A stretch of DNA of 64,000 nt from Sporosarcina ureilytica (lineage in GTDB: Bacteria > Bacillota > Bacilli > Bacillales_A > Planococcaceae): positions 496,001-560,000 of the forward strand of contig NZ_CP017560.1 in NCBI RefSeq assembly GCF_001753205.1, given 5' to 3'. Numbering within the stretch: position 1 is the stretch's first letter; every line of letters starts with the position of its first letter. Both the position numbers and the translations under genes were made by a program. The notes under the pieces were generated by a model. That model searched no databases. It was not told where the DNA came from and saw only the letters and a list, made by a program, of their open reading frames with translations. This document shows, piece after piece, positions 1 through 64,000 of the stretch.

Positions 1-117
1 ACCTTCAAGCATACTCGGTAAGCGAATCGCAAAAACAGCCATGGCAGCAAAAATAACTAACCAGGCAATGATAATGGTTTTATGGGCACGTGTAATAAAA
101 TTAGCAAGTGTACGCAA
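1..117 (-). CDS. MMPL/RND family transporter, N-terminal fragment
   Basis: Only the first 39 codons lie in the window; the gene continues past base 1. The start is a TTG at 117, placed by an AGAAGGA-type ribosome binding site just upstream. The fragment has a short basic N-terminus, one hydrophobic helix (IIIAWLVIFAAMAVFAI) and then LPSMLEG. A first membrane helix followed by a Leu-Pro-Ser-x-Leu motif is typical of MMPL proteins, which are proton-driven exporters of lipids or drugs. The family call rests on this short stretch only, and the substrate cannot be inferred. Its upstream region borders the repeat array that starts at 252. Confidence 0.6.
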   Translation of the reverse strand, partial: MRTLANFITRAHKTIIIAWLVIFAAMAVFAIRLPSMLEG

Positions 118-251
118 TGGCTAATCCTTCTTTCTATCAAATAGTTCAATCTATTCTTCTATCGTAACGGATTTTGGAGGGAAAGTCTTTTATCATAGGT
201 TACTATTTCCTAGTAGGTTGCGAAAGCTGGGTAGAAAGCAAGGCTGGGACA

Positions 252-597
252 AAGTACGCAACGTTTCCAAGTAAGAATTCAACACAACAGTAAAAGCATG
301 CAACATCCTTGGAAAAGTACGCAACGCTATGCAAAGTACGCAACGTTTCCAGGAAAGAATTCAACACAACAGTAAAAGTATGCAACGTCCTTGGAAATGT
401 ACGCAACGCTATGCAAAGTACGCAACGTTTCCAGGAAAGAATTCAACACAACGTTAAAAGTATGCAACGTTCTTGGAAAAGTACGCAACGCTATGCAAAG
501 TACGCAACGTTTCCTAGAAAGAATTCAACACAACGTTAAAAGTATGCAACGTCCTTCGAAAAGTACTCAACGCTGGGCAAAATTCAGCAACGCTTAA
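252..597 (+). repeat. Repeat array 1: AAGTA/CAACG units, 82-bp higher-order period
   Basis: This fills most of the 597-base gap between the MMPL gene and the cold-shock gene. Seventeen units starting AAGTA (or AAGAA/AAGCA/AATGTA variants) begin at 252, 273, 294, 315, 334, 355, 376, 397, 416, 437, 458, 479, 498, 519, 540, 561 and about 580. The steps are 21, 21, 21, 19 repeated four times, so the period is exactly 82 bases. Core positions read GTAYGCAACG or GAATTCAACAC. A short dyad TTTCC-A-GGAAA sits at one unit junction. The period is not a multiple of three, so a coding repeat is excluded. Bases 120-250 hold no gene. Confidence 0.95.
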
Positions 598-664
598 CGA
601 GAAATCTTCAGCGTATTGGGGTCAATGAATAGGTAAGCGGTGTGGGGCATGTATTTTATTCAAA

Positions 665-698
665 ATAAAAAAGCCATTCCCTTTAAGAGAATGGCTTT
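665..698 (-). terminator. Terminator of the cold-shock gene
   Basis: On the minus strand AAAGCCATTC pairs with GAATGGCTTT and is followed by a T-run (TTTTTTATTTT). It lies 17 bases beyond the csp stop codon. Confidence 0.85.
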
Positions 699-714
699 GA
701 ATGGTTAGTTCAAA

Positions 715-915
715 TTAGTTTTTTTCAACGTTTGAAGCTTGAAGTCCACGTTCGCCTTGTTCGATTTCGAATGTTACGTCTTGGCCTTCTTCAAGAGTTT
801 TGAAACCTTCGCCTTGGATAGCTGAGAAGTGTACGAATACGTCGTCGCCGTCTTCACGTTCGATAAATCCAAAACCTTTTTCTGCGTTAAACCATTTTAC
901 TTTACCTTGTTCCAT
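715..915 (-). CDS. csp: CspA-family cold-shock protein
   Basis: A 66-residue single-domain cold-shock protein, the usual length for the family. It binds single-stranded nucleic acid and acts as an RNA chaperone in the cytoplasm. RNP1 (KGFGFIE, residues 13-19) and RNP2 (VFVHF, residues 26-30) are both intact. The start at 915 is set by AAGGAGG about seven bases upstream; a longer reading to 945 would run through the ribosome binding site and is rejected. The mRNA leader is about 110 bases long, as is common for csp genes, and ends in a hairpin abutting the ribosome binding site. Which Bacillales paralogue it corresponds to cannot be decided. Confidence 0.95.
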
Positions 916-929
916 CTTTGTTTCCTCCT

Positions 930-948
930 TGTGTGCACTTTGCACACA
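930..948 (-). promoter_or_regulatory. Hairpin directly in front of the csp ribosome binding site
   Basis: In the csp mRNA TGTGTGCA pairs perfectly with TGCACACA across a three-base loop (AAG). The 3' arm ends next to AAGGAGG. A stem here could influence ribosome access with temperature; that role is inference. Confidence 0.55.
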
Positions 949-1032
949 TTGTGTTACTATCCTTGCTCAAGTCTTGAAGAGGTCAAGCTTTGCTGTGACC
1001 ATTCTGCTTTCGAACAAAAATAATTCTCTCTT

Positions 1033-1061
1033 ATCATATCAGCTAACTGGAATGAATGCAA
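1033..1061 (-). promoter_or_regulatory. Sigma-A-type promoter of csp
   Basis: On the minus strand TTGCAT (1061-1056), a 17-base spacer and TATGAT (1038-1033) form a good vegetative promoter. Transcription would start near 1026, leaving a leader of about 110 bases before the csp start codon. Confidence 0.6.
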
Positions 1062-1084
1062 GTGATTATTCAAAATAAATTTGA

Positions 1085-1125
1085 AAACACTAATAATGAA
1101 GGTGTATCACATCATTATTAGTGTT
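1085..1125 (-). terminator. Terminator of the DUF47-pit operon
   Basis: AACACTAATAATGA pairs with TCATTATTAGTGTT. The hairpin begins at the pit stop codon and is followed on the minus strand by TTTTC. Confidence 0.65.
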
Positions 1126-2122
1126 AAAAAATCAATGCTAGTAATTGATAGACGATTGCCGCAAGTGTTGCGGAAACCGGTAAGGTAATGATCCACGTCA
1201 TAACAATTCTTTTTGCTACGCCCCAGTTTACGCCACGTACACGCTGGGCAGTTCCTACCCCCATAATCGCGGAGGAGATGACATGTGTTGTACTAACGGG
1301 TAAGTGAAGTAAGGTTGCTCCGAAAATAATTCCAGCAGAGGATAAATCCGCAGCAGCCCCATTGACTGGTCGGATTTTCATAATTTTTGTTCCGACTGTT
1401 TTGATGATTTTATATCCACCTATAGATGTTCCCAACCCCATTGCGGCAGCAGCGGAAACTCGAACCCATAGTTGAATATCGTCGCCGGTTTGTAAACCTC
1501 CGGCAATGAGTGCCATTGTCATAATTCCCATTGCTTTTTGGGCATCGTTCGTACCATGCGTAAATGCTTGGAGGGCAGCTGTCCCGATTTGTAAGTATCG
1601 AATACGTTTATTCGCTTTAAATAAATTACGGTTTTTCAAGACGACTTTGAAAATCGACATCATTAAGAATCCAACGATTAATGCGATGAACGGTGAGAAA
1701 ATTAAGGCTTCTAAAATTTTTAAAAAGCCGCCCCAATTCAAAATTCCGAAACCAGCAGCGGAAATTGCAGCGCCGGCGATTGATCCGATTAATGCATGTG
1801 ATGAACTTGAAGGAATTCCATAATACCAAGTGATTAGGTTCCATGCGATACCTGCTATGAGGGCGGCTAAAATAACGAGAGAGCCATTTTCTAGCATGAA
1901 AGGGTCGACGATGTCTTTAGAAATCGTTTTCGCGACTCCTGTAAATGTGAGTGCCCCTATAAAGTTCATGATTGCAGCCATATAAACCGCGGTACGTGGT
2001 GTTAAAGCCCGGGTTGAAACAGAAGTTGCAATGGCATTGGCAGTATCGTGAAATCCGTTAATAAAGTCAAAAGCTAATGCAAATATAATAACAAGTATCG
2101 TAAGGAATAAAATTGTATCCAT
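1124..2122 (-). CDS. pit: PiT-family inorganic phosphate transporter
   Basis: A 332-residue membrane protein that imports phosphate or metal-phosphate driven by the ion gradient. Both inverted PiT signatures are visible: FDFINGFHDTANAIAT near residues 19-34 and FTHGTNDAQKAMG in the second half. About ten hydrophobic segments surround a hydrophilic stretch near residues 165-185. The start at 2122 follows AAGGAGG. It lies 17 bases downstream of the DUF47 gene on the same strand, the standard pairing in Bacillales. A Pho-box-like repeat lies further upstream (2849-2865). Whether phosphate or sulfate is carried cannot be proved, but the DUF47 partner favours phosphate. Confidence 0.93.
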   Translation of the reverse strand: MDTILFLTILVIIFALAFDFINGFHDTANAIATSVSTRALTPRTAVYMAAIMNFIGALTFTGVAKTISKDIVDPFMLENGSLVILAALIAGIAWNLITWYYGIPSSSSHALIGSIAGAAISAAGFGILNWGGFLKILEALIFSPFIALIVGFLMMSIFKVVLKNRNLFKANKRIRYLQIGTAALQAFTHGTNDAQKAMGIMTMALIAGGLQTGDDIQLWVRVSAAAAMGLGTSIGGYKIIKTVGTKIMKIRPVNGAAADLSSAGIIFGATLLHLPVSTTHVISSAIMGVGTAQRVRGVNWGVAKRIVMTWIITLPVSATLAAIVYQLLALIF

Positions 2123-2139
2123 ATAGATGAAAGGCCTCC

Positions 2140-2760
2140 TTACGCGTTGCGCATAATAATTGTTTCAATTGTATTGGCAACGTCTTCACAGTAATCCGCG
2201 ACATCTTCAAGTTGCTCATAAATATCTTTAAATTGAATAATGCGAATTGGGTCTTTCTCATTAATAAACAATTGCTTAATAGATGTTCTGTAAATTTCAT
2301 CACAAATACTTTCAAGTTGTTTAATAAGCACAGCGTGGTCTCTCATTTCAACAAGCTTTTTCTGTGAAAGTAATTGAAGCGCTTTGACGATTTCATCGGT
2401 ACTTTTCACGATATTTTCCATAAACGAGTTCACATACTCATCAATATCTATTAATGAAAACATTTCAAGGTGAGCAGCAAAATGCTCTATGCCATCCAAA
2501 ATATCATCCATTTTTATTGACAATTGTAAGATATCTTCACGTTCGATAGGTGTCATAAAAGATGTGTTTAGTTTCGTCGTTAATTCGTAAATTAAGGAGT
2601 CGCCTTCTCTTTCATAATTTTTCAACCGAATACTAACTTCTTTTAAATCCGAAACTTTTTCTATTTTAAAGTCATGTGCATAATGAACAGCTTCTTGGAC
2701 GTGTTCAGCAATTTCAAGTAAAGCTGTGAAAAAAGGGTCTGTTTTATTAAAATTGAACAT
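2140..2760 (-). CDS. DUF47 / PhoU-like Pit accessory protein
   Basis: A 206-residue, mostly helical, charged protein beginning MFNFNKTDPFFTALLEIAEH, typical of DUF47 proteins that resemble PhoU (Bacillus YkaA type). It has no membrane segment or signal peptide, so it is cytoplasmic. The family is encoded beside Pit transporters and is thought to modulate them; the mechanism is not established. Here it is the first gene of a two-gene operon with pit, 17 bases apart. Acidic and histidine residues in the helices could bind metal as in PhoU, but this is inference from the family. Confidence 0.9.
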   Translation of the reverse strand: MFNFNKTDPFFTALLEIAEHVQEAVHYAHDFKIEKVSDLKEVSIRLKNYEREGDSLIYELTTKLNTSFMTPIEREDILQLSIKMDDILDGIEHFAAHLEMFSLIDIDEYVNSFMENIVKSTDEIVKALQLLSQKKLVEMRDHAVLIKQLESICDEIYRTSIKQLFINEKDPIRIIQFKDIYEQLEDVADYCEDVANTIETIIMRNA

Positions 2761-2848
2761 GTCAAACCTCCATCAATTTGTTAGTGCCTATTTTCGCACA
2801 ATTAATCATAACAAATACGAATTGAAATCCCTATAAACTTCGACAAGA

Positions 2849-2865
2849 TTTACACAAACTTAACA
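2849..2865 (+). promoter_or_regulatory. Pho-box-like direct repeat upstream of DUF47-pit
   Basis: TTTACA, five bases, TTAACA, resembling the PhoP half-site repeat (TTAACA-like hexamers about 11 bases apart), with a weaker ATTAAA a further five bases on. It lies about 90-105 bases upstream of the DUF47 start. In the rest of the 356-base gap 2761-3116 I see only AT-rich DNA, a tandem ATTTTCAGAAAAA repeat near 3010-3040 and the promoter at 3048. Confidence 0.3.
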
Positions 2866-3047
2866 TTTAGATTAAAGCGAAAGGAAGGTGAGTTGTTGAG
2901 AAATAGATGAAATATGATTTTAAATCGAGATTCATACTTTTCCTCAAAAGTATCTATATATAGAATGAGTATACCCATTGTTAACTGGGCTTGCACTTTT
3001 CAGTAGATTAATTTTCAGAAAAAAATTTTCAGAAAAAATATTTTAAC

Positions 3048-3073
3048 TGAAACTTTTGAAGAAGTATTACGTA
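3048..3073 (+). promoter_or_regulatory. Sigma-W-type ECF promoter of the nfeD-floT operon
   Basis: TGAAAC (3048-3053), exactly 16 bases, then CGTA (3070-3073): a perfect match to the known sigma-W consensus. The equivalent Bacillus subtilis operon (yuaFGI) is a sigma-W target, so sequence and context agree. Transcription would begin near 3080, which argues against a GTG start at 3081 for the first gene. Confidence 0.88.
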
Positions 3074-3116
3074 TAGATAGGTGACGAGAAAAATTGAAGG
3101 AGAAGGAGGCGATCCT

Positions 3117-3659
3117 ATGGAGTTGTTTGGGCTCCCGGTTGTTCAAGTTTATTTATATGCGTTGATTGTTTCTGGTCTAATCACGATTTTATATGTATTT
3201 TTCAGCGATATTGCTGAGGGGATGGGTGAAGGCAGTCCGTTTCTTGACCCGGCCGTTATTTTGTCCTTCATTACATTCACATCAGCGGCAGGATATATAA
3301 TAGAATTACTTGTGGAATGGCATAGTGGTGTTGTTTTGGCAGTTGCCATTGCAATCGCTATTGTCCTTGATATCCTTCTATATTTCTTTGTCTTACTACC
3401 ACTTTCTTCTGCAGAAGTTTCGCTCGCTTATACGGATGAGTCGCTGATGGGGCAAGTCGGTCGTGTAATTGTTCCGGTCCCTATTGATGGGTACGGTGAA
3501 ATTGTCATTGAAACAGTCAATGGTCGAATTTCCAAACGTGCGACTGGGTATGAAAATGCCGCAATTGATTATGGGAAAGAAGTATTAATTATCGAAGTGA
3601 AAAATGGCACATTTATCGTCAAGGAATATGAGCCTTTTCGTTTCGCAAATCATGAGTAG
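3117..3659 (+). CDS. NfeD-like membrane protein (YuaF type)
   Basis: A 180-residue protein with about three N-terminal membrane helices (roughly residues 8-110) and a soluble C-terminal beta-rich part, matching the NfeD domain with its OB fold. NfeD proteins partner flotillins in membrane microdomains and are induced by cell-envelope stress. The ATG at 3117 is chosen because GGAGG lies just ahead of it and because the mRNA should begin near 3080. The stop is 17 bases before floT, so the pair is one operon driven by the sigma-W-type promoter. No protease domain is present, so it is the short NfeD type. Confidence 0.88.
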   Translation: MELFGLPVVQVYLYALIVSGLITILYVFFSDIAEGMGEGSPFLDPAVILSFITFTSAAGYIIELLVEWHSGVVLAVAIAIAIVLDILLYFFVLLPLSSAEVSLAYTDESLMGQVGRVIVPVPIDGYGEIVIETVNGRISKRATGYENAAIDYGKEVLIIEVKNGTFIVKEYEPFRFANHE

Positions 3660-3676
3660 AAAAAGGGGGAGTTCGC

Positions 3677-5221
3677 ATGCCAAGTATTTTTATTGTTGTC
3701 GGAATCGTTGTTTTTATCTTACTAGCGGTCATTCTCGTCTATATTACGAAGTATCGTACGGTTGGCCCAGACGAGGCGCTCATTGTAACGGGAAGTTATC
3801 TCGGTACGAAAAATGTACATACAGATGATTCTGGAAACCGAATTAAAATTATTCGGGGCGGGGGTACATTCGTATTTCCGGTATTTCAACAAGCTGAGCC
3901 GTTAAGTTTATTATCAAGTAAATTAGAAGTAACCACTCCAGAAGTGTATACGGAGCAAGGTGTTCCAGTCATGGCTGACGGAACAGCAATTATTAAAATC
4001 GGCGGGTCTATCACTGAAATTGCTACTGCCGCTGAACAGTTTTTAGGAAAATCAAAAGAGGATCGTGAAAACGAAGCGAAAGAAGTGCTAGAGGGTCATT
4101 TGCGTTCAATTTTAGGATCGATGACAGTTGAAGAAATTTATAAGAACCGTGATTTATTCTCACAAGAAGTGCAACGCGTCGCTTCGGAAGACTTATCGAA
4201 AATGGGTCTTGTGATTGTTTCATTTACGATTAAAGATGTACGCGATAATAATGGATATTTAGAATCACTCGGTAAACCACGAATTGCACAAGTAAGGCGT
4301 GATGCGGATATCGCAACGGTTGAAGCCGAAAAAGAAACGCGTATTAAAAATGCGGAAGCGTCAAAAGAAGCGCAAAAAGCTGAGCTTGAGCGCGCAACGG
4401 AAATTGCCGAAGCGGAAAAAGAAAACCAGTTAAAAGTCGCAGAGTACCGCTTAGAACAAGACCGTGCAAAAGCGAAAGCCGACCAGGCATATGAATTGCA
4501 AACGGCTCGTTCTAAACAAGAAGTTATGGAACAAGAAATGCAAATTCAAATTATCGAACGTCAGAAGCAAATTGAACTTGAAGAGAAAGAAATTTTACGT
4601 CGTGAAAGACAATACGATTCAGAAGTAAAGAAAAAAGCTGACGCGGATCGTTATGCGATTGAGCAAAATGCAGCTGCTGAAAAATCTAGACAACTAGCAG
4701 AAGCAGATGCAGAGAAATACCGTATCGAAGCACGAGCTGCAGCTGAAGCAGAAAAGGTTCGTCTTGACGGGCAAGCGAATGCGGATTCTTTACGCGCGCA
4801 AGGTGAATCTGAAGCAGACATTATTCGTTTGAAAGGTCTTGCGGAAGCTGAAGCGAAGCGTAAAATTGCTGAAGCATTCGAACACTACGGCCAGGCAGCT
4901 ATGCTTGATATGGTCATTCGTATGATTCCTGACTACGCGAAACAAGTTGCAAGCCCACTTTCTAATATCGATAAAATTACGGTAGTTGATACAGGTGGCG
5001 GTGAAGGCGGCGGTGCCAATAAAGTCACATCGTACGCAACAGATTTAATGTCAACATTGCAAGAAACGTTAAAAGAAACTTCAGGAATTGACGTGAAAGA
5101 AATGTTGGAAAACTATGCGGGGAAGCATAATATTCGTCCGAGCATTGATGCTCTAACGCATGAAGTAAAAGCTTCCAAGCAACTAGCTAAAGAAGAGGAC
5201 GGTAAAACTGAAGAAGCATAA
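3677..5221 (+). CDS. floT: Flotillin-like protein FloT
   Basis: A 514-residue flotillin of normal length. It begins with a hydrophobic membrane segment (residues 2-24), followed by the SPFH/band-7 domain and then a long coiled coil rich in Glu-Ala repeats (about residues 210-400). A glycine-rich segment (GGGEGGGA) precedes the C-terminal tail. Flotillins scaffold ordered membrane domains and affect signalling, secretion and envelope-stress resistance. It is the second gene of the sigma-W-type operon behind the NfeD-like gene, like Bacillus yuaG. A strong terminator follows. Confidence 0.95.
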   Translation: MPSIFIVVGIVVFILLAVILVYITKYRTVGPDEALIVTGSYLGTKNVHTDDSGNRIKIIRGGGTFVFPVFQQAEPLSLLSSKLEVTTPEVYTEQGVPVMADGTAIIKIGGSITEIATAAEQFLGKSKEDRENEAKEVLEGHLRSILGSMTVEEIYKNRDLFSQEVQRVASEDLSKMGLVIVSFTIKDVRDNNGYLESLGKPRIAQVRRDADIATVEAEKETRIKNAEASKEAQKAELERATEIAEAEKENQLKVAEYRLEQDRAKAKADQAYELQTARSKQEVMEQEMQIQIIERQKQIELEEKEILRRERQYDSEVKKKADADRYAIEQNAAAEKSRQLAEADAEKYRIEARAAAEAEKVRLDGQANADSLRAQGESEADIIRLKGLAEAEAKRKIAEAFEHYGQAAMLDMVIRMIPDYAKQVASPLSNIDKITVVDTGGGEGGGANKVTSYATDLMSTLQETLKETSGIDVKEMLENYAGKHNIRPSIDALTHEVKASKQLAKEEDGKTEEA

Positions 5222-5228
5222 ACAGAAG

Positions 5229-5267
5229 GAACCTAGCCACTTATTACGAGTGTGCTAGGTTCTTTTT
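5229..5267 (+). terminator. Terminator of nfeD-floT
   Basis: GAACCTAGC-CACT pairs with AGTG-TGCTAGGTTC and is followed by TTTTT. Confidence 0.88.
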
Positions 5268-5307
5268 GGGGATTATTATAGCGGTTAAAATTGGAACTGG
5301 GGGATTT

Positions 5308-5337
5308 TAAAAACCCTCCAGAACATAAGAGGGTTTA
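5308..5337 (-). terminator. Terminator of the zinc-ribbon/DUF2628 gene
   Basis: On the minus strand AAACCCTC and GAGGGTTT form the stem, followed by TTAAAA. It lies 24 bases past the stop codon. Confidence 0.7.
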
Positions 5338-5361
5338 AATCATTATCATTTCGATTGCACT

Positions 5362-5931
5362 TTAAGCAATCACAAGCTCCAGTACAGCACTAATTATTCC
5401 ATATGCAATAAATAATGCGAGGGCAATCCAAACCCCGCCCCAGCTAGTTCCGCCGCGCTGTTTGGCTTTTTCAAAAACTTGTTCTTCCGGGTACTCCGCT
5501 TTAATTTTTTCGATTTCCTTTTGTGCATGCCCCTTATATAGAAGATTACCGCTAATGCCTAACGCTGCTGCTACACCAATCCCAACATAACTGTTCACTG
5601 TATTCAAATTAATGTTGGAAATATAAACAATCAAGTCCAAGACAATAAACGCCAACAAAAAGTAAAATATGACTTTGTACATTTTCCGATAACCAAGCCA
5701 AAAGAAGGTTGCAAAAAATGCTGCCCAATTCCATGTTTGTTTATTGCCCTTTCCCCACTTCCCAAAATAATAGCCCTGTTTTCGTTCCCCGACAAAAGCT
5801 TTCAACAACTCATCATTCTGTTCATGTTGAGGCGAGCTGCTGAATTCATTCCCACACTTCCTGCAAGTCCTGTCGCTTTCATTCACAACTTCCCGGCATT
5901 GCGGGCAATTAAAAGAATTCTTCAAAACCAT
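5362..5931 (-). CDS. Zinc-ribbon plus DUF2628 membrane protein
   Basis: A 189-residue protein of unknown function. The N-terminus carries a four-cysteine zinc ribbon (CPQC near residue 9 and CRKC near residue 23). After a charged linker comes WNWAAFFATFFWLGYRKMY, the DUF2628 hallmark, then two or three hydrophobic helices and a last helix at the C-terminus. Such proteins are thought to be inner-membrane proteins. The start at 5931 follows AGGGGGG. It stands alone, divergent from the ABC pair at 6254 with a short 21-base repeat array between them. Confidence 0.8.
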   Translation of the reverse strand: MVLKNSFNCPQCREVVNESDRTCRKCGNEFSSSPQHEQNDELLKAFVGERKQGYYFGKWGKGNKQTWNWAAFFATFFWLGYRKMYKVIFYFLLAFIVLDLIVYISNINLNTVNSYVGIGVAAALGISGNLLYKGHAQKEIEKIKAEYPEEQVFEKAKQRGGTSWGGVWIALALFIAYGIISAVLELVIA

Positions 5932-6075
5932 ATCCCCCCTAACGTCACTTCTCTAAATCTATTGCACAGAACAAAGCAATATGAATCTTCCCATTCTGCC
6001 AATTTAACCCTTAAAGAAATTCTAGTAAACTTTGGGCTGTGGAGTTCTCAGCTTTGGGAAATTTAGACCGGGACA

Positions 6076-6160
6076 GGAGTTCACACTCGATTGAGCGGAA
6101 TTCAAACGGTCGAGAGCGGAGTTCGTGCGCCGGAGAGAGGAAGTCAGTCGGAGCGCAATC
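6076..6160 (+). repeat. Short GGARTTC array with 21-base period
   Basis: Units starting GGAGTTC, GGAATTC, GGAGTTC and GGAAGTC begin at 6076, 6097, 6118 and 6139, so every step is 21 bases. Each unit ends in a degenerate CGAGAGC-like tail. The sequence is unrelated to the AAGTA/CAACG arrays, but the step length is the same. The array sits in the 322-base divergent gap 5932-6253, whose remainder shows only a possible -10 box (TATAAT, 6215-6220) for the ABC operon with no convincing -35. Confidence 0.85.
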
Positions 6161-6253
6161 AAATCTTAAGAAATCCTTCATAATTATCCTAACTCTCCCT
6201 TAAGAAGTGGCTTTTATAATGGACGTAGTAATGAAAACGGAGGGGAACAAAGA

Positions 6254-6952
6254 ATGATTCGTGTAATGAATTTAAGTCATTCTTTTAAAATCGGTAAAAA
6301 AGGTAAAGAGAAAAACATCCCGGTATTAAAAGACATAGATTTCGAAGTGAATAAAGGAGAAATGGTTTCGATTGTTGGAAAGAGTGGGTCCGGTAAGTCG
6401 ACCTTTCTTCATATTTTAGCCGGCTTTATGGCACCGGAAAAAGGAAAAATTCTTGTCAATGGAATCGAAACATCTACATTCAAAGAAGCGGAGAGCGCAG
6501 CGTTCAGACTTGAAAACTATGGATTTATTTTCCAAAACTTTCAATTGATGCCTGGTCTAAATGCCTTTGAAAATATTGAATTGCCTTTAAAGCTACAAGG
6601 AATTGATACAGAAGAACGACAAGAAAAAGTTAAAAAACTTATGAATGAAGTTGGGTTATCCCATGTAGCAGACCATTATCCAAACGAATTATCGGGCGGT
6701 CAGCAACAACGCGTAAGTATCGCAAGGGCACTGATTACGGATCCGCCAATTATTTTTGCGGACGAACCGACAGGCAGTTTAGATTCCGAAACAGAGCAAG
6801 ACGTATTGTTGCTTATCCAATCACTTAATAAAACGCGCGGCATCACATTTGTCATGATTACGCATGATGAAGAAGTTGCTCAAATCGCACATCGAATGTA
6901 TACGATGCATGACGGACAGTTAATGGAAGGGAGTGCTGAACGTGCAATATAA
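6254..6952 (+). CDS. MacB/LolD-type ABC transporter ATP-binding protein
   Basis: A 232-residue ATPase subunit with Walker A (GKSGSGKST, near residue 42), the signature LSGGQQQR, Walker B (IIFADEPTG) and the switch histidine in MITHDEE. The LolD/MacB subfamily energises permeases with a large extracellular domain, used for export or envelope remodelling. The start at 6254 follows GGAGGGG by eight bases. It overlaps the next gene, an FtsX-type permease, by 11 bases, so the two form one transporter. There is no HlyD-like adaptor or two-component system beside it, so the substrate is unknown. Confidence 0.9.
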   Translation: MIRVMNLSHSFKIGKKGKEKNIPVLKDIDFEVNKGEMVSIVGKSGSGKSTFLHILAGFMAPEKGKILVNGIETSTFKEAESAAFRLENYGFIFQNFQLMPGLNAFENIELPLKLQGIDTEERQEKVKKLMNEVGLSHVADHYPNELSGGQQQRVSIARALITDPPIIFADEPTGSLDSETEQDVLLLIQSLNKTRGITFVMITHDEEVAQIAHRMYTMHDGQLMEGSAERAI

Positions 6953-8222
6953 AGACCAAATCGATTTTGTTCGGCAACATATTAAAAAAAATAAAATGCG
7001 TGTTTTTATGACAGTTCTCGCTGCAACGATGGGTACGGCGTTCTTAATCGTATTGGCTTCAGTCGGCTTTGGTCTTCATGAAACGCTGCGAGACGAAATG
7101 TTATCGAATCGCCTCGTTACTGAGATTCAAGTATACGAAGGGGAAACATCAGGCGCTCCGTCTGACAAAGTGGAACAGTTTACACAGTTAGCACATGTAA
7201 AAACCGTTTTAAACCAACAACGATTGGGAACAGAACAAATGACAAAGATGGGTTCTTTTGGAGGATACCATGAACTCGTTGTTTCTAATTTTGCTGAAGA
7301 AGCAAAAGTAGGTTTCGAATTGGAAGAAGGAAGACTTCCAGAAAAGTGGAATGAAGTCGTTGTAGGCAGTCATTTCGGTCAATCTTTGTATGAAGATGTT
7401 GAAGTAGCAGATGGTGAAGAAATTCCAACCTACAAAGGGAAGTTAATTGGCGAACAGTTTTCGTATGCAATTGAAAATGCTGATGGTGAATTTGCGGAGG
7501 AAGAACTTACATTTACCATTGTCGGTGTTGGTAAGAATCCTACGAAAGAATGGGAATACGACCAACGTGTGTTTGCAGATGACTCTGTAATTCCAGAGTT
7601 GGAGAAAATCTACACTTCAAATACGGGGCAGACGGATACAGTCAATCTATTTTATAATAACGTCCTAGTATACGCAGATAAACTGGAGAACGTAAGTCAA
7701 GTGTCGACTACGATTCGAGATGAAGGTTTTTACGTGTATTCAATTTCGGATGAATTAGACCAGATGGATGTGTTTTTCTTAGCATTAAAAGCGGGACTTA
7801 TTTTCGTTGGAACGATTGCGATCTTAATTGCCTCAATTGGTATATTCAATACGATGACGATGGCGGTGACAGAACGTACACGTGAAATCGGCGTCATGAA
7901 GGCGATAGGGGCCAATCCAAAGCTCATTCAACGCTTATTCATTATGGAAAGTGCTTGGATTGGTGTTTTGGGGACGGTCATCGCGATTATTCTTTCTTAT
8001 GGGATAAGCATGATTGCAAATTATTTATTGCCAATCATTGTCATGTCCGCGCTTGGTGAAGAAGATTTAGAAGGTTTAAATGTGACGTTTTCAGTGATTC
8101 CTTGGCAATTAATACTCATCGCGTCTGCTATTAGTATTGGTGTTGCGGTATTATCAGGTTGGCGTCCCGCGCGTAAGGCGACTAAAATTGATGTCATTAA
8201 TGCACTTAGACAAGAACTTTAA
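6942..8222 (+). CDS. MacB/FtsX-type ABC transporter permease
   Basis: A 426-residue permease with one N-terminal membrane helix (about residues 20-45), a large extracytoplasmic domain (to about residue 280) and three C-terminal helices, the MacB/FtsX layout. The conserved VTERTREIGVMKAIGA segment that contacts the ATPase lies after the second helix. I chose GTG at 6942 because GGAAGGGA lies about nine bases ahead; a GTG at 6933 has no room for a binding site. Substrate unknown; lipoprotein, peptide or drug export are all possible for the family. Confidence 0.87.
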   Translation: MQYKDQIDFVRQHIKKNKMRVFMTVLAATMGTAFLIVLASVGFGLHETLRDEMLSNRLVTEIQVYEGETSGAPSDKVEQFTQLAHVKTVLNQQRLGTEQMTKMGSFGGYHELVVSNFAEEAKVGFELEEGRLPEKWNEVVVGSHFGQSLYEDVEVADGEEIPTYKGKLIGEQFSYAIENADGEFAEEELTFTIVGVGKNPTKEWEYDQRVFADDSVIPELEKIYTSNTGQTDTVNLFYNNVLVYADKLENVSQVSTTIRDEGFYVYSISDELDQMDVFFLALKAGLIFVGTIAILIASIGIFNTMTMAVTERTREIGVMKAIGANPKLIQRLFIMESAWIGVLGTVIAIILSYGISMIANYLLPIIVMSALGEEDLEGLNVTFSVIPWQLILIASAISIGVAVLSGWRPARKATKIDVINALRQEL

Positions 8223-8226
8223 TCCC

Positions 8227-8260
8227 AAAAAACAACTGCATATATTTGCAGTTGTTTTTT
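8227..8260 (+). terminator. Terminator of the ABC exporter pair
   Basis: AAAAAACAACTGCA pairs with TGCAGTTGTTTTTT, with the T-run at its 3' end. Confidence 0.9.
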
Positions 8261-8313
8261 CAATTAGAAGTCTAACCGTTCTTTTCGAATTTAAATTACA
8301 AGAGTGAAACTAG

Positions 8314-8327
8314 TGAAAGCGCTCTAG
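8314..8327 (+). promoter_or_regulatory. Possible CcpA (cre) site upstream of fumC
   Basis: TGAAAGCGCTCTAG matches 12 of 14 positions of the known cre consensus (TGWAANCGNTNWCA). It lies about 20 bases ahead of a TATAAT box at 8347-8352. The -35 region is weak. Confidence 0.35.
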
Positions 8328-8395
8328 CAACAATAGAATTGCATGGTATAATAAAGAAGATATTGAATATTACATAGATGGAAGGCGGAGTAAAG

Positions 8396-9781
8396 ATGGA
8401 TTTTCGTATTGAGCATGATACTTTTGGTGAAATCAAAGTTCCAGCTGACAAACATTGGGGTGCGCAAACGCAAAGAAGTAAACAAAACTTTAAAATTGGC
8501 ACAGAGAAAATGCCAATGGGCGTTGTACGTGCGTTTGCCCATTTGAAAAAATCAGCTGCAATTGCGAGTCATTCTTTTGGTAATATTTCAGAAGCAAAAA
8601 TGAAAGCGATTTCCGCGGCTGCTGAGGAAGTCATTGAAGGCAAACTTGATGACCACTTCCCACTTGTCGTTTGGCAAACTGGAAGCGGCACACAGTCAAA
8701 TATGAACATGAACGAAGTCCTTGCACATCGTGGGAATGAACTTTTAGAAGAGTGGGGCGAGGAAGAACGTCTACACCCAAACGATGACATTAACAAATCT
8801 CAAAGTTCAAACGATACATTCCCAACAGCACTCCATGTAGCAGGCGTAATCGCTGTTCAAGAACAATTACTACCAGCGATTGATAAATTAAAAACAACAT
8901 TTGCGGAAAAGTCTGCAGCATTTAACGATATTATTAAAATTGGCCGTACGCATTTACAAGATGCAACGCCAATTACATTAGGACAAGAAATTAGCGGCTG
9001 GCACCGTATGCTTGAGAAGACGGAAAAAATGATTGCGGATAGCGTCGAATCCATGAAAGAACTTGCAATCGGTGGAACGGCAGTTGGAACAGGCTTAAAC
9101 GCACCAGCAGGTTTTGGCGATAAAGTAGCGGCTGAAATTAGTAAAGCAGTAGACATTGAATTTACTTCTGCACAAAATAAGTTCCATTCACTTACAAGTT
9201 ATGATGAAGTTGTCTACGTGCACGGTGCAATTAAAGCGCTAGCGGCAGACATTATGAAAATCGCGAATGACGTTCGTTGGTTAGCAAGTGGGCCACGTTC
9301 AGGTATCGGTGAAATTACAATCCCTGAAAATGAGCCAGGCAGTTCTATCATGCCAGGAAAAGTAAATCCGACACAAAGTGAAGCAATTACAATGGTTGTT
9401 GCACAAGTGATGGGGAATGATGCGGCGATTGGATTTGCGGCGAGCCAAGGAAACTTTGAGCTAAACGTTTTCAAACCAGTCATTATTTATAACTTCTTAC
9501 AATCTGTTCAATTACTGAGCGATTCTATCATTAGTTTTAACGATAACTGTGCAATCGGAATTGAGCCGAACCGCGAGACAATTGACGGTTTATTGAAAAA
9601 CTCATTGATGCTTGTTACAGCATTGAACCCGCACATCGGCTATGAAAATGCGGCAAAAATTGCGAAAACAGCGCATGCGAATGGCACAACATTGAAAGAA
9701 GCTGCACTCGCAACTGGTTTATTAACAGAAGAGCAGTTTGACGAATATGTTGATCCATCAAAAATGATTGGCAATTCATAA
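8396..9781 (+). CDS. fumC: Class II fumarate hydratase
   Basis: A 461-residue tricarboxylic acid cycle enzyme that interconverts fumarate and malate in the cytoplasm. It is full length and iron-independent. The fumarase/aspartase signature [11 protein letters not shown] lies near residues 315-325 with the catalytic serine loop; [11 protein letters not shown] carries the active-site histidine near residue 185, and SSNDTFP and [10 protein letters not shown] are also intact. The ATG at 8396 is chosen because GGCGGAG precedes it and the length then matches Bacillus CitG. It stands alone with a possible cre site upstream. Confidence 0.97.
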
Positions 9782-9795
9782 TATAGATGACATAC

Positions 9796-9831
9796 AAAAG
9801 GCGTCCCCATTTACTAAAGGGACGCCTTTTG
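9796..9831. terminator. Bidirectional terminator between fumC and gntP
   Basis: AAAAGGCGTCCC pairs with GGGACGCCTTTT around TTACTAAA-type loop sequence. It has T-runs on both strands and serves both converging genes. Confidence 0.9.
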
Positions 9832-9837
9832 TAATCT

Positions 9838-11190
9838 TTAAAGTCCTGGTAATATGCCGCTAAAGAGACTTAAAATGTAAACCATCGTCAGTGCGGTCAA
9901 GCCGGCTATAAATCCGCCAATGGACCAAGCTGTAATTGTTTGGGGAATTGTAAGGCGACCAAATCTGTTAACAACCCAAAATCCAGAGTCATTTGGAAGC
10001 GATAAGCCAATTGCACCCGCACAAATTGCCAGTCCGAGCAATACAGGCGAAACGCCGAGTTCTACTGCCATAGGGCCAAGAATTGTAGAAGTCGTAACGA
10101 GCGCGACTGTGGCAGAACCAAGAGAAGCGCGTAGGATTTGGGAGAAAATAAATGCAAGCATGAACACTGGAATACTCCAACTTTGCATCGTTGCGATTAA
10201 ATGATCCCCGATACCACTTTGGTTAATGACAGCACCAAATGCACCACCAGCACCTGTTACTAAAATAATCATACCAGCTGAATTAATTGCTTCATTATAT
10301 AATTCACCGTACGGTACATTGATATAAGGACGAAGAACAATTAATGCAACAATAACACTGATGAATAAAGCGACGTTCTTATCTCCGATGAACCCTAGGA
10401 AATTCGATAGTGGACCCTCGTCTAACCATAACTTAGTGACAGTATTTAATAAAATTAAGACGATTGGCAATCCAAGCATAAAGAATGAAAGTCCAGTAGA
10501 AATTTCTTTTCTTGGTTGTTCATTTGTTTGAATAGGCTCTTCTTCCGTATGATCCTCTTCTAAGATAGGATTAATTCTTTTACCGATGAATGATCCGTAT
10601 AGATACCCACCGACGATTGCTGCGGGGATTGCACAAACGAGACCATAAAAGATAAACAATCCAAGATCTGCACCAGTGTTTTCAGCTACAACTAAAGGTC
10701 CGGGAGTAGGTGCAATCATACTATGCGATACGATAAGACCGACACCTAATGCTGTAACAAAAGTAACGATGGAAATCCCCGTTCTTCTTGATAAGCTTTT
10801 GACAAGCCCACTTAAAATGACGAAAGCAGCATCGAAAAATACTGGAATTGAAACGGCAACCCCTGTTAAGGAGAGTCCTGCAGCAGAACGTTTTACGCCG
10901 AATATACGTAGAACGGCTTGTGCGATTTTTTCAATTGCACCGGATACACCAAGAAATTGCCCAAAAATAACACCGAGCCCAATTAATATCCCTACGCCAA
11001 TTAACGTATTTCCGAAGCCAGTTACAATGACGGAAGGAATTTCGGCGAGTGGGAAGCCAAGTACGATTGCGGTTGCGAGCGCTACACCGATTAAAGATAA
11101 AAATGGTTCTACTTTTAATTTTAAAATCATAAAGAATAAAGCTGCTAACGATAATATAAAAATCACAATGAGCAAATTGCCTTCAATCAT
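9838..11190 (-). CDS. GntP-family acid sugar permease
   Basis: A 450-residue permease with about 12 hydrophobic segments, member of the gluconate:H+ symporter (GntP) family. It contains the family-typical GNTLIGVGILIGLGVIFG and LPNDSGFWVVNRF stretches. It imports a sugar acid using the proton gradient. The genomic context (DUF1537 kinase and hydroxyacid dehydrogenase immediately upstream) suggests a four-carbon acid sugar such as threonate or erythronate rather than gluconate. It is the last gene of a three-gene operon, 18 bases after the kinase, with start at 11190 behind AAGAGG. Confidence 0.9.
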   Translation of the reverse strand: MIEGNLLIVIFILSLAALFFMILKLKVEPFLSLIGVALATAIVLGFPLAEIPSVIVTGFGNTLIGVGILIGLGVIFGQFLGVSGAIEKIAQAVLRIFGVKRSAAGLSLTGVAVSIPVFFDAAFVILSGLVKSLSRRTGISIVTFVTALGVGLIVSHSMIAPTPGPLVVAENTGADLGLFIFYGLVCAIPAAIVGGYLYGSFIGKRINPILEEDHTEEEPIQTNEQPRKEISTGLSFFMLGLPIVLILLNTVTKLWLDEGPLSNFLGFIGDKNVALFISVIVALIVLRPYINVPYGELYNEAINSAGMIILVTGAGGAFGAVINQSGIGDHLIATMQSWSIPVFMLAFIFSQILRASLGSATVALVTTSTILGPMAVELGVSPVLLGLAICAGAIGLSLPNDSGFWVVNRFGRLTIPQTITAWSIGGFIAGLTALTMVYILSLFSGILPGL

Positions 11191-11208
11191 TTCCCGTACC
11201 TCTTTTCA

Positions 11209-12630
11209 TTATTTGGATTGCAGTGCTTGCACTACTCGTTTCAAAGTATCATCTTCGCCAACGTTACCTGGGAAAATGATGTAAGGAATGTGTGGGAAAA
11301 TACTTTCTCCACCCGTTTTCCAAACAGGTACCCCGGGGGCTACTTGTCCCATGACTTCTGCCTTTTTGACTTCCAAACCGATTGTTCCAATATCGCTTGA
11401 GGTAATTCCACCTTTCGCGATTACATAACGAGGTTGCGGATTACATTTATGAACAAACTGCGTGACAGCGTTTGAAATTTTAACTGAAAGTGCTAGTTCT
11501 TCTTCTTCGCGTCCGTCTTCCAAATCCAATCTTTCGCGAGATGTGTAGACACAAACTGTAGTACCCTCAGCAATTTTAGTATTTATCAGTTGTTGGATAC
11601 GCACAATCTCTTCCGCGAACAGGTCTTCATTCGTCACAAGATGACAATTGAATTCTACAAAATGAATATCAGCAAGTTCTTTCAAACGATTAAGTTGGTC
11701 AGTCGTTTTTTGAACATGAGAACCAACGACAACTAAACCGCCATTTTGATTTGATTCGGTGATTAATTCATCCTTAGTTAAATAAGGCTTTGATGAAACG
11801 TCGCCAATGACCTTTGTAAAGGAAGCGGCCGTTCTGAATAAGTAATGCTTCCCAGCTTTTATCGCACGTAATAGGGCGATTGAAAACGCCTTCACATCGT
11901 CCTCCGTGACGGCATTGACAATAAGCTTCTGGAAGTCTTTTAATTGAAGTAGTTTATTCACCATAGACGTGAAGTCGAGTGTACGTAACTCCTCTAAAGA
12001 AATAGAAAGGACATCCTCTTTTGAGTAGGCACCGGATGTTTTTTCTTCAATCCATTCTTTTAAATGACTGCTCGTAAAGCCAAACATTCGATCTTTCGCG
12101 AATTCCGTTTCTCCGGCAGGAATATATTGTTCGCCTTGTTTTACGTAGTGCACGTCATCTATCGTTTCTCTTCCGCCTTCTTTAAAGAAAGGTAAAATAA
12201 TTTCTCCGTCATAATGAACAGAACTTTCTTTTTCAATCGTCTCTTTTAAGACAACAGTTTCTAATGGATAATGCCCACGAAGGGTAGAGTCACCACGACT
12301 GATTAGTACGAAAGGAATAGTTAGTTGTTGAGAAACACGTGCAATTCGCTCGGCGATGTCCGTATGAACTTGTTTTGTTTTCTCTACGGAAAATGCACGG
12401 GAGTTTGTTAGAAGAAAAACTAATTGTCGATCCTCTTCGAACATATCGCAAATTGTTTCTTCCGACCAATCCGTAAAGACAGGGATCCCGTGAACCGTTT
12501 GGACGCCTGTTGGATCGTCATCCAGTACAATGATTTTATGGGAAAATGAAGCGCGTTCCTTTTTCCAAATATCATTTAATTCAGGCCCGTAAACTGGAAG
12601 CTTTTTGACACGTTCAGCAACATTATTCAA
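11209..12630 (-). CDS. otnK: DUF1537 four-carbon acid sugar kinase (OtnK-like)
   Basis: A 473-residue full-length DUF1537 protein. The N-terminal sugar-binding domain has LDDDPTGVQT at residues 36-45 and SRGDSTLRGHYP near residue 110; the C-terminal nucleotide-binding domain has VIAKGGITSSD and the glycine-rich PVWKTGG segment. Family members phosphorylate 3-oxo-tetronate (OtnK) or D-threonate/D-erythronate. Its start overlaps the dehydrogenase stop by eight bases, so they are translationally coupled. No OtnC decarboxylase or PdxA2 dehydrogenase is next to it, so the exact substrate is open. Confidence 0.85.
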   Translation of the reverse strand: MNNVAERVKKLPVYGPELNDIWKKERASFSHKIIVLDDDPTGVQTVHGIPVFTDWSEETICDMFEEDRQLVFLLTNSRAFSVEKTKQVHTDIAERIARVSQQLTIPFVLISRGDSTLRGHYPLETVVLKETIEKESSVHYDGEIILPFFKEGGRETIDDVHYVKQGEQYIPAGETEFAKDRMFGFTSSHLKEWIEEKTSGAYSKEDVLSISLEELRTLDFTSMVNKLLQLKDFQKLIVNAVTEDDVKAFSIALLRAIKAGKHYLFRTAASFTKVIGDVSSKPYLTKDELITESNQNGGLVVVGSHVQKTTDQLNRLKELADIHFVEFNCHLVTNEDLFAEEIVRIQQLINTKIAEGTTVCVYTSRERLDLEDGREEEELALSVKISNAVTQFVHKCNPQPRYVIAKGGITSSDIGTIGLEVKKAEVMGQVAPGVPVWKTGGESIFPHIPYIIFPGNVGEDDTLKRVVQALQSK

Positions 12631-13525
12631 CTTCTTTTTCTCCTTTCATTACTTCATAGTTTGCTAGTTTTTCATAGTATTGAATTAACCCACCGTGATC
12701 ATCCGCTGCTTTTCCATCAACTTTTAGCGCGTGGAACATTTCTACAACGTTTGATGTTAAAGGCATTGGAACACCGATATCTCTTCCGGCATCTAAGACA
12801 TTCGTTAAATCTTTCAAGTTAATATCGATGCGTCCTCCTGCAACGAAATTCCGATCAAGTACAAGTGGAATTTTTGCATCAAGTACGGCACTTCCAGCAA
12901 GTCCTCCGCGAATAGCTTGGTACATTTTTTCAACATCGACCCCAGCTTTTGCTGCAAGCACAACCGCCTCTGACATTGCCGCAATTGTAACGTTTACTAA
13001 AATCTGATTCGCTAACTTCGTCGTTGAGCCGCTGCCGCTTCCGCCAACATGCGTAATATCTTTACCCATCGCACGTAGAATTGGTAGCGCTTTCTCAAGG
13101 GCTGCTTCATCGCCGCCAACCATAATTGACATTGTGCCATCAATTGCTTTCGGTTCCCCACCGCTCACGGGCGCATCCAAAAATGCAACATCAAGTTTAG
13201 ACAATTCATTTGCAATAAAGGTAGAGTCGATTGGAGATATCGAGCTCATATCGACTACGACAGTCCCAGGTTTGACGCCTTCAGCTACCCCGCTTGTTCC
13301 TAGAAGCACATCCTTTACGATATCCGCATTAGGAAGCATCGTGATAATGAAATCGCTTTCTCTTGCAACCTCAAGAGGAGATAGCGCTTCCAATGCACCG
13401 GAAGCTACGACTTCTTTTCTAGCATTTTCATTCACGTCAAAAGCTTTTACTTGAAAGCCTTCTTTTAATAAATTAAGCACCATTGGTTTTCCCATAATGC
13501 CAAGTCCAATAAAACCTATATTCAT
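12623..13525 (-). CDS. 3-hydroxyisobutyrate dehydrogenase family enzyme (LtnD/GarR-like)
   Basis: A 300-residue NAD(P)-dependent beta-hydroxyacid dehydrogenase. The Rossmann motif GFIGLGIMG is at residues 4-12, the substrate motif DAPVSGG at 118-124, and the catalytic lysine is in TTKLANQ (Lys170). The family includes L-threonate 2-dehydrogenase (LtnD) and tartronate semialdehyde reductase (GarR). Next to an OtnK-like kinase, LtnD-type oxidation of threonate is the natural inference, but GarR activity cannot be excluded by sequence. It is the first gene of the operon, with start at 13525 behind AAAGGAG and GTATAC operators ahead. Confidence 0.88.
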   Translation of the reverse strand: MNIGFIGLGIMGKPMVLNLLKEGFQVKAFDVNENARKEVVASGALEALSPLEVARESDFIITMLPNADIVKDVLLGTSGVAEGVKPGTVVVDMSSISPIDSTFIANELSKLDVAFLDAPVSGGEPKAIDGTMSIMVGGDEAALEKALPILRAMGKDITHVGGSGSGSTTKLANQILVNVTIAAMSEAVVLAAKAGVDVEKMYQAIRGGLAGSAVLDAKIPLVLDRNFVAGGRIDINLKDLTNVLDAGRDIGVPMPLTSNVVEMFHALKVDGKAADDHGGLIQYYEKLANYEVMKGEKEVE

Positions 13526-13576
13526 GATGATTCTCCTTTATGTGTTCATAAAAGTAATTTCACTGATTTGAAATCG

Positions 13577-13667
13577 ATTATATACTAAGATTTCAGATTT
13601 GTATACATTAAATTTAAAATGTATACAATCTATTTTTATACAAAGCGTATTGCCCTTCTTGTATACT
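13577..13667. promoter_or_regulatory. Divergent promoter region with GTATAC operators
   Basis: GTATAC occurs at 13601, 13621 and 13661, that is 20 and 40 bases apart. The first two are embedded in a perfect dyad: TTGTATACATT (13599-13609) and AATGTATACAA (13618-13628) with an eight-base centre. Such TTGTATACAA-like sites are usual for FadR/GntR regulators. On the minus strand TATAAT (13582-13577) could be the -10 of the dehydrogenase operon; on the plus strand TATACT (13662-13667) could be that of the regulator. Binding would therefore control both directions. Confidence 0.65.
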
Positions 13668-13699
13668 TACAGTAGAAGAAGTGTGGAAGGGGGAGAACA

Positions 13700-14308
13700 A
13701 TGCGTACAGTTGGAACCGCCCAATTACAGGCTTATGAGATCATTAGAGATCAGATTTTAGATGGAACTTACCCGGGTGGGATGAAGTTAGTAGAAGCGAG
13801 ACTTGCTGAAGAAATTGGTGTAAGTAGAACGCCAATTCGAGAAGCAATCCGGCGATTAGAACAAGAAGGTTTAATCAAAAGAAAGAAAGTATATAAACCA
13901 ACAGAAACAGATTTAAGGCATTTATTCCAAATGCGAATATTAATCGAATGTCACGCAGCAAAGATGGCGGCGTCTTATATGATAGAAGAAGATATTGAGG
14001 AATTGAAAACATGCATTGAAATCGCTAGAACGGGGAATTCAGAGGAAATTGTTAAAGCAAATAAGAAATTTCACGATATGATTGTTCGGGAATGTCGAAA
14101 TCCGATTATGATAGATACTGTAGATAAGATGCAATCTATTATTTATCTCTTCAGTCGAGCAGTCGTCTTATATAAAAGGCCTTTTTTAATAGATGAACAT
14201 GAACTGATTTGCCAGGCGATTGCTAATCGAGATCCTGAACAGGCAAGTACGTTGATGGAAAAACATTTGAAAGCTGATTTAGAGTTTTCATTGGAAATTG
14301 TGAATTGA
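13700..14308 (+). CDS. FadR-subfamily GntR transcriptional regulator
   Basis: A 202-residue regulator with an N-terminal winged helix (about residues 5-70, containing LAEEIGVSRTPIREAIRRLEQEGL) and a helical FCD ligand-binding domain. Several histidines in the C-terminal half (for example in FHDMIV and KHLKAD) fit the metal-binding FCD type. It is divergent from the tetronate operon and faces the GTATAC operators, so it very probably controls that operon and itself. The start at 13700 follows AAGGGGGAG. The inducer is probably a sugar acid, by inference from the neighbours. Confidence 0.9.
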   Translation: MRTVGTAQLQAYEIIRDQILDGTYPGGMKLVEARLAEEIGVSRTPIREAIRRLEQEGLIKRKKVYKPTETDLRHLFQMRILIECHAAKMAASYMIEEDIEELKTCIEIARTGNSEEIVKANKKFHDMIVRECRNPIMIDTVDKMQSIIYLFSRAVVLYKRPFLIDEHELICQAIANRDPEQASTLMEKHLKADLEFSLEIVN

Positions 14309-14327
14309 ATTTCAGGGGGAGATGTCA

Positions 14328-14993
14328 ATGACTATGAATCGTCAACCATTTGTTGCGTCTTGGAGTGGGGGAAAAGATTCGGCGATGGCCTATTATCGCG
14401 CGTTAAAGGCGGGAGCAGTCCCGAAAAAGCTATGGACAATGTTTGAAGAAGATAAGGAAAGGTCAAAATCACATGCGTTGCCAATTGAAGTAGTCCAGGC
14501 ACAAGCAAAGCAACTCGGTGTTCCATCAATGATTAGTGGAGCGGATTGGGCAGGTTATGAAGAACAATTTTTGAGTGCAATGAGATCTTGTGTAGATGAA
14601 GGGATTTCTAATGGCGTCTTTGGCGATATCGATCTAGAAGATCATTTAGAATGGGTTCAAAATAGTTGTAAAAAAGTAGGGATGAAGGCGATTCATCCAT
14701 TGTGGATGGAGCCGCGACGAAAAATATTAGAAGAATTTATAGCTGTAGGGTTTGAAGCTTATGTCATTGTTATTGATACGAAACGAGTGCCAGCTCAATT
14801 CATCGGTCGACAATTTACGATTGAACTAATGGATGAATTGGAAGCACTTGGCATCGATTCCTGTGGTGAATCTGGTGAATTCCATACGGTCGTTGTAGAT
14901 GGACCAATCTTTAAAGAACGTGTACCGATTAAGTTTGATGAAGTAATTGTTCAGAACAATTATCACTTTATGCCGGTCTCATTGGAAAATTAA
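14328..14993 (+). CDS. Dph6-like PP-loop ATP pyrophosphatase
   Basis: A 221-residue adenine-nucleotide alpha-hydrolase fold protein with the PP-loop SGGKDSAMA (near residue 12) and the family-typical CGESGEFHT near residue 185. In archaea and eukaryotes the family makes diphthamide (diphthine-ammonia ligase); bacteria have no diphthamide, so the substrate here is unknown, and an amidation or ligation using ATP is the safest statement. I chose ATG 14328 because GGGGGA is about seven bases upstream; ATG 14322 is too close. It follows the GntR gene by 19 bases and is probably co-transcribed with it. Confidence 0.8.
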   Translation: MTMNRQPFVASWSGGKDSAMAYYRALKAGAVPKKLWTMFEEDKERSKSHALPIEVVQAQAKQLGVPSMISGADWAGYEEQFLSAMRSCVDEGISNGVFGDIDLEDHLEWVQNSCKKVGMKAIHPLWMEPRRKILEEFIAVGFEAYVIVIDTKRVPAQFIGRQFTIELMDELEALGIDSCGESGEFHTVVVDGPIFKERVPIKFDEVIVQNNYHFMPVSLEN

Positions 14994-15166
14994 AGTTCTT
15001 GGTAATCTCTTTGGTGACGTCCGCCGTCTTTAATTTCTGCATGGTATAGAGCTTTTAGTGCATAATGTCTTTCTAGATCATGTTCTTTCATAATCTTTTT
15101 TAAACGACTTTCTAATTTTGGGCTAATCTTCATTAGCTGTTCCATTTTTTGAACTGAATATTTCAT
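14990..15166 (-). CDS. Small charged protein of unknown function
   Basis: A 58-residue lysine-, glutamate- and histidine-rich protein that I do not recognise. The ATG at 15166 follows GGAGG by about eight bases, which makes translation credible; the longer frame to 15274 would run across the promoter. It is predicted to be helical, without a signal peptide or membrane helix, and its tail contains GGRHQRD. Its stop overlaps that of the Dph6-like gene tail to tail by four bases. It is divergent from the TetM-like GTPase and shares with it a mirrored promoter region at 15198-15238. Confidence 0.55.
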   Translation of the reverse strand: MKYSVQKMEQLMKISPKLESRLKKIMKEHDLERHYALKALYHAEIKDGGRHQRDYQEL

Positions 15167-15197
15167 AAGTACTACCTCCAAACTTTCGATTCGTTCC

Positions 15198-15238
15198 AGT
15201 ATAGCATTTATTTTGCCTAAGCGAACAAATGCTATACT
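15198..15238. promoter_or_regulatory. Inverted repeat carrying two outward extended -10 promoters
   Basis: AGTATAGCATTT (15198-15209) and AAATGCTATACT (15227-15238) are perfect 12-base arms around 17 bases. Each arm ends in TGCTATACT, a full extended -10 element, facing outward: one toward the small protein at 15166, the other toward the GTPase at 15273. No good -35 is visible on either side, as allowed for extended -10 promoters. Confidence 0.6.
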
Positions 15239-15272
15239 AAAGAAAAGCATTTGAAGTAAAGCGAGGGGTTTC

Positions 15273-17213
15273 ATGTATAAAACAATAGGCGTAGTAGCAC
15301 ATGTAGATGCCGGAAAAACAACTTTTTCAGAGCAGCTACTTTATCATACAAATAGCATTCGACACAGAGGCCGTGTTGACCACCAAGACACGTTTTTAGA
15401 TACGCACGATATTGAAAAAAAACGTGGCATTACTGTATTTGCGGACCAAGCAATGTTTACGTATGGCGAATCAATGTATACCCTGATCGACACCCCTGGA
15501 CACGTCGATTTTTCACCAGAAATGGAACGAGCCATTCAAGTGATGGACTATGCGATTGTAATTATTAGCGCGGTTGACGGTGTTGAAGGACATACCGAAA
15601 CTGTTTGGCAATTACTGCGTAAGTACCGTGTCCCGACGTTTTTCTTTATGAATAAAATTGACAGGGAAGGCGCAAATGTTGAAAACGTCATGCAAGACAT
15701 TCAGACGAATTTAACTGAGGATGTGTATGACTTCACAAATGATTTTGAAGATGGTGTTATGCAAGAAGGGTTAATTGAATTTATTGCGGAGCGCAATGAA
15801 GCACTTCTCGACCACTATTTGGAAGTTGGTTATGATGCAGCATTATGGTTAGAAACGTTAAAAACCATGATTCAAGAAAACCAAATTTTCGTTTGCGCAA
15901 GTGGTTCTGCATTAAAGGATATTGGTATTGTTGAATTTTTAGCTCTGTTAGATGCTTTAACAGAAACGACCTATTCAGATGAAGGGGAATTCACAGCAAA
16001 AGTATATAAAATTCGCCATGACGAGAGCGGGAATCGTGTAACCTTCCTTAAATCTTTAAGTGGTATGCTTCGCGTGCGGGATGAAGTGAAGTACGGTGAG
16101 CATGCGGAGAAAATCACACAAATCCGACTGTATAACGGGAGTAAGTATCAGGCGGTTGATAAGGCTCATGCAGGGACATTGTTCGCTGTAACGGGATTAA
16201 CAAACACGACTGTTGGGGACTCCATAGGTGTGTTGGAAGAGAACACAACTTTTGAATTAGTGCCGACTTTAACATCCACTGTCGAGTTCGATGCTTCGAT
16301 TCATGTAAAAGAAGTATTAAAATGCTTCTATATGCTAGATGCAGAAGACCCTTCATTACATGTGATTTGGAATGAACATTTTGAGGAAATCCATGTACAT
16401 GTAATGGGAACGATTCAATTGGAAGTACTGAAACAGGTTGTGCAAGAACGTTTTGGAATTGAAGTTCATTTTGGTACGCCAAAAATTCTTTATAAAGAAA
16501 CAGTCGAGACAACTGTCATCGGTTATGGACATTTTGAACCGTTGCGACATTATGCTGAAGTTCATTTGAAAATAGAGCCTGCAGAACGCAATAGCGGAAT
16601 CTCTTTCGAAAACAAGTGCCATGCAAATGATTTATCGATAGGGAATCAAAACCTAATTCGCCAACATATTTTTGAGCGAGAACATCACGGACTTTTAACG
16701 GGTTCAGGCTTAACCGACGTGAACATTACACTGCTAACAGGAAGAGCCCATCATGAGCATACGTCGGGCGGTGATTTCAGAGAAGCAACACACCGTGCAC
16801 TTCGCCAAGGACTCGAACAAGCGAAGAATGTTTTGTTGGAGCCTTATTATGACTTTAAAATAAAAGTTGAACTCGATATGATGGGGCGTATTCTTTCAGA
16901 TATTCAACAAGCACACGGAACTTTTCAGCCACCAGAAACAATTGGCAACCATACAATAATTAACGGAAAAGTCCCAGTAGCAACATTCATGAACTACAGC
17001 CAAACATTTGCGTCCATTACAAATGGAAAAGGGGCGCTTAGTTTGAAGTTTAGCGGTTATGATGTCTGTCACAATGCTGACGAAGTCATTGACATGATTG
17101 GCTATGATAAAAATGCAGACCCCGAATACACGTCCACGTCGATTTTCTGTGCGAACGGCAAAGGATACCCAGTGCCGTGGCATGAAGCGAAAGATGCGAT
17201 GCATTGTTTATAA
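15273..17213 (+). CDS. TetM/EF-G-like translational GTPase
   Basis: A 646-residue GTPase of the ribosomal-protection (TetM/TetO) branch of EF-G, whose members are about 640 residues. G1 is AHVDAGKTT (residues 9-17), the switch region contains KKRGIT, G3 is DTPGH and G4 is NKID. EF-G-like domains II-V follow. TetM-type proteins bind the ribosome in place of EF-G; chromosomal relatives without proven resistance are common in Bacillales. The start at 15273 follows GAGGGG. Tetracycline resistance cannot be claimed from sequence alone. Confidence 0.82.
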   Translation: MYKTIGVVAHVDAGKTTFSEQLLYHTNSIRHRGRVDHQDTFLDTHDIEKKRGITVFADQAMFTYGESMYTLIDTPGHVDFSPEMERAIQVMDYAIVIISAVDGVEGHTETVWQLLRKYRVPTFFFMNKIDREGANVENVMQDIQTNLTEDVYDFTNDFEDGVMQEGLIEFIAERNEALLDHYLEVGYDAALWLETLKTMIQENQIFVCASGSALKDIGIVEFLALLDALTETTYSDEGEFTAKVYKIRHDESGNRVTFLKSLSGMLRVRDEVKYGEHAEKITQIRLYNGSKYQAVDKAHAGTLFAVTGLTNTTVGDSIGVLEENTTFELVPTLTSTVEFDASIHVKEVLKCFYMLDAEDPSLHVIWNEHFEEIHVHVMGTIQLEVLKQVVQERFGIEVHFGTPKILYKETVETTVIGYGHFEPLRHYAEVHLKIEPAERNSGISFENKCHANDLSIGNQNLIRQHIFEREHHGLLTGSGLTDVNITLLTGRAHHEHTSGGDFREATHRALRQGLEQAKNVLLEPYYDFKIKVELDMMGRILSDIQQAHGTFQPPETIGNHTIINGKVPVATFMNYSQTFASITNGKGALSLKFSGYDVCHNADEVIDMIGYDKNADPEYTSTSIFCANGKGYPVPWHEAKDAMHCL

Positions 17214-17281
17214 GTTTCATTGAAATAAAAACTGCTCGCAATGATTTTAAATGATAGAGTAATAACCATTAACGTAAAATA

Positions 17282-17316
17282 AAAGCCATTCACACTCCAA
17301 CAAGTGTGAATGGCTT
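17282..17316. terminator. Bidirectional terminator
   Basis: AAGCCATTCACACT pairs with AGTGTGAATGGCTT between the converging GTPase and methyltransferase genes. Confidence 0.88.
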
Positions 17317-17319
17317 AAC

Positions 17320-18486
17320 TTATTGATTCAGTAAATCTTCCAGTTCTTTCTCTAAAAATGGCTTTGCATGTAACATATCGCGGAATTCTTCATAGCGTGT
17401 GAATTCGTCAGCAGCTGGTTTTCGGCCAGTATGATAAGCACGAATGAGCACGTTTTTTGGAGTGTGTTCTACGTCAATGAATTCCAGTAATTGTGCTTCA
17501 TAACCTACGAGTGACAATAGTTCCGCACGAATTGAATCGGTTGCCAGGGATGAGAATCGCTCTTTAATTAGACCATGTTGCAACATGACATCGAGTGCAG
17601 GCGCTTTTATTTGTGAAAATAACTCATGTTGGCAGCAAGGAACACTTAAAATGACTTTGGCCCCCCATTTTACGGCACGTCCTAACGCCATATCTGTAGC
17701 AACATCACAGGCATGAAGTGTAACGACCATGTCGACTGACGTTTCTTCATTGTAATCGTTGATATCTCCAACAAGAAACTCAAGATATTCATAGCCGAGA
17801 TCCTCCGCAATTTTGCAGCATTCTTCAATCACTTCTTTCTTCAAATCAAGCCCAGTCACTTTAATATCGAGGCCTTTTTCAATGTGTAAGTAATGATATA
17901 ACGCAAATGTTAAATAGGACTTTCCGGAACCGAAATCAAGAATACGAATGGTTTTATCTTTCGGCAAGTAGGAAAGTGAGTCGTCGATAAACTCAACGAA
18001 ACGGTTAATTTGCCTAAACTTGTCTTGATGTTGGTTCCGTACTTTTCCATCTGGTGTTTGAACGCCCAATCTGACTAAGAAAGGATAGGGAGTTTCTTCA
18101 TCTAATAAATAATTCTTTTTTCGATTATGGGAAAGATCAACTTCTTTCGTTGATGCGGTTTTCTTTCCTTTCCACATCACTTTGAACTTTTTCGAAATTT
18201 GGACATGTACGGTTTCATTCGTGAATTCCGCATGTACTTGGCGAAATCGATTTAATAAGTTTTCAAGTTCATCATAAACGTTTTCGATGGCAATGTTTTC
18301 GTGATTTAACACTCGTTCGTACTGGTATTCAAATTGAATATGCAATGCGCCGCGAAGTTCAACTGGCTTTAAACGAACACGTTTTAATTCGTCAGATTTC
18401 ATGCGTGGCTGGCTAATTGTGCCACCCGCAAACGTGCCATTCGTCAGTTGTTCCGTCAGTTTTGTGAGCAATTCTTCAAACTGCAT
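17320..18486 (-). CDS. SAM-dependent methyltransferase (Methyltransf_32/GSTCD-like)
   Basis: A 388-residue protein with an N-terminal domain of unknown function (about residues 1-145) and a class I methyltransferase domain. The SAM motif is ILDFGSGKSYLTFALY near residue 185, followed by GLDLKKE; LHACDVATD and SVPCCQHE are the family-specific motifs, in the place where many methyltransferases have NPPY-like signatures. The family is related to eukaryotic GSTCD; its substrate is not known, with RNA likely. It follows the nitroreductase by 11 bases on the same strand, so the two are an operon. The start follows AGGAG. Confidence 0.82.
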   Translation of the reverse strand: MQFEELLTKLTEQLTNGTFAGGTISQPRMKSDELKRVRLKPVELRGALHIQFEYQYERVLNHENIAIENVYDELENLLNRFRQVHAEFTNETVHVQISKKFKVMWKGKKTASTKEVDLSHNRKKNYLLDEETPYPFLVRLGVQTPDGKVRNQHQDKFRQINRFVEFIDDSLSYLPKDKTIRILDFGSGKSYLTFALYHYLHIEKGLDIKVTGLDLKKEVIEECCKIAEDLGYEYLEFLVGDINDYNEETSVDMVVTLHACDVATDMALGRAVKWGAKVILSVPCCQHELFSQIKAPALDVMLQHGLIKERFSSLATDSIRAELLSLVGYEAQLLEFIDVEHTPKNVLIRAYHTGRKPAADEFTRYEEFRDMLHAKPFLEKELEDLLNQ

Positions 18487-18497
18487 ACTATCTACTC

Positions 18498-19229
18498 CTA
18501 TTGAAAATCAAATCCCTGTTTCTGTAAAAACTCTTTCATATGAAGGCGTCTCGGTGTGCCTAGAAATGCGGTCATCGATTCGGACCAAGTGATGTCTTTT
18601 TGATTGGCCCCGCGGTTTTGGTAATACGTCTTCATCGTTTGATCATATTCAGGAATAAGTTCATTATATTTTTCTTCATCATAGCTGTTTTCGTGTAAAA
18701 TTGCTTCTATCGGCAATCGAGGTTTCACTTCATTGTCTTCGTCTGGAACGCCGATGGTCAGCGCATACATCGGTGCAACACCTGCTGGTAAATTAAGCAA
18801 TTCACTAATTTCTTCAGGCGCATTTCGAACACCACCAATATAACAAATGCCGTACCCTTTAGATTCCGCTGCAATCGCCATATTCTGTGCAAATAAAGCA
18901 ACGTCTGTCGTCGCGACAAGTAAATTTTCTGCCTGACGATAATCAATTTCCTTTCCTAATAAGCTTGCCCCTTTTTCAATTCGATAAAAGTCCATGCATA
19001 GGACAAGGACTGCGCCTGCCGTTGAAATTTGCTGAGGGTTTTTAGAGAGCTCTGCAAGTTGTTTTCTTTTATTTGGATCGGTCACATGAATGACAGAGTA
19101 GGCTTGGACAAAGTTAGAACTTGCGGCATGTTGCCCCGCTAAAATAATTTCATGAAGGTCATCTTTCGTCACCTTCACATCTTTATACTTTCGAACAGAT
19201 GCATGACTCGTTAATAAGTTGATGGTCAT
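18498..19229 (-). CDS. NfrA-like FMN nitroreductase
   Basis: A 243-residue flavin enzyme of the NfsA/NfrA type. RKY near residue 13 and the segment with GICYIGGVRNAPEE are typical FMN-binding parts; the C-terminal arm with RGANQKDITW matches the FRP subgroup. Such enzymes reduce nitro compounds, quinones or flavins with NAD(P)H. It is the first gene of an operon with the methyltransferase; the start at 19229 follows AAGGGGG. In the 262-base gap upstream (19230-19491) I see a small inverted repeat (ATAATCG/CGATTAT, near 19411) but no clear operator. Confidence 0.87.
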   Translation of the reverse strand: MTINLLTSHASVRKYKDVKVTKDDLHEIILAGQHAASSNFVQAYSVIHVTDPNKRKQLAELSKNPQQISTAGAVLVLCMDFYRIEKGASLLGKEIDYRQAENLLVATTDVALFAQNMAIAAESKGYGICYIGGVRNAPEEISELLNLPAGVAPMYALTIGVPDEDNEVKPRLPIEAILHENSYDEEKYNELIPEYDQTMKTYYQNRGANQKDITWSESMTAFLGTPRRLHMKEFLQKQGFDFQ

Positions 19230-19491
19230 TGGATTTCCCCCTTAAATTTTTTTCATATGATAAGCGTACCAAAGAATTTACCAGGGAACGAAGTAATATA
19301 ACTTGAAATACGTTCGATTATCCCTAAAATAGAATGTTTTTAAGAATTTTGGAAAGCCCTTGAATTTCACCATGCATTCCAAATGATTCCGATGACAGGC
19401 CGCCCTCAATTCATAATCGATAAAAGACGATTATCAGTTATGGACAAACCTTCAGAATTATACGATAATAGATAGGCGAGGGGGGAATGGA

Positions 19492-21126
19492 ATGGCATTA
19501 CTTCGAAAAACAGTTGGGGAAATTGTAAGGGAACAAGCGCGGACCTATCCAGATATAGAGGCATATGTGTATCCGGAGCATGGCATCCGTAAAACTTACA
19601 AAGAGTTTGACGAGGAAACAGATTTATTAGCGAAGGCATTTATCGGCATGGGGATTGAAAGAGGGGAACATGTCGCAATTTGGTCTGATAACAAACGACA
19701 GTGGCTACTAAGTCAATATGCAACAGGAAAAATGGGGGCAGCTTTGGTTACAGTAAATACGAATTACCAAGCTGCAGAATTAGAGTACTTATTACAACAA
19801 TCTGATTCTACTACATTAATATTAGATGAAAGTTTTAAGGGGACAAGTTATATAGATATTATCCGAACGATTTGTCCTGAACTTATTGAAAGTCGTGGGG
19901 ATAACATTGTTAGCGAAAACTTGCCGCGTCTCAAACGCGTGATTTTAATGACTGAACGTGAAGAAGAAGGGATGTATAAGTGGTCCGATCTCATGGCACA
20001 TGCGTCTAACGTTTCGGATGAACAGCTGGAAGAACGTTTTCAATCCCTTGACCCTGATGATGTGATCAATATTCAATATACGTCGGGGACGACAGGTTTT
20101 CCAAAAGGCGTCATGTTAACGCATAATAATATTGTGAACAACGGGAAAATCATCGGAGATCGCATGAAATTAACGGAGAAGGATAAGGTTTGTATCCCTG
20201 TACCATTTTTTCACTGTTTTGGCTGCGTGCTAGGAACATTGGCAGCGGTTACACATGCCTCATCGATGGTTATTGTTGAGCAATTTGATGCTGAAAAGGT
20301 ACTTCAAGCTGTTCAAGATGAAAAATGTACTGCTCTTCATGGAGTTCCGACAATGTTTATCGCGGAGCTGAATCATCCGGACTTTCCTCAATACGATACA
20401 TCTTCGCTTCGAACGGGAATTATGGCGGGCTCGACTTGTCCAATTGAAGTCATGCGTCGTGTCATCAATGACATGGGGGCAAGTGAAATTACCATTTGCT
20501 ATGGGCAGACGGAATCGTCTCCGGTTATTACGCAAACTACGACAGATGATCCGATTGAAAAGCGGGTATCGACTGTTGGAAAACCGCATCCACATGTTGA
20601 AGTGAAAGTAGTCGATCCTACAACGGGAGAAGATGTCGAAGTGGGTGAGCCAGGTGAATTGTGGACAAGGGGCTACCATGTGATGAAAGGGTATTATAAT
20701 AACGAAGAAGCAACGCGAGAAGCGATAGATAAAGATGGTTGGTTACGCACTGGAGATATTGCCATTATGGATGAAGACGGGTATATCGATATTACGGGAC
20801 GTATTCGCGATATGGTTATTCGAGGTGGGGAGAATATTTACCCGCGTGAAATAGAGGAGTTTCTATATAAACATCCTGGGATAGAAGATGTCCAAATCAT
20901 TGGCGTGCCAGATCCGAAGTACGGGGAAGAGCTAATGGCTTGGATTATTCCTAAAAAGGGTGCCACGATTGATGAGAAATCTGTAAGGGAATTTTGTAAA
21001 GGGAATATTTCCTATTATAAAATTCCGCGTTATGTCGAATTTACAGATGCGTATCCGATGACTGCGTCGGGAAAAATCATGAAATTTAAGCTCCAGGAAA
21101 TATCGAAAGATTTGATTAAAGTATAA
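19492..21126 (+). CDS. Fatty acyl-CoA ligase (AMP-forming)
   Basis: A 544-residue member of the acyl-adenylate-forming family, similar to Bacillus YngI-type acyl-CoA synthetases. The AMP-binding signature YTSGTTGFPKGVML is near residue 190; GYGQTES-like CYGQTESSP, WLRTGDIA and RGGENIYPREIEEF (A8 region) follow, and the catalytic lysine lies in ASGKIMKFKL near the C-terminus. It activates a fatty or other carboxylic acid to its CoA thioester for beta-oxidation or lipid use. The start at 19492 follows GAGGGGGG. It is a single gene with its own terminator. Confidence 0.9.
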   Translation: MALLRKTVGEIVREQARTYPDIEAYVYPEHGIRKTYKEFDEETDLLAKAFIGMGIERGEHVAIWSDNKRQWLLSQYATGKMGAALVTVNTNYQAAELEYLLQQSDSTTLILDESFKGTSYIDIIRTICPELIESRGDNIVSENLPRLKRVILMTEREEEGMYKWSDLMAHASNVSDEQLEERFQSLDPDDVINIQYTSGTTGFPKGVMLTHNNIVNNGKIIGDRMKLTEKDKVCIPVPFFHCFGCVLGTLAAVTHASSMVIVEQFDAEKVLQAVQDEKCTALHGVPTMFIAELNHPDFPQYDTSSLRTGIMAGSTCPIEVMRRVINDMGASEITICYGQTESSPVITQTTTDDPIEKRVSTVGKPHPHVEVKVVDPTTGEDVEVGEPGELWTRGYHVMKGYYNNEEATREAIDKDGWLRTGDIAIMDEDGYIDITGRIRDMVIRGGENIYPREIEEFLYKHPGIEDVQIIGVPDPKYGEELMAWIIPKKGATIDEKSVREFCKGNISYYKIPRYVEFTDAYPMTASGKIMKFKLQEISKDLIKV

Positions 21127-21132
21127 AGATTA

Positions 21133-21169
21133 GAAGCGTATTCTCCTATTCAGGGAATACGCTTTTTTA
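21133..21169. terminator. Bidirectional terminator
   Basis: AAGCGTATTC pairs with GAATACGCTT and is followed by TTTTTT. It separates the converging acyl-CoA ligase and deaminase genes. Confidence 0.88.
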
Positions 21170-21172
21170 TGT

Positions 21173-21640
21173 TCACTCGTTGTTTCTTTTATTCCATTCG
21201 TGAAATGGTGAGCGTGCATCGTCCGTCTCAATTTGAATGAACGGTACTTGGCGATCTTCCGGTGCTTTTTCTTGGTCTGGGAAATACTCGGCTAATGGAT
21301 TTGGGAAATTGGCATGTTGTAACGCCTCATTTTTGCTACATGCATAATAAATATGTCCAATACTTGCCCAATAAGCAGCACCTAGACACATTGGGCACGG
21401 TTCACCACTCGCATACAATGTTGCCGATGAAAGATCAATAGACGCAAGCTTGGCACATGCTTCACGGATGGCTAAGAGCTCAGCGTGGGCAGATGGATCG
21501 TGATGTTGATGGACAAGGTTCGTCCCGCTTCCAATAATTTCACCATCTTTTACGACAATTGCCGCAAAAGGTCCACCACCGTTTTTTACGTTTTTAACCG
21601 CCATTTGAACGGTTTTATCTAACCAACTTTTGTGATTCAT
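21173..21640 (-). CDS. guaD: Nucleoside/guanine deaminase (GuaD-like)
   Basis: A 155-residue cytidine-deaminase-fold enzyme. The zinc site is HAE (in SAHAELLAIRE, near residue 53) and PCPMCLGA (near residue 83). Length and the C-terminal SPFHEW segment match Bacillus guanine deaminase GuaD, whose swapped C-terminal helix completes the active site. It would convert guanine to xanthine and ammonia. tRNA adenosine deaminase is excluded because TadA proteins lack this tail. The start at 21640 follows AAGGAGG. Confidence 0.85.
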   Translation of the reverse strand: MNHKSWLDKTVQMAVKNVKNGGGPFAAIVVKDGEIIGSGTNLVHQHHDPSAHAELLAIREACAKLASIDLSSATLYASGEPCPMCLGAAYWASIGHIYYACSKNEALQHANFPNPLAEYFPDQEKAPEDRQVPFIQIETDDARSPFHEWNKRNNE

Positions 21641-21808
21641 CGAAAAATCCTCCTTGTCGAAATGTAATTATTTCCTGGGAAATTTGACGTTCAAAGAAAA
21701 GGAATATATTTCTATTGTACATGATTCGTCAAGTAATTTATGAAAGCGTATTCTTTAATGTGAAAAGAGGTGATATACTGGATGCAATGGAAGGAGATGT
21801 AAATACAA

Positions 21809-23290
21809 ATGACAAATGATATGTATCAATTAATTGCCATCGTATTCTATATGGCAGCCATGATATTTATAGGTTATTATGCTTATAAAAAAACCACGAA
21901 TTTAACAGATTATATGTTGGGAGGACGTTCGCTTGGCCCAGCAGTAACGGCATTAAGTGCGGGTGCTGCGGATATGTCCGGCTGGTTGCTTATGGGGTTG
22001 CCTGGTGCAATCTATTTAAATGGTCTTGTCGAAGCATGGATTGCGATTGGTCTTACGCTAGGCGCGTATTTAAACTATGTGCTTGTGGCACCTAGACTTC
22101 GAGCTTATACGCAAGTGTCGGGGGATTCTATTACGATTCCTAGTTTTCTAGAAAGCCGTTTGAAAGACAGTTCTCGTGTACTTCGTATAGCATCCAGTAT
22201 TATTATTCTTATTTTCTTTACGTTTTATGTATCATCGGGAATGGTCGCAGGAGGAAAGTTTTTCAACAGTTCATTTGGACTTGACTATCACACTGGATTG
22301 TTAATCGTCTCTGCTGTTGTTATTTTTTATACATTATTTGGTGGGTTTTTAGCAGTAAGTTATACGGATGTCGTACAAGGCGTTACGATGTTTTTAGCGC
22401 TTTTACTCGTTCCAATTGTTGGTTTATTCATGACAGGTGGGTTTTCTGAAACGGCATTTTCAATTCGAGAAGTGAATCCAGAGTTGTTGAATTTCGTTTC
22501 AGGTGCTTCGTTCCTCGGCATTTTATCTGCTGTTGCGTGGGGACTCGGTTACTTTGGGCAACCGCATATTATTGTCAGGTTTATGGCGATTAGTTCGGTT
22601 AAAGAGCTCAAAAGTGCCCGTCGTATTGGGATTGGCTGGATGTTCCTCAGTTTATTTGGGGCTGTGGCAACTGCGCTTATCGGAATTGCTTTTTTTCAAC
22701 AAAACGGTGGTTCGTTAAATGATGCTGAGACGGTGTTTATTGTACTTGGTCAAATTATTTTTCATCCACTAATCGCGGGAGTTATGTTGGCTGCGATTCT
22801 TGCTGCAGTTATGAGTACAATTTCTTCACAGTTAATCGTGACATCCTCGGCACTTGTCGAAGATTTGTATAAAGCGGTTATTAAAACAGACGCGTCTGAT
22901 AAACAATATGTATTTTTAGGGAGAATGGCGGTTCTCGTTGTCTCGATTGTTGCAATCATGCTTGCATGGCCGAACAACGAGTCGATTCTAAGTATCGTAT
23001 CGTTTTCATGGGCAGGGTTTGGTGCTTCATTCGGGCCAATTATTTTACTTTCTTTATATTGGAGAAAGATTACAGCAAAAGGCGCTTTATGGGGAATGGT
23101 TGCGGGTGCGATTACCGTATTAATTTGGGGGAATGTGGACGCATTATCGGACATGTTATATGAAATCGTTCCGGGCTTCATCATTTGTTGGATTGTTACA
23201 TACTTTGTTAGTCAGGCAACGTATCAACCAAATGCTGAAATTGATCATGAGTTTAAAACAGCAATTGATATGCTTAAACAAGAGAAGTAA
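21809..23290 (+). CDS. putP: Sodium/proline symporter PutP
   Basis: A 493-residue sodium:solute symporter with about 13 membrane helices. GGRSLGPAVTALSAGAADMSGW near residues 37-58 contains the sodium and proline binding residues typical of PutP. It imports proline for nutrition or osmoprotection. The start follows GGAAGGAG. About 65 bases upstream, TGAAAGCGTATTCT at 21741-21754 resembles a cre site (12 of 14), and TATACT at about 21774 may be the -10. No proline dehydrogenase gene is adjacent. Confidence 0.93.
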   Translation: MTNDMYQLIAIVFYMAAMIFIGYYAYKKTTNLTDYMLGGRSLGPAVTALSAGAADMSGWLLMGLPGAIYLNGLVEAWIAIGLTLGAYLNYVLVAPRLRAYTQVSGDSITIPSFLESRLKDSSRVLRIASSIIILIFFTFYVSSGMVAGGKFFNSSFGLDYHTGLLIVSAVVIFYTLFGGFLAVSYTDVVQGVTMFLALLLVPIVGLFMTGGFSETAFSIREVNPELLNFVSGASFLGILSAVAWGLGYFGQPHIIVRFMAISSVKELKSARRIGIGWMFLSLFGAVATALIGIAFFQQNGGSLNDAETVFIVLGQIIFHPLIAGVMLAAILAAVMSTISSQLIVTSSALVEDLYKAVIKTDASDKQYVFLGRMAVLVVSIVAIMLAWPNNESILSIVSFSWAGFGASFGPIILLSLYWRKITAKGALWGMVAGAITVLIWGNVDALSDMLYEIVPGFIICWIVTYFVSQATYQPNAEIDHEFKTAIDMLKQEK

Positions 23291-23293
23291 GAA

Positions 23294-23322
23294 GAAGCCT
23301 GTGGCATTGCCACGGGCTTTTC
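23294..23322 (+). terminator. Terminator of putP
   Basis: AAGCCTGTGGCA pairs with TGCCACGGGCTT (one G-T pair) and is followed by TTC. Confidence 0.75.
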
Positions 23323-23353
23323 ACTTATTAGCGTGCTAAGGGGGAGTGGGGGA

Positions 23354-24052
23354 ATGAAACTAGATCATGTTGTGTATTTTACAAAGAAATCGCCGGTTGA
23401 GGTTGTGAAAGAACAACAAGGGTTAGGATGGCATACTGTGATTGGTGGTAGTCATGAGAAATGGGGGACCCATAATGCACTTATGTATGTAAGAAATGCA
23501 TATGTCGAATGGTTATCTATCGAACATGAAACAATTGCCCGAAAATCAGACCAGCCGCTTGTAAAATTATTATTACATGATTTACCAGACGGGGAAAGTT
23601 GGGGAACAGTTTGTTTTTCGGTCTATGACATTGCTGATTTCAACCAACAATTAATTGAAAAAGGTTATGAAACATCAGGGGTATTAGATGCGGAGCGGAA
23701 GACCATACACGGCGATGTACGAAAATGGAAAATGTTATTTATTCAAGAAGCGCCTTCAAATGCATTGCCTTATCCTTTCTTTATTGAATGGCAGACCGAT
23801 GAGGAATCAAGGTTCAACGAATTACGTACAGATGGAACCTTATTGCCAGCCAATGAAAAACTAGAAGTAACGGAATGTCTTTTTAGCGTTGAAAAACCTG
23901 AAGAAATAACAGAAAGTTGGGCATCTTTATTAGGTGTCAAATTAATTGAAAATACGATGATTCGCCTTCCAAATTGCAACGTGAAATTTATTGAGAAATC
24001 GGTAAGGGAAACGAAAGAAAGGTTAATCGAAGTTGCGATACAACACCGATAA
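23354..24052 (+). CDS. VOC/glyoxalase-like family protein
   Basis: A 232-residue protein beginning MKLDHVVYFT, the start of a vicinal-oxygen-chelate (glyoxalase-like) fold. The first half contains HVV and EWLSIEHE, the second half a weaker copy of the module. These proteins are usually metal-binding; the reaction here is unknown. The ATG at 23354 follows a run of GGGGGAG and GGGGG; the reading to 23333 is rejected since it would start within the putP terminator region. It lies between putP and hflX in the same direction, but with its own spacing. Confidence 0.72.
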   Translation: MKLDHVVYFTKKSPVEVVKEQQGLGWHTVIGGSHEKWGTHNALMYVRNAYVEWLSIEHETIARKSDQPLVKLLLHDLPDGESWGTVCFSVYDIADFNQQLIEKGYETSGVLDAERKTIHGDVRKWKMLFIQEAPSNALPYPFFIEWQTDEESRFNELRTDGTLLPANEKLEVTECLFSVEKPEEITESWASLLGVKLIENTMIRLPNCNVKFIEKSVRETKERLIEVAIQHR

Positions 24053-24140
24053 TCGCCTGCTCCGACAAGTTGCTTTATTTGGTACGTGAAAAGTCATATG
24101 ATAAAGTGGAATTAACTAGAGATGACTGAAAGGGGCTGGC

Positions 24141-25415
24141 TTGTTGGACGTTTTAGTGGAACGGGCATTACTTGTAGGTGTCCATGCACAAACAGACGAA
24201 CATTTTGAGTATTCACTGGAAGAGCTTGGGAATCTGGCGGAAGCCATTGAAGTTGAGGTAGTTGGTACAATTACGCAAAACTTAGAGAGACCGAACCCAT
24301 CTCATTATGTCGGAGCTGGTAAGATTGAAGAAATTCGAAGTTTTTATGAAGAATCCGGGGCGAATTTGGTCATTTTTAATGATGAATTATCGCCTTCACA
24401 AATTCGGAATTTAGAAAATGGACTTGAATGTAAAGTCATCGATCGAACGATGTTAATTCTAGATATATTTGCAAGACGTGCACGGACGCGCGAAGCCAGA
24501 ATGCAAGTTGACCTTGCACAATTGCAATATATGTTGCCACGTCTTGTTGGTTTACGTGCTTCGTTGAGTAGGCAAGGGGGCGGCACAGGCGGCGGTTTCC
24601 AAAACAAAGGTGCCGGAGAAACAAAGTTAGAATTGGATCGTCGTGTCATTGAGGATCAAATTGCGAAGTTGCGACGCGAATTAGAAAATGTGCAAGGGCA
24701 GCGAGAGACGCAGCGCAAACAGCGAAGAAGAAGTGGTTTGCCAGTTGTTTCACTCGTTGGATACACGAATGCGGGCAAATCGACATTGATGAATGGTTTA
24801 CTGAAGAAAGTAAACGCTGAGTTGGACAGGCAAGTGTTTGAGAAAGATATGTTATTTGCGACACTGGATACGTCGATCAGACATGTGAAATTACCTGATA
24901 ATAAAGCGTTTTTATTAACAGATACGGTTGGTTTTGTTGGAAAACTTCCTCACCATTTAGTCAAAGCGTTTCGTTCTACATTAGAAGAGGCGCGGGATGC
25001 GGATTTGTTGTTACAAGTCGTAGATGTCTCCCATTCAGAACATAGTTTCATGATGGAAGTTACAAATGAAACATTAACCGATGTAGGTGTGGAAAATGTT
25101 CCGACGATTAATGTCTTTAACAAATCTGATCTTGCAGATTTGTCGTACCCTAAGATAGAAGGAAATAACATTTGGCTTTCTGCTAAAGACGGTAAGGGCT
25201 TAGAGGAACTAGTCGAGTTGATCAAAGACTTTATATTTGATGAGTATGTGACGTGTAAGTTACTCGTTCCTTTCGATAGAGGGGATGTCGTTTCATACTT
25301 AAATGATAAAGCAAATATTAAAGAAACAGCTTACGTAGAAGATGGCACGCTTATGATTGTCGAGTTATTGGCGGATGACCGGAAAAAGTTTGAAGAATTC
25401 GTGATTAGTTATTGA
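24141..25415 (+). CDS. hflX: Ribosome-associated GTPase HflX
   Basis: A 424-residue protein of usual HflX length. The N-terminal HflX domain ends in the glycine-rich GGTGGGFQNKGAGETKLE stretch near residue 155; a coiled-coil linker follows, then the G domain with GYTNAGKST (G1), DTVGF (G3) and NKSD (G4). HflX splits stalled or heat-damaged ribosomes. The start is TTG at 24141, about seven bases after AAGGGG; another TTG follows directly, so the exact start is uncertain by one codon. Confidence 0.95.
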   Translation: MLDVLVERALLVGVHAQTDEHFEYSLEELGNLAEAIEVEVVGTITQNLERPNPSHYVGAGKIEEIRSFYEESGANLVIFNDELSPSQIRNLENGLECKVIDRTMLILDIFARRARTREARMQVDLAQLQYMLPRLVGLRASLSRQGGGTGGGFQNKGAGETKLELDRRVIEDQIAKLRRELENVQGQRETQRKQRRRSGLPVVSLVGYTNAGKSTLMNGLLKKVNAELDRQVFEKDMLFATLDTSIRHVKLPDNKAFLLTDTVGFVGKLPHHLVKAFRSTLEEARDADLLLQVVDVSHSEHSFMMEVTNETLTDVGVENVPTINVFNKSDLADLSYPKIEGNNIWLSAKDGKGLEELVELIKDFIFDEYVTCKLLVPFDRGDVVSYLNDKANIKETAYVEDGTLMIVELLADDRKKFEEFVISY

Positions 25416-25456
25416 AAAACGCACAATCCTGTGGGGGCAGGATTGTGCGTTTTTCT
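25415..25456 (+). terminator. Terminator of hflX
   Basis: AAAAACGCACAATCCTG pairs with CAGGATTGTGCGTTTTT. A second dyad, AAGGTGCC/GGCACCTT, lies at about 25466-25500 and has an unclear role. Confidence 0.92.
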
Positions 25457-25511
25457 TTAGCTTAAGGTGCCGTATGCTTTTCGCATCGATAGGCACCTTT
25501 CGCTTTTATAA

Positions 25512-25542
25512 AGAAAGGGGGATTACTTTATTCTCCCCGATT
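25512..25542 (-). terminator. Terminator of the ABC exporter gene
   Basis: On the minus strand GGGGA and TCCCC form a short stem, followed by CCTTTCTTT. Confidence 0.5.
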
Positions 25543-25551
25543 TTTTACGTT

Positions 25552-27270
25552 TTAAACATTTTGGAACTGAATATTATGGAGACGTGCAAAAATCCCGTCT
25601 TGTTCTACGAGTTCTTGGTAAGTCCCGTCTTCTGAAATGCCATCTTCTGTCACGACAATGACACGGTGCGCGTCTCGAATTGTCGCCAGGCGATGTGCAA
25701 TGACAAGCGTTGTTCGATTTTCGGCCAGTTCATTTAACGATTGTTGAATGATGCGCTCAGTTTCCGTATCGAGTGCAGAAGTTGCCTCATCTAAAATTAA
25801 AATTGGCGGGTTTTTCAAAAACATACGTGCAATGGCAAGGCGTTGTTTTTGTCCACCTGAAAGTTTTAATCCACGTTCTCCGATTTGTGTTTCGTATCCG
25901 TCGGGAAGCTCGCGTATCATATCTTCTAAATGAGCTTTACGTGCTGCTTCATAAATTTCCTCGTCAGTCGCTTCCAAATTTCCGTAAGCAATATTTTCTT
26001 TAATTGTTCCTGTAAATAAAAACACATCTTGCTGGACAATCCCGATTTGACGTCTAAGTGATTGCTGTGTCATGTCGCGAATATCAATTCCGTCAATCGT
26101 GATGCTTCCAGAATCTACATCGTAAAAACGTGGAATGAGGGAGCAAATGGTTGTTTTTCCAGCACCTGAAGGACCGACAAAAGCAACTGTTTCTCCTGCG
26201 CGTATGTTTAAATTAATTCCTTGTAGAATTGACTTCGTACTTTCATAATTGAAATGAACATCGTCAAAAACAATATCGCCGTGTAAATGATTGACTTGAA
26301 TTGCTTTCGGATTATCTTTAATTTCTGGTTCCTGTTCAATTAAATCACGGAATCGTTTAAAGCCAGCCATCCCTTTTGGATACAATTCAAGCAATGCACT
26401 AATTTTATCTACTGGTTTAATTAAAATGTTGACGAATAAAATAAATCCGACGAGCTCTCCATGTGTTAATTTACCGTTAAATGTAAACCAAGCCCCGACG
26501 ACTAAGACGACGAGCGACATGAGTCGTGTCATCATATACATGCTAGAATGTGTCCATGCCATCACTTTATAAGCGACGAGCTTGGCAAGACGGAAATTGC
26601 CGTTGTCTGTTTTGAAACGTGCGATTTCAAAATCTTCATTTGTAAAAGATTTTACAACACGTGCGCCGGCAACGCTATCCTCCACTCGCGCGTTGACGTC
26701 AGCAATTTTGCCGTACATATTTGTCCATGCCGCGTTCATTTTCTTATTACAATAAGTAACAACCGCAATGAGGAGCGGTACCATGACTATCGCAATGAGC
26801 GCAAGTTCAGGGTTAATATGATACATGAGGACAAATGCGCCGACGAGCGTCATGATCGCGATAAATAAATCTTCCGGTCCATGGTGGGCGAGTTCTCCGA
26901 TATCGAATAAGTCATTTGTAATTCGACTCATAATATGGCCCGTTTTTGTATTGTCAAAAAAGCGAAATGATTGTCGTTGAACATGATTGAACAGTTGTTG
27001 GCGCATATCGGTTTCAATATTGATGCCAAGTTTATGCCCCAGATAACTAACGATGTATTGAAGAAATGTACTTAATAAGTAGATAAGTAATAACAGAATA
27101 CTAACCGTTACAATTTTTCCCCAATCACCGCCTGGCAGTAATTTATCTATAAACCATTGCACGGCTAGTGGGAAGGCAAGTTCAAGTAATGCCACAAAAA
27201 CAGCGCTAGAAAAGTCGATAATAAATAATCGTTTATGCGGTTTATAATAAGAAAAGAATTTCTTTATCAT
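25552..27270 (-). CDS. ABC exporter, fused membrane and ATPase domains
   Basis: A 572-residue half-transporter with six membrane helices (about residues 15-300) and a C-terminal ATPase domain. Walker A is GPSGAGKTT near residue 365, the signature is LSGGQKQR, Walker B is ILILDEATSALD and the switch histidine is in VIAHRLAT. It works as a dimer and belongs to the multidrug/lipid exporter group. The start follows AGGAGG. No partner half-transporter is adjacent, so a homodimer is likely. Substrate unknown. Confidence 0.9.
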   Translation of the reverse strand: MIKKFFSYYKPHKRLFIIDFSSAVFVALLELAFPLAVQWFIDKLLPGGDWGKIVTVSILLLLIYLLSTFLQYIVSYLGHKLGINIETDMRQQLFNHVQRQSFRFFDNTKTGHIMSRITNDLFDIGELAHHGPEDLFIAIMTLVGAFVLMYHINPELALIAIVMVPLLIAVVTYCNKKMNAAWTNMYGKIADVNARVEDSVAGARVVKSFTNEDFEIARFKTDNGNFRLAKLVAYKVMAWTHSSMYMMTRLMSLVVLVVGAWFTFNGKLTHGELVGFILFVNILIKPVDKISALLELYPKGMAGFKRFRDLIEQEPEIKDNPKAIQVNHLHGDIVFDDVHFNYESTKSILQGINLNIRAGETVAFVGPSGAGKTTICSLIPRFYDVDSGSITIDGIDIRDMTQQSLRRQIGIVQQDVFLFTGTIKENIAYGNLEATDEEIYEAARKAHLEDMIRELPDGYETQIGERGLKLSGGQKQRLAIARMFLKNPPILILDEATSALDTETERIIQQSLNELAENRTTLVIAHRLATIRDAHRVIVVTEDGISEDGTYQELVEQDGIFARLHNIQFQNV

Positions 27271-27497
27271 ATAGATTTATTCCTCCTATTCATCCATGAA
27301 ATAGTATAGCGGATTTTTTGGTTAAAAACGAATGTTGTTTTTCGGAATAAAAAATTAATTTCTTGATTCGTTCATCCTAATAAGTTAGTAATGATCGAGT
27401 ACTTTATACTTATTTAACGTGTAAGTTGGAACTTAATCGGGAAGTTACCGTATACCATAGTGTGGTGTAAAAGTAGAATTGAAGGGGTGCAGACAGT

Positions 27498-28349
27498 ATG
27501 AAAAAATGGTTGAAAGGTTTAGCTGTGGGTTTGTTGGCGTTAGCATTAGTTGCGTGTAGCGATGCTGCGAATGAACCAGCGGACGCAAAACCTGGCACGG
27601 ATGAAGCGAAGAAAAGTGAATTGACATTAGAGGAAGTATTCCAAAAAGCACAAGAAGCGTCAGAAGGCATAAAGAGTATGCACGCAGACATGTCTATGAT
27701 TCAAAACATTTCATCTCCTGAAGCTGACGTTGAAATGGACAATAATATTAAAATGAAAATGGATATCGTGCAAGAACCATTTTCGATGTACCAGATCATG
27801 GAAATGGAAATTGTTGGCGAAGGGTCTATGAAAACGGAAATGTATTTGACCGAAGCCGGTTTTTATATGAAAGACCCGGATTCCGGGACGTGGATGAAAC
27901 TTCCAAATGAAGGCTATGAGGATCTTGCTGCTGCAATGACTACGGGTGAAGATGTAACGGTTGATTATTCTTCACTCAAAGAGTTTATTGATGATTTTAA
28001 GTTTGAGCAAAATGATAACGAGTATGTGTTAAAGCTGAAGGCTTCTGGCGATAAATTTAATAAACTTATCCAAGAAGAAATAGCGTCCACTGGTTTATTA
28101 GAAGATTTAAGTGAAGAGGAATTAGAAGCTTTAGATGATGTCAAAATCCATGAATTAGAATATGAGATTTTCATTAATAAAGAAACATTTGAAACGACTG
28201 CATTTAATATCGTGATGGATATGGAAATGAGTGCAGAAGGAGAAACTGTACAAATTAAGCAAGAAATTCAATCAAAGCTAAGTCGTATTAATGAAATCGA
28301 TGAAATTACAGTTCCGCAAGAAGTGTTAGATAACGCAGTTGAATATTAA
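27498..28349 (+). CDS. Lipoprotein of the DUF6612 type
   Basis: A 283-residue exported lipoprotein. The N-terminus has KK, a hydrophobic stretch and the lipobox LVAC with Cys20, so signal peptidase II cleavage and lipid attachment are expected. The mature part is acidic and rich in methionine (residues 55-130), with repeated beta-strand patterns, resembling DUF6612 and the lipid-binding LppX/LolA fold. Function unknown. It is a single gene with a strong terminator. The start follows GAAGGGG. Upstream (27271-27497) I see no distinctive element. Confidence 0.78.
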   Translation: MKKWLKGLAVGLLALALVACSDAANEPADAKPGTDEAKKSELTLEEVFQKAQEASEGIKSMHADMSMIQNISSPEADVEMDNNIKMKMDIVQEPFSMYQIMEMEIVGEGSMKTEMYLTEAGFYMKDPDSGTWMKLPNEGYEDLAAAMTTGEDVTVDYSSLKEFIDDFKFEQNDNEYVLKLKASGDKFNKLIQEEIASTGLLEDLSEEELEALDDVKIHELEYEIFINKETFETTAFNIVMDMEMSAEGETVQIKQEIQSKLSRINEIDEITVPQEVLDNAVEY

Positions 28350-28397
28350 AAAAGAGGTATATTGTGCGTCAATTGGCGCACAATATACCTCTTTTTT
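28347..28397 (+). terminator. Terminator of the lipoprotein gene
   Basis: AAAAAGAGGTATATTGTGCG pairs with the mirrored CGCACAATATACCTCTTTTT; an unusually long stem that ends in a T-run. Confidence 0.93.
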
Positions 28398-28554
28398 ATT
28401 TCGTAGCTAGGTCGAATGAATTTTATTCTTGCCAATTTTAGAGAAATGGTATGCAAAACTGGGAACGAATAAGTTTAAACATTCTTACATGTCACCTCGT
28501 TAATTGGAGTAGAGGAAGCGTTCCCAAACACTTACACTTTTTGGTAAAGCTAAC

Positions 28555-28635
28555 TGATAATCATTTTCAATTAAGATTGACAACTCTTTTCGCCATGCTA
28601 TAATTAAGTTTGAGTCTAATTGATAATCATTTTCA
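28555..28635 (+). promoter_or_regulatory. Fur-controlled promoter of the siderophore importer
   Basis: The promoter is TTGACA (28577-28582), 16 bases, TATAAT (28599-28604), with TG one base ahead of the -10. Two identical Fur-box-like elements TGATAATCATTTTCA flank it, at 28555-28569 just upstream of the -35 and at 28621-28635 just downstream of the start point. Each differs by one base from the known 7-1-7 consensus TGATAATNATTATCA. Another half site follows at 28637. Confidence 0.85.
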
Positions 28636-28681
28636 TTGATAATTCTCAATTAGATTCAAATATTTGATATCGAGGCTGCTC

Positions 28682-29632
28682 ATGAAAAAACGTTATTTGA
28701 TAATCGCATTGATAGGCTTCTCGCTACTTTCTTTATTCGTAGGCGTTAGCCGAATTACACCGATGGATCTGCTAGATTTCAAATCAGAAGAAACAGAGAT
28801 ATTTTTAATTAGCCGATTGCCGAGATTGATCGCAATTATTCTTGCTGGGGCAGGAATGAGTATTGCTGGACTAATCATGCAACAGCTAAGTCGAAATAAA
28901 TTTGTTTCGCCGACAACAGCTGGGACGCTAGATGCAACAAGGCTTGGAATTTTAATTTCCATGCTCATGTTTGCAAATGCTTCCACGATTGAAAAGATGA
29001 TAGTCGCATTTGCATTTGCGTTAGCCGGCACGCTATTATTTATGCAAATTCTAGATCGGATTAAATTTAAAGATGCGATTTTTATTCCGCTCGTCGGGCT
29101 CATGTTCGGTAATATTTTATCTTCGGTGACGACATTCTTTGCTTATCGAGCAGATGTCATTCAAAATATGTCAGCGTGGTTACAAGGCGATTTTTCAATG
29201 ATTATGAAAGGGCGCTTCGAGCTACTTTATATAAGTATCCCGGTTTTAATCCTTGCTTATGTCTACGCGAATAAGTTTACAGTTGCAGGGATGGGCGAAG
29301 ATTTCTCGAAAAATCTAGGACTTGCTTATAGAAGAGTCGTCAATCTTGGGTTAATCCTTGTGGCGTTAATTACGACAACAGTCGTGTTAACGGTCGGTAT
29401 GATCCCATTTCTCGGGTTAATTATTCCGAATATTATTTCCATATTTCAAGGTGACCATTTAAAAAAGACGCTGCCACATACTGCGTTATTAGGCGCGATA
29501 TTCCTACTCATTTGTGATATTTTAGGCCGGGTACTCATTTATCCATATGAAATCTCAATTAGTTTAATGGTAGGGGTTATTGGTAGCGGGATATTCCTCT
29601 ATTTGTTGTTTAGGAGGAAGGCATATGCGTAA
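28682..29632 (+). CDS. yclN: Iron-siderophore ABC permease (YclN-like)
   Basis: A 316-residue FecCD-type permease with about nine membrane helices. The GLIMQQLSRNKFVSPTT segment and GLIIPNIISIFQGDHLK near the C-terminus are typical, the latter contacting the ATPase. With the next three genes it forms an importer arranged like Bacillus yclNOPQ, which carries petrobactin. The ATG at 28682 follows GAGG by seven bases; a TTG at 28664 lacks a site. It is first in the operon behind two Fur boxes and overlaps yclO by eight bases. Confidence 0.9.
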   Translation: MKKRYLIIALIGFSLLSLFVGVSRITPMDLLDFKSEETEIFLISRLPRLIAIILAGAGMSIAGLIMQQLSRNKFVSPTTAGTLDATRLGILISMLMFANASTIEKMIVAFAFALAGTLLFMQILDRIKFKDAIFIPLVGLMFGNILSSVTTFFAYRADVIQNMSAWLQGDFSMIMKGRFELLYISIPVLILAYVYANKFTVAGMGEDFSKNLGLAYRRVVNLGLILVALITTTVVLTVGMIPFLGLIIPNIISIFQGDHLKKTLPHTALLGAIFLLICDILGRVLIYPYEISISLMVGVIGSGIFLYLLFRRKAYA

Positions 29633-30575
29633 TTCAACAAAAATTATCATTTTAGGTGTGTTAGCAGTCCTTGTATGTATCTTGTATTTATTCCATGGAC
29701 TGCATGGCAGCTTTGATTATGCTTTGCCGAAACGTGGAATTAAAGTGGTTGCGATGGCAATTACAGGTATTGCAATTGCTTATTCAACAGTTATTTTTCA
29801 AACGATTACGCATAACCGAATTTTAACGCCAAGTATTATGGGATTCGATTCACTATACATACTTCTCCAAACGGTTGTTATTTTCTTCTTGGGGTCGAGT
29901 CATATTACGATAGTGAATAAACATGTGAACTTTATTTTATCTGTAAGTGCGATGGTCGTATTCGCCTTATTGTTATATCGATTTTTATTTCAGTCGGGAA
30001 AGAAACCGATTTACTTTTTACTACTTGTTGGCATTATCGTCGGGACATTTTTTAGTAGCATTTCAACATTCTTACAAGTGTTAATTGATCCGAATGAGTT
30101 TTTACGCGTTCAAGATAAAATGTTTGCCAGTTTCAACAACGTAAGTGGTGAACTTGTCTGGTGGGCAATCGCAATTATTGTCCTTGCGCTCGTGATTGGG
30201 TGGAGGTCCATTCACGATCTGGACGTATTATCGTTAGGAAGGGATACGGCCATTAACTTAGGTGTGAATTACGATAGCGTCGTTCGGAAGGTACTAATCC
30301 TTTCTTCGGTGTTAATCGCGGTTTCTACTGCACTGGTTGGGCCGATTACTTTCTTTGGATTAATTGTTGCGAATTTATCGTATCAGTTTTTTAAGACGTA
30401 TAAACATTCTGTATTAATCGTTGGTGCTTCTATTATGAGTGTATTTGCGCTCGTTGGTGGTCAGTGGGTTGTTGAGCGTGTCTTTACGTTTTCAACGACA
30501 TTGAGTGTAATTATTAACTTTGTCGGTGGGATTTACTTCATTTACTTACTATTAAAGGAGAGTCGAGCTACATGA
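29625..30575 (+). CDS. yclO: Iron-siderophore ABC permease (YclO-like)
   Basis: A 316-residue second FecCD-type permease that would pair with YclN as a heterodimer. It has about nine hydrophobic segments; GPITFFGLIVANLSYQ near residue 250 is the cytoplasmic coupling region. The ATG at 29625 lies within the end of yclN and follows AGGAGGAAGG, so translation is coupled. Its stop overlaps the yclP start (ATGA). Iron control is inferred from the Fur boxes at the head of the operon. Confidence 0.9.
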   Translation: MRNSTKIIILGVLAVLVCILYLFHGLHGSFDYALPKRGIKVVAMAITGIAIAYSTVIFQTITHNRILTPSIMGFDSLYILLQTVVIFFLGSSHITIVNKHVNFILSVSAMVVFALLLYRFLFQSGKKPIYFLLLVGIIVGTFFSSISTFLQVLIDPNEFLRVQDKMFASFNNVSGELVWWAIAIIVLALVIGWRSIHDLDVLSLGRDTAINLGVNYDSVVRKVLILSSVLIAVSTALVGPITFFGLIVANLSYQFFKTYKHSVLIVGASIMSVFALVGGQWVVERVFTFSTTLSVIINFVGGIYFIYLLLKESRAT

Positions 30576-31333
30576 TTCAGGTCCGGGAACTTACGAAGTT
30601 TTTTGGTGCAAAGGCAGTCGTTGAAAATGTCAGTGTGAATATCCATAGAGGAAAAATAACTTCTTTCATCGGGCCAAATGGTGCGGGTAAATCGACATTG
30701 CTTTCGATGGTAAGTCGTTTGCTTGATGCAGATACAGGTGAAGTGCTTCTCGATAAAAAGAACGTCAAAAAGATGAAGTCCAATGATTTTTCAAAACAAG
30801 TATCAATTTTAAAGCAGTCCAACTATATGAATGCGCGATTAACGATTCGTGAGCTCGTATCGTTCGGTCGTTATCCACATTCCAAAGGTCGTTTAAATGC
30901 TGAGGATATTCGCTTCGTAGACCAAGCGCTCGATTATATGGGACTGTCGGATATGCAACATAGTTATCTTGACGAATTATCGGGCGGTCAACGTCAACGT
31001 GCGTTTATTGCGATGACAATTGCACAGGATACGGAGTATATATTATTAGATGAGCCGTTAAATAACTTAGATATGAAGCACTCGGTGCAGATTATGAAGA
31101 TTTTAAGAAGGCTTGTCGATGAACTAGGAAAAACAGTCGTCATCGTTTTGCATGATATTAACTTTGCATCTGTTTATTCAGACCGCATCGTTGCGCTTAA
31201 AGACGGCCGGATTGTGAAGGATGGACCGACGGATGACATTATTAACTCTGATTCATTAAGAGAAATTTACGATATGGAAATACCAATCAAACAATTAAGT
31301 AATTGTCGCATATGCGTTTACTTTAATTCTTAA
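30572..31333 (+). CDS. yclP: Iron-siderophore ABC ATP-binding protein (YclP-like)
   Basis: A 253-residue ATPase of the FepC/BtuD type. Walker A is GPNGAGKST (near residue 34), the signature is LSGGQRQRA, Walker B is YILLDEPLNNLD and the switch histidine is in VLHDIN. It powers the YclN-YclO permease. The ATGA overlap with yclO and the gap of 19 bases to yclQ show one operon. The length is normal for the family. Confidence 0.92.
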   Translation: MIQVRELTKFFGAKAVVENVSVNIHRGKITSFIGPNGAGKSTLLSMVSRLLDADTGEVLLDKKNVKKMKSNDFSKQVSILKQSNYMNARLTIRELVSFGRYPHSKGRLNAEDIRFVDQALDYMGLSDMQHSYLDELSGGQRQRAFIAMTIAQDTEYILLDEPLNNLDMKHSVQIMKILRRLVDELGKTVVIVLHDINFASVYSDRIVALKDGRIVKDGPTDDIINSDSLREIYDMEIPIKQLSNCRICVYFNS

Positions 31334-31352
31334 AAAAGGAAGGTTAATGAAC

Positions 31353-32318
31353 ATGAATATGAAAAAAATATCGATTGCAGTCATGATGTTTGCCGTAATG
31401 GTTTTACTTGCCGCATGTGGTGGTGCTAAAGAGAAAGAAGAAAATACATCTTCTAACAATGACTCAACTGACAAAGCTGAAGTTGTAGAAGTGAAACATG
31501 AACTCGATAAGAATCCTGTCAAAGTGAATAAAAATCCTGAGACGGTCGTTGTTTTTGACTTTGGTATATTAGATACACTTGACGAGTTAGGAATTGAAGT
31601 TGCGGGTCTTCCAAAAGCTAACGTTCCTGCGTACCTTTCAAAGTATGAAGATGAGCAATATGAAAATCTGGGTTCATTAAAAGAGCCGGACTTTGAAAAG
31701 ATTCATGCATTAAAACCAGATGTGATCTTTATTTCATCCCGTCAAGCTGACTTATACGATCAGTTTGCTGAAATTGCACCAACAGTCTATGTTGGACTTG
31801 ATTATGCACATTATATGGATTCATTTAAACATAATATGAACTTAGTTGCGGACATCTTTGGCAAGGAAGATGAAATGAAAGAAGAGCTTGCTGAAATTGA
31901 TGAAAGAATCGCTGTAATTAAAGAGCGAACAACGGATTTCGATAAAAAGGCATTAATCGTCCTGGCAACTGAAGGAAAAGTAAGTGCGTACGGTCCAAAT
32001 TCACGTTTTGGATTGATCCATGATGTGTTTGGTTTTAAAGCAGCAGACGAGAAAATTGAAGTTTCAACACATGGTCAAAATATTACATTTGAATATATTC
32101 TTGAAACTAACCCAGATGTGCTATTTGTGATTGACCGTGATGCGGCAGTAAGTGGAGAGGCTAGCGCGAAAGATTCCATTGAAAACGATCTTGTGAAGAA
32201 AACGAATGCCTATGAAGACGGGGCAATCTACTATCTGGACCCTAGCTACTGGTACTTATCTGGTGGCGGACTGCTTTCAATGAAAGAAATGATTACTGAA
32301 ATTGAGGAAGCGCTCTAA
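31353..32318 (+). CDS. yclQ: Siderophore-binding lipoprotein (YclQ-like)
   Basis: A 321-residue substrate-binding lipoprotein. The signal peptide ends at lipobox LAAC. The mature part has the two-lobed type III binding fold; segments VVVFDFGILDTLDELG, SLKEPDFEKI and YWYLSGGG follow the petrobactin-binding YclQ of Bacillus subtilis closely, as I recall that sequence. Petrobactin or related catecholate siderophores are therefore the likely ligands. Three in-frame ATGs exist (31347, 31353, 31359); 31353 gives the best spacing from AAGGAAGG. No siderophore synthesis gene is in the window. Confidence 0.9.
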   Translation: MNMKKISIAVMMFAVMVLLAACGGAKEKEENTSSNNDSTDKAEVVEVKHELDKNPVKVNKNPETVVVFDFGILDTLDELGIEVAGLPKANVPAYLSKYEDEQYENLGSLKEPDFEKIHALKPDVIFISSRQADLYDQFAEIAPTVYVGLDYAHYMDSFKHNMNLVADIFGKEDEMKEELAEIDERIAVIKERTTDFDKKALIVLATEGKVSAYGPNSRFGLIHDVFGFKAADEKIEVSTHGQNITFEYILETNPDVLFVIDRDAAVSGEASAKDSIENDLVKKTNAYEDGAIYYLDPSYWYLSGGGLLSMKEMITEIEEAL

Positions 32319-32346
32319 GTGGTTTGCATAAAATGATATTGGTAAG

Positions 32347-32380
32347 GAAGGCTAACCTTTAAAGAGGTTAGTCTTTTTTG
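32347..32380 (+). terminator. Terminator of yclNOPQ
   Basis: GGCTAACCT pairs with AGGTTAGTC around TTAAAG-type loop sequence, followed by TTTTTT. Confidence 0.85.
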
Positions 32381-32422
32381 GGTGATTTTTAAATTAGGCG
32401 GACATCTGCTTGGAAAAAGTTT

Positions 32423-32472
32423 TTGTAATCCTGTGTCGAAACATGTATAATTACAGGTGTCAAGACAACTAC
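32423..32472 (+). promoter_or_regulatory. niaP promoter with NiaR-like operator
   Basis: TTGTAA (32423-32428), 17 bases, TATAAT (32446-32451). Immediately downstream, TGTCAAGACA (32458-32467) forms the core of a near-palindrome, ACAGGTGTCAAGACAACT, resembling the TGTCTTGACA-type sites of the niacin repressor NiaR. It covers the expected start point. Confidence 0.5.
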
Positions 32473-32497
32473 ATAAGGTGTAAGGAGTAGACGTATT

Positions 32498-33700
32498 ATG
32501 GCACAAGGCAAAACAATATCGCGCAATAGATTATTAGGTCTTGCTGGAACTGGTTGGATGTTCGATGCAATGGATGTTGGTATTTTATCTTTTGTTATTG
32601 CAGCGATTTCGCTTGATTGGGGATTATCTCCAGGTGAAATGGGCTGGATTGGAAGTGTAAACTCTATTGGCATGGCAGTTGGCGCGTTCGGTTTCGGGAT
32701 GTTAGCGGATAAAATCGGGCGTAAGCAAGTGTTTATGATTACATTAGTTTTATTTTCGGTCGCCAGTGGTTTGTCGGCATTAACGACGACGCTTTTTGCA
32801 TTTTTAATTTTACGTTTTTTCGTCGGTGCTGGTCTTGGTGGTGAGCTACCTGTCGCGTCCACACTCGTTTCAGAAAGTGTCGAAGCGAAAGAGCGTGGTC
32901 GAGTTGTTGTATTATTAGAAAGTTTTTGGGCGGTTGGGTGGATTCTCGCTGCACTGATTGCTTATTTTATCATTCCAGATTTCGGTTGGAGAGTCGCGCT
33001 TATTATTACGGCACTGCCAGCGTTTTATGCAATTTATTTAAGAAGACACCTTCCCGACTCGCCGAAGTTTGAGGCGAGTCGGGAGCCTAAACAATCGTCG
33101 ATGCAGAAAGTAAAAGAATTATGGACTAAACAATATGCAAAACGGACATTAATGCTTTGGATTGTTTGGTTTACGGTTGTATTTTCTTATTATGGGATGT
33201 TTTTGTGGTTGCCAAGCGTGATGGTGATGAAAGGATTTAGTATGATTCACAGTTTTGGTTATGTGCTTCTAATGACGCTTGCGCAATTACCAGGCTATTT
33301 CACGGCAGCGTGGTTGATTGAAAGGATTGGTCGGAAGTTTGTGTTATCTACTTATCTTCTTGGCACAGCACTTAGCGCATTGGCATTTGGAAATGCGGAA
33401 TCATTAACAGCGCTACTTTTGTTCGGTGCATTGCTGTCGTTCTTTAATTTAGGGGCATGGGGTGCGCTTTACGCGTATTCACCGGAGCAGTATCCGACAT
33501 CTATTCGCGCAACTGGTTCAGGTGCGGCCGCAGCTGTCGGTCGGATTGGCGGTATTTTTGGACCGTTGCTCGTTGGGTCTTTACTTGGAGCAGGTTATGG
33601 ATTTGGCATTATTTTTGGGATTTTTTGCGGTTCTATTATTATTGGGGTCCTTGCCGTCATTGTGTTAGGAACGGAAACAAAGCAAATAGAACTTGCCTAG
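32498..33700 (+). CDS. niaP: Niacin transporter NiaP (MFS)
   Basis: A 400-residue major facilitator transporter with 12 helices. The MFS motif between helices 2 and 3 reads GMLADKIGRKQ, and GWMFDAMDVGILSF near residue 20 is characteristic of the NiaP group; overall it follows Bacillus YceI (NiaP) closely. It imports nicotinate or nicotinamide for NAD salvage. The start follows AAGGAG. A NiaR-like site in its promoter supports the assignment. Confidence 0.88.
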   Translation: MAQGKTISRNRLLGLAGTGWMFDAMDVGILSFVIAAISLDWGLSPGEMGWIGSVNSIGMAVGAFGFGMLADKIGRKQVFMITLVLFSVASGLSALTTTLFAFLILRFFVGAGLGGELPVASTLVSESVEAKERGRVVVLLESFWAVGWILAALIAYFIIPDFGWRVALIITALPAFYAIYLRRHLPDSPKFEASREPKQSSMQKVKELWTKQYAKRTLMLWIVWFTVVFSYYGMFLWLPSVMVMKGFSMIHSFGYVLLMTLAQLPGYFTAAWLIERIGRKFVLSTYLLGTALSALAFGNAESLTALLLFGALLSFFNLGAWGALYAYSPEQYPTSIRATGSGAAAAVGRIGGIFGPLLVGSLLGAGYGFGIIFGIFCGSIIIGVLAVIVLGTETKQIELA

Positions 33701-33930
33701 TGCCGTTGTAGTTAGCGTTTTGAAATTGTAAATAACAAGCTTGATTCTTTCAACGCATGGTCATTGTAGTGATACATGTTTTTGGGGGACAAGCTTGTTT
33801 TTGTTTTGATTAAAGTGAATGTTCCTTGAGTAGAATATCAATTCTTTTGTTTATATTATGTCAGTCGTGGTAGACAATTATGGTATGAAGAATGCGCTTA
33901 TTTTACAACATAATCGAAAGGTAGGCTACT

Positions 33931-34578
33931 ATGTTTCGTATTCCAGAATCGCTTGCAGAACTTGGAAGAGATCGGATTCAAGGTTTTCCAGTCGAAGGTT
34001 TTATTTACGGAGAAGGTCCACAAATGCCAAAGTTAATGCTCATCGGGGAGGCGCCAGGGGAGTTTGAGTTAGTTGATGGGATTCCCTTTATTGGACGAGC
34101 GGGGAAGGAGTTAATGAAATCACTTGCTTCCATTGGATTGACGCGTGATGACGTTTATATCACCAGTGCTGTTCGTAGTCGACCGTATCGCTGGGGAACG
34201 AAAAAGGAACGTGACGGGACCACAACAGAGCGGAAGTATAATCGTCCGCCGACCCGGAAGGAAATCATCGCCCATGCACCCGTTTTAGATTATGAAATTG
34301 CAAACTTAGAACCGAAGTTTATTGTCACCTTGGGGAATGTCGGGTTACAGCGTTTAATTGGGAAAGAGGCGAAAGTGACGGAGTTGCATGGACAAGTACT
34401 AAGAAGGCCTATCCAGTATTTAGAAAATCTTGAGGATACGACCTTTAGTTGGACGGATGAAAAATATACAATTGTCCCTACCTTTCATCCTGCTTCCGTT
34501 TTTTATCGGCCATCACATAGACCTTCGCTTGAGGCTGATTGGTTAAAAATTGGAGAAATTTTAAAGGGGATGGAGTGA
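33931..34578 (+). CDS. Uracil-DNA glycosylase superfamily protein without Fe-S cysteines
   Basis: A 215-residue protein of the family 4-like uracil-DNA glycosylase superfamily. Motif A is GEAPGEFE (near residue 37) and motif B FHPASVFYRP near residue 190. Family 4 and 5 enzymes normally carry a four-cysteine 4Fe-4S cluster, but this protein contains no cysteine at all, so a cluster is impossible. It may be an active cluster-free variant or have another nucleic-acid role. The ATG follows GAAAGG. In the 230 bases upstream I see one inverted repeat (AACAAGCTTG/CAAGCTTGTT, 33738 and 33791). Confidence 0.8.
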   Translation: MFRIPESLAELGRDRIQGFPVEGFIYGEGPQMPKLMLIGEAPGEFELVDGIPFIGRAGKELMKSLASIGLTRDDVYITSAVRSRPYRWGTKKERDGTTTERKYNRPPTRKEIIAHAPVLDYEIANLEPKFIVTLGNVGLQRLIGKEAKVTELHGQVLRRPIQYLENLEDTTFSWTDEKYTIVPTFHPASVFYRPSHRPSLEADWLKIGEILKGME

Positions 34579-34764
34579 GTATTTCTCGTCTATTTGAATG
34601 AAAAGTGAAAGTAGAAGCTCAATTTAGTTGTGATTAAATCATGTAGGCGTCTCGATTGTTTGGATTTCAATGGAATATGTCTTACTATGAAATTAATTCA
34701 ATGAAGTGAAAACTACTTTTTAGAATAAGGGGTAAGGTTTAAAAACATAGAAACGGAGATAGTT

Positions 34765-35736
34765 ATGATAACCTTTGAAAATGTAACTAAGCGTTTTCCC
34801 GATGGAACAGAAGCACTGAAAGATATTTCAGTTACGATTCCTTCAAATAAACTAACGGCGATTATTGGTCCTAGCGGTTGTGGAAAAACAACACTTATGC
34901 GGATGATTAACCGACTTGAATTACCGACAAATGGAGAAGTTTCAATCGACGGTGAGCTAATTTCAGAGCGGGATGAAATTGAGCTTCGCAGATCAATTGG
35001 TTATGTCATTCAAAGAATTGGGCTCATTCCCCACATGACGATTGAAGAGAATATCGCTCTCGTACCAGAATTACTAGGATGGGAAAAGAGTAAAATAGCT
35101 ACTCGTGTCAACGAGTTATTAGAAATGGTCGGATTGGAACCAGAAACATTTAAAGCACGCTATCCTTTTGAGCTATCAGGCGGTCAACAGCAACGAGTTG
35201 GTGTCAGTCGAGCACTTGCAAGCAATCCCAATATTATTTTAATGGATGAACCTTTTTCGGCACTTGACCCAATTAGTCGAGAGCAATTGCAAAAGAAATT
35301 GCGCGAGTTACAGACACGGATTCGTAAGACGATTGTTTTTGTAACACATGACATGGACGAAGCATTAGAGATTGCAGATCATATAATCATTATGCGAGGC
35401 GGAAAAGTTGAACAAATGGCAACACCGGAAGCGTTGCTTGAACATCAAGAAAATGAGTTTGTGCGTGAATTTATTGGAGAAGACAGGATTATGAGAAAAC
35501 GTGACTTCGGATCATTCCCGCTTACATATTTTACAGACTTTTACGATGAAACATGGGATGGAGAAGTCCGAAGCATTCATAGCGATGCTTCTGTAGAAGA
35601 GGCAATTCAGCTATTAGATATGTACCCGAGCTGTCGACTTGTGGTTTTAAAAGATGAAAAAATACTAGGTTATATTGGTCATCATTCTCTTTTGCAGGCG
35701 GCAATGGGGATGAAAGAAGGTGTGAATACTGCATGA
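34765..35736 (+). CDS. OpuCA-like osmoprotectant ABC ATP-binding protein
   Basis: A 323-residue ATPase. Walker A is GPSGCGKTT (near residue 35), the signature LSGGQQQR, Walker B IILMDEPFSALD, and the switch histidine is in VTHDMDE. The C-terminus (about residues 245-320) holds one CBS-like module (SIHSDASVEEAIQLLD), whereas OpuCA proteins usually carry a pair. Such CBS modules sense ionic strength or c-di-AMP. The next gene overlaps by four bases (ATGA). Glycine betaine, carnitine or choline uptake is the likely role. Confidence 0.87.
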   Translation: MITFENVTKRFPDGTEALKDISVTIPSNKLTAIIGPSGCGKTTLMRMINRLELPTNGEVSIDGELISERDEIELRRSIGYVIQRIGLIPHMTIEENIALVPELLGWEKSKIATRVNELLEMVGLEPETFKARYPFELSGGQQQRVGVSRALASNPNIILMDEPFSALDPISREQLQKKLRELQTRIRKTIVFVTHDMDEALEIADHIIIMRGGKVEQMATPEALLEHQENEFVREFIGEDRIMRKRDFGSFPLTYFTDFYDETWDGEVRSIHSDASVEEAIQLLDMYPSCRLVVLKDEKILGYIGHHSLLQAAMGMKEGVNTA

Positions 35737-36371
35737 GTAATTTTTTTCACACTGTCAGCAGCCGTTCTGATTTAATTATCGAGGCTTTTTTACAACATAT
35801 ATTCCTTTCTTTTGTTGCTTTAGCGTTAGGGGTCGCCATTGCATTGCCAGCAGGCATTCTTATAGCGCGTTATCGCCGATTTGCGGAACCGATTATTGGG
35901 GTTACTGCAGTTTTGCAAACGATTCCAAGTCTTGCGTTATTTGGTATTCTCGTTCCGTTAATTGGGATTGGATCAAAAACAGCTTTAATTGCACTCATCA
36001 TTTATGCTTTATTACCGATTGTACGCAATACATATACCGGATTAACGAGCGCAGACGAATCAATTATTGAAGCTGGTCGGGGTATGGGGATGACGCCCTT
36101 TCAAATTTTAAAGAAAATAGAGTTTCCGATTGCGCTTCCTGTTATTATGGCGGGTATTCGCACGGCGACGGTTTTAACTGTAGGGATTGCAACGCTTGCA
36201 ACATTTGTAGGTGCAGGAGGTTTAGGGGATGTGATTTATCGAGGATTACAATCTTATAATAATTCGCTCGTGTTAGCTGGTGCGCTTCCTGTTGCATGTT
36301 TAGCAATACTATTCGATTTTCTGCTGAAGTGGATAGAAAAGAAAGTAACGTTGAAAGGTATTCGCCAATAA
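35733..36371 (+). CDS. OpuCB-like osmoprotectant ABC permease
   Basis: A 212-residue BPD-type permease with about six membrane segments. The EAA loop is EAGRGMGMTPFQILKKIEFPIALP near residue 115. OpuB/OpuC systems carry two permeases (B and D); only one is encoded here, so it probably acts as a homodimer, as in the fused OpuF type. It is coupled to the ATPase gene by an ATGA overlap and followed by the binding protein after 11 bases. Confidence 0.88.
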   Translation: MSNFFHTVSSRSDLIIEAFLQHIFLSFVALALGVAIALPAGILIARYRRFAEPIIGVTAVLQTIPSLALFGILVPLIGIGSKTALIALIIYALLPIVRNTYTGLTSADESIIEAGRGMGMTPFQILKKIEFPIALPVIMAGIRTATVLTVGIATLATFVGAGGLGDVIYRGLQSYNNSLVLAGALPVACLAILFDFLLKWIEKKVTLKGIRQ

Positions 36372-36382
36372 ACTAGGGGGTC

Positions 36383-37279
36383 ATGTTGTTGAGGAGAAGA
36401 ATAGGAATCATTTTTGTAGCGCTTTTGTTTTTGGTCAGTGGATGTGGAAAAAAAGAGGAGATTGTCATTAGCGGTAAGCCGTGGACTGAGCAGTTTATTT
36501 TACCGTACATATTAGGGCAGTATATTGAAGAGAAAACAGATTATGATGTGGCTTATAAAGAAGGCCTTGGTGAAGTAGCAATTATGACGCCGGCCCTTGA
36601 AAAGGGAGACATCGACTTATACGTTGAATATACTGGAACAGGGTTAAAAGACGTGCTAAAGGAAGAATCTGAAGCGGGAGAAAGTGCAGGAAGTGTTTAT
36701 GAAAGAGTCAAAAAGGGTTATGAAGAACAATTTGAAGTGACTTGGCTAGAACCGCTTGGATTTGAAAATGGCTATACACTCGCTTATTCAAAAGACAATG
36801 CCTATGATGCTGAAACATATTCAGATATTGCAGCAGTATCACGGGAGAAGAAGGTGGTTTTTGGTGCACCTCACGCCTTTTATGAGCGCAAAGGTGACGG
36901 TTATGAAGACTTAGTGGAGGTCTATGATTTTTCATTTAGCCAAACGAAAAGTTTGGATCCAAATGTGATGTATGAAGCGGTAAAGAGTGGAGAAGTGGAT
37001 TTAATCCCAGCGTTTACTACAGATAGCCGTATTCAATTATTTGATTTGGGAACGACGAAAGACGATTTGGCATTTTTCCCTAAGTACGATGCAGTACCAG
37101 TTGTCCGTCAAGAGACGTTGGAAAAGTTTCCAGACCTTGAAAAAGTATTAAATGAATTAGCAGGTCAAATTACCGAAGAAGATATGTTAAAAATGAATGC
37201 ACGAGTGGATATTGATCAAGAGAAGCCAGAGGACGTAGCAAGAGAGTTTTTAATTGAAAAAGGATTAATTGCTAAATAA
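36383..37279 (+). CDS. OpuCC/ProX-like osmoprotectant-binding lipoprotein
   Basis: A 298-residue binding lipoprotein. The lipobox LVSGC with Cys near residue 21 marks a lipid anchor. The mature part starts IVISGKPWTEQFILPYILG, typical of OpuAC/ProX-family proteins, and contains YVEYTGTGL, which takes part in binding quaternary amines in this family. Start choice is uncertain: ATG 36383 is close to AGGGGG, and TTG 36386 or 36389 have better spacing. Last gene of the three-gene importer, followed by a terminator. Confidence 0.87.
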   Translation: MLLRRRIGIIFVALLFLVSGCGKKEEIVISGKPWTEQFILPYILGQYIEEKTDYDVAYKEGLGEVAIMTPALEKGDIDLYVEYTGTGLKDVLKEESEAGESAGSVYERVKKGYEEQFEVTWLEPLGFENGYTLAYSKDNAYDAETYSDIAAVSREKKVVFGAPHAFYERKGDGYEDLVEVYDFSFSQTKSLDPNVMYEAVKSGEVDLIPAFTTDSRIQLFDLGTTKDDLAFFPKYDAVPVVRQETLEKFPDLEKVLNELAGQITEEDMLKMNARVDIDQEKPEDVAREFLIEKGLIAK

Positions 37280-37280
37280 G

Positions 37281-37326
37281 CTGCCGGCTTGCTCGCTTCT
37301 TAAGTGAGGTAAGCCGGTTTATTTTA
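37281..37326 (+). terminator. Terminator of the OpuC-like operon
   Basis: GCCGGCTTGCT pairs imperfectly with AGGTAAGCCGGT, followed by TTATTTT. Confidence 0.75.
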
Positions 37327-37335
37327 GTGCAGCAC

Positions 37336-37629
37336 TTATTTTACTGGAAAACGCATTGCGTTCTTCGCTAATTTCATTTTGGCTGCTTCTTCTAGATCGA
37401 TTCCAATGACATCCGCAAACTGTAATAAGTAAATCAGTACATCTGCCGCTTCTTCCGCAATTTCATCTTTATTGTTAGTGATCGCCTCTTCAGCGTTGTT
37501 CCACTGGAAATGTTCAAGTAGTTCGTTTGCTTCGAGAGATATTGAGATGGCAAGGTTGCGTGCATCTTTATTGCCTGTCCAACCACGTTTTTCAGTAAAT
37601 TTAACAATCTCATCTTGTAAATTTTTCAT
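37336..37629 (-). CDS. MazG-like nucleotide pyrophosphohydrolase
   Basis: A 97-residue all-alpha NTP pyrophosphatase. The metal-binding motif EANELLEHFQW (near residue 31) and EEAADVLIYLLQFAD (near residue 60) are as in the RS21-C6/MazG-like dCTPase group. Such enzymes remove non-canonical or excess dNTPs. I chose ATG 37629; a GTG at 37638 is too close to the AGGC site. It is a single gene, convergent with the osmoprotectant operon. Confidence 0.87.
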   Translation of the reverse strand: MKNLQDEIVKFTEKRGWTGNKDARNLAISISLEANELLEHFQWNNAEEAITNNKDEIAEEAADVLIYLLQFADVIGIDLEEAAKMKLAKNAMRFPVK

Positions 37630-37723
37630 GTTTATCACGCCTATCGACTAATTTTATTCTATATTATAAAGTACTATGAAAGTGGATTAAAGGGAATAGT
37701 GGTATGGAAAAGAGGGATATTTT

Positions 37724-38317
37724 ATGTATGAGCCAGTAGACAAGTCATTTTTTGAAGCACCGGGACTTGAGCTAGCGAAACAGTTAGTAGGGCAGTACAT
37801 TGTACATGAATTGCCAGAAGGTCGGATTGTTGCAAGAATTGTTGAGACTGAAGCTTATCAAGGACCAGAAGACCGCGCGGCACATAGCTTTGGTAATCGT
37901 CGGACGAAGCGAACAGAAATTATGTTTGGGGATGCAGGGCTCGTTTATACATACCAAATGCATACGCATACGCTCATTAACGTTGTCGCTGGGCCAGTGG
38001 GTACGCCTCATGCGATCCTGATTCGTGCGGTCGAGCCGGTTGAAGGACATGCACTTATGCGAGAAAATCGTGGCCCAAAACTAAAGGAAGTCGATTGGAC
38101 AAATGGTCCGGGAAAATTAACAGTGGCACTTGGGATAACGATGGATTATTACGGGCATCATTGGTCACATAAACCGCTCTTTATTTCAAAAGGAGAGCGA
38201 CTAGGTCCTATTGAGGCGGGGCCAAGGGTTGGGATTGGCAACTCTGGTGAGGCGGTTCATTACCCGTGGCGTTTTTATGAAATTGATAATCCGTTCGTTT
38301 CAAAATATCGGAAATAG
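37724..38317 (+). CDS. mpg: DNA-3-methyladenine glycosylase (AAG/Mpg family)
   Basis: A 197-residue alkyladenine glycosylase of normal bacterial length. The active-site region VETEAYQGPEDRAAHSFGNRRT is near residue 43, with the catalytic glutamate in EAY and MFGDAGLVYTYQMH after it; GPGKLTVALGI follows. It removes alkylated purines such as 3-methyladenine and hypoxanthine in base excision repair. It is a single gene with a terminator. Confidence 0.93.
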   Translation: MYEPVDKSFFEAPGLELAKQLVGQYIVHELPEGRIVARIVETEAYQGPEDRAAHSFGNRRTKRTEIMFGDAGLVYTYQMHTHTLINVVAGPVGTPHAILIRAVEPVEGHALMRENRGPKLKEVDWTNGPGKLTVALGITMDYYGHHWSHKPLFISKGERLGPIEAGPRVGIGNSGEAVHYPWRFYEIDNPFVSKYRK

Positions 38318-38321
38318 GAAA

Positions 38322-38361
38322 TAAAGAACGCTTCTTCCATCTAGCAGAAGTGTTCTTTTAT
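38322..38361 (+). terminator. Terminator of mpg
   Basis: AAAGAACGCTTCT pairs with AGAAGTGTTCTTT (one G-T pair), then TTATT. Confidence 0.85.
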
Positions 38362-38431
38362 TGGCTAAAAGAGTGTTCGCAATTTACGAGTATCTTGGAC
38401 TACCTTTTTTAGATAGATGCCGCCTTTCATT

Positions 38432-38456
38432 GTTTTATCGCAACGAAGTGTGGTAT
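38432..38456 (+). promoter_or_regulatory. Possible sigma-B promoter
   Basis: GTTTTA (38432-38437), 13 bases, TGGTAT (38451-38456), close to the known sigma-B consensus GTTTAA-N13/14-GGGTAT. It is about 40 bases ahead of a DJ-1/PfpI gene, a family often in the general stress regulon. Confidence 0.5.
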
Positions 38457-38495
38457 ACATAGTAATAGAATGATTTCAAGGAGGATTTCAATTAC

Positions 38496-39008
38496 ATGGC
38501 AAAAATCGCAACAGTGATTACAGATCTATTTGAAGACTCGGAGTATACGGTACCGGCAAAAGCTTTTGAGGATGCTGGACATGAAGTCATCACAATTGAA
38601 AAAGAAGCAGGCGCAGAAATTAAAGGTAAAAAAGGAGAAACGTTAACAGTTGATAAAGGAATCGACGACGTTAAGCCTGAAGACTTTGATGCGCTGTTAA
38701 TTCCAGGAGGATTTTCTCCAGATATTCTACGTGCGGATGATCGTTTCGTAGCCTTTACAAAAGCATTTATGGATGCGAAAAAACCAGTATTTGCTATTTG
38801 TCACGGACCGCAGTTGTTAATTACAGCAAAGTCGCTTGAAGGGCGAGATGCGACAGGTTATAAATCCGTGCAAGTTGACATGGAATACGCAGGGGCTAAC
38901 TTTTCAGATGAAGAAGTTGTCGTCTGTCAAAACCAATTGGTGACAAGCCGAACGCCGGCAGATATGCCAGCATTCAATCGTGAAGCATTAAAACTATTAG
39001 ATAAATAA
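38496..39008 (+). CDS. DJ-1/PfpI family stress protein
   Basis: A 170-residue protein of the DJ-1/PfpI family (type 1 amidotransferase fold), like Bacillus general stress protein 18/YfkM. The nucleophile elbow AICHGPQ holds the reactive cysteine near residue 104, next to the usual glutamate-bearing N-terminal region and LIPGGFSPD. Family members are described as proteases or glyoxal/protein deglycases; the activity is disputed. The start follows AAGGAGG. A sigma-B-like promoter is upstream and a terminator follows. Confidence 0.9.
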   Translation: MAKIATVITDLFEDSEYTVPAKAFEDAGHEVITIEKEAGAEIKGKKGETLTVDKGIDDVKPEDFDALLIPGGFSPDILRADDRFVAFTKAFMDAKKPVFAICHGPQLLITAKSLEGRDATGYKSVQVDMEYAGANFSDEEVVVCQNQLVTSRTPADMPAFNREALKLLDK

Positions 39009-39013
39009 AATCG

Positions 39014-39041
39014 AAAGACCCATTTATTGGGTCTTTTTTTG
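39014..39041 (+). terminator. Terminator of the DJ-1/PfpI gene
   Basis: AAAGACCCA and TGGGTCTTT with loop TTTAT, followed by TTTT. Confidence 0.9.
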
Positions 39042-39205
39042 ATGCTAAATAAAATTGCTAATAGACAGGTTTGGCACATGTTGCGTAAAATAAATGATTG
39101 AAAAATGTCTGAAATCGTGATAAATTGTATTGGGAACCAAAAGCAGATTTACATGCTTTAATAGTGAGAGTAGTATCGACTCGACTATTGGGAAGGATGA
39201 AAAGG

Positions 39206-40006
39206 TTGCTTCATTACAAAACATATGAAATAGGTCCTGAAGCGCCGTGGGTTACTTTTGTACATGGTGCGGGTGGAAGCTCTTCAACATGGTTTAAACA
39301 GATTAGGGAATTTCGGAAAGAACATAATGTTCTCCTTGTTGACCTCCGGGGACATGGGCAATCTGAACGTGGTCTTTGGAAAAAAGGAGATACATTTTTA
39401 GAGGTTGCAAAAGATGTTGTGGAAGTATTAGATACATTAAAAATTGCACAAACACATGTCATTGGCATGTCACTTGGAACAATCGTTGCACAGACAATAG
39501 CGGATAATTATCCAGAACGTGTAAGTTCACTCATTCTTGGTGGTGCGATTATTCGATTTGATATTCGTACGAAATTATTAATGTGGGTAGGGAATGCGAC
39601 GAAGTTATTTATTCCTTACATGCTCCTATATAAAATTTTTGCTTATATTATTATGCCGCGTAAGCAGCATGAAGAATCACGTCTTGCATTTGTCAATCAA
39701 GCAAAGAAAATGTGTCAAAAAGAGTTTATAAAATGGTTTTCATTAACGAGGCTCATTAATCCTTATTTAGCTAGATTGCAAGCGTCTACAACGGATATTC
39801 CCACATTGTTTATCATGGGGGATGAAGATTATTTATTCATTCCGCCGATTGAGGAAGTTGTACGGCAAAATAAAGGTTTCGAGTTTATTAAGATTAAAGA
39901 TAGTGGGCATGTCTGTAATATCGATCAGCCAGAGAAGTTTAATGAGCTGTCCATTAATTATATTTCGAAAATAGAACATAGAAAAGCCGCTATCCAAGTT
40001 GGATAA
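39206..40006 (+). CDS. Alpha/beta hydrolase
   Basis: A 266-residue alpha/beta-fold hydrolase. The oxyanion loop is HGAGGSS (near residue 20), the nucleophile elbow GMSLG near residue 90, the acid lies in MGDEDYLF and the catalytic histidine in DSGHVCN. The substrate is unknown (ester or similar). I chose TTG 39206 because GGGAAGG is about eight bases ahead and the resulting N-terminus (MLHYKTYEIG) is typical; ATG 39197 abuts the site and TTG 39125 has none. In 39042-39205 I see no other element. Confidence 0.82.
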   Translation: MLHYKTYEIGPEAPWVTFVHGAGGSSSTWFKQIREFRKEHNVLLVDLRGHGQSERGLWKKGDTFLEVAKDVVEVLDTLKIAQTHVIGMSLGTIVAQTIADNYPERVSSLILGGAIIRFDIRTKLLMWVGNATKLFIPYMLLYKIFAYIIMPRKQHEESRLAFVNQAKKMCQKEFIKWFSLTRLINPYLARLQASTTDIPTLFIMGDEDYLFIPPIEEVVRQNKGFEFIKIKDSGHVCNIDQPEKFNELSINYISKIEHRKAAIQVG

Positions 40007-40018
40007 GCGGCTTTTCTA
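39981..40018. terminator. Bidirectional terminator
   Basis: GAAAAGCCGCTTATCC and its mirror around AAGTT. It overlaps the hydrolase end and serves the converging hmp gene. Confidence 0.88.
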
Positions 40019-40021
40019 TGT

Positions 40022-41212
40022 TCATGATGCTGGAACAAGTTCAAGTTCTGCTTTTGGACCGAAGAATTCGTAGTGAACTTTTTCTTCTGAGTGGCCTAAT
40101 TCGTATAAGTAGTTAATGACGACTTGCATAAATGGTGTTGGACCACATACGTAAATGTCGCTGCCTTCCAGTACTTTTTCTTGTAGGAATTCTTTTGTAA
40201 TAAATCCGTCGCCTTCTTCGGAATAGAGGACTGCAACGGATGAACTTTCTAATGATGCATCTAGTTCTGTAATACGCTCGTTAAATGCTTGGTGTGCGCG
40301 CGTACGTGCGGAGTGTAGGAATGCAACCGGACGTTCGGGCGATACGCGTGCAATTGTTTCGTACATACTCATCACTGGTGTAACCCCAACTCCACCACTA
40401 ATTAATGTAACCGGTGTTGTACTTTCTGGGTCTAGATAGAAGTCCCCAGCCGGAACACTGACTTCAACTTCATCCCCAACATTGACGTTATGATGTAGAT
40501 ACGTTGATACTTTTCCATTTGGCTCACATTCATCTTCACGCTTCACAGAAATGCGATAAACGTCTTCCTCTAGTGCTTGGGATAAGCTGTATTGGCGGTT
40601 CAACGTATATTCTTCACCTGGGATGTTTACACGTACTGAAATGTATTGGCCTGGTAAGTAACTAGGTAATGGATTGCCATCTACAGGTTTTAAATAAAAT
40701 GACGTAATGACATCACTTTCAACGACTTTATCAGCTACTGTAAATGCTTTAAATGTTCTCCAGCCGCCTTCCATTTCTTCGGCTTGTTCATACATTTCTT
40801 TTTCGATGCTAATGAAAACATCTGCAATGACACCATACGCCTCGCCCCATGCTGAAATGATTTCAGGTGTTGCTGCATCGCCAAGTACTTCTTTAATGGC
40901 ACCAAGTAAATGATAGCCTACAATCGGATATTGGTCTTCTGTAATTCCTAATGATTTATGTTTGTGAGCAATTTGGATAACAGCTGGTAAAATTGCTTCT
41001 AAGTTGTCGATGTTTGCTGCCGCTGCATATACCGTATTGGCTAGAGCTGTTTGTTGGCGACCTTGTGATTGGTTTGCGTGGTTGAATACGTTAAGCAGTT
41101 CAGGGTGCGCTTCAAACATATTTCTGTAAAAAACCGTTGTAATCGTTTTCCCGTGTTCCTCTAATACCGGTACAGTTGATTTAATAATGTCAATCGTTTC
41201 TTGTGAAAGCAT
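40022..41212 (-). CDS. hmp: Flavohemoprotein (nitric oxide dioxygenase)
   Basis: A 396-residue flavohemoglobin. The globin domain (residues 1-140) has the proximal histidine in [10 protein letters not shown]; the FAD domain shows RQYSLS and the NAD domain [10 protein letters not shown] and YVCGPTPFM. It detoxifies nitric oxide to nitrate using NADH and oxygen. ATG 41212 is preferred over GTG 41221, which leaves too little spacing from AAAGG. It is divergent from the NsrR-like gene; the 163 bases between contain an AT-rich dyad near 41273-41290 (ACATATTTTATATAG on the minus strand) that could be the NsrR site. Confidence 0.95.
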
Positions 41213-41272
41213 GTTTAGCACTACCTTTCATTTTGTGTTTAATTTTAGAATACAACAAATACAAAGATAAAG

Positions 41273-41290
41273 CTATATAAAATATGTAAC
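41273..41290. promoter_or_regulatory. Possible NsrR operator in the hmp-nsrR gap
   Basis: On the minus strand TTACATATTTTATATAGC resembles the AT-rich NsrR motif built on ATRTATTTTAAATAYAT-like dyads. A TATAAT box for nsrR lies at 41346-41351. The match is partial. Confidence 0.35.
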
Positions 41291-41375
41291 TTTAAAAAGG
41301 GTTGCCTTTTTAGACACATTTCTTTCACGTAACCGCCACAATGGGTATAATAGGAATGGAAAGTGCGGTGAAATT

Positions 41376-41819
41376 ATGCGTTTAACGATGTACACAGATT
41401 TTTCTTTACGTGTGCTTTTGTACCTTGGAATTAAAGGAAAAGAAGAGTTGTCTACTGTTCAAGAAATATCGGATGTCTATAATATTTCTAAAAACCATTT
41501 GACGAAAGTGACCCATGAACTTGGTAAAATGGGGTTGGTCGAAACGATTCGTGGACGTGGTGGAGGCATTCGGTTGAACGTTCATCCAAGTGAAATAAAT
41601 ATTGGGGAAACAGTTCGAAAAACAGAAGATGATTTCCACCTAGTAGAATGTTTTAATTGCGAAATCAATCAATGCATCATTACGCCCGTATGTCGATTAA
41701 AAAATGTTTTGCACGAGGCATTAGATGCTTATTTTAAAGTTTTAGATAGTTATACATTGGCTGATTTTGTTGAAAATAACGATGGACTTGCCACGATATT
41801 ATTAGGCAAGCAGTTATGA
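41376..41819 (+). CDS. nsrR: NsrR, nitric-oxide-sensing Rrf2 repressor
   Basis: A 147-residue Rrf2-family regulator. The helix-turn-helix lies near residues 25-55 and the wing has RGRGGGIRL. Cysteines 92, 100 and 106 occupy the positions of the NsrR 4Fe-4S ligands; Cys95 is an extra one. NO destroys the cluster and lifts repression of hmp, which is divergent. The start follows GTGCGGTG. Another Rrf2 protein (such as IscR) is less likely, given the cysteine spacing and the neighbour. Confidence 0.92.
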   Translation: MRLTMYTDFSLRVLLYLGIKGKEELSTVQEISDVYNISKNHLTKVTHELGKMGLVETIRGRGGGIRLNVHPSEINIGETVRKTEDDFHLVECFNCEINQCIITPVCRLKNVLHEALDAYFKVLDSYTLADFVENNDGLATILLGKQL

Positions 41820-41860
41820 TAAAATAAAAAACGATAAATGATCGCAGGAGGATTTAGTGA

Positions 41861-42790
41861 ATGAGTAAAGTACTAGTTTTTGGACATAAAAATCCAGATA
41901 CAGATTCAATTACGGCGGCAATTAGTTATGCCTATTTAAAGCGTCAATTAGGAATGGATGCAGAAGCTGTTCGACTTGGTGTCGTGTCGAATGAGACGGC
42001 TTATGCACTTGAACATTTCGGTTTTGAAGCCCCAAGATTTATTGAAAAGGCAGCACCTGAAGCAAATCAAGTAATCTTAGTAGACCACAATGAAAAACAG
42101 CAAAGCGTTGATGACCTGGATGAAGTTCAAGTTATCGAAGTGGTTGACCATCATCGGATTGCGAATTTCGAAACAAATGATCCGCTTTACTATCGTGCAG
42201 AACCAGTGGGTTGTACAGCGACAATTTTAAATAAGCTTTATAAAGAAAATGGTGTGGAAGTACCGAAAGATATTGCAGGTCTCATGCTTTCTGCGATAAT
42301 TTCGGACTCACTTTTATTTAAATCGCCAACATTTACGGAAGAAGACCGTACTGCAGCAGAAGAGCTTGCGGAAATTGCAGGTGTCAATGCAGAAGAATAC
42401 GGACTGGAAATGTTAAAAGCAGGCGCTGATTTAAGCGATAAAAAGATTGAAGAGCTGATTGCACTTGATGCAAAAGAATTTACGTTTGAAAATGGTTTGA
42501 AAATCGAAATCGCTCAAGTGAACGCGGTGGATGTTGACGAAGTAATGGCGCAACAGCCTGAGTTTGAGGCAGCGATTGATAAAGTCATCGCGGAAAAAGG
42601 GCTTGGCTTATTCTTGTTTGTTGTGACAGACATCATTCACAACGATTCAATCGTGTTGGCACTTGGTGAACAAGCAGATCGCGCTGCAGCAGCATTCGAT
42701 GTGTCTTTATCGAATCGCACAGCTACATTAACGGGTGTCGTATCACGTAAAAAGCAAATCGTTCCAGTTTTAACAGAAGCTTTGAAATAA
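41861..42790 (+). CDS. ppaC: Manganese-dependent inorganic pyrophosphatase
   Basis: A 309-residue family II pyrophosphatase of the DHH superfamily, normal length. Metal ligands are visible in [10 protein letters not shown] (residues 6-15), LVDHNEK near residue 75 and VVDHHRI near residue 97; the C-terminal DHHA2 domain ends in SRKKQIVP. It hydrolyses pyrophosphate and so drives biosynthesis. The start follows GCAGGAGG. It has no CBS insert. A terminator follows, then repeat array 2. Confidence 0.96.
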
Positions 42791-42796
42791 AATAAT

Positions 42797-42832
42797 GAAG
42801 GCTAAGCGGGATTTTCTGCTTAGCCTTATTTG
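42797..42832 (+). terminator. Terminator of ppaC
   Basis: AAGGCTAAGC pairs with GCTTAGCCTT, followed by ATTTG. It ends ten bases before repeat array 2. Confidence 0.85.
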
Positions 42833-42841
42833 TAATTGTAA

Positions 42842-43266
42842 AAGTAAGCAACGTTATTTTGAAAGTATGCAACGCTGGTGAAAGTACGCAACATTTTCCG
42901 GAGAGTACTCAACATAATTGTAAAAGTACGCAACGTTATTTCGAAAGTATGCAACGTTGGCGAAAGTACGCAACGTTATTTCGAAAGTATGCAACGCTGG
43001 CGAAAGTACGCAACGTTTTCCGGAGAGTACTCAACATAATTGTAAAAGTATACAACGATATTTCGAAAGTATGCAACGCTGGCGAAAGTACGCAACGTTT
43101 GCCGGAAAGTACTCAACATAATTGTAAAAGTATGCAACGTTATTTTGAAAGTATGCAACGCTGGTGAAAGTACGCAACGTTTTCCGGAGAGTACTCAACA
43201 TAATTGTAAAAGTACGCAACGTTATTTCGAAAGTATGCAACGCTTGCGAAAGTACGCAACGTTTCA
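42842..43266 (+). repeat. Repeat array 2: AAGTA/CAACG units
   Basis: Twenty-one units, with AAGTA or GAGTA starts at 42842, 42863, 42882, 42903, 42924, 42945, 42964, 42985, 43004, 43025, 43046, 43067, 43086, 43107, 43128, 43149, 43168, 43189, 43210, 43231 and 43250. All steps are 21 or 19 bases; a 19-base step always follows a unit ending GGYGA or TGCGA. The order is less regular than in arrays 1 and 3. Cores are AAGTAYGCAACG and AGTACTCAACATAATTG. It fills the gap between the ppaC terminator and the end of the convergent Rieske gene. Confidence 0.95.
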
Positions 43267-43299
43267 AGTACAAGATTTGAAATACATCCCTGATGTTTT

Positions 43300-44676
43300 T
43301 CAAGACAAATCCAACGGCTTCGTGGCAGGGCCTTCTAAGACTGAACCGTCTTTTCTAAAGCGTGAACCGTGGCAAGGGCAATCCCAAGTTTCTTCGGCGT
43401 TATTCCATCTCGTTCTGCAGCCCATATGTGTGCATATTGGGGCATCCGTTCGTGCGATATGTCCGGCCGTGAACTCTTTTACAACTAGCCCGGTTAATTT
43501 TAGCGCTTGCAGCAGTTTATCCCCAAAACCTGTACGATTCGGTGCATAAAGGGTGGCCGCCGGGTTTCCTCTTCCAACAATTTGGTCGGAAATAATTTTA
43601 GCGCTTGCTAACGAATTTGAAAGGCCCCATTTTCGATTGCCAGTACTTATATAAACGTGCGGTAAAGAAGAGTTGATTTTCCCGGCATAAGGAATTAAAT
43701 CTGGCGTTTCAGGATCTTGGGCAGACCATCCTGTGATGAAATTGGTGAGGCGAAATGTGTTTTCCAAGTCAGCATATAGTCGTTCATAATGTCCAGCGGT
43801 ATTCCCTTCAACTCCGGCTGTGTGACTGGATCCCGACAATAGAAAATAAGTTCTTCCATCAATTTTCGCGGTTCTGATTGACCTTTTAGGCGAATCAACG
43901 GAAATGTACTGGCCAGTTAATGCCATATCGGCCCTTGCGGAAACGATATAGGAACGATCGACAGCTAATTTCAAAATTTGAACGCCTCTAAGCGCTTCAA
44001 TTGGATAATGTGTGCTCAGTATCAAGTCTTTAAAATGTACTTTTGAGGAAGATTTTAATGTTAAAAAGCGATTGTTAAAATCCATTGTAAGCACGTCAGA
44101 TTGTTCATAAAAACGTGCTCCTGCTTCAAGGGCAAGTTTGGCAAGTGTTTGGCCGAAGCGGACAGGATGGATTTGCGTTTCATCTTCCATCGTAAGTGTT
44201 GAAAGGATGGGGATTGGTAATTCTGAATTTCTACCGAGCTCGCCGGGAATACTAAGTTCCGTATAGGCATGCGCTTCTTGTCTCAATAGCTCCTCGCCAG
44301 CTTGAGTTTGAGCATATAGTATAGAATTTGCCGATAATAATTCGTCACCTTTTGCAATTGTTCTTCCAAATTCAACTGCATCTTTATTGACATCATAATA
44401 TAATTTGGCATTCTCACGGCCGAATTTATTAATTAAATTTGCGTATACAAAATCATGCTGTGTCGTTAATTTACCAGTTGAATTGCCAGTAGCACCGGCA
44501 AGAATTGCATCTTTCTCAAGAAGTATGACGTCTTTTCCTTGTTTTGCGAGATAATAAGCATTGGCAATGCCGCTTAAGCCGCCCCCTACAATACAAACAT
44601 CACAATGTATATCCTCTTGGAGAGGTGGGAAGGGCTCGCTTTCGTATGCGCTTTGAAGCCATAATGATTTAGGCAT
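43300..44676 (-). CDS. FAD-dependent oxidoreductase with C-terminal Rieske domain
   Basis: A 458-residue fusion, as in Bacillus YhfW. The N-terminal DAO-type domain has the FAD motif VCIVGGGLSGIANAYYLA (near residue 27) and a GNSTGKLT segment; the C-terminal Rieske domain has CTHMGC and CPCHGSRF near residues 415-436, ligands for a 2Fe-2S cluster. Electrons probably pass between FAD and the cluster; the substrate is unknown, an amine or amino acid by family. The start at 44676 follows TGGAGG. Repeat array 2 lies just after its stop. Confidence 0.9.
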   Translation of the reverse strand: MPKSLWLQSAYESEPFPPLQEDIHCDVCIVGGGLSGIANAYYLAKQGKDVILLEKDAILAGATGNSTGKLTTQHDFVYANLINKFGRENAKLYYDVNKDAVEFGRTIAKGDELLSANSILYAQTQAGEELLRQEAHAYTELSIPGELGRNSELPIPILSTLTMEDETQIHPVRFGQTLAKLALEAGARFYEQSDVLTMDFNNRFLTLKSSSKVHFKDLILSTHYPIEALRGVQILKLAVDRSYIVSARADMALTGQYISVDSPKRSIRTAKIDGRTYFLLSGSSHTAGVEGNTAGHYERLYADLENTFRLTNFITGWSAQDPETPDLIPYAGKINSSLPHVYISTGNRKWGLSNSLASAKIISDQIVGRGNPAATLYAPNRTGFGDKLLQALKLTGLVVKEFTAGHIARTDAPICTHMGCRTRWNNAEETWDCPCHGSRFRKDGSVLEGPATKPLDLS

Positions 44677-44775
44677 GATAAGAACCTCCATTTTTTACTA
44701 TAATTCTCAGGCATATACATTGTTACCTTAATTAGATAAAATTATGATGATTATAAATGAAGAGGTGAAAAAAGA

Positions 44776-45411
44776 ATGAAAATAGAAGTATGGTCTGATT
44801 ATGTTTGCCCATTTTGTTATATCGGAAAAAGAAGGTTAGAGGATGCAATAAAAGAATCAGGACTGGAAGAAGTTGAAGTCATTTACAAAGCTTTTGAACT
44901 TGAACCTAATTCTATCGCGACATCAGATGAATCGATGATCAAGGTTTTGGCTGAGAAATATAAGATTTCTATCGAAGAGGCAAAGGCGATGACAGATAAC
45001 GTCGCGCTTCAAGCACAATCTGTTGGATTAAATTATGATTTCAAAAAGATGCGTCCTGCGAATACGTTCCATGCCCATCGACTTGCGAAGTTCGCTGAGC
45101 AAGAAGGTCTAGGGGAGCAAATGACCGAACAGCTTTTACATGCTTATTTCATAGAAGGTGAAAAGATCGGTATGTTTGAAACTCTGGTTGAACTAGCGAA
45201 AAAGCTGGGTTTATCTGAAGAGCGAACGAATGAGATGCTACATTCAGAGGAATTTGTAGATGAAGTAAAGGCAGATATTAAAGAAGCGGGGCAGATAGGT
45301 GTACAAGGCGTTCCGTTTTTTGTCATTAATAGAAAATATGCGATTTCTGGGGCACAACCGACTGAAACATTTGTGAAGGCGCTTCAAAAAGCAGCAAATG
45401 AGACAGTATAA
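44776..45411 (+). CDS. DsbA/FrnE-like oxidoreductase
   Basis: A 211-residue thioredoxin-fold protein with CPFC at residues 11-14, helical insertion and cis-proline region GVQGVPFFV near residue 178. It has no signal peptide, so it is cytoplasmic like the FrnE (2-hydroxychromene-2-carboxylate isomerase-related) group. Roles in stress resistance are described for relatives; the partner here is unknown. The start follows AAGAGG. It is a single gene with a terminator, which is followed at once by the TGTCC array. Confidence 0.9.
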   Translation: MKIEVWSDYVCPFCYIGKRRLEDAIKESGLEEVEVIYKAFELEPNSIATSDESMIKVLAEKYKISIEEAKAMTDNVALQAQSVGLNYDFKKMRPANTFHAHRLAKFAEQEGLGEQMTEQLLHAYFIEGEKIGMFETLVELAKKLGLSEERTNEMLHSEEFVDEVKADIKEAGQIGVQGVPFFVINRKYAISGAQPTETFVKALQKAANETV

Positions 45412-45453
45412 AAAACCAGGCATGTCATTTTAAAATGATATGCCTGGTTTTTT
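45411..45453 (+). terminator. Terminator of the DsbA-like gene
   Basis: AAAAACCAGGCAT pairs with ATGCCTGGTTTTT around a second pairing ATTTTAAAAT; ends in a T-run. Confidence 0.92.
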
Positions 45454-45600
45454 GATGTCCTCCGAATTAGTTGTAATGTCCGAGGAATGCAGCAGGATGT
45501 CCGCCCGAATTTGTGTTGTCCGCTGAAACGGTTGTATTGTCCGAGCAACGCCAGAAAATGTCCTCTCAAAGGCTAAGGATGTCCGACCAATTTGTAATTA
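45454..45600 (+). repeat. TGTCC array with 21/19-base steps
   Basis: TGTCC begins at 45456, 45477, 45498, 45517, 45538, 45559 and 45580, steps 21, 21, 19, 21, 21, 21. The usual extension is RATGTCCGA; the remaining positions vary. It is unrelated in sequence to the AAGTA/CAACG arrays but uses the same two step lengths. It lies in a convergent gap, between the terminator of the DsbA-like gene and the end of yceI. Confidence 0.88.
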
Positions 45601-45627
45601 ACAAGATCTAGCCCAGGACGTTAGCCT

Positions 45628-46176
45628 TTATTGTGCTGGATTCAGTTGTAAGTCCATTGTCAACGCAATGTCATCGCCGACGAGAACGCCGCCTGCTTCA
45701 AGTACTTGGTTCCATGTTAGGCCAAAATCCGTTCTTGAAATTTTGCCTGTTACTTCAAAAGCTGCAACATCGATACCCCATGGATTTTTCCCTGTGCCTT
45801 CATATTCCGATGTAAATGTAACGGCTTTTGTAACGCCTTTCATCGTCACATCACCGGTTACGTCATACGATGTGTCACCTGTTTTAACAATGTTTGTAGA
45901 AACAAATGAGAGGTGTGGATGATTGTCGACATCGAAGAAATCTGCTGAACGAAGGTGATTGTCTCGATCTTCGTTATTTGTATGAATTGTTGTTACATCA
46001 ATTTTAAAGTCAATTTTCGCGTTTGTTAAATCTTCAGGATTCCCGATTAGTTTCCCCTCGACGCCCGTAAAGCTTCCTCTTACCTTTGAAAACATCATAT
46101 GCTTTACTGTAAAACCGACAGATGTGTGTGCCGCATCGACTACCCATTGGCTTGTTGTTTGAACTTCATTTCCCAT
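45628..46176 (-). CDS. yceI: YceI-family polyisoprenoid-binding protein
   Basis: A 182-residue lipocalin-like beta-barrel protein. WVVDAAHTSVGFTVKHMMF (near residue 11), FDVDNHPHLSF and FGLTWN are typical of the family, which binds polyisoprenoids such as ubiquinone precursors. It lacks a signal peptide and is probably cytoplasmic here. The start follows GGAAAGGGAG. Its promoter is overlaid with two strong palindromes (46225-46265), so tight repression is likely. Confidence 0.92.
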   Translation of the reverse strand: MGNEVQTTSQWVVDAAHTSVGFTVKHMMFSKVRGSFTGVEGKLIGNPEDLTNAKIDFKIDVTTIHTNNEDRDNHLRSADFFDVDNHPHLSFVSTNIVKTGDTSYDVTGDVTMKGVTKAVTFTSEYEGTGKNPWGIDVAAFEVTGKISRTDFGLTWNQVLEAGGVLVGDDIALTMDLQLNPAQ

Positions 46177-46212
46177 TCTTAAAACTCCCTTTCCACTTTT
46201 AGTATTAAATAA

Positions 46213-46265
46213 AGTATAGATGGCAATTACCTTGAAGTCAAGGTAATTTATCTAGAATTCTAGAT
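46213..46265 (-). promoter_or_regulatory. yceI promoter with two palindromic operators
   Basis: On the minus strand TTGACT (46241-46236), 17 bases, TATACT (46218-46213). The -35 lies in the centre of a perfect dyad: AATTACCTTGA (46225-46235) and TCAAGGTAATT (46238-46248). Next to it ATCTAGAATTCTAGAT (46250-46265) is a perfect 16-base palindrome, resembling MhqR-type MarR-family sites (TATCTCGAATTCGAGATA). Confidence 0.75.
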
Positions 46266-46426
46266 TGTTTTTCATTCCTCATCATAAGGGAAAGCTATTT
46301 CCAGTAAGTTGATGATTATTCCTTGTCAAAATTGGGTTTACAAAGCATACTATTAAAGGTAAGGGTATTTCATTACATTATTTATCCTAACGATGGATTT
46401 GATTTCACTGAAAGGACTGGGTATTG

Positions 46427-47338
46427 ATGTCAAAACATCAATGGTTTACTGATTTACAGGCAATGATTACAGAGGGAATTATAAAATTAAATGAACCACT
46501 ACGTAAATACACAGCGACGAAACTTGGGGGAGCGGCGGATATTTTTGTGATGCCGAATAGTATTGAAGAAACGATCGCAACTGTCAAATATGCACACGCG
46601 AATGATATTCCACTTTTATTACTCGGAAATGGTTCGAACATGGTTGTGCGAGACGGTGGAGTTCGGGGCATTGTGCTTCATATGGCGAAGTTAAATGAAA
46701 TAAAAGTTGAGGGTACGTCGATTCATGCAGAAGGTGGAGCAAATATTTTCGATGCATCCAAAGTTGCGGCAGCTCATTCATTAACAGGATTTGAGTTTGC
46801 TTGTGGCATTCCGGGCTCTGTCGGGGGAGCCATGGCGATGAACGCGGGTGCTTATGGCGGCGAAGTGAAGGATATTATTGTGCAGGCGACTGTCCTGACA
46901 AAAGCTGGTGAAGTACTCGTCCTTTCTAAAGAGGAACTAGAGCTTGGCTATCGTCAAAGCATTATCGCGAAGGAAGGGTATTATGTATTGTCAGCAGATT
47001 TCCGTCTTGAAGAAGGCGACCAAGAGGAAATTAATGCAAAAGTGGCGGACTTAACTTTTCAACGTGAATCTAAGCAGCCACTTGAATTTCCTTCAGCTGG
47101 AAGTGTTTTTAAGCGTCCTCCTGGCTACTTCGCTGGAAAGCTGATTCAAGATTGCGGCATGCAAGGAAAAGGACATGGCGGAGCGGAAGTGTCCACGAAA
47201 CATGCTGGTTTTATTGTGAATAAACACAACGCAACTGCAACGGATTATATACAAACGATTGAAATGGTAAAAGCTGAAGTGAAGAAGACTTTTGGTGTTG
47301 AACTCGAACTTGAAGTGAAAATTGTAGGGGAAGAATAA
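46427..47338 (+). CDS. murB: UDP-N-acetylenolpyruvoylglucosamine reductase MurB
   Basis: A 303-residue cytoplasmic enzyme that makes UDP-N-acetylmuramate for peptidoglycan. The FAD-binding motif is GNGSNMVVRDGGVRG (near residue 66), followed by GIPGSVGGAMAMNAGAYGGE; the serine acid/base lies in PSAGSVFKRP, as in the type II MurB of Gram-positives. It stands alone, away from the division-wall cluster. ATG 46427 is chosen over TTG 46424; both are within range of AAAGGA. Confidence 0.95.
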   Translation: MSKHQWFTDLQAMITEGIIKLNEPLRKYTATKLGGAADIFVMPNSIEETIATVKYAHANDIPLLLLGNGSNMVVRDGGVRGIVLHMAKLNEIKVEGTSIHAEGGANIFDASKVAAAHSLTGFEFACGIPGSVGGAMAMNAGAYGGEVKDIIVQATVLTKAGEVLVLSKEELELGYRQSIIAKEGYYVLSADFRLEEGDQEEINAKVADLTFQRESKQPLEFPSAGSVFKRPPGYFAGKLIQDCGMQGKGHGGAEVSTKHAGFIVNKHNATATDYIQTIEMVKAEVKKTFGVELELEVKIVGEE

Positions 47339-47350
47339 GTAACAATTAGA

Positions 47351-47384
47351 AAAGCAGACTACTTTATATAAAGTAGTCTGCTTT
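47351..47384. terminator. Bidirectional terminator
   Basis: AAAGCAGACTACTTT pairs with AAAGTAGTCTGCTTT between the converging murB and Usp genes. Confidence 0.9.
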
Positions 47385-47393
47385 ATTGCTGTG

Positions 47394-48083
47394 TTAAGCG
47401 CCTTCTATTTTAGCCTGTTTCTTATCCTTTAAGAGAGAAGGGTCGGCAACAATGTCATCTGCAACATGCACTTGGCACATTTTGTGATTGCACATGAATT
47501 TGAAAATGCCATTGTTAAAATCTGTGCCGATTTCTTTAAAGAAGATGCCCTCGTACTGTGCCTCTTTACATAATGTGAATTTCACGCGATAGGCGTCATT
47601 TTCTTTGACTAAGTAAGCCCGTACGCCTTTTTCGAACATATCGTCATCTTCGTCTTTCATTGCTCGATCGACTGATACGACATGGAAATCGACAAAGGAC
47701 ATTTCACGTAGCAGGACATTCATAAATGAACCTTTTGTGATTTCTTCCCATCTGCTTTGTGCGGTTTGCCCAATAATAATTTGCGTAATATTATGCTCGT
47801 GGGCAACTTCTTTAATGACTTTAGCAGAAGGGCGTTTTTCATTGTCGCGAATAATAAATTTGGTTACATCGAATTCTTCAGCCAGTTCTTGCCATCGTTC
47901 CACATATTCAGATTTTTCCGCGTCGAATTCGTCGAAAGGAAGTGGATCGACCGTTAAAATATATAGTGGACAGTTCATGATTGTTGCCATTTTATGTCCC
48001 CGTCTAATGAGACGTTCACCATTTGGACCGTAGTAAACACAAACGAGAATGCTCTCGTCCATACGACTTTTTGCCGTGCCCAT
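47394..48083 (-). CDS. Universal-stress-protein-like protein
   Basis: A 229-residue protein. Residues 10-145 form a Usp fold: ILVCVYYGPNGERLIRRGHKMA, then a nucleotide-binding-like IIIGQTAQSRWEEITKGSFMNVLLRE, close to the Usp domain of KdpD sensor kinases. Residues 150-229 are an extra domain with cysteines in CKEAQYE, CNHKMCQVH. Function unknown. ATG 48083 is chosen because AGAGGTG lies about eight bases ahead. It is divergent from the mrp operon, so a link to cation stress is possible, but this is inference. Confidence 0.78.
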   Translation of the reverse strand: MGTAKSRMDESILVCVYYGPNGERLIRRGHKMATIMNCPLYILTVDPLPFDEFDAEKSEYVERWQELAEEFDVTKFIIRDNEKRPSAKVIKEVAHEHNITQIIIGQTAQSRWEEITKGSFMNVLLREMSFVDFHVVSVDRAMKDEDDDMFEKGVRAYLVKENDAYRVKFTLCKEAQYEGIFFKEIGTDFNNGIFKFMCNHKMCQVHVADDIVADPSLLKDKKQAKIEGA

Positions 48084-48280
48084 TGTGGTAGTCACCTCTG
48101 AATGTTTTATAATTTTTCATGCTTGGATTTTATCTGTAGATGAAAACTAAGTTATTATATAAGATATTCAAATTGAAAACAAGTCAGTGATTATATTCGT
48201 CTTAGGCAATTCATCATTTCGAAAAAAAATGTGAAAAAAATTGTGAATTGTTCTGAAGTGCGATTATAACTATTTTCGTG

Positions 48281-48493
48281 TATAATTTCCATTGTAACTG
48301 ACGATTGTCCTCTATGCACGACTCTATTTCCAAAGCTCGTATCAATAAAATCCTCTATGGCATCTTATTATGCCGTTTGTCACTGTACGAGTCAAGTTTT
48401 CTTCTAACGAGAGTCGAAAGTGTTGATCATCTACATACAATAAAACCATAAGAATATAGGGCATTCACTTTGATTTTGATAGGAGGTTTGCAT
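48281..48493 (+). ncRNA. Structured leader of the mrp operon (candidate cis-acting RNA)
   Basis: A TATAAT at 48281-48286 implies a leader of about 200 bases. It contains nested stems: CGACTCT (48319-48325) with AGAGTCG (48410-48416), CTCGTA (48336-48341) with TACGAG (48386-48391), and GGCAT (48359-48363) with ATGCC (48370-48374). TCCTCTATG occurs twice (48308 and 48351) and can pair imperfectly with the mrpA ribosome binding site. It does not match a riboswitch I know. The part of the gap from 48084 to 48280 shows no other element. Confidence 0.5.
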
Positions 48494-50899
48494 TTGTTAA
48501 CAATTACGATGGCGATATTTATCCCCTTTTTAGCAGCGATTCTCGTACCATTTATTTATAAATGGAAACCACGCATGATTGGTTGGTTCGTACTGATTGT
48601 TCCTCTAGTTTTATTTGCTGGGCTTGCCCGGTTTATTCCAACAGTTGCATCGGGAAAAACAATGGTAAATACCATTCAATGGATTCCTTCGGCAAATATT
48701 CATTTTACTACGTACCTTGATGGGCTTAGTATCATTTTCGGACTCCTCATTACAGGGGTAGGTAGTTTAGTTATTTTATACTCAATTTACTACTTGTCAA
48801 GCCGTGAATCATTAAGCCATTTTTATGTTTATTTGCTCATGTTTATGGGTGCGATGCTCGGGGTTGTTTTTTCAGACAATATGATGGTGTTATATGTATT
48901 TTGGGAATTAACGAGTATTTCCTCATTTTTACTGATTGCGTTTTGGTATCACCGTAAACAGTCCAGGTATGGAGCACAAAAATCTATGTTAATTACGGTT
49001 TCCGGCGGCGTCGCGATGTTGGCTGGCTTCATCATGTTATATGCGATGACTGGTTCTTTTAGTATCCGGGAAAATATTGCAATGATTGGTGAGGTTACGG
49101 ATCATTCCTTATTTATACCAGCGATGATTCTCGTCTTACTTGGAGCGTTTACAAAATCTGCACAATTCCCTTTCCATATATGGTTGCCAGATGCTATGGA
49201 AGCACCTACACCAGTGAGTGCTTACTTGCACTCTGCAACAATGGTAAAGGCAGGTATTTATTTAGTTGCCCGGTTTACAGGTGTGTTTGGCGGGGATGCT
49301 GTTTGGTTTTATACAGTGAGTATTGTTGGGGTCTTTACGTTATTTTGGGGTTCGTTTAACGCAGTGAGGCAGATGGACTTAAAGGCGCTTCTTGCTTATT
49401 CAACAATTAGTCAGCTCGGTCTTGTCATGAGTTTATTTGGTTTAGGGTCTGCAGCGCTGAACTCGGGATATAGTGAGAATTCCGTTTTCTATGCTCAAGC
49501 GACGTTTGCCGCTTTATTTCATCTTGTGAACCATTCGACTTTCAAAGGCGCGCTTTTTATGGTCGTTGGGATTGTCGACTTAAATGCGGGGACGCGGGAT
49601 GTTCGACGACTTGGCGGGCTGATGTCGTTGATGCCTGTGACGTTTACAATTGCTTTAATCGGTAGTTTTTCAATGGCAGGTTTACCGCCGTTTAACGGAT
49701 TTTTAAGTAAGGAAATGTTTTTCGAGGCGATGGTAGCGGTACGCCATTTAGAGTTCTTTTCAATCGGCAGTTGGGGGACGCTGTTTCCGGTTCTTGCTTG
49801 GCTAGGCAGTGTTTTCACTTTCATCTACAGCATGATTATCGTTTTCCAAACATTCTTTGGTGAACATCAACCGGATCGTTTGGATCGAGAAGCGCACGAA
49901 GCACCTGTTGGGATGCTAATTGCACCTTCGATTTTAGGGTTGCTCGTTGTCGCTATTTTCTTTTTCCCAAATGTCATCGGAGATTATTTGCTACGCCCAG
50001 CGATGGCAGCAGTGTATCCTTCTTTGCCGCAAATTGGACAGGCGATGGATCCGATTAAAATTTGGCATGGTCCGAATATGGCGTTATGGATGACGGTTGG
50101 TGTAATTATCGTTGGATTCTTATTGTACATTTCGCTTAATTATTGGCGTTCGTTGTATAAAATCGGTCCATTACGTTGGAATTTGGATAGCGTTTATAAT
50201 GGCACTTTAACGATGGTAGAACGAGGCTCTACGTTATTAACGAACACTTACATGACGGGCTATTTACGTCATTATCTCGTGTACATTTTCGGCTTTTTCT
50301 TACTGACTGTAGCCGGAACGATGTTTATCGTTGGTGGATTCACCTTTGACTTTTCGAATGATGCACCAATTACAGTAAATGAGTATATTCTCGTCTTTGT
50401 CATGATGGTCGCGGGAATTGTAATGATTTTTGTGAGTTCGCGCGTTACGGCCATTTTATTAAATGGTGTGTTAGGGTATTCAATTGCTTTATTCTTTGTT
50501 GTTTTCCGTGCACCTGATTTGGCGCTGACACAAATCGTCGTGGAAACTGTTACGACTGCTTTGTTTTTACTCTGTTTTTATTTCCTACCTAAAATGAAAA
50601 AAGAGAAGGTTGTTCGCGCGTCAAAAGTAACGAATGGCATAATTGCAATATTAGCCGGAACACTTGTAACGGTAATTGCGTTAGCGGTTCAGGGGAATAA
50701 AATGTTTGATTCTATTTCATCGTATTTTGAGAATGCATATGAATTAACAGGTGGGAAAAATATTGTTAACACGATTTTAGGTGATTTCCGTGCTTTTGAT
50801 ACGATGCTTGAAGTTGTCGTTCTTTTCATCGCAGGAATCGGTGTCTATACATTAATTAAATTAAAAGCGAGGAAGGAGGGGCGAGACGTTGAAGATTAA
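48494..50899 (+). CDS. mrpA: Na+/H+ antiporter subunit MrpA
   Basis: An 801-residue, about 20-helix membrane subunit, normal length for MrpA. It resembles complex I subunit NuoL: HIWLPDAMEAPTPVSAYLHSATMVKAG near residue 225 and LLAYSTISQLGLVM carry the proton-channel residues, and the C-terminus adds the MrpB-like part. The complex exchanges Na+ for H+ for pH and salt homeostasis. The start is TTG 48494, seven bases after AGGAGG; the earlier ATT at 48470 is rejected. First gene of the mrp operon behind a structured leader. Confidence 0.95.
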   Translation: MLTITMAIFIPFLAAILVPFIYKWKPRMIGWFVLIVPLVLFAGLARFIPTVASGKTMVNTIQWIPSANIHFTTYLDGLSIIFGLLITGVGSLVILYSIYYLSSRESLSHFYVYLLMFMGAMLGVVFSDNMMVLYVFWELTSISSFLLIAFWYHRKQSRYGAQKSMLITVSGGVAMLAGFIMLYAMTGSFSIRENIAMIGEVTDHSLFIPAMILVLLGAFTKSAQFPFHIWLPDAMEAPTPVSAYLHSATMVKAGIYLVARFTGVFGGDAVWFYTVSIVGVFTLFWGSFNAVRQMDLKALLAYSTISQLGLVMSLFGLGSAALNSGYSENSVFYAQATFAALFHLVNHSTFKGALFMVVGIVDLNAGTRDVRRLGGLMSLMPVTFTIALIGSFSMAGLPPFNGFLSKEMFFEAMVAVRHLEFFSIGSWGTLFPVLAWLGSVFTFIYSMIIVFQTFFGEHQPDRLDREAHEAPVGMLIAPSILGLLVVAIFFFPNVIGDYLLRPAMAAVYPSLPQIGQAMDPIKIWHGPNMALWMTVGVIIVGFLLYISLNYWRSLYKIGPLRWNLDSVYNGTLTMVERGSTLLTNTYMTGYLRHYLVYIFGFFLLTVAGTMFIVGGFTFDFSNDAPITVNEYILVFVMMVAGIVMIFVSSRVTAILLNGVLGYSIALFFVVFRAPDLALTQIVVETVTTALFLLCFYFLPKMKKEKVVRASKVTNGIIAILAGTLVTVIALAVQGNKMFDSISSYFENAYELTGGKNIVNTILGDFRAFDTMLEVVVLFIAGIGVYTLIKLKARKEGRDVED

Positions 50900-51311
50900 T
50901 GATGTAATTTTACATACGATAACAAAACTTGTTGTCTTTATCATTTTGACATTTGGCGTCGAGCTGTTTCTCTCGGGCCATAATAATCCTGGTGGCGGCT
51001 TTATTGGTGGCCTCGTCCTCTCCTCGGCACTTGTTTTGTTATTTCTCGTATACGATATTGAAACCGTTGAAAAAGGAATCCCACTCGATTTTAAAAAAGT
51101 GGCAGCGCTTGGCGTACTTTTTGCGGTTGGAACGGGATTCGGCGCAGTACTGTTCGGCGCTGAATTTTTAACACAAACGTTCGGTAAATTTAATTTACCG
51201 GTTTTTGGTGAAACGGAATTGGCGACGGTGACATTATTCGAAGTGGGTGTTGCGTTGACTGTCGTTGGAACCGTTGTAACAATTATTTTAAGTATTAGTG
51301 AGGATGTGTAG
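50889..51311 (+). CDS. mrpB: Na+/H+ antiporter subunit MrpB
   Basis: A 140-residue subunit with four membrane helices. GHNNPGGGFIGGLVLSSALVL near residue 30 is the MrpB signature. The start is TTG 50889, seven bases after GGAGGGG, overlapping the mrpA end by 11 bases, so translation is coupled. It is one of seven different subunits needed for antiport. Two bases separate it from mrpC. Confidence 0.95.
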   Translation: MKINDVILHTITKLVVFIILTFGVELFLSGHNNPGGGFIGGLVLSSALVLLFLVYDIETVEKGIPLDFKKVAALGVLFAVGTGFGAVLFGAEFLTQTFGKFNLPVFGETELATVTLFEVGVALTVVGTVVTIILSISEDV

Positions 51312-51313
51312 CG

Positions 51314-51652
51314 ATGGAAACGTTAATGACGATACTTGTAGGTGTACTTGTAACGGTTGCCGTTTATTTGCTACTGTCCCGTAGTGTTATTCGAATTATT
51401 TTAGGGTCTGCTGTTTTATCCCATGCGGTGCATCTCTTATTAATGGTCATGGGCGGTTTGAAAAAAGGTGGCGTTCCGCTTTTAGGTGAAGAGTCTGAAA
51501 GTTATACAGATGCTTTACCTCAGGCGTTAATCTTAACGGCGATTGTGATTAGCTTTGCTGTCACGGCATTTTTATTAGTGCTCGCTTACCGTGCATATCA
51601 AGAGACAGGTTCGGATGACCTTCAAGAATTGCGAGGGTTTACAGATGAATAA
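51314..51652 (+). CDS. mrpC: Na+/H+ antiporter subunit MrpC
   Basis: A 112-residue, three-helix subunit homologous to complex I NuoK. GSAVLSHAVHLLLMVMGG and DALPQALILTAIVISFAVTAF are the conserved helices; DALPQALILTAIVI is the family signature. It overlaps mrpD by eight bases. The start follows GTGAGGATG two bases after mrpB. Confidence 0.95.
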   Translation: METLMTILVGVLVTVAVYLLLSRSVIRIILGSAVLSHAVHLLLMVMGGLKKGGVPLLGEESESYTDALPQALILTAIVISFAVTAFLLVLAYRAYQETGSDDLQELRGFTDE

Positions 51653-53126
51653 TATTGTTGCAATGCCTATGATGATTCCTTTACTGACGGGAATTATCCT
51701 TGTCTTTTTGCGTCCTTTTGTCAAAGTGCAACGCGTAGTAAGTTTTCTAGCGTTGGTAGCGACGGCAATTGTCAGTATGATTTTATTAAATCGAATCCAA
51801 ACGAATGGGATTTTACGTCTAGATTTCGGTGGTTGGAAGCCGCCTTATGGAATTTTGTTCGTTGCAGATTCGTTTTCCGTGTTGCTTGTCTTAACGACGG
51901 CTATTGTCTCTGCGATCGTGTTGCTGTATGCCTTTTCTTCGATTGGTGCGAGGCGTGAGAATATGTTCTTTTATCCATTTTCCTTGTTGTTAATTGCAGG
52001 GGTGAACGGTTCGTTCTTAACAGGCGATTTGTTTAACTTATTTGTCTGTTTTGAAGTGATGCTTCTTGCTTCTTATGTATTAATTACGATGGGTGGAAAG
52101 AAAATTCAACTCGTTGAATCTATTAAATATGTGGCGATAAATGTACTGTCTTCCTGGTTTTTCTTATTAGGCATAGCCTATTTATATGGAACTGTTGGAA
52201 CGCTTAATATGGCACATTTATCAGCACGTATTGCAGAAGTAGGGCAAGGTCCGTTACTCACGATTATCAGTATGATCTTTTTAATTGTCTTCAGTTTGAA
52301 GTCGGGATTGCTGCTGTACTTTTGGTTGCCAGGTTCCTATAGCGCACCGCCTACAGCGATTGCTGCTTTGTTCGGTGCGTTATTAACAAAGGTAGGAATT
52401 TACGCGATGTTCCGTACGTTTACACTGATTTTCTATCACGAACCTTCAATTACGCATACGATGATTGGTGTAATGGCTGCAATAACGTTGATTGGCGGAA
52501 GTATTGGTGCGCTTGCTTATCAAGATATTCGTCAAATTGTTTCGTATAACGTAGTCATCACGGTAGGATTTATTCTAGTAGGGCTTGCGGTTTCTACAGA
52601 GATTGCATTTCAAGGGGCGATTTTTTATCTCGTCCATGACATGCTGATTAAAGCGCTGTTGTTTATGCTCGCGGGAACGATGATTTATTTAACAGGAAAA
52701 TCAAGAATTGAAGAGATGAGTGGGCTCATTCAAAATTATCCACTGCTTGGCTGGCTCTTTTTCCTAACGACTTTATCACTGGCTGGTATTCCGCCATTAA
52801 GCGGGTTTTTAGGGAAATTATATGTTGGACAAGGTGCAGTGGAGGCAGGGTCCTATGTTTTACTCGGTCTTGCTTTTCTTTCAGGAATGTTCGTGCTCTA
52901 TTCGCTACTTCGTATTTTCATGAACACATTTTGGGGAGAAACGATTATTAGTGAAGATGATGAAGTTCCACTACAGAAACGCTTATTAATTCCTTGTGTA
53001 GTGCTCGGGATCGCAACGATTGCGCTTGGAGTAGGAGCGGAAAGTATTCTTGTGTATGTGGAAGATGCTGCCTATACACTCATGAACCCTGAAGTTTATG
53101 TGGATGCGGTATTAAATAAGGAGTGA
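51645..53126 (+). CDS. mrpD: Na+/H+ antiporter subunit MrpD
   Basis: A 493-residue, about 14-helix subunit related to NuoN/NuoM. FEVMLLASYVLI contains the key glutamate, and LYFWLPGSYSAPPTAIAALFGALLTKVG the conserved lysine helix. ATG 51645 lies inside the mrpC end behind GCGAGGG. Its stop is 45 bases ahead of mrpE; the spacer holds a hairpin and an eight-codon reading frame. Confidence 0.95.
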   Translation: MNNIVAMPMMIPLLTGIILVFLRPFVKVQRVVSFLALVATAIVSMILLNRIQTNGILRLDFGGWKPPYGILFVADSFSVLLVLTTAIVSAIVLLYAFSSIGARRENMFFYPFSLLLIAGVNGSFLTGDLFNLFVCFEVMLLASYVLITMGGKKIQLVESIKYVAINVLSSWFFLLGIAYLYGTVGTLNMAHLSARIAEVGQGPLLTIISMIFLIVFSLKSGLLLYFWLPGSYSAPPTAIAALFGALLTKVGIYAMFRTFTLIFYHEPSITHTMIGVMAAITLIGGSIGALAYQDIRQIVSYNVVITVGFILVGLAVSTEIAFQGAIFYLVHDMLIKALLFMLAGTMIYLTGKSRIEEMSGLIQNYPLLGWLFFLTTLSLAGIPPLSGFLGKLYVGQGAVEAGSYVLLGLAFLSGMFVLYSLLRIFMNTFWGETIISEDDEVPLQKRLLIPCVVLGIATIALGVGAESILVYVEDAAYTLMNPEVYVDAVLNKE

Positions 53127-53159
53127 GTAGAAATGTTCCGAGTTTCTACGGAAAGTTGA
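53127..53159 (+). other. Mini-reading frame and hairpin between mrpD and mrpE
   Basis: ATG at 53133 opens an eight-codon frame (MFRVSTES) ending at TGA 53157-53159. AAGGAG lies about nine bases ahead. GTAGAAA (53127-53133) pairs with TTTCTAC (53143-53149) over the start codon. It could be a leader peptide coupling mrpE, or chance. Confidence 0.35.
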
Positions 53160-53171
53160 GGTGAACGATTC

Positions 53172-53654
53172 GTGCGGGCTCAATTATTGCTGAATGTGAT
53201 GATTGCATTTTTATGGATGTTACTGATGGACGAGGATGAAGTGCGAGTGACGACGTTTTTCGCTGGTTTTCTCGTCGGGATGGGGATTATTTTCCTGATG
53301 CATCGATTTTTTGGCACTCAATTTTATTTGAGGCGGTTAATTGCATGTATTAAGTTATTGTTTATCTTTATCTCAGAGCTAGTACAATCAAGCATCCTCG
53401 TGTTAAAACAAATATTAAGTCCAACATTAAAAATTCAACCAGGTATTTTCAGATATGAGACTGTGTTGGAAAGTGATATAGAAATTACGATGATTTCCTT
53501 GTTGTTAACGTTAACGCCCGGTTCGGTCGTTATGGAAGTTGCGCCGGAGGGAAGCGTTTTATTCGTTCATGCAATGGATGTTGAAGAAGAGCGCGGCGCG
53601 ATTATCAGTCAATTAAAAAACTATGAAAAAGCCATTATGGAGGTGACCCGTTAA
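53172..53654 (+). CDS. mrpE: Na+/H+ antiporter subunit MrpE
   Basis: A 160-residue subunit with two N-terminal helices and a cytoplasmic domain; LSLLLTLTPGSVVMEV-like residues (SLLLTLTPGSVVME) near residue 115 are the family hallmark. The start is GTG 53172, seven bases after GAGGTGA; this gives the usual N-terminus (LLLNVMIAFLWM). Its stop overlaps the mrpF start (TAATG). Confidence 0.93.
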   Translation: MRAQLLLNVMIAFLWMLLMDEDEVRVTTFFAGFLVGMGIIFLMHRFFGTQFYLRRLIACIKLLFIFISELVQSSILVLKQILSPTLKIQPGIFRYETVLESDIEITMISLLLTLTPGSVVMEVAPEGSVLFVHAMDVEEERGAIISQLKNYEKAIMEVTR

Positions 53655-53938
53655 TGATCAATACGATGCTGACAATTTCACTTGTGTTAATTTCCATCAC
53701 AATCGTGATTGCTGTGCTGCGCATCATTCTCGGGCCATCACTACCTGACCGTGTTTTAGCGCTTGACGTTATTGGTGTAAATTTAATTGCTTCGATTGCT
53801 GTCATATCTGTATTAATGAATACAAAAGCTTTTTTAGAGGTCATTTTGATTTTAGGAATTTTGTCCTTTATCGGGACGATTGCTTATTCGAAGTATATTT
53901 TGAGGGGGGTTGTCGTTGAACGTAAACGCGATCGGTGA
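53654..53938 (+). CDS. mrpF: Na+/H+ antiporter subunit MrpF
   Basis: A 94-residue, three-helix subunit. GPSLPDRVLALDVIGVNLIA near residue 30 is the MrpF signature, with the conserved aspartates. The start codon overlaps the mrpE stop, with GGAGGTGA ahead. The end overlaps mrpG by 23 bases in another frame. Confidence 0.94.
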   Translation: MINTMLTISLVLISITIVIAVLRIILGPSLPDRVLALDVIGVNLIASIAVISVLMNTKAFLEVILILGILSFIGTIAYSKYILRGVVVERKRDR

Positions 53939-54281
53939 ATTTGTCGGTGCATTCTTAATTTTAATAGGAAGTATTATGAGTGTTATCAGCGCATTTGGGT
54001 TAATACGGTTGCCGGATGTGTATACAAGGTCACACGCAGCGACGAAAAGTTCGACGCTCGCCGTCCTATTAACATTATTGGGTGCATTCGTGTATTTTTG
54101 GACGACCGCGCATTTTATTAGTGTTCGGTTATTGTTGGGAATCGTGTTCGTGTTTCTAACAGCTCCGGTTGCGGGGCATTTATTGGTCCGGTCTGCTTAT
54201 CGTTCGAAAGTGAAGTTGGCGGACATTTCGGGGACAGATGATTTACGTGAAGTGTTGCGTAAGGAAGAGAAAGAACAGTAA
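53916..54281 (+). CDS. mrpG: Na+/H+ antiporter subunit MrpG
   Basis: A 121-residue subunit with three helices and a charged tail; FGLIRLPDVYTRSHAATKSST is the MrpG signature. TTG 53916 is six bases after GAGGGGGG and is preferred to TTG 53910, which abuts the site. It is the last mrp gene; all seven subunits (A-G) are therefore present in the standard order. A long terminator follows. Confidence 0.93.
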   Translation: MNVNAIGEFVGAFLILIGSIMSVISAFGLIRLPDVYTRSHAATKSSTLAVLLTLLGAFVYFWTTAHFISVRLLLGIVFVFLTAPVAGHLLVRSAYRSKVKLADISGTDDLREVLRKEEKEQ

Positions 54282-54286
54282 TTAAG

Positions 54287-54338
54287 AAAGCAGTTCAGTT
54301 TTGAAGGGGATGTCCCGTCAAGATTGGACTGCTTTTTT
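54287..54338 (+). terminator. Terminator of the mrp operon
   Basis: AAAGCAGTTCAGTTTTGA pairs imperfectly with TCAAGATTGGACTGCTTT, enclosing GGGGATGTCCC, followed by TTTT. Confidence 0.85.
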
Positions 54339-54402
54339 ACTTTACAAAATGAGCTCTTCGTGGAATAAAGTCTGGTGATTTTATGATAAGGGGGCTTCGC
54401 TT

Positions 54403-55074
54403 TTATTTATTCCGAACGGTCAATAAATATTTACTATTTACAACTAACAATACAGCCGCCATGAAAATAATAGAAAATACTTGTGAATTGCCTCCACTAA
54501 TGGAGTAGATGGTAGCTAGTATAATCGCAATTATTAAAGAGAAGTTTAATAAGCCCTGTGATTTGTATAATCCATCTAGGATAACATGTTTTTCGCCATC
54601 GTCTGCTATATCAAGAACAGATTTTGCGTAATTAGGATTAGTAAGACTAGGGATATCACGCTCTGGATAGACCTTTTGTGTTAAGGGCGTCATATAATAC
54701 ATTAAGAAACTAGTAATGATAAGTAAAATGAGTGAAGCAATGCTGATGACGTAATTTTGGGTTGTAATGACGCTTAAACTGAGTGCAAGGATGGAAAGAA
54801 TAAAACTGGAATTCGTATATAAAGAGTAATCCGTGAACATCTTATATTTTTTATCCCCTGCTTCATCTTCAGCATCCCCGCTAAAGTTTTGCATGCTTAA
54901 TGACTTGATTCCCCGTAATTTTAAAATGCTCAATGCTATTAGGAAGACAGAGATTACAAGTAAACCGATTACGGTAATATCGCCAGCAAAATTAATCCCA
55001 GAAAAGCCCATCAAAGTATAGGCAATCAAAAAACCGGCACATCCCCCAATTAATAGTTGTAATATAATTTTCAT
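54403..55074 (-). CDS. DUF3169 membrane protein
   Basis: A 223-residue integral membrane protein with about six helices in three pairs (residues 1-52, 88-140, 172-217). The loop near residues 60-85 is acidic. It resembles DUF3169 proteins, which are typically encoded with a small HTH regulator; function unknown. Its ATG directly follows the stop of the HTH gene, so they are one transcription and translation unit. Confidence 0.75.
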   Translation of the reverse strand: MKIILQLLIGGCAGFLIAYTLMGFSGINFAGDITVIGLLVISVFLIALSILKLRGIKSLSMQNFSGDAEDEAGDKKYKMFTDYSLYTNSSFILSILALSLSVITTQNYVISIASLILLIITSFLMYYMTPLTQKVYPERDIPSLTNPNYAKSVLDIADDGEKHVILDGLYKSQGLLNFSLIIAIILATIYSISGGNSQVFSIIFMAAVLLVVNSKYLLTVRNK

Positions 55075-55278
55075 TTAGAACTCCTCCTCCTCAAAGTGAA
55101 ATATCTCTTCTACAGGTTCATTAAAAATACGTGCAATCCGAACGGCAATTAACAGCGATGGCATATACTCTTCTCGCTCGATTAAACTGATCGTTTGCCT
55201 GGATACTTTAGCGAGTTTTGCAAGTTGGGTTTGGTTATAGCCGTCACGTGCTCGTAGTTCTTTTAAACGACTTTTCAA
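55075..55278 (-). CDS. Small XRE/Cro-type HTH regulator
   Basis: A 67-residue single-domain DNA-binding protein. The helix-turn-helix is YNQTQLAKLAKVSRQTISLIE (residues 14-34); the tail is acidic (EEEEF). It resembles Bacillus YozG-type regulators. The start is TTG 55278, about six bases after AAGGTGA. Co-encoded with the DUF3169 protein; such pairs may form a signalling unit, in which the membrane protein controls the regulator, but this is not established. Confidence 0.87.
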   Translation of the reverse strand: MKSRLKELRARDGYNQTQLAKLAKVSRQTISLIEREEYMPSLLIAVRIARIFNEPVEEIFHFEEEEF

Positions 55279-55479
55279 ATGCTATCACCTTCAGTTCTAT
55301 TAAGTTTGATATTGTTAGTGTATATGATGATGTTCATTTTGACAAGTATTGTTGTCAATTATAAAAAGATACTTGTCAAAGGGGGTTGGGGGAGGAGTGG
55401 TTGCTAGATGTATAGTAGAATAATCGTTTCGCATACGTATTATAAAATAAATCTTTTAATTCGAAGTGGGGTTGAACAG

Positions 55480-57843
55480 ATGGGGAGATGGGTTAAAGGG
55501 CTATTATGGGGAATCGGAATTGCGGTTGTGCTTACAGCGAGTTTATTTCTTTTATTAAACTTTTATATTGCCAAATCTAAACCTGTCATTGAAGGGGAAG
55601 TGCATGTATCTGTTTTAGATGAAGATGTAATTGTTACGCGGGATGAACATGGCGTGCCACATATTACGGCGGCATCAGATGCGGATCTTTATCGTGCGCA
55701 AGGGTATGTGCAGGCGCAAGATCGACTGTTTCAAATGGATATGGCGCGGCGACAAGCGAGTGGTAGTTTGGCGGAAGTTGTGGGAGAAGCGGCAGTTGAT
55801 ACGGATAAACATTTCCGAACGTTTAGTTTACGTGTGGCAGCGGAAGATTCTTACGATGGTTATAGTGATGAAGCAAAAGAGGTACTTCATTTATTTGCAG
55901 AAGGTGTCAATGCTTTTATAGAGGAAGCGAAGGAGGCGAGAAAACTTCCGTATGAGTTCGCAGTGTTGGGCTACACGCCAGAACCTTGGACAGCTGTTGA
56001 TTCGTTAACGATTGGAAAATATATGGCATATGATTTAGGTGGGAATTGGGATACATTGGCCGTGCGTCATTGGGCGCTAAATCATTTAGAACTGGAAAAG
56101 GCGAAGGAGTTATTTATCACATACCCTGAAAATGCGTCTTCAATTATTGCGGCGAATAGGGAATCACCGGTGGAAGTCGCGGGGCAATTTAATCCGGAGC
56201 TCGTTGCGCATGAGTTTAATGGGAGTAATAATTGGGTGTTGTCTGGTGAAAAGACGGAGAGTGGCTTTCCTTTATTGGCAGATGACCCTCATTTAGGACT
56301 GAATACCCCTTCGATTTGGTATCAAATGCATTTACAATCGCCGGAACAAAATGTGAGTGGTGTGATTTTTGCGGGTGTGCCTGGAATTATATTGGGGCAT
56401 AACGAAGACATTGCTTGGGGCGTGACGAATGTAGGGCCCGATGTACAAGATTTGTATATTGAAAAACCAAATCCAGATGACCCGACACTGTTTTTATATG
56501 ATGGCAAATGGGAACAAGCCGAAGTAAGAGATGAAACGATATCCGTGAAAGACGCGGATGATGTACCGTTTGATGTAATGGTTACAAGACACGGACCGAT
56601 TATTTCAGATATTCTTTACAAAAAAGAAAAGCCAACTGCATTATTTTCGATGCATTGGACGGCGCTAGAACCGACGAAAGAGCTGGAAGCGATCCTCCGG
56701 ATGAACAAGTCCACCGATTGGGAAAGTTTTGAGGAGGCACTGGAAGATTTTCATGCGCCTGCACAAAACTTTGTATTTGCAGCAAAAGATGGCACGATTG
56801 CCTATAAAGCGAATGGGCGGATTCCGATTCGAAAAAAAGGGAATGGGGAATTGCCGGTTCCCGGTGATTCATCCGAATATGGCTGGGAAGGATATATTCC
56901 TTATGATGAATTGCCGCGCGTTGTAAATCCAGAAGAGGGGTTTATTGCGACAGCAAATAATGAGGTGATTGGGGATGAATATCCGTACCATATTACAGAG
57001 TTTTGGGCGCAGCCTTATCGTTATGAAAGAATCGCGGAAGTGTTAAATGAAGGCGATAACTTTACAGCGGAAGATATGATGGCATTGCAAATGGATCAAA
57101 AAAATCTATATGCACGTGAGTTTTTAGGTGACATGCTTCGTTCGGTTATTGCTATAGATACTGATGAGAAGTATAAAGAAATTGTGAACGTATTAGAGGA
57201 GTGGGACCAGTTTGATGATGTCGATAGCGCAGCGCCGTTAATTTTCCATAAATGGATTAAGCAATTGCCTGTGACGATGTTCAAAGATGAAATGCCAAAA
57301 GATGTGTACAACATGTTGCCGGGGAAGGGGCAAATTACCGACCAACTAATGCGTGATGGGTATGCGGGGAAGCCGGGGCAGTGGGTGACTGCATATGGCG
57401 GCATTGATCATTGGGTATTCAACACCTTTAAAAAGTCGATTGCTGAAACAACGCAAGCTTTTGGAAGTGATGTAGAGAATTGGCGTTGGGGAGATTATCA
57501 CCAAGTGACATTTCCGCATGCCCTATCTAGTGCATCTCCTCTGTTTGAATCCTTTTTAAATCCGAAGAAACAAGAGGTTGGCGGGTCGAATATTACTGTG
57601 CAAGCGGCAGCGTTTAAAGCAGATGGCACGGTTCATCACGGAGCACCGTGGCGCTTCGTTGCGGATTTGTCAGATTTGTCTGCAGCCTATCATATCGTTG
57701 GACCAGGCCAAAGTGGGCATATAAAGTCAAAATGGTTTCATAGCCAAGTGGATGATTGGGTAAATGGTAATTTTCACGAAACGGTGTTGGTTGGTGAAGT
57801 AGAAAATGGGGTTGTGTTGAAATTAATTGCAACCGAAAAATAA
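55480..57843 (+). CDS. Penicillin acylase family amidase
   Basis: A 787-residue Ntn-hydrolase precursor. One N-terminal membrane segment (residues 9-30) anchors or exports it. The RDEHGVPHI and AQDRLFQMD motifs of the alpha part come first; the autocatalytic Ser249 in GSNNWVLSG then begins the beta chain, and DPHLGLNTPSIWYQ follows. Substrates of this family include penicillins, acyl-homoserine lactones and other amides. ATG 55480 follows GGGG by eight bases; the upstream frame to 55408 is less likely. No beta-lactam gene is adjacent. Confidence 0.9.
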   Translation: MGRWVKGLLWGIGIAVVLTASLFLLLNFYIAKSKPVIEGEVHVSVLDEDVIVTRDEHGVPHITAASDADLYRAQGYVQAQDRLFQMDMARRQASGSLAEVVGEAAVDTDKHFRTFSLRVAAEDSYDGYSDEAKEVLHLFAEGVNAFIEEAKEARKLPYEFAVLGYTPEPWTAVDSLTIGKYMAYDLGGNWDTLAVRHWALNHLELEKAKELFITYPENASSIIAANRESPVEVAGQFNPELVAHEFNGSNNWVLSGEKTESGFPLLADDPHLGLNTPSIWYQMHLQSPEQNVSGVIFAGVPGIILGHNEDIAWGVTNVGPDVQDLYIEKPNPDDPTLFLYDGKWEQAEVRDETISVKDADDVPFDVMVTRHGPIISDILYKKEKPTALFSMHWTALEPTKELEAILRMNKSTDWESFEEALEDFHAPAQNFVFAAKDGTIAYKANGRIPIRKKGNGELPVPGDSSEYGWEGYIPYDELPRVVNPEEGFIATANNEVIGDEYPYHITEFWAQPYRYERIAEVLNEGDNFTAEDMMALQMDQKNLYAREFLGDMLRSVIAIDTDEKYKEIVNVLEEWDQFDDVDSAAPLIFHKWIKQLPVTMFKDEMPKDVYNMLPGKGQITDQLMRDGYAGKPGQWVTAYGGIDHWVFNTFKKSIAETTQAFGSDVENWRWGDYHQVTFPHALSSASPLFESFLNPKKQEVGGSNITVQAAAFKADGTVHHGAPWRFVADLSDLSAAYHIVGPGQSGHIKSKWFHSQVDDWVNGNFHETVLVGEVENGVVLKLIATEK

Positions 57844-57886
57844 TCGTAGTGGGGATATCAATGTCCCCACTACGATTATTTTTTCT
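57842..57886. terminator. Bidirectional terminator overlapping the P1 peptidase stop
   Basis: AATCGTAGTGGGGA pairs with TCCCCACTACGATT, with T-runs on both strands. The stop codon of the converging peptidase gene (57876-57878) lies in the stem. Confidence 0.92.
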
Positions 57887-58907
57887 CGAGGATACATTTT
57901 TCAATGACTCTTCCCTGTCGTCCAGTGGTTGTTTCTGCATGAAGCAACGATTGGTAAACAGCTTCTTCAGTCGCTTCCACGATTGCTAGGAATAAATCAT
58001 TCATGATTGGGTGGTCATCGCGTAATAGAGCAGGAGAAATTGTCGTGTCATCTGCAGAGTGAGGAATCGTATAGCCATTCGAAAACGCGATTATTATATC
58101 ACCGCTTCCATTATGTACGGAAGTGCCTGTGCGTCCGAGGCCAATTGCTGCTCGTTTTGCAAAACGTTTTAGTTGACGTTCATTGACTGGGGCGTCAGTT
58201 GCGACGATGATCATAACCGAGCCATCAGGTTTTTCGACTTCTTCTCTCGTTGGGAAAATCGCTTCGTACTGGTTGTATCCATTTTTTTGTAACCAGTCGT
58301 TAATTTTACATTCGGCGGCTTTTCCGAAGTTCGTTAGCGTTAACACGCCTACTGTATAGGTTGTGGATTCATAAGAGACAATTCGCGAAGAAGAGCCGAT
58401 GCCGGCTTTCACCTCATAACAAATCATACCTTTTCCGGCGCCAACCGCACCTTGTTCGATAGGGCCTGTTGCAGCCTGTTGAATCGCTTCAATGGCATGG
58501 TGCGCTTGGACTTTCATTTCCCTCATTGAGTTTAAATAACTATCATTGCATTCGCCAACGACGATATTTAAGGAGCTGGTCGTATCGGCAATCGTTTTAT
58601 TTTGCGCCAGCATATAGTCTAACGTTCCTTGTAACACTTGGGCGACGCTAAACGTATTTGTCAGCATAATGGGGGATTCCAGGACCCCGAGCTCGTCCAC
58701 TTGAATGAGTCCAACCGTTTTGCCAAAACCATTTAATATAAAGCTTGCAGCTGGCACTTTCTGTTCGAATAAATTCCCCGCGTGCGGCAAAATCGCCGTG
58801 ACGCCTGTGCGAATCGCTCCCTCATTTGGAAGTTCCTCGTCCAGCGTTACATGTCCGACTTTTACATTCGGTACATCCGTGATTGCATTCCATTTTCCTT
58901 TTTTCAT
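57876..58907 (-). CDS. P1/S58 family aminopeptidase (DmpA-like)
   Basis: A 343-residue autoprocessing aminopeptidase. The expected cleavage and nucleophile are Gly229-Ser230 in DGSVMIIVATDAP; TDVPNVKVGHVT at the N-terminus, GVGAGKG-like GAVGAGKGM and NGSGDIIIAF are further family motifs. Relatives release N-terminal D- or beta-amino acids. It has no signal peptide. It converges with the acylase gene, and its upstream region is repeat array 3. The start follows GGATG-type AAAGGATG. Confidence 0.9.
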   Translation of the reverse strand: MKKGKWNAITDVPNVKVGHVTLDEELPNEGAIRTGVTAILPHAGNLFEQKVPAASFILNGFGKTVGLIQVDELGVLESPIMLTNTFSVAQVLQGTLDYMLAQNKTIADTTSSLNIVVGECNDSYLNSMREMKVQAHHAIEAIQQAATGPIEQGAVGAGKGMICYEVKAGIGSSSRIVSYESTTYTVGVLTLTNFGKAAECKINDWLQKNGYNQYEAIFPTREEVEKPDGSVMIIVATDAPVNERQLKRFAKRAAIGLGRTGTSVHNGSGDIIIAFSNGYTIPHSADDTTISPALLRDDHPIMNDLFLAIVEATEEAVYQSLLHAETTTGRQGRVIEKCILEKK

Positions 58908-59003
58908 CCGAAAATCATCCTTTCTTTGGATGAGAGGTATTTACTTGTTAGTATACATCATTTTAATTGTTGATTACTTTGATATTGGGGGGAGTGCCGG
59001 CAA

Positions 59004-59660
59004 AAGTATGCAACGTTACTTCGGAAGTAATCAACGCTGATTGAAAAGTAATCAACGTTTCTGAGAAAGTACGCAACGCCGGCAAAAGTATGCAACGTTA
59101 CTTCGGAAGTAATCAACGCCGATTGAAAAGTAATCAACGTTTTTAAGAAAGTACGCAACACCGGTAAAAGTATGCAACGTTACTTCGGAAGTAATCAACG
59201 CCGATTGAAAAGTAATCAACGTTTTTAAGAAAGTACGCAACGCCGGCAAAAGTAAGCAACGTTACTTCGGAAGTAGTCAACGCTGATTGAAAAGTAATCA
59301 ACGTTTTTAAGAAAGTACGCAACGCCGGCAAAAGTAAGCAACGTTACTTCGGAAGTAATCAACGCTGATTGAAAAGTAATCAACGTTTTTAAGAAAGTAC
59401 GCAACGCCGGCAAAAGTAAGCAACGTTACTTCGGAAGTAATCAACGCCGATTGAAAAGTAATCAACGTTTTTAAGAAAGTACGCAACACCGGTAAAAGTA
59501 AGCAACGTTACTTCGGAAGTAATCAACGCCGATTGAAAAGTAATCAACGTTTTTAAGAAAGTACGCAACGCCGGCAAAAGTATGCAACGTTACTCCGGAA
59601 GTAATCAACGCTGATTGAACAGTAATCAACGTTTCTGAGAAAGTACGCAACGCACGCGCA
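59004..59660 (+). repeat. Repeat array 3: eight exact 82-bp periods
   Basis: Thirty-two units; periods begin at 59004, 59086, 59168, 59250, 59332, 59414, 59496 and 59578. Each period has four units at steps 21, 21, 21, 19, with cores AAGTAWGCAACG, AAGTAATCAACG, AAGTAATCAACG and AAGTACGCAACG. Copies differ at a few bases only (for example CGCCGG against CACCGG, TTTCTGA against TTTTTAA). TTACTTC-G-GAAGTAA is a perfect 7-1-7 dyad at one junction of most periods. It fills the divergent gap between the P1 peptidase and the CadC gene. Confidence 0.97.
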
Positions 59661-59716
59661 AAGAACCTGATGCTAAGCAGCTGGATTTACTCCAAAATCG
59701 ATACACCAATTTACAT

Positions 59717-59793
59717 TCAAATGACGGTTTGATAATCCTTGTATTCGCAATTTAATTAACATATACTAAATTTATAATCAAACAATCATTTGA
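59717..59793 (+). promoter_or_regulatory. cad promoter with two CadC-type operators
   Basis: The promoter is TTGTAT (59739-59744), 17 bases, TATACT (59762-59767). TCAAA-N6-TTFGA-type dyads with identical spacing (TCAAA, six bases, TTTGA) lie at 59717-59732, upstream of the -35, and at 59778-59793, downstream of the -10. The second, with TTTGAATGAGG, resembles the Staphylococcus aureus cadC operator. Confidence 0.75.
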
Positions 59794-59807
59794 ATGAGGT
59801 GAGCTAG

Positions 59808-60179
59808 ATGCAATCGAAAGAAGTATGTGAAGTAACGGTGGTTCATGAAGATGTTGTGCGGCGAGTTCGACATCAATTGCCAGAAGTCAGTCAAGCCGTT
59901 CAAATATTCAAAGCGCTTGCGGATGAAACGCGATTGAGAATTGCTTATGCACTAACATTAGAAGAGGAAATGTGTGTGTGTGACGTTGCAGCTGTGATTG
60001 ATTCTTCGGTAGCGACGGCTTCACACCATTTGAGATATTTACGCGACCATTCACTCGCTAAGTCTACACGCAAAGGTAGAATGGTTTATTACGCGCTTGC
60101 TGATGCGCATGTTCATCAACTGGTGACGATTGCACAGGCTCATGCGATAGAAGGTGAAAACGATGCCGACAACGAATAA
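59808..60179 (+). CDS. cadC: CadC-like ArsR-family metal sensor
   Basis: A 123-residue winged-helix repressor. The metal site of CadC is present: Cys7, Cys56 and Cys58 (in EMCVCDVA). The second, alpha-5 zinc site is suggested by DAHVHQL and AQAHAIE near the C-terminus. DNA recognition lies in SVATASHHLRYLRD. It should release DNA on binding Cd, Pb or Zn. The start follows GAGGTGAG, and the operator lies next to it. It overlaps the ATPase gene by 17 bases. Confidence 0.93.
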   Translation: MQSKEVCEVTVVHEDVVRRVRHQLPEVSQAVQIFKALADETRLRIAYALTLEEEMCVCDVAAVIDSSVATASHHLRYLRDHSLAKSTRKGRMVYYALADAHVHQLVTIAQAHAIEGENDADNE

Positions 60180-62271
60180 ATCGGAATATCGTTTAGAAAA
60201 TTTGACGTGTGCAAGTTGTGCGGCAAAGTTTGAAAAAAATATTAAAGAACTGCCGGCTGTTGAAGAGGCACAGGTTAACTTCGGTGCGTCGAAGCTAGCG
60301 GTCGTTGGGAATATTACTGTTGAAGAAATTGAAGCGGCCGGCGCTTTTGATGGAATCACAGTAGTGTCTGAAGATAAGCAAGAAAGATTAGAGCCGCCGA
60401 TCCCGTTTTATAAACGGAAAGAAAATATTGTCACTGTGTTGTCACTCCTATTTTTACTAATTGGCGCAACCCTATCCTTTATTCACGAAGAAATGTATCC
60501 GCCGGCCATTGTTTTCTTTGCGATTTCGATTGCGGTGGGCGGGGCTAGTATGTTTAAAACGGGGATTCAAAATTTACTCCGTTTAGATTTTGATATGAAG
60601 ACGTTAATGACGATTGCGATTATTGGCGCAGTCATTATCGGTGAGTGGCGTGAAGGTGCGGTCATTGTGTTTTTATTCGCCGTTAGTGAAGCACTTGAGG
60701 CTTATTCTATGAATAAAGCGAGACAGTCGATTCGATTACTGATGGACATTGCACCGTCTTCGGCCACGGTTAAGCGGAATGGGAAGTTTACGAAAATCCC
60801 GACGGAAGACATTGTTCGAGGAGATATCCTTATCGTAAAGCCTGGAGAAAAAATTGCGATGGACGGCGTTGTTTCGACCGGCTCATCGACAATAAATCAG
60901 GCTGCGATCACAGGGGAGTCTGTTCCTGTGTTTAAACAGCAAGGTGACGAAGTGTTTGCCGGTACGATTAACGAAGAAGGGGCACTTGAAGTAAAAGTGA
61001 CGAAACTCGTTGGGGATACAGCTTTGGCAAAAATTATTCACCTTGTTGAAGAGGCGCAAGCTGAAAAAGCGCCATCTCAAAAATTCGTCGATCGTTTTGC
61101 GAAATATTACACGCCGGCAATTATGGTCATTGCGTTGCTTATTGCGGTGGTCCCTCCATTACTGGGAGCCGACTGGCATACATGGGTGTATCAAGGATTG
61201 GCGGTGCTTGTCGTTGGATGTCCGTGTGCACTTGTTGTTTCTACGCCAGTTGCCATTGTCACGGCCATTGGAAATGCGGCAAGACATGGGGTGCTCATTA
61301 AAGGTGGCATTCATTTAGAAGAAACTGGGCATTTACACGCGATTGCTTTTGATAAAACCGGTACGCTAACAAAGGGGTATCCAGAAGTAAGTGATTTCGT
61401 CGTTACAGGAGTTGTTAAAGAAGACCTCCTTAGTGCAGTGGCGGCGGTAGAGTCATTGTCTCAACACCCATTGGCGAATGCGATTGTTCATTATGCGGAG
61501 AAAAATAACGTCGAAATGAAAGAGGTAACAAATTTTCAATCGGTTACCGGAAAAGGCGCTTATGGCACAGTTGCGAATCAAAAAATTAGGATTGGTAGTA
61601 TAAGTTGGATTGAAGAATTCACAACCATCCCAGAAGATGCTGTGGCCCTGGCATCATCGCTCCAACGCGAAGGGAAATCGGTTATGGCGATGATGAGTGA
61701 AAATGTCTACGCAGGTTTGGTGGCTGTTGCCGATCCAATCCGTGAAGAAAGTAAGGCGTTATTACAACGATTAAAAGAAATTGGCATTCGTCACACGGTC
61801 ATGTTAACAGGTGACCATGAGCAAACTGGGCAAGCAATCGGAAAAGCATTAAATATGAGTGATGTGCGTGCAGGACTTATGCCAGAAGATAAATTAAAAG
61901 TTGTGCAACAACTACAAGAGAAATATGGTCGGGTGGCAATGGTTGGGGACGGTATTAATGACGCACCTGCACTCGCAGAAGCAACTGTCGGGATTGCGAT
62001 GGGTGGTGCTGGAACCGATGCCGCACTAGAAACAGCCGATATCGCCTTAATGGCAGATGATCTTACTAAACTTCCTTATACAATTAAATTAAGTAGAAAA
62101 ACATTGCGTATAATTAAAGAAAACATTATGTTTGCATTAGGATTAAAAATCATTGCGCTTCTATTAATTATCCCGGGGTGGCTAACATTGTGGATTGCGA
62201 TTTTTGCAGATATGGGCGCAACAATACTTGTCGTACTGAATTCATTGCGGCTGATTCGCATTGAAAAATAG
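60163..62271 (+). CDS. cadA: Heavy-metal P1B ATPase CadA
   Basis: A 702-residue metal-exporting P-type ATPase. One N-terminal metal-binding domain has LTCASCAAKFE (near residue 14); the membrane motif CPC is in GCPCALVVSTP, the phosphorylation site in DKTGTLTKG, then HP in SQHPLANAI and GDGINDAPAL. CPC with one HMA domain behind a CadC-type sensor indicates Cd/Zn/Pb export. ATG 60163 follows AGAAGG by eight bases; GTG 60154 lacks space. Coupled to cadC by overlap. Confidence 0.95.
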   Translation: MPTTNKSEYRLENLTCASCAAKFEKNIKELPAVEEAQVNFGASKLAVVGNITVEEIEAAGAFDGITVVSEDKQERLEPPIPFYKRKENIVTVLSLLFLLIGATLSFIHEEMYPPAIVFFAISIAVGGASMFKTGIQNLLRLDFDMKTLMTIAIIGAVIIGEWREGAVIVFLFAVSEALEAYSMNKARQSIRLLMDIAPSSATVKRNGKFTKIPTEDIVRGDILIVKPGEKIAMDGVVSTGSSTINQAAITGESVPVFKQQGDEVFAGTINEEGALEVKVTKLVGDTALAKIIHLVEEAQAEKAPSQKFVDRFAKYYTPAIMVIALLIAVVPPLLGADWHTWVYQGLAVLVVGCPCALVVSTPVAIVTAIGNAARHGVLIKGGIHLEETGHLHAIAFDKTGTLTKGYPEVSDFVVTGVVKEDLLSAVAAVESLSQHPLANAIVHYAEKNNVEMKEVTNFQSVTGKGAYGTVANQKIRIGSISWIEEFTTIPEDAVALASSLQREGKSVMAMMSENVYAGLVAVADPIREESKALLQRLKEIGIRHTVMLTGDHEQTGQAIGKALNMSDVRAGLMPEDKLKVVQQLQEKYGRVAMVGDGINDAPALAEATVGIAMGGAGTDAALETADIALMADDLTKLPYTIKLSRKTLRIIKENIMFALGLKIIALLLIIPGWLTLWIAIFADMGATILVVLNSLRLIRIEK

Positions 62272-62282
62272 GGGGAATCTTC

Positions 62283-63386
62283 ATGCGGTTACAAGAATGG
62301 ACGATGGAAGAGCAAGAGCAGCTGATCCACTTTTTAACAACAAATACATGGCCTTATCATGGCAATACACATCCTGCGCGCCATCTTATCGAAAAGACGA
62401 TTGAAGAGGGCGGCTATCAATCTGATGAAGTGAAAACATTTTGGGTGGAAAATGACAAACAAGAAAAAGTCGGTATCGTTAAATTATATGATTTACGTGA
62501 TGAAATCCCGATGTTTGATTTGCGGATTGCAGATTTATATAGAGGATATGGGTATGGACCAGCGGCGCTTCAACTCGTAGTAGATTATGTATTTGAACTG
62601 CCTGCAAAGAAAATTCGTTTGGAAGGCCATACGAGACAAGATAATTTAGCAATGCGTAAAACGTTTGAACGCGCAGGCTTTGTAAAAGAAGCACATTTGC
62701 GAAATGCATGGTTTTCTCCGAAGGAAAATTCCTATTATGATGCTGTCACCTATGGAATTACGCGGGAGGACTATCAAGGCGGTGTGACGACGCCGGTTGT
62801 TTGGGAGGATGAAAAGGAGGCGGAACGGGGGATTCAAATCCCGAAGTTTCCGGAACGTTTTGAATCGGAACGGCTTATTATTCGGGCACCACAAGTAGAG
62901 GATGCACTTGATGCTTGGACGTCTGTCTGTAACTCGCAAGCAGCCCTTTCCGAGTGGATGCCATGGGCAAAGGAAACGCCACGGTTGGAATCGACTGAGG
63001 AAAGTTTACGGCAGGCAGTTGCTGACTTTATTACCCGAAAAGATTTGCGTTTACATTTATTTCTAAAGGAAAATGGTGCATTTATCGGTTCATCGGGACT
63101 CCATCGAATTGATTGGTCCATCCCAAAATTTGAAATTGGTTATTGGTTAGACACTAAATTCGAAGGGCATGGCTATATGACAGAAGCTGTACAGGCGATT
63201 ACCGAATTTGCTTTTCAAGAACTTGGGGCACGCCGGATAGAAATTCGATGTGACGAGGAAAATATTAAAAGTCGTGCAGTTGCGGAACGTGTAGGCTTTG
63301 AACTTGAGGGCACATTAAAGCAAGACAGCGTCTCAATAGATGGAAATGGTTTACGTAATACATGTATCTATGCGAAAATCAAATAA
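62283..63386 (+). CDS. Double GNAT N-acetyltransferase
   Basis: A 367-residue fusion of two GNAT acetyltransferase domains. The first (about residues 1-165) has the acetyl-CoA loop RGYGYGPAALQ; the second (about 195-367) begins ESERLIIRAP, as RimJ/RimL and YdaF proteins do, and has EGHGYMTEAVQ. Substrates are unknown; the second domain suggests an N-terminal or ribosomal-protein acetyltransferase. It follows cadA by 11 bases and so may be transcribed with it. The start follows GGGGGAA. Fusions of this kind occur in Bacillales. Confidence 0.85.
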   Translation: MRLQEWTMEEQEQLIHFLTTNTWPYHGNTHPARHLIEKTIEEGGYQSDEVKTFWVENDKQEKVGIVKLYDLRDEIPMFDLRIADLYRGYGYGPAALQLVVDYVFELPAKKIRLEGHTRQDNLAMRKTFERAGFVKEAHLRNAWFSPKENSYYDAVTYGITREDYQGGVTTPVVWEDEKEAERGIQIPKFPERFESERLIIRAPQVEDALDAWTSVCNSQAALSEWMPWAKETPRLESTEESLRQAVADFITRKDLRLHLFLKENGAFIGSSGLHRIDWSIPKFEIGYWLDTKFEGHGYMTEAVQAITEFAFQELGARRIEIRCDEENIKSRAVAERVGFELEGTLKQDSVSIDGNGLRNTCIYAKIK

Positions 63387-63398
63387 GAAACATGCATA

Positions 63399-63443
63399 GG
63401 AAAGGGATGCCAGACTTTGTACAAAGTCGACATCCCTTTCCTT
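63399..63443. terminator. Hairpin between the GNAT and small membrane protein genes
   Basis: GGAAAGGGATG pairs with CATCCCTTTCC, enclosing GACTTTGT/ACAAAGTC. The T-runs are short, so strength is unclear; it touches the stop of the minus-strand gene. Confidence 0.7.
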
Positions 63444-63597
63444 AACGGGAACGTCTACCTGTGAGAAGTTGGAAAATGAAGATGATCCCGGCAATCACTA
63501 AAATAATGTGGATTAGTCCACCGCCTATTTTGAATAGAAGACCTACTAGCCAAAATACAAAAAGGGCTACAATCACAAACCAAAGAAATTGACCCAT
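63442..63597 (-). CDS. Lmo0937-type small membrane protein
   Basis: A 51-residue protein with one or two hydrophobic helices (residues 3-22 and 27-43) and a basic C-terminus, TGRRSR. It matches the Lmo0937 family of tiny membrane proteins common in Bacillales, of unknown function and often linked to stress conditions. The start at 63597 follows AAGGAG by eight bases. It is divergent from mntR with a 111-base gap. Confidence 0.8.
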   Translation of the reverse strand: MGQFLWFVIVALFVFWLVGLLFKIGGGLIHIILVIAGIIFIFQLLTGRRSR

Positions 63598-63708
63598 AAT
63601 ATTCACTCCTTAACTTGTTTGTAAGAATTTACCCCACAAGAGAAGGGCTTAAACAATTTTGGGAAATACAGTTTTTGATAAACAAATGATATTGGAGGCG
63701 AACGGACG

Positions 63709-64000
63709 ATGGCTACACCAGGGATGGAAGATTATCTAGAACAAATTTATTTACATATTGAAAGAAATGGGGTTGCACGCGCATCCGATATTGCTGACTC
63801 ACTAGACGTTCTCCCTTCATCTGTTACAAAAATGGTTCAACGACTAGATCGTGAAGGATATGTTTATTATGAAAGGTATAAAGGAATAGAATTAACAGAG
63901 AAAGGTTTGGCGTTTGGGAGGAAACTTGTAAAGCGACATGATATTCTAGAGGAGTTTCTTCGTATTATCGGTGTGAAAGAAGAAAAGATTTATGATGATG
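63709..64000 (+). CDS. mntR: Manganese transport regulator MntR, N-terminal part
   Basis: The first 97 codons of a DtxR-family repressor; the gene runs past the window end. The winged helix is near residues 22-60 ([22 protein letters not shown]). Metal ligands Asp8, Glu11 and His77 of Bacillus MntR are conserved at the same positions. With Mn(II) it represses manganese importers. The start at 63709 follows TTGGAGG. In the remaining upstream bases I see no clear operator. Confidence 0.93.

Follow-up and report, generated by a model that had tools for sequence, protein, structure and literature searches.

The window analysed here, a 64-kb stretch (C1:496001-560000) of the 3.44 Mb, single-contig Sporosarcina genome, contains a short array of TGTCC units between two convergent genes, one encoding a DsbA-family thioredoxin-fold protein and the other a YceI-family protein (Table 1). 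The array begins immediately past the terminator common to both genes, which was identified by direct reading and is absent from the list of a consensus terminator scan. The TGTCC motifs start at 45456, 45477, 45498, 45517, 45538, 45559 and 45580, with a mean step of 20.67 bp; the seven units and their steps reproduce exactly those given in the earlier note. The array proper occupies 45455-45590 on the plus strand, with a degenerate tail reaching about 45600, and its conserved unit is longer than TGTCC, namely WTGTCCGNNNAA. The pair of flanking genes is syntenic in relatives, where the gap between them keeps a terminator and lacks the array; the window array was therefore either gained in this lineage alone or lost from others. 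Other, non-periodic intergenic inserts occupy the same gap in relatives (L070, L073, L074, L079).

Table 1. Features discussed in the text; positions are those of the window except where C1 is given
Feature	Position	Strand	Description
DsbA-family thioredoxin-fold gene	44776..45411	+	Left neighbour of TGTCC array; Pfam DSBA 1.8e-42
Bidirectional intrinsic terminator	45413..45453	.	Common to the convergent dsbA-like and yceI genes; read directly: AACCAGGCATGTCATTTTAAAATGATATGCCTGGTTTTTT
TGTCC array	45455..45600	+	7 units of WTGTCCGNNNAA + 7-9 bp spacer; steps 21,21,19,21,21,21
YceI-family gene	45628..46176	-	Right neighbour of TGTCC array, convergent; Pfam YceI 1.1e-50
AAGTA/CAACG array	251..592	+	17 units, 82-bp higher-order repeat
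AAGTA/CAACG array	42841..43261	+	21 units, 82-bp and 40-bp higher-order repeats
AAGTA/CAACG array	59003..59652	+	32 units, 82-bp higher-order repeat
IS3-family copies	C1: 6835, 8255, 285483, 2911526, 3338664, 3375857, 3377236 (and 1475486)		

On both strands of the 64 kb, the window array is the sole cluster with at least three TGTCC motifs within 45 bp, and the triple pattern has 5 matches where 100 dinucleotide shuffles gave 0.00. What is said here of the whole genome is based on pattern searches and selected stretches. By these, the only other TGTCC array in the genome lies at C1:3050638-3050691 on the minus strand and comprises three units with steps of 21,21. The reversed triple pattern, used as a control, has 0 matches in the whole genome, and wider gaps (5-35 and 30-60 bp) return only isolated TGTCC triples, in numbers comparable to the control. 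TGTCC arrays with unrelated steps, which the earlier note had named as evidence against its reading, were thus found nowhere in the genome. A 65-bp repeat at C1:161261-161703 was considered as a TGTCC array with other steps and rejected, its repeat unit being devoid of TGTCC; this unrelated intergenic tandem repeat (L260:11261-11703, C1 about 161260-161702) consists of 6.8 copies of the 65-bp unit with a AAGCCGTTCTTCGTGACGGCTT hairpin in each.

Of arrays with AAGTA cores the genome holds 24 or more. All are intergenic, and their steps cycle through 21,21,21,19 to give a repeat of 82 bp. This block is found in 17 of 17 AAGTA arrays, and the occurrence of 19- and 21-bp steps in both TGTCC and AAGTA/CAACG arrays is real. 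Blocks within one array are near-identical (93-95% alike), and the arrays at 2958k and 2996k are clear copies, with 24 of 30 spacer bases in common.

Within the source genome alone, the TGTCC and AAGTA cores look unrelated, as the earlier note had described them, and direct comparison of the window core with the AAGTA core gives only two or three positions in common. The description is not borne out by the sister genomes, in which AAGTGTCCAAC arrays are common and single-base intermediates connect the two cores. Two of 11 positions separate AAGTATGCAAC from AAGTGTCCAAC; of the two single-step intermediates, AAGTGTGCAAC occurs 58 times in sister genome G082, and AAGTATCCAAC is present in G002 and G066. 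In G002, AAGTATGCAAC and AAGTGTCCAAC form adjacent units of one array at a 21-bp step. The form present in the window, TGTCCGNNNAA, has matching arrays in G003, G013 and G015 (ATGTCCGCNCAAT). From these intermediates in other species we infer the kinship of the window array with the AAGTA arrays, and membership of the window array in one diverging array class is well supported. Descent of the TGTCC and AAGTA cores from one array class would already explain part of their shared spacing. We read TGTCC as the probable widespread form of the core and AAGTA as a form apparently derived and amplified in this lineage, and the window array is plausibly a small, old-looking member of a class of intergenic short-core arrays.

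Other genera of the family likewise carry TGTCC arrays with steps of 20-21 bp. At least one triple was found in 56 of the 150 genomes searched, with the reversed-pattern control near zero, although single hits in some genera may reflect chance or coding sequence. The class is patchy, and many Sporosarcina genomes are without such arrays, which implies that the arrays have no essential role. Further array types with the cores GATATGATCGGTT and AAGTGATCATAAA, stepping 20/21 or 20 bp, lie alongside TGTCC-type arrays in the same genomes (L178, L180, L186 and L187 in G066, L209 in G002, L197-L202 in G008). TGTCCGATA arrays are very numerous on contig C1 of G008, a 3.06 Mb genome, where the triple pattern has 118 matches, and they display higher-order repeats near 250 bp (11x21+19).

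The step length varies little within the class. A scan of lags from 12 to 60 bp over array-bearing stretches of 16 genomes returned 21 (903), 19 (187) and 20 (94), followed by 40/42 and nothing else comparable; these stretches were mostly picked for TGTCC or AAGT arrays, and the result describes steps inside such arrays and their neighbours. The scan also turned up the GATATGATCGGTT and AAGTGATCATAAA cores, which were not selection criteria and step by 20-21 bp too. The shared 19- and 21-bp steps extend to six or more core types, drawn from 16 Sporosarcina genomes, and to the TGTCC arrays of other genera; the mean step per array is 20.57 (sd 0.22, n=102). The step mixtures differ by type: some combine 21 with a 19 at every fourth or fifth unit, others 20 with 21, and others have 20 alone or, in G085, 19/21/22. 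Runs of 21s between 19s mostly number 3 (74) or 4 (53) and seldom 0-2 (14), counts that are inflated by block copying.

Spacer sequences do not share this constancy. Between AAGTA arrays, spacer identity is 3.31 of 8 positions in the same phase; it is 3.06 when phases are mismatched (p ~0.01), and composition predicts 3.20. The same-phase excess may be a weak trace of common descent, and the closeness of the same-phase identity to the compositional expectation indicates that substitutions are near saturation while length changes are nearly absent. By this time neutral drift would be expected to have produced some length changes, which argues for a reader sensitive to distance; this is the main argument for such a reader, and it falls short of proof. 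The earlier note had attributed the shared spacing to a common mechanism of formation or a common reader. Spacing is indeed far better conserved than the spacers, which fits either; the premise of unrelated cores did not hold, and no reader protein was identified. The shared spacing is due to descent and probably to constraint. The fixed spacing could be partly plain descent, and its persistence suggests that something reads or measures it.

We give about even chances to an explanation in which all these arrays form one diverging intergenic class whose cores are putative protein-binding sites placed about two helical turns apart and copied as higher-order repeats. A unit consists of about 11-13 conserved bases and a free spacer, with steps averaging about 20.5 bp, or two helical turns, through 21s with a 19 at about every fourth or fifth unit or through 20s and 21s. 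Between species the core drifts (TGTCCGNNNAA, AAGTGTCCAAC, TGTCCGATA, AAGTANNCAACG and others) while the spacing is kept. Each core would bind a sequence-specific protein, with successive cores occupied on one face of the helix, so that the spacing would be under selection and the spacers would not. Arrays grow by local duplication of blocks of four to five units, 82 or 103 bp long, and would now and then give rise to arrays at further intergenic sites. The anatomy and distribution of the arrays, their invariant steps, the continuum of cores, the block duplication and the replication-direction bias of two core types are observed, whereas protein binding, selection on the spacing and any benefit to the cell are what we infer.

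The arrays could instead be neutral tandem repeats, all derived from a single ancestral block that slippage and recombination have spread, with steps that are inherited and read by nothing. This is a serious possibility, if the less probable one. The near-identity of blocks inside arrays and the recognisable copying of some arrays from one another are as expected under it, and block duplications, like the contig ends that fall within arrays, are consistent with slippage and recombination. It accounts poorly for the near-saturated divergence of spacers between arrays whose lengths are still 21 or 19, for the conservation of cores and not of spacers, and for the arrival of different core types at a mean of about 20.5 through unlike mixtures (21/19, 20/21, 20 only). 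Static DNA curvature, produced by A-rich segments phased every two turns without a sequence-specific reader, is improbable: AAAG or AAATAC segments do recur every 20-21 bp in several types, but the GC-rich TGTCCGATA arrays and the TATGNTCGGT arrays keep the step without A-tracts.

The arrays are intergenic and usually follow the terminator of the upstream gene, and the genes near them are ordinary, with no recurring system among them. AAGTNNNCAAC arrays run along the leading strand in a ratio of 65:16, and of 18:1 between convergent genes, and TGTCCGNNNAA arrays in a ratio of 9:0, where the leading strand is inferred from local GC skew, mostly in stretches of 6-20 kb, and arrays from the same genome are only partly independent of each other. 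Gene direction was rejected as the cause of AAGT array orientation, since the bias persists between convergent genes. A replication-direction bias was looked for in TGTCCGATA, TATGNTCGGT and other core types, and none was found.

Mobilisation of the arrays as REP-like elements by a Y1 (IS200/RAYT-like) transposase would suit their patchy, high-copy and intergenic occurrence and the bias of AAGT types to one replication strand. It is nonetheless very improbable, as the occurrence of Y1_Tnp shows no correlation with arrays, being missing in the array-rich genomes G066, G015, G145 and G147 and present in the array-poor G018, G019 and G036, and as the cores are direct repeats and not palindromes. 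Equally remote are transcribed arrays of guide RNAs or structured RNAs (CRISPR-, TIGR- or riboswitch-like), to which the core-spacer layout, a weak pyrimidine-then-purine pattern in the spacers and possible small hairpins in some arrays would correspond, and against which stand the low diversity of spacers recurring within arrays in 82-bp blocks, an Rfam search without a match, the position after terminators and the lack of any protein gene recurring beside the arrays, the window array itself being flanked by YceI and DsbA. RNA or cruciform hairpins formed by a spacer with the next core, for which TTACTTCGGAAGTAA and CTTTCAGGAAAG were suggestive, were rejected, there being no compensatory pairing beyond subfamily mixing.

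One reader of the AAGTA cores does exist. An IS3-family element of 1,294 bp (Pfam rve, HTH_21) is present in 8 copies with identical left ends. Of these, 7 interrupt AAGTA cores at the same point, GCAA/CAACG, duplicate 3 bp of the target and always take the orientation of the array; the eighth is within a gene. Apparent conserved array ends, TCAGTCTACAACG and GGCTAACC, were rejected as such, being the ends of this element inserted in arrays. Diverged relatives of the element were found in no AAGT array of the other genomes. On contig C39 of G009 a divergent member of this IS family adjoins a short array-like stretch (L300:1080-1190), which may represent a further array type, its GGTGGCTC...CTCCGCA units following one another at about 21-22 bp.

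The closest known kind of repeat is the STAR element of staphylococci, of the same general type with another core, spacing and regularity. STAR elements have a 14-mer core, T(G/A/T)TGTTG(G/T)GGCCC(C/A), copies of which are separated by 40 bp or more; their function and mode of spread are unknown, and no fixed helical step is described for them (Purves et al. 2012, PMC3532100). Like them, the present arrays are intergenic interspersed direct repeats at multiple loci, in which a short core is conserved and the spacers are free, being similar within a locus and distinct between loci, and they are patchy within the genus (PMC3532100). They differ from STAR elements in having a core of WTGTCCGNNNAA or AAAGTANNCAACG that drifts between species, in stepping by 19-21 bp in ordered mixtures and in reaching up to 47 units. 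REP/BIME elements are intergenic repeats that serve particular insertion sequences as precise insertion sites (PMC1525189), and the AAGTA cores resemble them in housing the IS3-family element. Unlike REP palindromes, the arrays consist of same-direction tandem cores without a consistent palindrome or covariation between spacer and core.

A different parallel is offered by the direct repeats of plasmid iterons and ParR-type centromeres, which are spaced about two helical turns apart, are bound by protein in phase and sit beside their own rep or par genes. The present arrays have the same two-turn spacing, and protein binding would be a further likeness; in contrast to iterons and centromeres, they lie at dozens of chromosomal sites with no rep or par gene near. 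The window array has the same-direction cores, steps of 19-21 bp with a mean near 20.5 and intergenic position of the class as a whole. No earlier description of these arrays was found in the open-access papers searched by name or by core sequence, and this large array class in Sporosarcina and its relatives is apparently undescribed.

Intergenic tandem repeats in bacteria are usually taken as neutral. In these arrays the distance between cores is conserved, but the spacers vary and so, on a longer time scale, do the cores, a pattern that a distance-measuring reader would be expected to leave. More speculatively, and with a low probability, Sporosarcina and related genera may possess a family of chromosomal DNA-binding proteins that assemble on two-turn cores at dozens of intergenic sites, their specificity changing together with the core between species while the geometry stays fixed; the arrays that run along replication in some lineages would then constitute a polar, dispersed address system of the chromosome. 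If the arrays are neutral, they illustrate the strictness with which the step of an ancestor can be passed on throughout a family. If they are read, the comparison of core families with candidate DNA-binding proteins across the genomes of the family would offer a handle for finding the reader.
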